This document shows, piece after piece, positions 1 through 21,254 of a stretch of 21,254 bases of DNA. The DNA is taken from positions 1 to 21,254 of the IMG/VR virus record IMGVR_UViG_3300035698_001128; one strand, written 5' to 3'. Positions within the stretch are counted from its first letter, which is position 1; each line of letters starts with the position of its first letter. The notes under the pieces are model-generated. The model searched no databases. It was not told the DNA's origin and saw only the letters and a program-made list of their open reading frames with translations. The position numbers were made by a program, and so were the translations under genes. The stretch is from a virus.

Positions 1-126
1 ATCAGCTCCTGTAGCTCCATTAGAACCATCAGCTCCTGTAGCTCCATTAGAACCATCAGCTCCTGTAGCTCCATTAGAACCATCAGCTCCTGTAGCTCCA
101 TTAGAACCATCAGCTCCTGTAGCTCC
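1..126 (-). repeat. 27-bp perfect tandem repeat encoding Gly-X-Y triplets
   Basis: Four complete, identical 27-bp units lie at 1-27, 28-54, 55-81 and 82-108, followed by 18 bp of a fifth (109-126). The array continues beyond the left edge. Each unit encodes nine residues (GATGADGSN), so gain or loss of units keeps the reading frame. The copies show no synonymous differences at all. Confidence 0.95.
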
Positions 127-267
127 AGAGCCTATTGAGTACTCCTCTCCGTTTGGTGGGACTACCCATATTTTATTGTCTACATCAGAAGCGTATATTG
201 TTGTAAAATTAGCCTCTGGTATTATTCCGCCAGAAGGTCCTTGTTGTATTTTAAATGATCCTGCCAT
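1..267 (-). CDS. Collagen-like tail fibre/appendage protein, N-terminal part (runs off left edge)
   Basis: The frame is open from the ATG at 265-267 to base 1, exactly 89 codons, and the rest lies outside the window. The first ~46 residues (starting MAGSFKIQQGPSGG) form a small non-repetitive domain. After that the protein becomes pure Gly-X-Y triplets, repeating the nine residues GATGADGSN at least four times. Collagen-like repeats are common in phage tail fibres and form rigid trimeric rods. The N-terminal domain presumably anchors the protein to the virion and the missing C-terminus would carry the tip. It is the last gene of the virion operon seen here, after a small membrane protein, which is a usual place for fibres. 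Receptor binding is inference. The collagen-like nature is read directly. Confidence 0.8.
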   Translation of the reverse strand, partial: MAGSFKIQQGPSGGIIPEANFTTIYASDVDNKIWVVPPNGEEYSIGSGATGADGSNGATGADGSNGATGADGSNGATGADGSNGATGAD

Positions 268-348
268 GTCTTATCGATTATATTTCTTTTATGTTATAAC
301 GGAGGGTCTTAGATATAAGGATTAAGTAAAATTATACAATAGTATATA

Positions 349-361
349 AGATATTATATCT
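349..361. promoter_or_regulatory. Palindrome upstream of the fibre gene
   Basis: A perfect 6-bp inverted repeat around one base (AGATAT-T-ATATCT) lies in the 125-bp AT-rich gap between the small membrane gene and the fibre gene. The minus strand here also carries TATAAT-like strings. It could hold a promoter or operator for the fibre gene, but in DNA this AT-rich a palindrome of this size may be chance. Nothing else in the gap (268-392) looks like a gene. Confidence 0.25.
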
Positions 362-392
362 ATTTGCTGATTAAACCTTGTCCCCATAAGAC

Positions 393-623
393 CTATTTAT
401 TGTCCTCTACGTCCTTATTTTCTTTTATTTGTTTTCTTTTACTAATTTCTGTGGAGATTCTAAATCCAGTCCATACTAAAGTTGCTATTCCAATTAGAAC
501 CTTTAAAAGTAAATCTATACTTTCTAGGTTTATTAAAGCAATAGCTGATGCATTTGCTAAAATTGTTCTATCTAGAGCAATCCCTGATAATAAATTCATA
601 ATTTCCCTCACGTTATACATCAT
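393..623 (-). CDS. Small membrane protein, holin-like
   Basis: This 76-aa protein has one clear hydrophobic segment around residues 38-56 (LLLKVLIGIATLVW...) and a highly charged, lysine- and glutamate-rich tail. The first start overlaps the end of the connector gene by 11 bp. The ATG at 597-599 (residue 9) is an alternative and has a purine-rich AGGGA just upstream, so the mature product may be 68 aa. Size and layout fit a small phage holin or another membrane accessory protein, but no endolysin is visible nearby to support a lysis cassette. I do not recognise a specific family. Confidence 0.55.
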   Translation of the reverse strand: MMYNVREIMNLLSGIALDRTILANASAIALINLESIDLLLKVLIGIATLVWTGFRISTEISKRKQIKENKDVEDNK

Positions 624-1191
624 ATTTTTCGTTGGTCACGTTAGTCCAACGTCTGGGATTGTATCCTCTTAGGTAAATATTAGAACCAAAATTATTTCTG
701 ACATCTGGCTTAATGTTTCTATCGTCTTCTGTATTTGGTGATGCGTATTCAGAAAGGTCTGCTTCGAATTGTTGGCAATATGCGGTCATTCTATTTAACC
801 AATATTCACCAGTTTCTCTGTGGGTTTCTTCTAAATACTTTATAGTTTCTAGTGAGCTTGGGGCTGATAATTCATTTTCTGATTGCTGTAATCCTTTTTG
901 TGTTACCTTAAAAGATAGAGTAACAACCAGATAAGACATAGCAAATGGAATGATGGATTGTTGTAGTTCACCTTCAAGAAGATCCTTATATATTTCATTT
1001 GCTTCCAGACTAATTTCGCCGGTTGTTATAAGATCCTCTATTTTATTATAAAGGTCTGAACCAATAACAGGAAGACAATGTATTCTTTGAGCTTTAAGTA
1101 TAGCATTTCTGATAAACTTAGCGTCTACATTTTCTAAAAGATCTGAATTATCTTTAACATTAGCCTCCGATATAAATAGTACGTTGTTCAT
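613..1191 (-). CDS. Head-tail connector / adaptor-like protein (DUF6712-like)
   Basis: This 192-aa, mostly helical protein lies six bases downstream of the portal gene. The N-terminal half has the layout of phage head-completion adaptors: an opening with a short 'vdakfIrnAIlkAQ' helix, then a 'LPVIGSDLYNKIEDLI' segment and a long helix ending in a hydrophobic stretch. Adaptors of this kind bind the portal ring and extend it towards the tail. Family recognition is from the pattern only. A DUF6712-type or gp6-like adaptor is the best guess and the position next to the portal supports it. The C-terminus (NIYLRGYNPRRW) is unassigned. Confidence 0.6.
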   Translation of the reverse strand: MNNVLFISEANVKDNSDLLENVDAKFIRNAILKAQRIHCLPVIGSDLYNKIEDLITTGEISLEANEIYKDLLEGELQQSIIPFAMSYLVVTLSFKVTQKGLQQSENELSAPSSLETIKYLEETHRETGEYWLNRMTAYCQQFEADLSEYASPNTEDDRNIKPDVRNNFGSNIYLRGYNPRRWTNVTNEKYDV

Positions 1192-1197
1192 TTTGGT

Positions 1198-2400
1198 TTA
1201 TTTATTTTGGTTGTTTATTTCGTCCTCTGCAATAGTGGTATCTGAAATTTCCAACGGTTCATAAGAGATTATTTCTCTCATTTCATTATTTGTTAGTATT
1301 TCTTTCATTATAGATTCAGAAAAGTTATAAGCTACTGGAGAAGAATCTTGGAATTTAGGTTCAAAATCTAATTTAAGTACATTTTTAAGGGTCTCTGCTA
1401 TCTGGTTTTGTACCGGATCTATTTCAGTTGCCATAGTAATTGTAAATGCCGTTAATAATTCGTTAGAATTTCCTAAAGATCCTGCTGTTTTAACTCCGTA
1501 AAGGGTAGGAGAAACTACGGAATGACCAATTAAGATTTGATCTGTTACTATTCCCATAAGATCTTTGTATCTAGAATCTGAATCGTTAGCATTTATTGGT
1601 GTAATTTCTACTCCGTTCTCTTTATTTTTAGCAAACATTAAGAAAATCTCCCCTGCATTTGCTGTTCCTTGATATTGTTTCTTTAGTTCATCATAAATGT
1701 AGTCCCTTTCTTCTTGAGAATCTGGCATATCATTCATAGTAATCATCATAGATGGTGCAAATCCGTTCTGAGCATTAGATAAATGGAACGTAGATATCTC
1801 AAAATCTAAAGATATGTAGTTAGCTGCACCAAAATAAGCTGGTTTATTATAGAAAGATGACCCTGATGAATATCCTCTATATACAAATACCTGAGATCCC
1901 TTAGGTTCTCTTGGATTATATGCAGGCATAGCGGTTGGTTTATTCTCACTTTTCCTTGATTCTTTCCAGTTATTTGAAAAGTACCAATGGTCTATCTTAC
2001 CTAATGAATTTTTTACACCAGCTCTTAACTTAGACATATCGATATGTTCTGCATGAGCTATTGTTTTACCGTCATTAGACCAAACCACATTCATTGCATA
2101 CATTCCATATAGCCAGAAATCATCAATAATTGCTTGGATTGTTTCTTTTTGTCCTAACTTAAATGCTTCTATTACTTGATCTTCCACAAGACCATTACCA
2201 TAAGTATATAAACCCCTTTTTTGGAGTATAGCATTATGTGTAGATGAGTTATCCTTCATTTGGATTAGATACTCTGGCATAAGATTTTTATCTCCCCAGG
2301 ATACGTAAGGCTTACCGCTTATTTTAAATTCTGTCCAGTCTGGTGATCTTTGTCCAGACTTAGCGAAAGTATATGCTGTTTTATCTTGTGCTTCTTTCAT
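1198..2400 (-). CDS. Portal protein
   Basis: The product is about 400 aa and fits a phage portal, the dodecameric ring at the capsid vertex through which DNA is packaged. The N-terminus has the portal pattern 'YVSWGDKNLMPEYLIQMKDNSSTHNAI' (split here as YVSWGDKNLMPEYL and SSTHNAI), followed by a YTYGNGL motif. The helical C-terminal half includes a long stem and wing (PTLYGVKTAGSLGNS). The frame is open up to an ATG at 2463, but that would overlap the upstream gene by 62 bp. The ATG at 2398-2400 sits one base after that gene's TAA and begins MKEAQDKTAYTF, so I chose it. The portal is downstream of the capsid and tube-like genes, not next to the terminase. Confidence 0.85.
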   Translation of the reverse strand: MKEAQDKTAYTFAKSGQRSPDWTEFKISGKPYVSWGDKNLMPEYLIQMKDNSSTHNAILQKRGLYTYGNGLVEDQVIEAFKLGQKETIQAIIDDFWLYGMYAMNVVWSNDGKTIAHAEHIDMSKLRAGVKNSLGKIDHWYFSNNWKESRKSENKPTAMPAYNPREPKGSQVFVYRGYSSGSSFYNKPAYFGAANYISLDFEISTFHLSNAQNGFAPSMMITMNDMPDSQEERDYIYDELKKQYQGTANAGEIFLMFAKNKENGVEITPINANDSDSRYKDLMGIVTDQILIGHSVVSPTLYGVKTAGSLGNSNELLTAFTITMATEIDPVQNQIAETLKNVLKLDFEPKFQDSSPVAYNFSESIMKEILTNNEMREIISYEPLEISDTTIAEDEINNQNK

Positions 2401-2401
2401 G

Positions 2402-2863
2402 TTATTTGTTATATGTTGTATAGTTTGTTGTAGTACTATATACCGTATTTTTGGTCTCTCCATCTATTCTGCAATATGTCGAATAAATTAGATTTCCGTT
2501 ATCGGTAAACGAACTAAGTAAAACCTCTGCTTCTAATGATACTTCGGAATTAACATCTACGGCATTACAATTATACCAGGTTCCAACAGTTATTCTGGGC
2601 TCATTAATTCTACATTCCCCAGGAACTAGTGGGACACCCTCAAATATTTCTGCTAAATATTGACCCTCTTCTAATCCTAAAACAGGAATACTAAAGGTTT
2701 TATATGAAAGTGAGGTAGATGTATTTGTTAATGTATAATAAGCAAACTCTGAATTGTCAGATTTTGTTAATTTTAAATATACATTAGTGTCGCTTACTGT
2801 GAATTTGTCCCTAAGTATCACAGAAAAGACCCCATTATCATCTCTATTATCAAATATTAGCAT
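2402..2863 (-). CDS. Beta-rich virion-associated protein of unknown function
   Basis: This 153-aa protein is rich in Thr, Ser, Val and Tyr with alternating hydrophobic residues, as in a beta-sandwich. The opening 'MLIFDNRDDNGVFSVIL' and the later 'FSIPVLGLEEGQYLAEIFEG' resemble small structural proteins of Bacteroidota phages whose function is not known to me. It sits between the tube-like protein and the portal and ends one base before the portal start, so the two are probably translationally coupled. Membership in the virion is inferred from position. Confidence 0.55.
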   Translation of the reverse strand: MLIFDNRDDNGVFSVILRDKFTVSDTNVYLKLTKSDNSEFAYYTLTNTSTSLSYKTFSIPVLGLEEGQYLAEIFEGVPLVPGECRINEPRITVGTWYNCNAVDVNSEVSLEAEVLLSSFTDNGNLIYSTYCRIDGETKNTVYSTTTNYTTYNK

Positions 2864-2922
2864 AATGTATTTACTATAAGTATGAAAAGTCCCTTAATTT
2901 CTGTTTGTTTATCCCCACAAAA

Positions 2923-2949
2923 AAAGCTTACCCTATATAGGTAAGCTTT
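2923..2949 (-). terminator. Hairpin terminator after the tail-tube-like gene
   Basis: On the minus strand, AAAGCTTACC (2949-2940) pairs perfectly with GGTAAGCTTT (2932-2923) around a 7-nt loop, and a run of T residues follows. It starts 18 bp after the stop of the tube-like gene and inside the virion operon, so it may be a partial terminator or an mRNA 3'-end stabiliser. Confidence 0.85.
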
Positions 2950-2967
2950 CAGTTTGTGAATAAATGA

Positions 2968-3510
2968 TTAAGCGTTTACTAAAGCATCAAAACCTGCAGC
3001 TATAAAAGCAGCATCAATAGTTAATGGAGGATTAGCGTCAATACCTCTAAAGTCTAATTGAGCTCCGTTTCTATCTCCTGCAGCAACACCAGAACCTCCG
3101 GCTCCACCTGAGATATCTAAACCACCGCTTTCGCCAAGGTAAACATATTCTCCAGATTTCATAACCACTACGGCTACTAAGTTGTTTTCTGAAAGGGTTT
3201 TTATAGTATATCTTAATGAAGCATCATAGTTAGTGAATACTAAAGTTAAAATGTTTTCGTAGAAAAGGCTTCCGTTCTGAACGTTAGCTGTTGGCGTAGC
3301 AGTAAATGAAGACGTTTCTTGGATCTGACCGAATTCGTAAAAAGGAACTACGTCAGAAGTAATCGAATCTATAGCTTCAGTAGCATCAGAACCAGAAGTA
3401 GTAACTGCTGTAATTAAATCTGAATTTGCTAGATATACTTTTTCGACTCCACCAATTATCTTACATGCACCAGCTGCGTTTCTACCAGTTGTTAAATTTG
3501 AACATGACAT
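2968..3510 (-). CDS. Major tail (tube) protein-like structural protein
   Basis: This 180-aa protein opens MSCSNLTTGRNAAGACKIIGGVEKVYLAN, read here as a Cys/Gly-rich start followed by 'GGVEKVYLAN'. It ends with a Gly-rich stretch, 'SGVAAGDRNGAQLDFRGID', near residues 139-157. Both features fit the tube-like structural proteins of Bacteroidota siphophages, where a 'GDxNGxxLxFxG' strand is typical. Being bracketed by strong hairpins (3542-3567 and 2923-2949), just like the capsid gene, suits a high-copy virion protein. Its place between capsid and portal is odd for a tail tube, so an alternative is a capsid decoration or head fibre protein. Confidence 0.5.
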   Translation of the reverse strand: MSCSNLTTGRNAAGACKIIGGVEKVYLANSDLITAVTTSGSDATEAIDSITSDVVPFYEFGQIQETSSFTATPTANVQNGSLFYENILTLVFTNYDASLRYTIKTLSENNLVAVVVMKSGEYVYLGESGGLDISGGAGGSGVAAGDRNGAQLDFRGIDANPPLTIDAAFIAAGFDALVNA

Positions 3511-3541
3511 ATATTAAATGTGTTTTTTTTAGTTTATTAAA

Positions 3542-3567
3542 ATCGACTGAGTATTACCTCAGTCGAT
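3542..3567 (-). terminator. Hairpin terminator after the major capsid gene
   Basis: On the minus strand, ATCGACTGAG (3567-3558) pairs perfectly with CTCAGTCGAT (3551-3542) around a 6-nt loop, followed by TTTTAATAAA. It starts 19 bp after the capsid stop codon, so capsid transcripts should end or be stabilised here. Confidence 0.85.
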
Positions 3568-3586
3568 CTTTATTTGTTTATAATGA

Positions 3587-4549
3587 TTAGAAGTTCGTTA
3601 CGAAAGAAGAACCAAATAAATGCGCTACACCTATTTTGTATCTTGCGATAAACCTTACGTCATCGTTATCAGAAGAATAAAATAATCTGAAAGTTGAGTA
3701 ATCTGAAAGTAAATCCGTTCCCCAATGTAGGAATTTAGCAGATCCAAGTATAACACAATCACCAGCTGTAGTAGCATCGGCGTGAGTATTAGAATTAGAA
3801 AGACCGAATGTTCTTACTATCTTAACGTTTGTTCCAGGGAACATGAATTCTCCAGCTACAGTAACATCAGAATTTACGTGGAAGTAATTTCCAGCAAATA
3901 AAGCGTTAGACAAAGTTCTGTAAAATGCCGGTGACATAAACATTACCAAGTCATCTTCTCCAAGAACCTCAGGATCTAAAGCTTTAATCATTGCTTGAAC
4001 TGCTGCTATAATGTTAGTCTCGTTCCAAGTTGCAGCGTTTGCGTTTGCAGCTTGAATTCTAGTACCATCCAATGCCATATCAGTAATAAAACCATCGTTC
4101 AATTGGTAATCCCCAACTGCACCTGTTTTATTCCCTTGCCATACTTGAAGAGCAATAGTTTTAGAAACTTGTTTTGATTTTTCGTCAGACAATGCTTGTT
4201 CGAAAGGTACTTCGTCTAGAATAGATCCAGGCTTAAGTGCCATTTGAGTAAATTTAGATTCTAATGCGTAAGGATCTAAGATTTGGTTGATTTTTAATTT
4301 ATCAACAGACAAAGTTACTCTTGCGATGTCAGTAGTTCCTGATGCTGAAAATCCAGCAGTTCCTTCTTGTACTCCTAAAGGATCAGATTCTATCGTGTGT
4401 ATATCTTTAGCCGATTTTACATCAGCGTCGATAGTTACATATTTTGATGTTGGGTCTGCAAGTATTGCTCTTGAGATAAGGTCTAACGAATTCTGATCAA
4501 CATAATCAGAAAGATTAGATACGTCCCAGTTAAATTTAAGATTTTTCAT
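3587..4549 (-). CDS. Major capsid protein
   Basis: At 320 aa this is a typical size for a phage capsid subunit. It fits a Bacteroidota phage coat pattern: an N-terminal 'LSDYVDQNSLDLISRAIL' helix, a repeat-like 'TTDIARVTLSVDKLKINQILDP', then 'ALESKFTQMALKPGS' and 'PFEQALSDEKSKQVSKTIALQVWQGN', close to the long spine helix of HK97-fold coats. It follows the acidic scaffold by 13 bp and the protease lies two genes upstream, the standard order protease, scaffold, capsid. A strong hairpin follows its stop. The HK97 fold is inference. Identity as the coat is well supported by context. Confidence 0.85.
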   Translation of the reverse strand: MKNLKFNWDVSNLSDYVDQNSLDLISRAILADPTSKYVTIDADVKSAKDIHTIESDPLGVQEGTAGFSASGTTDIARVTLSVDKLKINQILDPYALESKFTQMALKPGSILDEVPFEQALSDEKSKQVSKTIALQVWQGNKTGAVGDYQLNDGFITDMALDGTRIQAANANAATWNETNIIAAVQAMIKALDPEVLGEDDLVMFMSPAFYRTLSNALFAGNYFHVNSDVTVAGEFMFPGTNVKIVRTFGLSNSNTHADATTAGDCVILGSAKFLHWGTDLLSDYSTFRLFYSSDNDDVRFIARYKIGVAHLFGSSFVTNF

Positions 4550-4562
4550 TTTTAAGTTTGTT

Positions 4563-5213
4563 TTAGTTTTTTGATTCTCTAATAGCTTTAATTCTTTCGA
4601 TTCTTTCTGATAATGAATCAGCGTCTTTCATTGAATTAAATTCCGTCTGTGAGATTGATTTTCCGCTTGGTTCTTTTTTGTAAGCAGTAAAATCTGTTGT
4701 CATTTTTTCTTGTGACTCAGCAAGTCCTATTAGAAGGTCCTTAAAAGCTTCAAATTTAGAATTCATAGATTCTTCAGCTTTTACAAGTTCGCTTGTAATA
4801 TACTCTTTAATAACATCTGCTATAACAGCAGAATCTTCTGGGGTAACCTCATCAGGAGTAAGATCTGAAACTATATCAGTTATAACCTCAACGACTTCGT
4901 CAGAGACTATTTCTTCTACTTCTTCCATTTCTTCTTCTTCAGCTATTACCTCTGGACTAACTTCCATCCCTGGCATTTCTGTGACCATTCCCATTTCATC
5001 GATAACGAATTCTGTTCCGTCAGATAGTTTGTAGGCGCCTTTTTCAAGCATTTCCTCAGACCCATCCTCAGCAATAACAGATACCTTCGTTCCAATCTCC
5101 ATAGATTCAGTAGAGATCATTACTACTCTACCGTCCTCCATTTCAACCTCAGCGAATTCCTGATTGTCTTTCACAAAAACTAAATTTTTAATTTTCTGTA
5201 AGATATTATTCAT
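4563..5213 (-). CDS. Acidic capsid scaffolding protein
   Basis: This 216-aa protein is strongly acidic, with an uninterrupted glutamate-rich block near residues 92-111 and a C-terminal coiled-coil-like half ending in a basic 'SERIERIKAIRESKN'. A beta-rich N-terminal ~75 residues ('VEMEDGRVVMISTESMEIG...') precedes it. Acidic, helical composition with a basic C-terminus that touches the coat is usual for phage scaffolds. So is its position between the prohead protease and the major capsid gene. It would direct assembly of the procapsid and then be digested by the protease. The sequence family is not diagnostic by itself. Confidence 0.7.
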   Translation of the reverse strand: MNNILQKIKNLVFVKDNQEFAEVEMEDGRVVMISTESMEIGTKVSVIAEDGSEEMLEKGAYKLSDGTEFVIDEMGMVTEMPGMEVSPEVIAEEEEMEEVEEIVSDEVVEVITDIVSDLTPDEVTPEDSAVIADVIKEYITSELVKAEESMNSKFEAFKDLLIGLAESQEKMTTDFTAYKKEPSGKSISQTEFNSMKDADSLSERIERIKAIRESKN

Positions 5214-5281
5214 GTTGTATGAATTATTTTTATTTTAATAAGCACTATTAAGTATGGAAACATAAACTATTTCCTTTTTTG

Positions 5282-5325
5282 ACCCTCGGAAAAATATAAT
5301 GTGCTATAATTACTTTTCCGAGGGT
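5282..5325 (-). other. Long inverted repeat overlapping the end of the 69-aa gene
   Basis: ACCCTCGGAAAA (5282-5293) is perfectly complementary to TTTTCCGAGGGT (5314-5325) across a 20-nt, AT-rich loop. The upstream arm on the minus strand encodes the last codons (...LPSEK) of the 69-aa gene, whose stop falls inside the loop. No T run follows on the minus strand (the next bases are CAAAAAAGG), so it is not a textbook terminator. A stabilising or processing structure ahead of the scaffold and capsid genes is possible. Confidence 0.6.
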
Positions 5326-5519
5326 AGTATTTTCTTGATATCTCTAAGGTAGAAATAAACTTCTTTACCTTCTACTATCATTCCGTATTTTGGTCTATCC
5401 CCTTCTACTTTAATGGAGATCCTGCCTTCAGTTTCATTTGTTAATCTTACCCTCTTATTTATATAAGGATCTGGAGAAATAGAATTTTTGTTGGTTAAAT
5501 CGTTACAGCCACATCCCAT
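5310..5519 (-). CDS. Hypothetical 69-aa protein between protease and scaffold
   Basis: The protein opens with a Cys-rich MGCGC and continues into a short beta-rich, basic domain ('KRVRLTNETEGRISIKVEGD...YGMIVEGKEVYFYLRDIKKILP') that could be a small barrel. The start overlaps the protease stop as TAATG, so the two are coupled. I do not recognise the family. Its place inside the protease-scaffold-capsid block suggests a role in head assembly. The paired cysteines could bind metal, but two close cysteines alone prove nothing. Confidence 0.6.
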   Translation of the reverse strand: MGCGCNDLTNKNSISPDPYINKRVRLTNETEGRISIKVEGDRPKYGMIVEGKEVYFYLRDIKKILPSEK

Positions 5520-6181
5520 TATTTCTTGTTTTCGTCTATTATTAAAAGTCTTATTATCTGATCTAGCTTTAGCTTATCCTCTTTTGTTTCTAGTCCCTTA
5601 TAGAGATCCGAATAATCTTCTCTCTTAAAGTTAATTGATTCGTGATGCTCGTCACCTGTTAGGAAATCACCTTGAACAGAAAGACCTTTGTATGTTCCGT
5701 CCTTTATTTTTTTCCATACCTTATCGTCAAGAATTCTCATCTTAACAAACCAAGTTCCTACCGGGAGTTTAGAGTATCCGTGCTTATTGGATTTATCTAC
5801 TGAATCCTCTTTTATCCAACTCTCCATTAAGTATAGATCATTAGACCAATTGTCTTCGTGGTCGGTATTTTGACGTGATGCTCTATCAAGCTTTAGAAAA
5901 AGTTCGGCCGCCTTCGCTATTGTTTCTTCTGAAAAGTATACTCCGTAAACCTCACCCGTATTCTCGTCTATCCTTGGGATTCTGATATTAGGAATCATAG
6001 CTGGGCCTATTACTATTCTTTGGTCTTCGTCTTGGATTTCAAATATTAAAGACTTGGCTTTATTGAAATACTTAAAGTCTACTTCAACTGCTGGATGATC
6101 AACTAAAGAAATGGATTCCAATACGGCTCCGTCTTTCTCATCTATTAGTAATTCTATTATTCTTGTTATTTGTCTAAACAT
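5519..6181 (-). CDS. Prohead maturation protease, XkdF-like serine protease
   Basis: This 220-aa protein carries the hallmarks of the XkdF-type phage serine protease family. The N-terminus has 'GAVLESISLVDHPAVEVDF' near residues 18-36. A middle block reads 'GVYFSEETIAKAAELFLK' and 'NTDHED' with candidate catalytic His108. A second block has 'GTWFVKMRI', 'VWKKIKDGTYKGLSVQGDF', with candidate nucleophile Ser168. Such proteases cleave the scaffold and the capsid N-terminus during head maturation. It begins 10 bp after the tape-measure stop and its stop overlaps the next start (TAATG). The catalytic assignment rests on pattern, not structure. Confidence 0.8.
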   Translation of the reverse strand: MFRQITRIIELLIDEKDGAVLESISLVDHPAVEVDFKYFNKAKSLIFEIQDEDQRIVIGPAMIPNIRIPRIDENTGEVYGVYFSEETIAKAAELFLKLDRASRQNTDHEDNWSNDLYLMESWIKEDSVDKSNKHGYSKLPVGTWFVKMRILDDKVWKKIKDGTYKGLSVQGDFLTGDEHHESINFKREDYSDLYKGLETKEDKLKLDQIIRLLIIDENKK

Positions 6182-6191
6182 GTTCTATATA

Positions 6192-8615
6192 TTAATTTGT
6201 AAGTGACGCTCTTCTTTCTAGTAAAGCGTCGGAATCTAATCCTTTTTGAATTTCTGAAGATACCACATAAGCTTTTGGTGCTCTTGATAATCTAATATCT
6301 AATTTTTTAAGTAACGCTAATAATTCCGGATTGGTTCCAGCTGATGAGTTATTTAAGCCTTTAGCACCGTTATTTATTTGTTCTAATAAAGGTAGATACT
6401 GAGAGGTTGCTGCTGCATTTATGACGAACTCTCCGTCTGATAAACGTGCATTAATAGAGTCAGATGTACCTGATCCTGCTCCTTGTACCAATCCACCTGT
6501 TGCAAATCCAGATCTTCCTCCGTTACTAGATCCACCAGAAGAAGAAGAGGAAGAAGATACTGATCCTCCACCACCAGACTGTGCTGCAGCGATAGCAGAA
6601 TTCTTAGCTTTTTCCGCGATTCCTAATTGGATCCCTGTTGTAGCCCCTATTAGAATTCCAGCAATAGGACCAGCAATAGGACCTAATGTTGCTATAGCTT
6701 TTATAATAGCTAATGCACCAGATGATATGATCTGTCCAGCATCTAAAGCAAATGTTTGTTTTGCAGCCTTTATTCTTAATTTTTGTTCCTCTGCTCTTCT
6801 TTTTGCATCAACAGCTGCTAGTCTTTGGTTTTTTTCAGCCTCTATTGCAGCAATAGCGTTTGCATTTTCACCAGCAGCAGCAGCTTGTCTAGCGTAGTTT
6901 TCTTCTATTAATATGGTTTGGTTATCATAGATAACCCCAATAGCATCTATATCTGATTTAGTATTAGCAGCGATTGCAGATAGAAGTCCAAGTCCAGCAT
7001 TTACAACCTCAAAGAAATCTTGGGTCTCCTGACCAAGCTTTTCAAAAAATTCGGAAGTAGTTAAAGTAGATTCTGTCTGTGTTTCAGTAATCTCTTCTTG
7101 TATTTTAACAGATTCTAATAGAGCTTCTTGGTAAAGCTTTTCGTATTTTATCTTTTCTATTGATCCTTCTTCTGATAAACCTATTTGTTTAAATATAGCA
7201 GCACTAATAGCGTTAGATGCTGTTAATTCTATATTAAGTCTTTCATTAGCATTTCTCTTAATACCATCTAAAGTCTTATCACCAGATTCTAAAAAGGATC
7301 TTTCTAATCTAGCTAACTCAGTCTCTATTTGAGTTATAACCCTTTCTAACTCTTCAGCAATTGCTTTAGGTCCAGGAATAAAGTTCTCTACTACAACTTC
7401 TTTTTCAGAATCTATATCAAAGTCTATTAAAGTATCAAGTTCTGCATTAAGTTTTTTAGCATCCTCTATTGCCTTTTTGTTATTGGCTTCCCTAATCTTT
7501 AATCGTTCGGCACCAAAAGTAGTTTCTAAAGCTAGAAGTTCTATTTGGGTATCTTTATAAAGATCTGTTTCCTTACCAGCTTCAAGTTCTTCTAATTTTA
7601 ACTTATCCTCTAGGAATTGTTTTTTAGCAGCAAAGATTTCTGCATCTGATGCCTTTGCAGCTTCTAATCTTTTAATGTTTCTCTCTCTTTCAACAGCAGT
7701 TGCTTTAAGATCCTCTATTAATTGTTGTTTAGCTTTTTCTTTTTCTGATTCTTCAATGGCTTTTTTAGCTCCGTCTTTAAATATTTTCGCACCAGCAGCA
7801 ATACCAGCTTTAATCTTATCTAGATCCAAAGTAAATATACCACTTAATATAGTTCCTACAGAATCGGCGATTTCACTAAAGCTAGTAAAGAAGGTTTTGA
7901 ATACTGAAATACCAGCGGTTAATAAGTTACCCCAACCTCCTATAGATTCTGCAAATTTATCTACTAGAAGTATAGCTTGACCAAATGGACCTAAAAATAT
8001 TAGAACGTTTTTAGCGAATTCTTTAATCTTACCTGAGGATCCTGAAATAACTTTTGATAATTTATCCCAGTTAGCAACTAGAAGACCAACACCAACTAAA
8101 ATTAAACCAATTCCAGTAGCTGCTAAAGCCAATTTAAATAATTTAAGTGCACCGGTAGACGTACCAACCACTGCAGTATAAGCTCCTTGAGCTATTGCAG
8201 ATGCTTTAGTAGCAACATTAGAAGCAATGGTAGCAATTTCTCCATCTTTCTTTGTTGCGGTGTATATTGCTTCACCAGTAGCAGATAAAGCAAGAACTGC
8301 ATTTGTCTTTTTAAGAGTTTCTTCTAACGCCTCGTTCTCCCCAGTGAAAGAAGATATAGCTAAACCAGCAGCACCAAGCCCACCAGATACTTTAGCAATG
8401 TCTCCTGCTAATGCTCCTGCGTCTATACCTCTAACTGCTTTAGAAGTCTTATCTGCTACCGCTTGTGTCTTTTGTATTTCCCTAGAAAGCTTTTTAAACT
8501 CCTTTGAATTAATACCCACATCCTTTATCTCGTCATTTAAAGAGGCTAACTTATTATCTAAGTCTCCTAGGGTTGTGGTTTTTACGTTAATGTCTATGTT
8601 TGCTTGTCCAGCCAT
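6192..8615 (-). CDS. Tail tape-measure protein
   Basis: This 807-aa helical protein sets tail length in siphophages. The N-terminal ~100 residues form a coiled coil ('LASLNDEIKDVGINSKEFKKLSREI'). A hydrophobic, membrane-like segment lies at 162-181 and a second at about 634-667. Long Lys/Glu-rich coiled coils lie between them. A Gly/Ser low-complexity linker (about 680-700) leads to a motif 'FATGGLVQGAGSGTSDSINARLSDGEFV', here split across residues 704-731, that is common at tape-measure C-termini. By the usual ~1.5 angstrom per residue, the tail would be roughly 120 nm. It follows the baseplate-like gene by 30 bp, and unusually the prohead protease gene comes next. Confidence 0.85.
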   Translation of the reverse strand: MAGQANIDINVKTTTLGDLDNKLASLNDEIKDVGINSKEFKKLSREIQKTQAVADKTSKAVRGIDAGALAGDIAKVSGGLGAAGLAISSFTGENEALEETLKKTNAVLALSATGEAIYTATKKDGEIATIASNVATKASAIAQGAYTAVVGTSTGALKLFKLALAATGIGLILVGVGLLVANWDKLSKVISGSSGKIKEFAKNVLIFLGPFGQAILLVDKFAESIGGWGNLLTAGISVFKTFFTSFSEIADSVGTILSGIFTLDLDKIKAGIAAGAKIFKDGAKKAIEESEKEKAKQQLIEDLKATAVERERNIKRLEAAKASDAEIFAAKKQFLEDKLKLEELEAGKETDLYKDTQIELLALETTFGAERLKIREANNKKAIEDAKKLNAELDTLIDFDIDSEKEVVVENFIPGPKAIAEELERVITQIETELARLERSFLESGDKTLDGIKRNANERLNIELTASNAISAAIFKQIGLSEEGSIEKIKYEKLYQEALLESVKIQEEITETQTESTLTTSEFFEKLGQETQDFFEVVNAGLGLLSAIAANTKSDIDAIGVIYDNQTILIEENYARQAAAAGENANAIAAIEAEKNQRLAAVDAKRRAEEQKLRIKAAKQTFALDAGQIISSGALAIIKAIATLGPIAGPIAGILIGATTGIQLGIAEKAKNSAIAAAQSGGGGSVSSSSSSSGGSSNGGRSGFATGGLVQGAGSGTSDSINARLSDGEFVINAAATSQYLPLLEQINNGAKGLNNSSAGTNPELLALLKKLDIRLSRAPKAYVVSSEIQKGLDSDALLERRASLTN

Positions 8616-8645
8616 AATATCAAATATGTTTTACGTTCTGTTTTC

Positions 8646-11600
8646 TTAAGTCCTTTGGATACCTGTAGCAATATTAGTATATCCGGCCCCACCTAATGAA
8701 AGTAGACCCTCTCCGTTTTCTTTAAAATTGAAATCGAAATATTGTTTATTGAATGTTAATAGCTCAACGTCAAAAGGACCGGGTACAGTTGGATCATATT
8801 TTATAGAAGATACTATAAAATATGCAGAATCCCCATTAGAAAACTCTATAAATATTGGATCCGAAAAAGAGAACTGAGAAATATCTGTAGAGGTTAACCT
8901 AAATTTAGCAGAGAATATTCTTTGTCCGTTAAGATTCTTATAGAAAGACTCGTAGTATTTTTCATAAGCCCCTGTTAAATCTAAAAATACTGGAGGTTGA
9001 TCAGATTTAAAGAACATATCGGTTCTTGTTTTTCTGTAATTTATATCTACCCCAGGAGACTCGTACGAGGAAATACCCCAGATATGAGATCCTATTGGTT
9101 CATCTGATCCATCTTTTAGATAATCAAAGTCACCAAAGTCTGATGGAAATCCAGGAATAACAAAATATGCTCTCATTTTAACCTCTCCTGTACCAGTACC
9201 TGCTATAGTAGTAACGTTAGGATTCTTATAAGCTAAGAATATTGAAGATGTATCTACTAAAGTTCTTTCACCTCTGTTGTTGGTAGAATATAAAGAAGGG
9301 TTTGGTACGTTCCATTGTAATACCTCACCGTCTATAGTTTGTTTTGTCTGTATATAGTTAGCAGGAAACGAGGTTTCGGCCAGACTTAAAGAAAAATTGG
9401 GAGTCAGTGAAGAAAAGATGGAAGTAAATTCAGTTTCTAAAGTAGCTTCGTTGTTAATAACGGATTTTAATGATCCATATTCAAGTTCGTCAGCGTTTGT
9501 TTCCTGGAATTCCTTGTCTATAACATTAGAGGTCTTTGTCATTCTAGATATAACGCTATACGGAGTAACGTCAGATGATATACTTCTTAATTCCTCTGTG
9601 TCTAATTTAATAGTCCAGTCCTTTATATCACCACCACTATAGAATTCGTCTCTAGGTTCAAAAGAAATACTTCTGGAATTCTGAGTTATTTCCGTATAGA
9701 TATTGAAATGTTTAAGTATTCCACTAATGAAATCCCTTTGAGTTATATTAGGTAAGGTTTGTTCCCAGTTATGAGATATTTCAGAAACGTCAGTTATAGA
9801 AAAATCAACAGCAAATTGGTATTTCCTTTGTTCTCCTGAAAATACACTACACCCAGCCTCGTTTGTTACTGATGAATATTCAGAAGAATCTAGAGTAAAC
9901 TCAAACTGTATTTCGTCGTTTTCCTCTACATCAACTACGAAATCTATAAAATTCCCCGCTGAATGTAAGTCATACGACCTTTCCCATTGGTAGTGTCCAC
10001 TTCCATCTTTAAAATAAACATCAGGAGTTGAAATATTCTGTGAAGTAGAAGTAACCCCAGAGATGTTTACGTTTTGTGATTCATTTCCGTTTTTTATTAT
10101 GGATATTTTAGAATCTGGACCAACCAAAGGACTTGCACCGTGTGGATATACGTTATCTAATCCACCTACACATACTCCACCATCAGAACCTATTAATTGG
10201 TCCCAGCCATATCTTACGTCTAATACCCCTTTAAATCTTAAAGTGTATTGACCCTTAGTTTGGAATTTTAATACTTGTGATTGTACATTAAATAATCTAA
10301 ACGGATCTTGCAGTCCTGAATCTGCATCAAAAGGAGAAGCACTAGGAATTGTTCCTCCTGAAGATATGTTACCAAGTATATTAGAAGACGTTACTGGAAC
10401 TGAGGTAGTTACAATATCAGGAAAATAGGAATCTGCAGTGGGTGAAGAACCAAATAATTTAACAGACGTATTAGTTTGAGAAACGTTAGAATCATAATAT
10501 AAAAGAAGTATAGTTTTAAATTCATCAGAATTAAAGAAATCCGACGTATAAGAGAAGTTAACATCGGTAAAGATTTTATCTATTAGATATTTAACGTATG
10601 CATACTGAGTTATATTATAACCAAGTCTTAATCCTACCTGGTTTGATTCAGTTGGTTCAAATGCTTCTGTTCTCCATATTCCGGTTTTACCTGAAGTTGC
10701 AGTAACGTTTGTATCTGTATCTGGTACTGGGTTAATCTCTTGTAATGAGGAAGGACAAGCATTAAATAGTACGGTTTCTAATGTTTCATCTTGACCAGAT
10801 CTTCTAAATAGTCTATTGAATCCACCTTCGCCGTCAGAAATACCACATCCACCAGCAAGGAAGTCTGCGGATTCCTGAGATCCTCCAGAATTTGGAAGAC
10901 CATTAGAGAATTTATATTGTATATCTTCTGCTCCAGAAATTTCATAAGAGATCTCATATACATCACCTCCCGTATCTATCATTAATAAAGCTCCACCTTC
11001 AAAAACCGGGTTGGTAAAGGTACCTATTAAATAAACACCATCAGAAGAAACAGTTTCGGATGAAAGATCTACGGTAAAAGTAATTATTGCACTGTCTGGG
11101 TTTTCTATATCAGTTACTATAATATCTGTATCTGGGAAACCCCAATCTGGATAGGCTAAAGTAAATCCAGAATATAAGTCGCCATTAACAGTAAACGTAT
11201 CTTCTGAATCTGTAGAGGAGAATACTGAATTAACATCTTCTGGGGTTGCATAAACTGGGGTAGGAATGTCAAGATCCGTTAAAAGCTTATTTCCTATCTC
11301 ATCAAATATATTAATCTGTGTTGCGAGAAAGGATACTTCAAAAGAATTAACATCTCCAGTTATAATATTTGCTTTTGTTAACTGAACCCTTCCCGAGAAA
11401 GTTAATATCCCATCAACAAACAATTGACCCTCAGTAACTGGGATCTGCCATTCGTTTTCGTTAACTATCGAACCCTGATATTCTTGGAAAGGCAGGGCAG
11501 TTGATATCATATAAGGAAACCCAAAGGCTTTCTGGTTTATAATAGTACCTGGTACTAAGAAAGTCTTAGAAAATGGTGCTTTCTTTTTAGATGGATCTAT

Positions 11601-11774
11601 AGAATCGTTTATTTCATATGTTATTGGAATTGCTTCGTTATCAAATAAGTCAATATCAAATTCTTTAATGTCATCGGATCTTATTAAAGACCCTATGGTA
11701 GCAACTCCAGCGTCAGAAACTGAATATGAATAAACCTTAGTTTTGTTTGTTAATATAAGTTGTATATTTATCAT
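8646..11774 (-). CDS. Large tail-tip/baseplate protein
   Basis: This 1042-aa, beta-rich protein has an N-terminal segment 'KKKAPFSKTFLVPGTIINQKAF' (positions ~63-84) resembling a conserved stretch of Bacteroidota phage tail proteins, followed by a long Ser/Thr/Asp-rich region. The C-terminal third has 'FDVELLTFNKQYFDFNF' and a Gly-rich end. It sits directly before the tape measure and begins in TAATG overlap with the preceding tail gene. Position and size fit a tail-tip hub or distal-tail protein. The exact role is inference. Its codon use and composition match the neighbours. Confidence 0.65.
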   Translation of the reverse strand: MINIQLILTNKTKVYSYSVSDAGVATIGSLIRSDDIKEFDIDLFDNEAIPITYEINDSIDPSKKKAPFSKTFLVPGTIINQKAFGFPYMISTALPFQEYQGSIVNENEWQIPVTEGQLFVDGILTFSGRVQLTKANIITGDVNSFEVSFLATQINIFDEIGNKLLTDLDIPTPVYATPEDVNSVFSSTDSEDTFTVNGDLYSGFTLAYPDWGFPDTDIIVTDIENPDSAIITFTVDLSSETVSSDGVYLIGTFTNPVFEGGALLMIDTGGDVYEISYEISGAEDIQYKFSNGLPNSGGSQESADFLAGGCGISDGEGGFNRLFRRSGQDETLETVLFNACPSSLQEINPVPDTDTNVTATSGKTGIWRTEAFEPTESNQVGLRLGYNITQYAYVKYLIDKIFTDVNFSYTSDFFNSDEFKTILLLYYDSNVSQTNTSVKLFGSSPTADSYFPDIVTTSVPVTSSNILGNISSGGTIPSASPFDADSGLQDPFRLFNVQSQVLKFQTKGQYTLRFKGVLDVRYGWDQLIGSDGGVCVGGLDNVYPHGASPLVGPDSKISIIKNGNESQNVNISGVTSTSQNISTPDVYFKDGSGHYQWERSYDLHSAGNFIDFVVDVEENDEIQFEFTLDSSEYSSVTNEAGCSVFSGEQRKYQFAVDFSITDVSEISHNWEQTLPNITQRDFISGILKHFNIYTEITQNSRSISFEPRDEFYSGGDIKDWTIKLDTEELRSISSDVTPYSVISRMTKTSNVIDKEFQETNADELEYGSLKSVINNEATLETEFTSIFSSLTPNFSLSLAETSFPANYIQTKQTIDGEVLQWNVPNPSLYSTNNRGERTLVDTSSIFLAYKNPNVTTIAGTGTGEVKMRAYFVIPGFPSDFGDFDYLKDGSDEPIGSHIWGISSYESPGVDINYRKTRTDMFFKSDQPPVFLDLTGAYEKYYESFYKNLNGQRIFSAKFRLTSTDISQFSFSDPIFIEFSNGDSAYFIVSSIKYDPTVPGPFDVELLTFNKQYFDFNFKENGEGLLSLGGAGYTNIATGIQRT

Positions 11775-13486
11775 TAGAATGTTTGAGATTTTAGATTGTA
11801 CCCGATCGTGTAATCAAAAGAAGCCACTTTTAATTTATCCTGTCTAACGAACTGAGAGTAAGTAGAATTGTTTATTATTACCGGGATTAATACACCAGTT
11901 TCTGAGTTTACCTCATATACGTCGGGTGACATCATCAAGGATTCCAACCAGTCTATTTGATCACCTGTGACATAATTAGTAGCTACTGATCTTATTCTAT
12001 TACCTATGTTATTAGGGTTGATTTTACCTCGGGCTCCTACAGTATATCCTTTAGCTAAAGCCCTTCCACCATTAACTCTAGTAACGTCTAATTGTTTAGC
12101 CGCAAGACAATTAAAGAAATATGAATCATATCCACCTTTAGAATTTAACCAGGACAGTTGGATCTTATCACAATTACCACAAACTGGACAGTCTTGTTTA
12201 AACGTATACTCTTTTGAAAATGCTTCACCGGCTCCGTTAACTATTTTTATAGAATATTCGTCCTCGGCTTCTCCTATTCCTAATTTACCAGCGTTAATAT
12301 ATGTTAATCTATTAGAACTTGTTATTGGGTATCTGACAGGGATTGGATTATCTACTATATTCTTTTCCCAATATAGTGAAGAAGGAGATAATATACTAAA
12401 TGTTTCCACCTCTTCTAGTACTATATTAGCTAAAGAAATTTGTCTTGTTGAAAGTCCTATTTGAGAGTAGTCCGAAGTCGCTATATATCCACCTGAACCT
12501 ATTCCAAGAACCATAGCTGCATTACCTCCTACGTTAATAGTACTAAATTGGGTAATGACTGACCATACTCCAGATGAATCCTTACCGAATAAATATAAAC
12601 CGTTATGATTTCCTATATCCCCGAAAGCTATTGGCGTTTGGATTTCTATAAATATACCATCTCCAACGAAAACCGGTCCCATTGAATTGGTAGTGTCAGA
12701 ATATGTTAGAATTCTAGAATAGTCTCCAATTCCAGCACCAGGTAAACCAGCACTTATTCCGTCGGGCTCTTGAAACCAACTAGATGCTGACGCTACACCA
12801 GTACCAACCTCTTGGGTGTACTGAGGTAAAACCGTTCCACTAGTATAATCTAATCTAGAGGATCCTATAAGATCGTTTTTATCTCTAGTAGCACCAAATC
12901 CGGGTATATTGGAATTGTCTATAAGAGCGTATAAATTATCATTGTCTATTGAACACCTGGTTAATGAACTATCAGTTAATAAATTGGTTACTGGTTCCGA
13001 ACTTCCTACGGGCACATATACTATATAGTCCCTTTGGTCATATGTAGGAAAGTTTTCGTCTTGTATTACTGAAGACCAAGTATAATAAGTTTCTCCGGTA
13101 GCCCCAAATCCAGCGGTTGCACCACCAGTGGGTCCAGAGGTTACATATTCTTCACCATAAACTATTCTAAATTTTCTAAGTCCGTCGTTAGTTAACGTAA
13201 CTGTTGATCCACTATTAAATTGTAGAAGTGGAACCACATAATTTTTAATTATTGCATTAGGGCTGAAATAGCCTTCACCCGTTAAAGGTCTTGGTGGAAC
13301 TCTAAATACCCCAGCGATATCTGATCCAGTTACTCCGTTTCCAAAGGTTTCATCAACCTCAGCTACTTGAACAGTAAATGTGTAATTGAAAGACAGTTCG
13401 TTTTTATTAGTTGAGTCTGCTTCGTACCAGGAGAGATTCTCCGAGGGTAAATATATTTGACTTGGTTCTGTTATAGTTACTGCCAT
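11774..13486 (-). CDS. Tail/baseplate structural protein with a Cys cluster
   Basis: This 570-aa, beta-rich protein starts one base after the gp10-like gene's stop and ends in TAATG overlap with the 1042-aa tail gene. The first ~430 residues are Thr/Ser/Gly-rich with repeated 'GATGETYYTW'-like strands. A distinct C-terminal domain begins with Cys433-x2-Cys436-x2-Cys439 (CPVCGNC), followed by 'IQLSWLNSKGGYDSYFFNC' with a fourth Cys460. The four cysteines could bind a metal ion. The 'WLNxxGGYDxYxF' stretch is shared with structural proteins of related phages as I recall them. A baseplate or tail-tip function is inferred from neighbours. Confidence 0.6.
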   Translation of the reverse strand: MAVTITEPSQIYLPSENLSWYEADSTNKNELSFNYTFTVQVAEVDETFGNGVTGSDIAGVFRVPPRPLTGEGYFSPNAIIKNYVVPLLQFNSGSTVTLTNDGLRKFRIVYGEEYVTSGPTGGATAGFGATGETYYTWSSVIQDENFPTYDQRDYIVYVPVGSSEPVTNLLTDSSLTRCSIDNDNLYALIDNSNIPGFGATRDKNDLIGSSRLDYTSGTVLPQYTQEVGTGVASASSWFQEPDGISAGLPGAGIGDYSRILTYSDTTNSMGPVFVGDGIFIEIQTPIAFGDIGNHNGLYLFGKDSSGVWSVITQFSTINVGGNAAMVLGIGSGGYIATSDYSQIGLSTRQISLANIVLEEVETFSILSPSSLYWEKNIVDNPIPVRYPITSSNRLTYINAGKLGIGEAEDEYSIKIVNGAGEAFSKEYTFKQDCPVCGNCDKIQLSWLNSKGGYDSYFFNCLAAKQLDVTRVNGGRALAKGYTVGARGKINPNNIGNRIRSVATNYVTGDQIDWLESLMMSPDVYEVNSETGVLIPVIINNSTYSQFVRQDKLKVASFDYTIGYNLKSQTF

Positions 13487-13487
13487 G

Positions 13488-13961
13488 TTATACGTTTATA
13501 TTTATTGTACCAACACTATTTATAGTGTCTATTATATTTTTCTCTATTTCTCCTGGAAGATCTTGCTCTATTCTTTTTGTGGCTACATCTTCTATAGCTG
13601 CTATTGCAGAAGCAATCCACGGTTTAGCTTTAATTCCAAATTTATATATCGAAGTTCTAGCGCCAAAGGGTAAGCCTCCTCCGACCATCTTAAAGGAACC
13701 TGAATACTTAAAAGAAAGCTTTTGATATCCACCAGCAGAAGTACCACCAAGGGTTCCAGCTACTCCTTCATCTAGGAAAAGACCATAATCATTAAACTCT
13801 AATAGATATTTTGGATCATCCTCTGTACCCCCTACCTTAACAGAGATAGAATTCATAAGTGATCCAGACTTCTTACGAACAGAAGAAGAAGCTAGAGCTT
13901 CCTGTGCGGCAGATCTAAGCAGGTTAGTATATTCCTCTAGGTTAAGTTCAATCTGAGTCAT
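13488..13961 (-). CDS. HK97 gp10-like neck/tail protein
   Basis: This 157-aa protein opens with a helix and then 'SSVRKKSGSLMNSISVKVGG', followed by 'LEFNDYGLFLDEGVAGTLGG'. The 'R.tG.L..sI.v' segment followed by 'YG.flDeG' is the layout of the HK97 gp10 family, small proteins at the head-tail neck. It begins in TAATG overlap with the tail-terminator-like gene and ends one base before the 570-aa tail gene. The family call is by pattern. Confidence 0.7.
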   Translation of the reverse strand: MTQIELNLEEYTNLLRSAAQEALASSSVRKKSGSLMNSISVKVGGTEDDPKYLLEFNDYGLFLDEGVAGTLGGTSAGGYQKLSFKYSGSFKMVGGGLPFGARTSIYKFGIKAKPWIASAIAAIEDVATKRIEQDLPGEIEKNIIDTINSVGTININV

Positions 13962-14407
13962 TAGTTAAATGGTTTTTCCGTAAGACAGTTATATTGAAAT
14001 ACGTCTAACGCTATAGTCATTGTATTACCAGCCATAAAAGCAGTGAACCTTTCTTGGAACGGAGTTATTAAAGTACCTGGTGGATTCAACCAGGATTCTG
14101 TACTAGAGTCTATGTATAGGAGGGCCGAATAAATATCCATTAAAGTAGAACCTGTATCTGATACGATGTCTTCGAAATTTAGCTTAGAAGGAAACAGTTC
14201 ATCCATACAGATAAGCTGAAAAGTAAACCTAAATATTCCCTCTCTGGGTACAGAAGTTGGTTGGGGTATTATATAAATTATAGGTCCATTAAAATCTGGA
14301 AGGTCTTCAGCGTCATTTAAGAAACCATAACGAACCTCGTTAACCATTTTATGGGATAAGCAAAGGGTTCTGAGTCTATCTACTATTTGTCTTTGGGTTG
14401 TTAACAT
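13961..14407 (-). CDS. Tail-terminator / neck-like protein
   Basis: This 148-aa protein has an N-terminal helix ('TTQRQIVDRLRTLCLSHKMVNEVRYG'), a strand 'GPIIYIIPQPTSV', then 'FRFTFQLICMDELF', a helix with 'SDTGSTLMDIYSALLYI', and a final strand 'MTIALDVFQYNC'. The alternating helix-strand plan and the '...mD......n..di.SDt...l.Di' block fit small tail-terminator proteins that cap the tube and join it to the head. It starts 23 bp after the frameshifted chaperone-like gene and is coupled by TAATG to the gp10-like gene. No catalytic residues are expected. Confidence 0.6.
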   Translation of the reverse strand: MLTTQRQIVDRLRTLCLSHKMVNEVRYGFLNDAEDLPDFNGPIIYIIPQPTSVPREGIFRFTFQLICMDELFPSKLNFEDIVSDTGSTLMDIYSALLYIDSSTESWLNPPGTLITPFQERFTAFMAGNTMTIALDVFQYNCLTEKPFN

Positions 14408-14430
14408 GTGATTAAATATAATTATATTGT

Positions 14431-15251
14431 TTATTTCTTAGCTCTGTTTATAGCGTCTTGTTTAGCTTTCTCTGTAACATAATTGGCAAGGGTTAAAAAC
14501 GTCATATAGTTTGTTTTGAATGTTGCATCCACTTTGGCTACTTCTTCATTAGAAAATATCCAGACTACTGGAAGCCAACCAAAGCCTTCTAGGGTTGCTT
14601 CAGATTCTCCTCTAAGGTAATCTGGTGTAATTGCGTCTTCATCTCCTTCAGGTGGTTTCTTAAAGAGACTAGGGAACTTTTCTGTAACTCCCTGGATAAA
14701 ATCAAAAAAAAAGTAACGACATGATGCGCTATATATGCTGGAGAAGAATCTATAGTTTTTGACCTTGACTCACACTTTAATGGGTCATAAGGTTCTATTT
14801 CATATTTGAGCGTATTCATACTTTTAATGATCCATCTTCTAAACCACTGTGACTTGGTCTTGTGACCAAACTTAGATATGATTCTAAGCTTCATAGTAGA
14901 CATAAAGGACATCTTAGAAATTGGCCTGTATAAATAACTAACCATTAAGCTTAAATGTATTTTAACATCTGCTGCAATAGACATAAGGTCATCGAATAAA
15001 CCAAACGGCATATCATTTAGGTCTTGTAGTCCATAAAGTACACCGTCCTCACCCATAAATATCTGAGCAACTATAGGATCGTGCTTTGGTGTAATCGAAC
15101 CAATTCGAAGAGACTCTATTTCACTTATAGTTATCTCGTTTTTCTTTTTGCCAGTTAATGCACAAAGTAAATCCTCAGGCTTTTTAGAATCTCCATTCTT
15201 AAGGAGTCTCTGATATTGAATGGTTGTCATATTATCCCAAGTATATCTCAT
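14431..15251 (-). CDS. Tail assembly chaperone-like gene with -1 frameshift
   Basis: The zero frame from the ATG at 15251 gives 220 aa and ends at 14589. A second, clearly coding stretch in the -1 frame continues 'FDFIQGVTEKFPSLF...EATLEGFGWLPVVWIFSNEE...' to a TAA at 14431-14433, just before the next gene. The two join at nine T residues (14712-14704): after ACT TTT TTT at residues 180-182, slipping back one base gives TTT GAT and a 273-aa fusion. Lambda-type G/GT tail chaperones use a programmed -1 shift and also sit upstream of the tape measure, and the N-terminus ('YTWDNMTTIQYQRLL') fits such proteins loosely. A sequencing indel in the homopolymer or a broken gene are the alternatives. 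Confidence 0.65.
14704..14712 (-). other. T9 slippery run, proposed -1 frameshift site
   Basis: Nine consecutive T on the coding strand place two Phe codons (F181, F182) over T TTT TTT, which allows both tRNAs to re-pair after a one-base backward slip. No strong downstream hairpin was apparent by eye, so a long homopolymer may be enough on its own. Confidence 0.6.
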
Positions 15252-15270
15252 AGGTTTCTTTTAGTTTAGT

Positions 15271-15279
15271 TTATATATC
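15271..15279 (-). promoter_or_regulatory. GATATATAA box before the chaperone-like gene
   Basis: GATATATAA on the minus strand, preceded by TTG, lies 19 nt upstream of the ATG at 15251. It occupies the short gap after the holin-like gene, so it could add transcription for the tail genes inside the operon. The same box precedes several accessory genes. Confidence 0.45.
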
Positions 15280-15284
15280 CAACC

Positions 15285-15623
15285 TTATTCGCCCGGGGTT
15301 TCGTAGTTTTCCGTGTCAGTAGGGGGTATATTATAGGGTTGGTTTATATTAAATTCGTTTTTATTTGGTTTGTGGTTTGGTTTGTATACATTTGGACTTC
15401 TATCGAATCTAACTATTCTAGTAAATTTCTCAGAAGCTACAAAACCAAGTCCGAATATAACTAATGTTAACATACCATCATATAGGAATTCGTCAATACT
15501 TAGATCTAAAAAGAGATTACCAAGATACCCAATAGACAGAAGGCCAAAAGCTAAAATAGATATAGCTCTTTTAGAAGACGGGTTACCTTCATTATCTTTT
15601 AAAACTGAGGATATCCAGGACAT
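15285..15623 (-). CDS. Two-TM membrane protein, holin-like
   Basis: The 112-aa product has two hydrophobic segments, about residues 20-39 (ISILAFGLLSIGYLGNLFLD) and 50-65 (GMLTLVIFGLGFVASE), joined by a short acidic loop, then a polar, Asn/Pro-rich tail. Two transmembrane helices with a hydrophilic C-terminus fit class II holins and also other small membrane proteins that Bacteroidota phages carry next to the terminase. It overlaps the large-terminase stop as TAATG. No lytic enzyme is in the window, so a lysis role is unproven. Confidence 0.6.
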   Translation of the reverse strand: MSWISSVLKDNEGNPSSKRAISILAFGLLSIGYLGNLFLDLSIDEFLYDGMLTLVIFGLGFVASEKFTRIVRFDRSPNVYKPNHKPNKNEFNINQPYNIPPTDTENYETPGE

Positions 15624-16879
15624 TAGTATCTGTTTCTTGAACTAGCAAACCCGAATTTGGGTTTACCTGTATTATTTGTATAATTAGATACTGCCATAGC
15701 CAGTGACATAACAATATCATCATGAGCTCCGGAAACTCCTTTATAGGTAAGTAAACCAGAGGGTAGAATCTTATATCCAAATGTTGCTAATTCATTATGG
15801 AGTTCCGGCCAAACAGCAGACGTAGGAAATTGTACAGCACCTTCTGATATTTGGAGCTTTAGATTTTCTATAATATCGGACTTAGTTTTATTGGTAGTGG
15901 TAAAGGGTACAACTAAAGAACCTACTTTTATTTTAAGTTGTTCAAATATGACAGATCCTATATTATTCAGTTCCACAAAGGTCGAACATCGCCATTGGAG
16001 TATCTTTGAAACTACCCCGTCCATTATCTGTTCCCAAGAGGTTTGTCTCTCTCTGAAATAGTCTACTATATTACCCTTATCGTCAAGAATCGTTAATACT
16101 GTATAGTCATCTGCAATTGCAAGGTCTAATCCTGCTCTATAAAGTACTCCTGGTGTTGGTTTCTTTTGAAACTTAGATAGTGTAGAGATTCTGTCTACTC
16201 CTTCGAATACCAAGGACGAGGAATCTGTAAACTCCCCGAGGTACTCAGAAGCAAATATAGCAGGAGGGAGAAGCTTACGTGCAAACTGTATTTCCTGTGG
16301 ATCTATATATGGATTTTCTTCGGTCTTTATCGTATAGGATCTCCAGTCAGTAAATTCCGGGTCTAAACCAAGATCAAAAAGATCCTTTAAATGATTCTTA
16401 CCTCTAGGTGTACTAAAGAAGCAAATCTTTTTACCTTTGATAAGCGTGGCTGGTTTTAGAATCTCGTTCCAAAGATTCTCTCTTTGATAAGCGTGTTCAT
16501 CACATAGTAAGTAATCGAATGTATTTCCTCTAATGGAATTGTAGGCTTCACCAGAGAAAAAAGACATCGTAGATCCATTCTTGAAATTTATTACTAGATC
16601 CTGTGCATTATTAGAAGCCACTAACATGACTGCAGAGTCTCCTAACGACTTTAACATTTCAAGGTACAGCTTTTTAGACTGGGAAAATACCGGTGATATT
16701 ACACCCGTCATCATACTAGGTGCTTCTAATGTAAACTTAAACGCTAAATTTAGAATCATTAGAGATTTACCACACTGTCTAGACGAGGAAATTACATGAT
16801 GCTTGGCCGGAGTATTTAAGATTCCACCAAGTATTCTAACCTGTGATGGATAAGGAGTAAAGTTAGTAGTTATATTCAT
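15623..16879 (-). CDS. terL: Terminase large subunit
   Basis: This 418-aa packaging motor has both expected domains. The ATPase part has a Walker A at 32-39 (SSRQCGKS), a Walker B at 124-128 (LLCDE) with catalytic Glu128, and a coupling motif 'FFSTP' at 154-158. The nuclease part has acidic residues at Asp252 (AGLDLAIADD), Glu303 (VELNN) and Asp387/Asp388 (GAHDDIVMS), as in RNase H-like terminase nucleases. It pumps DNA through the portal and cuts concatemers. The start overlaps the small-terminase stop as TAATG. Confidence 0.95.
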   Translation of the reverse strand: MNITTNFTPYPSQVRILGGILNTPAKHHVISSSRQCGKSLMILNLAFKFTLEAPSMMTGVISPVFSQSKKLYLEMLKSLGDSAVMLVASNNAQDLVINFKNGSTMSFFSGEAYNSIRGNTFDYLLCDEHAYQRENLWNEILKPATLIKGKKICFFSTPRGKNHLKDLFDLGLDPEFTDWRSYTIKTEENPYIDPQEIQFARKLLPPAIFASEYLGEFTDSSSLVFEGVDRISTLSKFQKKPTPGVLYRAGLDLAIADDYTVLTILDDKGNIVDYFRERQTSWEQIMDGVVSKILQWRCSTFVELNNIGSVIFEQLKIKVGSLVVPFTTTNKTKSDIIENLKLQISEGAVQFPTSAVWPELHNELATFGYKILPSGLLTYKGVSGAHDDIVMSLAMAVSNYTNNTGKPKFGFASSRNRY

Positions 16880-17190
16880 TACTCTGTATCCCCCTTAACC
16901 TTTTTTTCGGGTGCAGTATTGAAATTAACTATGATATTCTCGAAAAGGTCCTTACCTTCAGATCCAGTAATTTCTTGTCTGGCTAACTTAGGTATAAAAT
17001 ACTCTGACATCTTAATTATAATATCAAATCTTTTAGAAGGATCTTCGATTCCAGATAACCAAGCTCCAAAGTTGTCCATATTATCCTCTACAAACTTCTG
17101 GTAAGCTTCCCTAATTTCTTTTGTAGACTTGTTAGGAGTGCCTTTTGGTCTTCCTTTAGGGTTGTAATTATTGTTTTTCGATGCTGACAT
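16879..17190 (-). CDS. terS: Terminase small subunit-like protein
   Basis: This 103-aa protein opens with a basic, unstructured 'NPKGRPKGTPNKSTKEIREAYQKFV', a DNA-binding motif seen at the N-terminus of many small terminases, and continues with a short helical part ('AWLSGIEDPSKRFDIIIKMSEYFIPKLARQEI'). Small terminases recognise the packaging site and feed DNA to the large subunit. It directly precedes terL and overlaps it by TAATG. It is the first gene of the packaging block. Confidence 0.8.
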   Translation of the reverse strand: MSASKNNNYNPKGRPKGTPNKSTKEIREAYQKFVEDNMDNFGAWLSGIEDPSKRFDIIIKMSEYFIPKLARQEITGSEGKDLFENIIVNFNTAPEKKVKGDTE

Positions 17191-17194
17191 AAGA

Positions 17195-17272
17195 TTAATT
17201 AAGATTCTTTAACTTTAGATATGTTAAAAGACTTAATTTCTCGTCGGGGTTGGCTACCTTGCCATATGACAT
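17195..17272 (-). CDS. Possible 25-aa leader peptide upstream of the small terminase
   Basis: An ATG at 17270-17272 opens 25 codons (MSYGKVANPDEKLSLLTYLK...) ending in TAA at 17195-17197, four bases before the small-terminase start. The composition looks protein-like and the position suits a leader or coupling peptide, but it is too short for a family call and could be chance. The remaining gap to 17355 holds a G-rich patch with three CGGGG/CCCCG motifs and no gene that I see. It does not fold into a tRNA by eye. Confidence 0.3.
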   Translation of the reverse strand: MSYGKVANPDEKLSLLTYLKLKNLN

Positions 17273-17331
17273 CTTAAACTAAGAAAACGGGGCATTGTCC
17301 TATAGTGCATGTACGACTCGGGGTGAAGGAT

Positions 17332-17365
17332 TATTAGACTTCGTTAGACAGACTATTAGACTTCG
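17332..17365 (-). repeat. 12-bp direct repeat spanning a stop codon
   Basis: TATTAGACTTCG occurs at 17332-17343 and again at 17354-17365, ten bases apart, and a third partial TTAGAC lies between. The second copy on the minus strand includes the last codons and TAA of the AP2-like gene, so the gene's 3' end looks locally duplicated. Confidence 0.85.
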
Positions 17366-17562
17366 CCCTCTTGGGTATCATATTCTCCCCTTATAAAAGA
17401 GCTAAGTGCTTTATTATATTCTACTCTTGCCTCTTCAATAGTGTTAAAGCTACCAAATGACTTGGTTAGGGTTTCTGATATGATATTGACTAGAAACCTG
17501 TTAGTATTATTACAATAAGATATTCCATTACGTAATTTAGTTACTTCTTTATTGTTATCCAT
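17356..17562 (-). CDS. Small AP2-like DNA-binding protein
   Basis: This 68-aa protein has the outline of an AP2-type domain: short strands 'LRNGISYCNNTNRFLVNIISE', a turn 'SFGSFNT', then a helix 'IEEARVEYNKALSSF'. In AP2 domains a three-stranded sheet followed by 'G.F.T.eeA..aYn.A' binds DNA. In phages such domains usually accompany homing endonucleases, but no nuclease domain is present. It follows the Ntn-hydrolase gene by 22 bp and probably shares its transcript. A regulator role is inference. Confidence 0.5.
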   Translation of the reverse strand: MDNNKEVTKLRNGISYCNNTNRFLVNIISETLTKSFGSFNTIEEARVEYNKALSSFIRGEYDTQEGEV

Positions 17563-17584
17563 AGTGTTTTAGATTTGATTTAAT

Positions 17585-18181
17585 TTAAAGGCCCGGAATT
17601 TGTATTTGGGAGCCAGAAAGCTTAATGATTATGGCATTAGTACCAGCTGTTGACATTATATGAATGTTACCACCAACACTTGGACATAAGAAGCTTGCTG
17701 CATTAATAGCATGAACTAATACGTCTTTTGGACTTGGTGATTTATTGGTCCATATATATCCAAGTGCATATTCTTCTCCTGCACCACATGCATCGTACGG
17801 GGTTTGACACTCAGATACAGAGAAATCAGAATATACGTGGAATAACCTATCCTTATAACCTATTAGAAACTCACCGCCTTCTATCTGTCCGTCATAATTT
17901 CTGGAATATAGATTATCTTCAAAGCATTGGATTAAAGAATTAGTGAATTTGGTACATAGATATTCATAAGGATCTTGCTTTTCGATTGGCGGAGGGCTAA
18001 AAGAGAATTGCATTAACTGGATCATCCTATATGATGTAGTAGCACCTATTATGAACTCGTCTAATTTAAAGACCTTCTTATCCTTTCTATGCTTTATTGC
18101 ATTGTCATTTGATCCTATAGAATCTGATGCTATTATTACCTCTTTCTTTATTGAATCTACTATACCTACTATACAAGTCAT
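17585..18181 (-). CDS. Proteasome/HslV-like Ntn-hydrolase
   Basis: The 198-aa protein has the fold signature of proteasome beta/HslV subunits. Thr2 follows the initiator Met and would become the N-terminal nucleophile. 'VIIASDSIGS' places an Asp at 20, and 'KDKKVFKLDEFIIGATTS' (33-50) supplies the Lys (34-36) and the turn into the next strand. Downstream, 'ACGAGEEYALGYIW' (131-144) matches the Gly-Ser/Ala-Gly-x-x-Tyr-Ala block of the family. A helix 'DVLVHAINAAS' follows, then the strand 'NIHIMSTAG'. Such enzymes cleave peptides as oligomers with an unfoldase. None is in the window. A prohead protease is already present, so the target is unknown. Confidence 0.7.
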   Translation of the reverse strand: MTCIVGIVDSIKKEVIIASDSIGSNDNAIKHRKDKKVFKLDEFIIGATTSYRMIQLMQFSFSPPPIEKQDPYEYLCTKFTNSLIQCFEDNLYSRNYDGQIEGGEFLIGYKDRLFHVYSDFSVSECQTPYDACGAGEEYALGYIWTNKSPSPKDVLVHAINAASFLCPSVGGNIHIMSTAGTNAIIIKLSGSQIQIPGL

Positions 18182-18195
18182 AATATTGGTTTGTT

Positions 18196-18205
18196 TTATA
18201 TATTC
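18196..18205 (-). promoter_or_regulatory. GATATATAA-like box before the Ntn-hydrolase gene
   Basis: GAATATATAA lies 14 nt upstream of the ATG at 18181, after the terminator of the lipoprotein unit. It is a weaker match to the shared box. Confidence 0.4.
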
Positions 18206-18240
18206 TTTTGCGCGGCCGGACTTTTAAGATCTGAACAGAA

Positions 18241-18268
18241 AAGCCCCCAGCGAAATTACTGGAGGCTT
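18241..18268 (-). terminator. Hairpin terminator after the lipoprotein gene
   Basis: On the minus strand AAGCCTCCAG (18268-18259) pairs with CTGGGGGCTT (18250-18241), with one T-G wobble and an 8-nt loop, followed by TTTTC. It begins 22 bp after the lipoprotein stop. Confidence 0.8.
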
Positions 18269-18290
18269 GTGAACGGCTTAGCTTATGAAA

Positions 18291-18644
18291 CTAATAATAT
18301 TGTGTTACAAATGGATTTTCTATGATTTCACCTAGTCTTGCTACTCTTCTAGATGTCCAGCCTTGTTGACATCCTTTATAAAATGTGATTCTCTCTACGT
18401 CACCTACATACGTTTCGCTTATAGGTCTTGAGATATTAATATCACATAAATCGTCTTCTGTTACTTGCTGGATCTGTATAGTTTCCCATAATTTAGGATC
18501 CTCTAAATGTCCTGGTTGGAAAACTTCGTCTCCACCTAGGATAAGTCTTTCGTAGGTAACCATTTCACAAGAGCATGGTTCTTTTTGACAAGAGGTGAAT
18601 AGGATAATTGCGAGTGTAATAAGTAGTAGTTTTGTCGTTTTCAT
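18291..18644 (-). CDS. Lipoprotein with candidate surface-export signal
   Basis: The 117-aa protein has a classic lipoprotein signal: a basic start, a hydrophobic stretch (LLLITLAIILF) and a lipobox LFTSC with Cys19 to be acylated. After the Cys comes QKEP, close to the K-(D/E) rule of the flavobacterial lipoprotein export signal that sends lipoproteins to the cell surface. Two further cysteines (24 and 26) follow, then a soluble domain I do not recognise. Phage lipoproteins of this size can block receptors and exclude superinfection. That is inference. It follows a 44-aa ORF by two bases and ends before a strong hairpin. Confidence 0.75.
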   Translation of the reverse strand: MKTTKLLLITLAIILFTSCQKEPCSCEMVTYERLILGGDEVFQPGHLEDPKLWETIQIQQVTEDDLCDINISRPISETYVGDVERITFYKGCQQGWTSRRVARLGEIIENPFVTQYY

Positions 18645-18646
18645 AA

Positions 18647-18781
18647 TTAGTAAGTTACATTAAATACTGTTAAAGGTTCTTCTGGAGATTCTTGATCTTC
18701 GAAAGTTTGGTCTAGTTCTATGTTATCTAGAAATTTGATTAGATCCTTAATGGGTTCTGATAATTCTGAATTGTTTGTCAT
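18647..18781 (-). CDS. Hypothetical 44-aa acidic protein upstream of the lipoprotein
   Basis: An ATG at 18779-18781 opens 44 codons (MTNNSELSEPIKDLIKF...) to TAA at 18647-18649. The lipoprotein start follows after two bases, so they are likely translated together. The protein is acidic with an amphipathic helix 'IKDLIKFLDNIEL' and no signal peptide. A GATATATAG box lies 24 nt upstream of its start. No family recognised. The box, tight coupling and normal codon use support a real gene. Confidence 0.55.
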   Translation of the reverse strand: MTNNSELSEPIKDLIKFLDNIELDQTFEDQESPEEPLTVFNVTY

Positions 18782-18805
18782 TTAAATATTTAGTTATTTT
18801 GTCTT

Positions 18806-18814
18806 CTATATATC
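18806..18814 (-). promoter_or_regulatory. GATATATAG box before the 44-aa ORF and lipoprotein
   Basis: GATATATAG on the minus strand, preceded by TTA, is 24 nt from the ATG at 18781 and lies in the 143-bp gap after the 69-aa gene. A CCCTAAA/TTTAGGG inverted pair elsewhere in that gap has an 80-nt loop and is not convincing. Confidence 0.45.
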
Positions 18815-18924
18815 TAAATAGGTTTAGGTTTTTTTGATCCCCCTAAATGGACATTGTTGTCTTTAGTAGGATTACAAATATAAGCATTCTTTTTTAATTA
18901 CCTATGATGTATATGTTATTATCT

Positions 18925-19134
18925 TTAGGGCGCGGAATTTCCTGGTCCTCCTTTAGAATAACCCAGTGATATCCGGGTCCACTTGCTTATCATTGCTGCG
19001 TATTCTTTATCAAAATCGTAAACCTGTACTCCTTTGAGCTTTGATTCAAAACATTTCCTGATTAAAGCAACTAATTCAGCGCTAAAGATCTTAAGGTCTT
19101 TGTCGTTTAAATTTAAATCGTTACTTGGTTTCAT
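18925..19134 (-). CDS. Hypothetical 69-aa protein
   Basis: The protein has a polar N-terminus, then a helix 'LKIFSAELVALIRKCFESKL' and a strand-like 'GVQVYDFDKEYAAMISKWTRI', ending in a Gly/Pro-rich tail. No family recognised. The ATG is only three bases after a GATATATAA box, so if the box is a promoter the message would be nearly leaderless. It lies alone between the terminator of the 87-aa gene and the next promoter-like box. Confidence 0.55.
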   Translation of the reverse strand: MKPSNDLNLNDKDLKIFSAELVALIRKCFESKLKGVQVYDFDKEYAAMISKWTRISLGYSKGGPGNSAP

Positions 19135-19137
19135 GGT

Positions 19138-19146
19138 TTATATATC
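19138..19146 (-). promoter_or_regulatory. GATATATAA box before the 69-aa gene
   Basis: GATATATAA, preceded by TTT, ends three bases before the ATG at 19134 and starts just after the T run of the upstream terminator. The spacing is the shortest of the set. Confidence 0.45.
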
Positions 19147-19154
19147 AAATAAAA

Positions 19155-19188
19155 AGCCAGACCTTAAATGACAGTAAAAGGTCTGGCT
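19155..19188 (-). terminator. Hairpin terminator after the 87-aa gene
   Basis: On the minus strand AGCCAGACCTT (19188-19178) pairs perfectly with AAGGTCTGGCT (19165-19155) around a 12-nt loop, followed by TTTTATTTG. It starts 56 bp after the stop of the 87-aa gene. Confidence 0.9.
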
Positions 19189-19244
19189 ACTAGAAGTAAA
19201 GGTGATTTATAGATAAAATTCTTGTGTCCTTTACAGCGATGATA

Positions 19245-19508
19245 CTAATCTTTTTCTGGATTCTTCCAATGTTTACGTCTCCATTCTTCCATTTGTAAGT
19301 ACTCCTTTGACTTTCTGTCGTATTTACTATTTCTTATAGCCTCGTTTTTCCTTTGAAGCCTTTCTATTTGTGCATTTTCTTTTTCTATGTCGCTTTTCCA
19401 AGTAAGCCAGTGTCTTATTATATGCTCCATTTGTCTTACTGTATTCTCTTTAGTAAGGGGTTCGTATTTAAAATCAGGATGTCCGGGGATTTTACTATTG
19501 TCTTCCAT
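19245..19508 (-). CDS. Hypothetical 87-aa coiled-coil protein
   Basis: The frame is open back to 19559, but that upstream part overlaps the GATATATAA box and terminator arms. The ATG at 19506-19508, giving MEDNSKIPGHPDFKYEPLTK, is 25 nt after the box, so I chose it. The protein is Lys/Glu/Arg-rich with a helix and coiled-coil-like middle ('WKSDIEKENAQIERLQRKNEAI') and a basic C-terminal tail with Trp residues. No family recognised. It forms a single-gene unit with its own box and terminator, directly after the polymerase-like gene. Confidence 0.6.
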   Translation of the reverse strand: MEDNSKIPGHPDFKYEPLTKENTVRQMEHIIRHWLTWKSDIEKENAQIERLQRKNEAIRNSKYDRKSKEYLQMEEWRRKHWKNPEKD

Positions 19509-19533
19509 ATTAATTGTTATTTTTGTTGTCCCT

Positions 19534-19542
19534 TTATATATC
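19534..19542 (-). promoter_or_regulatory. GATATATAA box before the 87-aa gene
   Basis: GATATATAA preceded by TTG lies 25 nt upstream of the chosen start at 19508 and starts nine bases beyond the hairpin that ends the polymerase-like gene. Confidence 0.5.
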
Positions 19543-19551
19543 CAACAAAAA

Positions 19552-19578
19552 AGAACCAATCTACGGGAGATTGGTTCT
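19552..19578 (-). terminator. Hairpin terminator after the polymerase-like gene
   Basis: On the minus strand AGAACCAATCT (19578-19568) pairs perfectly with AGATTGGTTCT (19562-19552) around a 5-nt loop (CCCGT), followed by a T run. It lies 77 bp after the stop codon of the polymerase-like gene. Confidence 0.9.
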
Positions 19579-19655
19579 ATCTAATACTAAATAGCTGACA
19601 ACAAGCTAAACAATTATGATTTACCTATTATATGGGAACAATCGAAATATGTTCC

Positions 19656-20888
19656 TTATTTTAGTGTTACTTTAAGATTTAAATCTAGAAACTTCTGGGT
19701 TAAACGATTAGTGGTTCTATTAAAAGCTAAATCCGAGACTAAAATTGAATCATGGCGGGTTAATACTGGAGTATTCTCTAATTTTGACGCGGAAATAAAG
19801 ATAGAAGCTTCTAAAGACTGCAATTTAAACCATAAAGTTCTTTCCTCTCCAGCTTGTTCAGCAGCGGATCTTGATTGAAACTTGAATTCGTTTATCTGGT
19901 CTACTAATAAAGGATAAACCGCTTCTAAACACTTAGCTAATTTACCTTTTATTAAACTATTGTTGAAAAACACTTTAGCAAACGAGATTAACTTGAATTC
20001 GTTTCTTGACATTCCCATATTTAGTGCCATTTTATCGTAGAAAGAACCATCTTCGCAGTCTGCTTTGAACTTTGGATTGTCTATTATAGCGTTTAGTAGT
20101 AAAGGCTGACAATTAGCTGCATCTATTTCCTTTACCCTGTTTCCATTTAGAGTTAAAAACGGTAAAGCCAGGCTCGGTAGGTTTGCAATAGATGTATAAT
20201 GTCTTCCTGTAGACGATTCTGAAAATGAATGTATACCTAGATTGATCTTTAGTCCTCTAATCTTTAAACCATATGCTACTTTGGGTGTTAATACGACACC
20301 CTTTCCTTTACTGAACTTATATACCTGTCCTACCTTGCTATCAACTGAATTAAAGTATCCCTCCAGATCAATTTTAGTCAAATATAGATCCTTTATATGC
20401 TTAATGTTACTAGGATTAGCTTCTATTAAATCTTTTAGAGAAGTAAACAACCTAACAATCTTTCTAAAATCAATTTGAATCTTTTGAGTGGACGAAAAAT
20501 CTAATTCTGGGTTTATTCTATAAGACTTTGAAAATCTACTTTCTGAATATTTATCATTTATGTCTATTAATCTAAGTTCTGAAAGTATTTGGAGTAATTC
20601 TGAATATGTAAACACCCTTTCGTCACATGTAATTCGGAATTTCTTAAATGTAGTTCTGGAAATATTTACATAAAAGTTGTTTAAAAAGGTATCTTTAGAT
20701 TCTCCATTAAGGCTAAACCTTTTTGCTGATTGAGCTATTAGTATATTTATCCAGAGTTGGATTAATCGATCTATTAGCTTTATTGAATTCTTTGGTGTTA
20801 TAGTAGGATAGATATTTTTAACATAATCTTGGATATGCTCTATAACTTGTACTGGAATTGGATAATCATTTGTTCTCATTGTTGTCAT
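19656..20888 (-). CDS. Divergent family A DNA polymerase-like protein without exonuclease
   Basis: The C-terminal ~200 residues of this 410-aa protein carry family A palm/finger motifs in order. Motif A is 'VKEIDAANCQPLLL' with Asp256. Motif B fits R295-x3-K299-x3-F303-x3-F307 ('RNEFKLISFAKVFF'), where F303 matches the Pol I Phe762 position. A 'LQSLEASIFISA' helix (356-367) matches the conserved Q-helix. Motif C is 'LTRHDSILV' with His379-Asp380. The Pol I Glu710 position appears to be Gln261, the Tyr766 position Phe307, and the acid after HD is Ser. The N-terminal half is unassigned, perhaps with a winged helix. There is no 3'-5' exonuclease. A replicative, repair or primer-extending role is inference. 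The gene has its own box and terminator. Confidence 0.65.
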   Translation of the reverse strand: MTTMRTNDYPIPVQVIEHIQDYVKNIYPTITPKNSIKLIDRLIQLWINILIAQSAKRFSLNGESKDTFLNNFYVNISRTTFKKFRITCDERVFTYSELLQILSELRLIDINDKYSESRFSKSYRINPELDFSSTQKIQIDFRKIVRLFTSLKDLIEANPSNIKHIKDLYLTKIDLEGYFNSVDSKVGQVYKFSKGKGVVLTPKVAYGLKIRGLKINLGIHSFSESSTGRHYTSIANLPSLALPFLTLNGNRVKEIDAANCQPLLLNAIIDNPKFKADCEDGSFYDKMALNMGMSRNEFKLISFAKVFFNNSLIKGKLAKCLEAVYPLLVDQINEFKFQSRSAAEQAGEERTLWFKLQSLEASIFISASKLENTPVLTRHDSILVSDLAFNRTTNRLTQKFLDLNLKVTLK

Positions 20889-20925
20889 TATTTTTATTAC
20901 AAGTCTTGGATACTTGAATGTTAAA

Positions 20926-20934
20926 TTATATATC
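20926..20934 (-). promoter_or_regulatory. GATATATAA box before the polymerase-like gene
   Basis: GATATATAA preceded by TTC lies 37 nt upstream of the ATG at 20888. Confidence 0.45.
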
Positions 20935-21018
20935 GAAATACCTCTGCACTTTTTGTATATTCTTTATATTATTTACTTATCTAAACGCGACTTATATAAA
21001 CAGAACTTATTAAACAAA

Positions 21019-21052
21019 TTGGGGTTAGTAATCCACCAAGATCTAACCCCAA
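21019..21052. terminator. Strong hairpin, possible bidirectional terminator
   Basis: TTGGGGTTAG (21019-21028) is perfectly complementary to CTAACCCCAA (21043-21052) across a 14-nt loop. T-rich sequence follows on both strands (TTTTAATA on plus, TTTGTTTAAT on minus). With all genes on the minus strand, it most likely ends a transcript entering from the right edge. Confidence 0.75.
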
Positions 21053-21085
21053 TTTTAATAACAACAATGTCTTTAATAAGACACA

Positions 21086-21094
21086 CTATATATC
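21086..21094 (-). promoter_or_regulatory. GATATATAG box upstream of the hairpin
   Basis: GATATATAG preceded by TTT on the minus strand. No gene follows before the hairpin at 21019-21052, so it would give only a short RNA of roughly 70 nt if active, or it may be chance. Confidence 0.25.
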
Positions 21095-21166
21095 AAAATT
21101 AGATTAAAAGGTTTCGGGCCGACTTAGGCACAGGATGGTTAAGGTTATATCTAATCGAATGTTATA

Positions 21167-21254
21167 ATTATAGTTAGGGATATCTTATCGATTATAGTTA
21201 GGGATATCTTATCGATTATAGTTAGGGATATCTTATCGATTATAGTTAGGGATA
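21167..21254. repeat. 24-bp perfect tandem repeat at the right edge
   Basis: Three identical 24-bp units (21167-21190, 21191-21214, 21215-21238) and 16 bp of a fourth run off the window. Each unit contains GATATC and ATCGAT palindromes and a TTAGGG string. A degenerate relative lies just upstream (about 21143-21166). The unit length is a multiple of three and one frame on each strand is open. Candidate iterons, a coding repeat, or a terminal repeat are all possible. Confidence 0.9.

Follow-up and report, generated by a model that had tools for sequence, protein, structure and literature searches.

A conserved run of at least nine T residues and a probable programmed −1 frame change in a tail-chaperone-like gene of a Bacteroidota phage family

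The candidate frameshift gene and its neighborhood

The window analyzed here, a 21,254-nucleotide stretch of viral DNA from IMG/VR, carries on its minus strand a gene that can be read in two frames. The 0-frame ORF (15251..14589) encodes 220 amino acids, comprising an N-terminal domain and a 37-codon 0-frame tail past a run of exactly nine T residues (14704–14712; A9 on the plus strand). Around the run the 0-frame mRNA reading is GTT ACT TTT TTT TTG ATT, the codon phase being ACT TTT TTT TTG, and both T_TTT_TTT and T_TTT_TTG are found inside it. The −1 frame (14431..14706) has 91 open codons followed by a TAA stop (14431–14433) and encodes what would be the C-terminal domain of a 273-residue fusion; both frames are read across 14589..14703. 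The −1 frame is followed after 24 nucleotides by the next gene, whose start is at 14407. An earlier note, made from the letters of this DNA, had described a 220-residue 0 frame meeting, on nine T residues, a 91-codon −1 frame that ends just before the next gene, and the computed reading frames agree with it on each count. A first-order Markov model of the window predicts 1.7 A/T runs of at least nine residues per 21 kb, and therefore the T9 run is by itself unremarkable in such AT-rich DNA.

The neighboring genes described here are also on the minus strand. The terminase large subunit gene, terL (15623..16879), is separated from the frameshift gene by a gene for a 112-residue protein (15285..15623) that has two hydrophobic stretches and is holin-like by eye; a family match for this protein was looked for and none was found. 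The 112-residue protein also occurs at this position in the related locus L002, and in most of the distant relatives the frameshift gene directly follows terL. On the other side lie a gene for a 148-residue protein (13961..14407), tail-completion/terminator-like by position and homologous to gp41 of Nonlabens phage P12024S (E 6e-31), and one for a 157-residue tail completion or Neck1 protein (13488..13961; phrog_5, E 3e-4), a homolog of P12024S gp42. Together with genes for proteins of 570 and 1042 residues, these are the four genes that separate the frameshift gene from that of the tape measure protein in the window (807 residues; 6192..8615; phrog_25241, E 5e-14). The order terL, frameshift gene, tail-completion-like gene, Neck1 is conserved, and the 140–160-residue gene abutting the −1 stop is homologous in 67 of 80 loci. 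Elsewhere in the window, the first ATG (position 2463) of the portal ORF (1198–2463) overlaps an upstream gene for a 153-residue protein by 62 nucleotides; the portal protein probably initiates at a later Met (MKEAQDK...), the overlap likely being an annotation effect.

Conservation of the T run and the −1 frame among homologs

Homologs were reached by way of the window's portal protein, which matched that of phage P12024S, whose terL in turn led to ~80 phages; with a terL profile, 80 IMG/VR and 63 genome loci were fetched. The sets of homologs were gathered by TerL similarity, N-domain similarity or whole-genome profile search, and the T run was never a criterion. Single-protein scans of IMG/VR gave only three close relatives, which come from other metagenomes, have 65% amino acid identity to the window gene and carry exactly T9 with the same −1 frame, and a tblastn search with the gene and its neighbors in a phage collection returned nothing useful. 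An HMM iterated from P12024S gp38 alone recovered 85 homologs including that of the window (E 8e-21), every complete one of which has T9 or T10 and an open −1 frame, and an N-domain scan added 80 further loci, with all 77 complete copies having T9 or T10 and the −1 relation. Among the matches listed for a pattern search of IMG/VR, 599 of 600 stretches encoded relatives. When 395 Bacteroidota genomes were searched twice with profiles, each search identified one true homolog, in a Flavobacterium genome (L172:1474-2237; the same genome also holds locus L112), where the copy is prophage-like and has T9, the −1 C-terminal domain and tail-completion and Neck1-like neighbors. A match to Flavobacterium phage 11b and the weak profile matches in the other host genomes were rejected as chance.

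The final set consists of 149 distinct complete homologs from IMG/VR phages, the Nonlabens phages P12024S and P12024L and the one Flavobacterium genome. As kinship inflates independence in conservation statistics, cluster counts are given alongside; the 149 sequences form 81 clusters at 80% amino acid identity and 24 at 50%. The run is T9 in 139 of the 149 and T10 in the other 10, with T7 or T8 in none, and the T10 members differ by a whole extra codon rather than an extra base, keeping the relation between the 0 and −1 frames. All 149 encode the C-terminal domain, which is conserved in the alignment, in the −1 frame, and the 0-frame tail beyond the slip site varies from 24 to 87 codons. No homolog is single-frame, and no run length places the gene in one frame. 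The run occupies codon phase 2 in 144 homologs, phase 3 in four and phase 1 in one, representing few independent phase changes, and is at least nine in each. Under codon usage, the probability that all silent sites of the run would stay T is ~e^-41 over 34 clusters; conservation of the run at the same point in every homolog is far beyond chance. The comparison of both frames and the T run among homologs that the earlier note had called for thus upheld its central proposal, namely that the frame is changed by −1 in a programmed way at the T run and that two products, one short and one long, result. Retained as it is by every one of the 149 relatives, the run is in our view a built-in decoding switch.

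Comparison of the window with L002 revealed constraint on both frames. Over the 182 codons 5′ of the run, differences by codon position number 52/35/105 with a silent rate of 0.79, as in normal 0-frame coding, and past the overlap the −1 frame shows 10/7/31 with the same silent rate. In the 38-codon overlap, substitutions are spread 10/8/10 over the three positions, and the silent rate is 0.29 in the −1 frame and 0.38 in the 0 frame, against 0.79 outside the overlap. Because it falls in each, a pattern that a truly one-frame gene would not show, both frames appear to be kept there; across the family, the effect in the overlap is weaker than in this pair, and the 0-frame tail is modestly constrained.

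These results led us to exclude sequencing error, a pseudogene and phase variation as explanations. Homopolymers are prone to error in sequencing and assembly, and a run of 10 T would join the two frames into one true gene; this reading has a negligible probability given that the same frame relation recurs in 149 sequences, drawn from numerous metagenomes, the two isolate phages and one Flavobacterium genome, and that the overlap is constrained in both frames in the window and L002. It is scarcely more credible that the gene is a contingency locus whose run is switched by replication slippage. Long homopolymers do mutate fast, but there are no members in the in-frame ON state, and the T10 members, with their whole extra codon, preserve the −1 relation.

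Likely role of the two products

We consider it highly probable that this tail-chaperone-like gene is subject to programmed recoding into the −1 frame at its run of nine or more T residues, at whichever level slippage takes place. Standard decoding would yield the 220-residue protein and −1 recoding the 273-residue fusion. As no homolog has drifted to a single frame, both products are presumably needed, most likely in a set ratio; their production, their ratio and their role in the tail are what we infer from the genomic comparisons. The virus is probably a flavophage of marine-type bacteria, and the two-protein gene probably serves in building its tail.

Tail chaperones have as their hallmark a short, abundant N-domain protein with a rare −1 extension, encoded in a structural operon. 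By analogy, the gene is likely to work like the G/GT tail assembly chaperone pair of lambda, a role suggested by its architecture, its neighborhood and what is established for lambda G/GT and P2 E/E′. As in lambda G/GT and P2 E/E+E′, a small structural gene would undergo a −1 shift close to its 3′ end and give a short and an extended product, both of which are encoded here, and the P2 system likewise has a T-rich heptamer without a hairpin (PMC3091744). Unlike those systems, the window gene has no detectable sequence relation to them, is not beside the tape measure gene, and in its family always has T9 or T10 as the slip run instead of G_GGA_AAG or T_TTT_TTG. Neither domain matched a known chaperone family among Pfam, NCBIfam, PHROG and PDB profiles, no match of the gene to the HK97, lambda, TP901-1 or phi11 chaperones was obtained, and a weak hint came from phrog_166 ("tail protein"), matched by 10 of 44 members (E 0.002). 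Known lambda-type chaperones bind the proteins of the tape measure and the tail tube, do not occur in virions and are made at a set ratio of products. Their genes lie between the major tail protein and tape measure genes and adjoin the latter; here, four genes intervene. The earlier description of the gene as tail-chaperone-like therefore remains plausible from architecture and neighborhood and gained no profile link to known chaperones, and we have not filed the gene as a member of that class because homology is undetectable and the tape measure gene does not adjoin it.

The same features could be read as the same recoding in some other structural protein, such as a head–tail connector or a minor head protein of which a longer form is rarely made. 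The position of the gene between terL and the tail-completion and Neck1 genes would suit this, as would the lack of chaperone homology. We judge it unlikely, given that tail chaperones are so characteristically encoded, within a structural operon, as a short form with a rare −1 extension and that the window has no other chaperone candidate beside the tape measure gene.

Level at which slippage may occur

Slippage could occur in transcription or in translation. In the former case, RNA polymerase would add an extra U to some mRNAs, on which ribosomes would then enter the −1 frame; in the latter, a tandem −1 slip of the ribosome would take place on T_TTT_TTT. We lean, slightly, to the polymerase because the run is always at least nine in three codon phases, no downstream RNA structure was detected and A/T runs of nine or more are otherwise avoided. 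In the other genes of the same phages, two A/T runs of at least nine were seen against 23 expected from synonymous shuffling, with a mild reduction in runs of eight (29 versus 40 expected). Other flavophages and Bacteroidota loci likewise avoid long A/T runs, there from length eight, and in bacteria such avoidance most commonly begins at nine (Baranov et al., PMC1088944). The conserved run is thus at or above the length at which slippage is expected in the host and of a kind otherwise avoided in genes, an avoidance that may also reflect replication slippage.

Ribosomal −1 frameshifting on T_TTT_TTT or T_TTT_TTG, as in P2 E/E′, is the level that the earlier note had implied; it is the less favored of the two and still a serious possibility. 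An in-phase X_XXY_YYZ heptamer, T_TTT_TTN, is present in every homolog and in all three codon phases, and the additional T residues could be incidental, arising from conserved Phe, Val, Tyr and Trp codons. The residues flanking the Phe–Phe pair are indeed conserved (V/L before, Y/W after), which together with hydrophobic −1 residues partly explains the T at the run ends. A stimulatory downstream structure is often, not always, present at ribosomal −1 sites. Folding downstream of the run gave a mean z of −0.01 versus −0.05 in control windows (p 0.70, 34 clusters), and a hairpin that is possible in the window and also in L002 was rejected, there being neither covariation nor a family-wide signal. 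Since phage P2 shifts on T_TTT_TTG without a hairpin (PMC3091744), a ribosomal shift here would need nothing more than the heptamer; for lambda, a rate of only ~1 in 30 is required (PMC5009743).

Against a ribosomal shift, six T residues and a further base of any kind would be enough for it, yet none of the 149 sequences has a run of seven or eight. Three phase-3 lineages bring the run to nine on its 3′ side instead, where an extra T occurs in only 3 of 31 phase-2 clusters (p ~0.001 by inference). In other genes, heptamers in the phase for ribosomal slippage are no rarer than out-of-phase ones, and in E. coli the ribosome shifts weakly at U_UUU_UUU (PMC5009743). The eighth T is never replaced by C, a change that would be silent in both frames (P 0.0003 counting all sequences, 0.045 at 70% clusters); this is suggestive of the polymerase, weakly so once relatives are thinned.

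To our knowledge, most cases of transcriptional slippage so far have come from IS elements and genes for type III secretion. Programmed cases such as Shigella mxiE, Thermus dnaX and IS elements resemble the window gene in having a coding-strand A/T run of ~9, and in mxiE an added nucleotide likewise gives a longer fusion (PMC1088944). The window gene differs from them in being a phage structural gene with family-wide conservation, for which slippage is proposed from sequence. Our literature search, whose coverage left most subscription journals outside, found no case of a tail assembly chaperone made by transcriptional slippage. That a large unannotated phage family makes its tail chaperone pair by RNA polymerase slippage on T9, and not by ribosomal frameshifting, is a combined proposal that we put forward tentatively. 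If true, the ratio that governs tail assembly would be set at transcription by the host polymerase. The T9 gene offers a clean natural test of transcriptional slippage setting a phage structural protein ratio.

Counterparts in the Nonlabens phages and a second nine-base run

The distant homolog in phage P12024S (L021:1237-1931, corresponding to NC_018271 23136-23830) shares with the window gene T9, the same −1 C-terminal domain and the same neighbors. Its gp38 comes directly after terL; it contains the run as C T9 A, and the −1 frame there encodes that domain, of which a portion has been annotated as gp39, a gene of its own. Unlike in our reading of the window gene, the frameshift went unrecognized, and gp38/gp39 of P12024S and gp40/gp41 of P12024L (L179) are each one recoded gene annotated as two hypothetical genes. 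The decoding switch has thus been overlooked by genome annotation, and the PHROG families phrog_32199 and phrog_38404 are two halves of one recoded gene. With it, the phages that obtain two proteins from a single gene through a change of frame would be joined by a sizeable family of Bacteroidota phages.

The phage represented by L002 and L007 has a further run of nine bases, A9 (L007:4035-4043), which is non-coding and falls between genes, immediately ahead of an ATPase-like one.

Follow-up and report, generated by a model that had tools for sequence, protein, structure and literature searches.

A 410-residue PolA-like protein with an altered steric gate represents an unnamed protein clade carried by phages and bacterial integrative elements

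The window analyzed is the whole of the IMG/VR viral record IMGVR_UViG_3300035698_001128, a 21-kb fragment of 21,254 bases; the genomic contexts of the homologues are likewise fragments. ORF analysis placed the gene studied here (P0001) at positions 19656–20888 on the minus strand, where it codes for 410 aa, counted from the first ATG, within an open frame of 435 codons ending in a stop. The preliminary description of this region had given no strand; the plus strand is stop-rich and non-coding. Since the start of the nearest relative aligns to M4 of P0001, this methionine could be the true start. A structural module, recognized by reading the ORFs by eye, is found on the same strand as P0001; it contains genes resembling those for terminase, portal and capsid, along with one for a tape-measure-like protein. 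No other recognised replication gene was detected within the 21,254-base window. Both contig ends lie within tandem repeats (27 bp × 4.7 at 1–127 and 24 bp × 3.7 at 21167–21254), and therefore they are probably assembly breaks. The repeat at 1–127 consists of perfect 27-bp units inside a gene for a collagen-like tail protein. At 17585–18181 (minus strand) a 198-aa protein resembling N-terminal-nucleophile (proteasome-type) hydrolases is encoded (PF00227, E 0.0054, under the cut-off).

The 24-bp repeat at 21167–21254 is perfect, iteron-like and present in at least 3.7 copies (TRF score 176, 100% match), being cut by the contig end; it is located 279–366 bp upstream of the P0001 start codon. Its 16-bp core occurs in four exact copies, and five matches were found at up to three mismatches, against 0.83 expected. 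Between the repeats and the polymerase gene, an inverted repeat with CTAACCCCAATTT arms forms a strong hairpin at 21006–21065 (minus strand; DNA fold z-score −6.4), a candidate terminator or origin element. Among 72 regions upstream of family members, repeats exceeded those of shuffled sequences in two, the window (24 bp × 3.7) and the 27.4-kb phage contig L175 (a short pair); the other 70 showed no signal above shuffles, and iterons as a general feature of the family are not supported. Because beyond the window only L175 exceeds the shuffles, an iteron origin upstream of P0001 is a lead and not a result.

The entire length of P0001 is accounted for by an N-terminal wHTH domain, a linker and a polymerase core, in agreement with the previous claim of a 410-aa protein lacking an exonuclease domain. 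The wHTH domain comprises residues 10–126 (20511–20861, minus strand, as are all the following coordinates) and was delimited using a separate AlphaFold2 (AF2) model and VIA-align. It is followed by a connector, residues 136–227 (20208–20483), which the model resolves into a beta hairpin and four to five short helices; it stands in the place of a thumb, with no clear homology to a true one. The GRxYT motif (residues 228–232; 20193–20207) aligns with the T-G-R-L-S-S of Pol I (Klenow TGRLSS). Motif A (residues 250–264; 20097–20141), identified by conservation and by hhalign to PolA, reads EID256AANCQ261P262LL and contains the catalytic Asp, D256, with Q261 replacing E710 at +5. Motif B, the O-helix (residues 295–308; 19965–20006), contains R295-x3-K299-x3-F303-x3-F307 and was supported by conservation and by a helix at 295–307 in the model. 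The motif C hairpin (residues 375–385; 19734–19766) lies in the region VLTRHD380SILVS. The three motifs, proposed earlier from the letters alone, were thus recovered in both sequence and model, and their joint occurrence is far above chance. D256 and D380 would bind the two metals, and K299 and R295 would contact the triphosphate.

Conservation was counted without gaps in 48 phage representatives (75% identity clusters) of the 85 homologues. N at A+3, Q at A+5, P at A+6, F at B+8 and the HDS of motif C were each found in 48/48, and the residue at B−4 was R in 26 and K in 22. R229 of the GRxYT motif is kept in all 48 representatives and in 20/20 chromosomal members. The latter also retain D256, K299 and HD380 without exception, so that no catalytic residue varies between members from huge phages, from small phages and from chromosomes. 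Gln at A+5 was found in 18 of the 20 chromosomal members. The position equivalent to 762 is F or Y, and the 766 position, Phe in 48/48 phage representatives, varies in the chromosomal members, with Tyr in five of the 20.

A profile alignment against 81 PolA polymerase domains matched D256, Q261, R295, K299, F303 and D380 to Klenow D705, E710, R754, K758, F762 and D882, respectively. MAFFT and HHalign place a one-residue gap after F303 and thus pair F308 with Y766; however, helix 295–307 is ungapped in the model, which favours F307 as the Y766 counterpart. The changes of E710 to Gln261 and Y766 to Phe307 noticed in the preliminary description are real, each being present in 48/48 phage representatives, as is HDS for HDE. 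The steric-gate Glu (E710) and Tyr (Y766) are partners in Pol I, and for this reason both changes are best read as one coupled change and not as two. Q261 and F307 look like the loss of the hydrogen bond between the Glu carboxylate and the Tyr hydroxyl, with bulk retained at both sites. The replacement of HDE by HDS need not be a loss, since HDS is also the motif C seen in the T7 RNA polymerase profile.

The AF2 model of P0001, built with 45 sequences, had a pLDDT of 88 and a pTM of 0.81. In this model, strand 250–257 ends on D256, helix 295–307 bears R295, K299, F303 and F307 at i, i+4, i+8 and i+12, and a hairpin (375–378/381–385) carries D380 in its turn. A Foldseek search with the model gave 29 matches at E ≤ 1e-3, all of them Pol I enzymes (best 5e-5). 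VIA-align gave Pol theta (Z 15.1, rmsd 3.3 over 246 aa), tied with yeast mitochondrial RNAP (Z 14.8), T7 DNAP (14.5) and Bst (14.4); for this model, the fold search does not discriminate DNAP from RNAP. The palm/fingers topology, on which the earlier polymerase proposal had been made to depend, is present by AF2, Foldseek and VIA-align. The alternative then offered of a primase-polymerase-like enzyme is not supported in the archaeo-eukaryotic sense, because the fold matches are PolA and single-subunit RNAP enzymes; the archaeo-eukaryotic primase fold is absent among the matches listed, which does not imply its exclusion. The nearest predicted viral proteins are of about 400 aa, and one is named 'Putative DNA polymerase I', therefore scattered annotation of relatives exists.

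The N-terminal domain modeled alone (pLDDT 86.7) has the order helix-strand-helix-helix-strand-wing-strand. Its top VIA-align rows were mostly winged-helix DNA-binding domains (Z ≤ 7.2), among them the Rep/initiator structures 4pql, 4pt7, 4pta and 5kbj and ORC at Z 6.0–7.2, and Foldseek gave no match at E ≤ 1e-3. Given these Z values and the lack of a Foldseek match at that threshold, the wHTH is a topology call on the model, with no family assignment. A ribosomal L21 match from the PDB profiles (E 0.006) covers this domain and was judged to be due to chance.

Searches with the single P0001 sequence in Pfam, PHROGs, NCBIfam, PDB sequences and plasmids gave no convincing match. Nor did any other member tested match Pfam, NCBIfam or PHROGs convincingly, and none matched the PDB at the sequence level. 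PF00476 (DNA_pol_A) did not match P0001 and is absent from the family listings of 45 members. The PHROG 'DNA polymerase I' phrog_15971 matched one megaphage member at E 0.002, an assignment set aside as weak. By tblastn, remote homologues with 22%–26% identity were found in five unannotated phage genomes of 635–735 kb, and a scan of viral contigs with P0001 alone found nothing. When an alignment of P0001 and four megaphage homologues was used instead, 80 viral-contig loci were retrieved, many of them from huge phages; two, both from small contigs, had 44% identity. Homologues with a clear ORF have 380–460 aa. A genome scan added contigs of Planctomycetes, Verrucomicrobia, Opitutae and Flavobacteriaceae, and a profile scan found members in 38/397 sampled genomes of one flavobacterial family (about 1 in 10) and in 7/388 genomes of the Verrucomicrobia phylum. 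The family is thus carried by giant as well as small phages and by bacterial chromosomes or integrating mobile elements.

In profile–profile comparisons the nearest profile to the P0001 family was divPolA2 (prob 97.6, E 4.5e-12), followed by PolA (94.9, E 4.4e-8); divPolA2 against PolA gave 91.1 and E 1.1e-6, and 30 column-shuffled controls gave E 0.24–0.97. divPolA2 is a phage PolA variant described in barbaviruses (Yutin et al. 2024, Virol J 21:200; PMC11348598), and this group was also found in ICP1 and in Aeromonas and Vibrio phages. In a maximum-likelihood tree of 66 rows, the P0001 family (support 97/93), divPolA2 (100/99) and PolA (100/99) form separate branches, the first two being separated in 98%–100% of bootstrap trees; the tree has long branches and the branching order of the three groups is not settled. 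The window protein groups with those of L006 and L173 and with the chromosomal member L311.

The P0001 family resembles divPolA2 in its size (about 400–450 aa), its PolA palm, the lack of an exonuclease and of a PolA thumb (the latter judged from the order of elements), the extra N-terminal domain, the company of a family-B DNAP in large phages (16 of 17 huge-phage records, the window being a 21-kb fragment), and, for most sequences, a Pro at position +6 of motif A. It differs in motif A +5, mostly Glu or His in divPolA2 (Trp in Barba) and Gln in the P0001 family, and falls outside the divPolA2 clade; in the phage collection, tblastn with P0001 matches megaphages only and no divPolA2 record, and carriers of the P0001 family also include small phages of Bacteroidota and integrative elements in chromosomes. 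The P0001 family is therefore a real, intact clade of the PolA superfamily, previously unnamed, sister-like to divPolA2 and of the same kind, but separate from it. It had been suggested that the clade was undescribed; this stands for the clade, unnamed in the libraries searched and with its own tree branch, and not for the kind, because the related divPolA2 was published in 2024 (PMC11348598). With DNA polymerase I the family shares the palm/fingers fold, the motif A and C aspartates, the motif B Arg/Lys and the GR motif; it differs in having no exonuclease, no recognisable thumb, Gln for E710, Phe for Y766 and D-S for D-E, and in not being matched by the PF00476 Pfam model.

The likeness to the single-subunit RNAPs (T7, mitochondrial) extends to the fold (Z 14.8 with the yeast mitochondrial enzyme) and to HDS in motif C; P0001 is, however, far smaller. 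That P0001 is a small enzyme of the single-subunit RNAP kind, serving its phage or element as RNA polymerase or as RNA primase, with the wHTH binding a promoter or origin, is possible though not likely. The shared HDS, the missing steric-gate Glu and the equal nearness of the model to mitochondrial RNAP and DNAP are consistent with such an enzyme, and so is the presence of a replicative PolB in the huge phages. In T7 RNAP the motif A +5 residue is Gly, and Tyr639 handles the 2'-OH; P0001 has Q and F at these positions, which argues against an RNAP. So does the match of the family to the PolA profile (E 4.4e-8) and not to that of T7 RNAP (E 0.44), although the latter is a weak test because PolA itself also fails it (E 0.2). 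The 5'-3' exonuclease linked to the polymerase-like gene in L178 likewise suits DNA synthesis. A role of the RNA polymerase/primase type is among those proposed for divPolA2 (PMC11348598).

The genomic context differs among carriers. PF00476 PolA was found in none of 35 records carrying the family. Of 17 large huge-phage records, 16 contain a family-B DNAP and none a family-C DNAP. Of 47 viral loci, most of them on contigs of huge phages, 29 have an uncharacterised 446-aa gene upstream of the polymerase, usually adjacent to it; in huge phages, this gene and glycosyltransferases are the neighbours, with no obvious replication module. The upstream gene of L015:3713–5122 and 28 other viral loci codes for 440–470 aa with the motif EDxQGSKIW and no clear Pfam match. 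In the small phage L174 a gene with a DnaA C-terminal domain lies downstream of the polymerase; in L175 there was no DnaB match, and no second polymerase was recognised by eye. In L178 a 5'-3' exonuclease gene (PF02739, E 8e-11) is found at 10618–11553, directly downstream of the polymerase-like gene, a pair which resembles a split Pol I.

Among 20 chromosomal loci, 15 contain an integrase homologue and 14 an HTH gene, and nearly all of these genes lie upstream of the polymerase on its strand; the neighbours sampled were tyrosine integrases and HTH_17 proteins, and the order integrase–HTH_17 gene–polymerase was seen in about 14 of the 20. In five loci a tRNA-Ser lies 150–240 bp before the integrase. 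L312:1449–12231 is an element of 10.8 kb, bounded by 40-bp direct repeats at a tRNA-Arg, which contains an integrase, an AAA_24 ATPase, a DUF3871 protein, the polymerase and a cytosine methylase. Att repeats were clear only in L312; neither exact 15-mers nor tRNA tails revealed any in the other integrase-bearing elements. The polymerase ORF of L312, of 686 aa, includes a GIY-YIG/NUMOD1 homing-endonuclease part. Nothing relevant on int-xis-polymerase elements of Flavobacteriaceae turned up in the literature searched.

A repair or translesion polymerase that fills gaps for phages and elements without acting as an initiator seems unlikely. The absence of an exonuclease, the reduced thumb and the co-occurrence with PolB in huge phages would fit such an enzyme, and repair has been suggested for divPolA2 (PMC11348598); however, the frequent integrase–HTH–polymerase order, the wHTH domain and the repeats upstream in the window suit element replication better. 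It is very improbable that the polymerase fold serves another task, untemplated nucleotide addition or defence. Carriage by integrative elements, of which one also encodes a cytosine methylase, and a PADLOC match of P0001 to RT_UG26 (25 residues, E 5e-4) could be taken in its favour, but this match is short, lies outside the palm and was not found in four other members scanned, and the residues for metal and triphosphate binding show full conservation. As this was the sole PADLOC signal, a defence role was rejected.

It is on balance probable that P0001 is an intact, exonuclease-less, thumb-reduced PolA-like polymerase serving DNA synthesis or replication of mobile elements. The fold, homology, conservation, clade and gene order of the family are supported by the data above, and for P0001 we infer polymerase activity, a DNA rather than an RNA product and a replication role. 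The enzyme would be a template-dependent member of the PolA/single-subunit-RNAP superfamily, with a palm-fingers core at about residues 148–410 behind the N-terminal wHTH, and its likely task would be to synthesize DNA for its host element, whether in initiation, in priming or in filling gaps. It would likely be the replication protein of small phages of Bacteroidota and of the integrative elements with the integrase–HTH_17–polymerase order, and in huge phages an accessory polymerase beside the family-B replicase. Without a normal thumb, its processivity would be low. A replication role is favoured by the replication-type neighbours, namely the exonuclease of L178, the DnaA C-terminal domain of L174 and the AAA_24 ATPase of L312; the huge-phage neighbourhood (446-aa gene, glycosyltransferases) and the window, with no other recognised replication gene, speak against it.

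A more specific and decidedly doubtful proposal is that P0001 is a fused initiator-polymerase, in which the wHTH would bind the 24-bp iterons that adjoin the gene, after which the PolA-like core would itself make the first strand or primer. One protein of about 400 aa would then choose the origin and start DNA synthesis, and its variants would be the replication module of small phages and of the Bacteroidota integrative elements with the integrase–HTH_17–polymerase order. P0001 resembles wHTH initiators (RepA_N Rep, ORC) in its predicted N-terminal topology and in the tandem repeats upstream in the window; the Z values of its N-domain stay under 8, too low for an assignment to these initiators. 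Classical Reps are not known to have a polymerase domain.

If active, P0001 would rank with the smallest PolA-type polymerases found in nature, its steric gate being rebuilt as Q/F for E/Y, and its family suggests that the PolA fold may shed both thumb and exonuclease yet retain the active site. A probable function is thereby offered for an unnamed gene recurrent in integrative elements (38/397 genomes of the flavobacterial family) and huge phages. Two questions become testable: the role of an extra PolA-like enzyme in phages that have a PolB, and a possible recruitment of the PolA fold for primer-free initiation.

Some weak chromosomal matches in Verrucomicrobia (L297–L302) are fragments or longer ORFs, the longest having 707 codons; these may be relatives at a greater distance. 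The divPolA2 gene of the Vibrio cholerae phage ICP1, at L191:1489–2793, is annotated as hypothetical.
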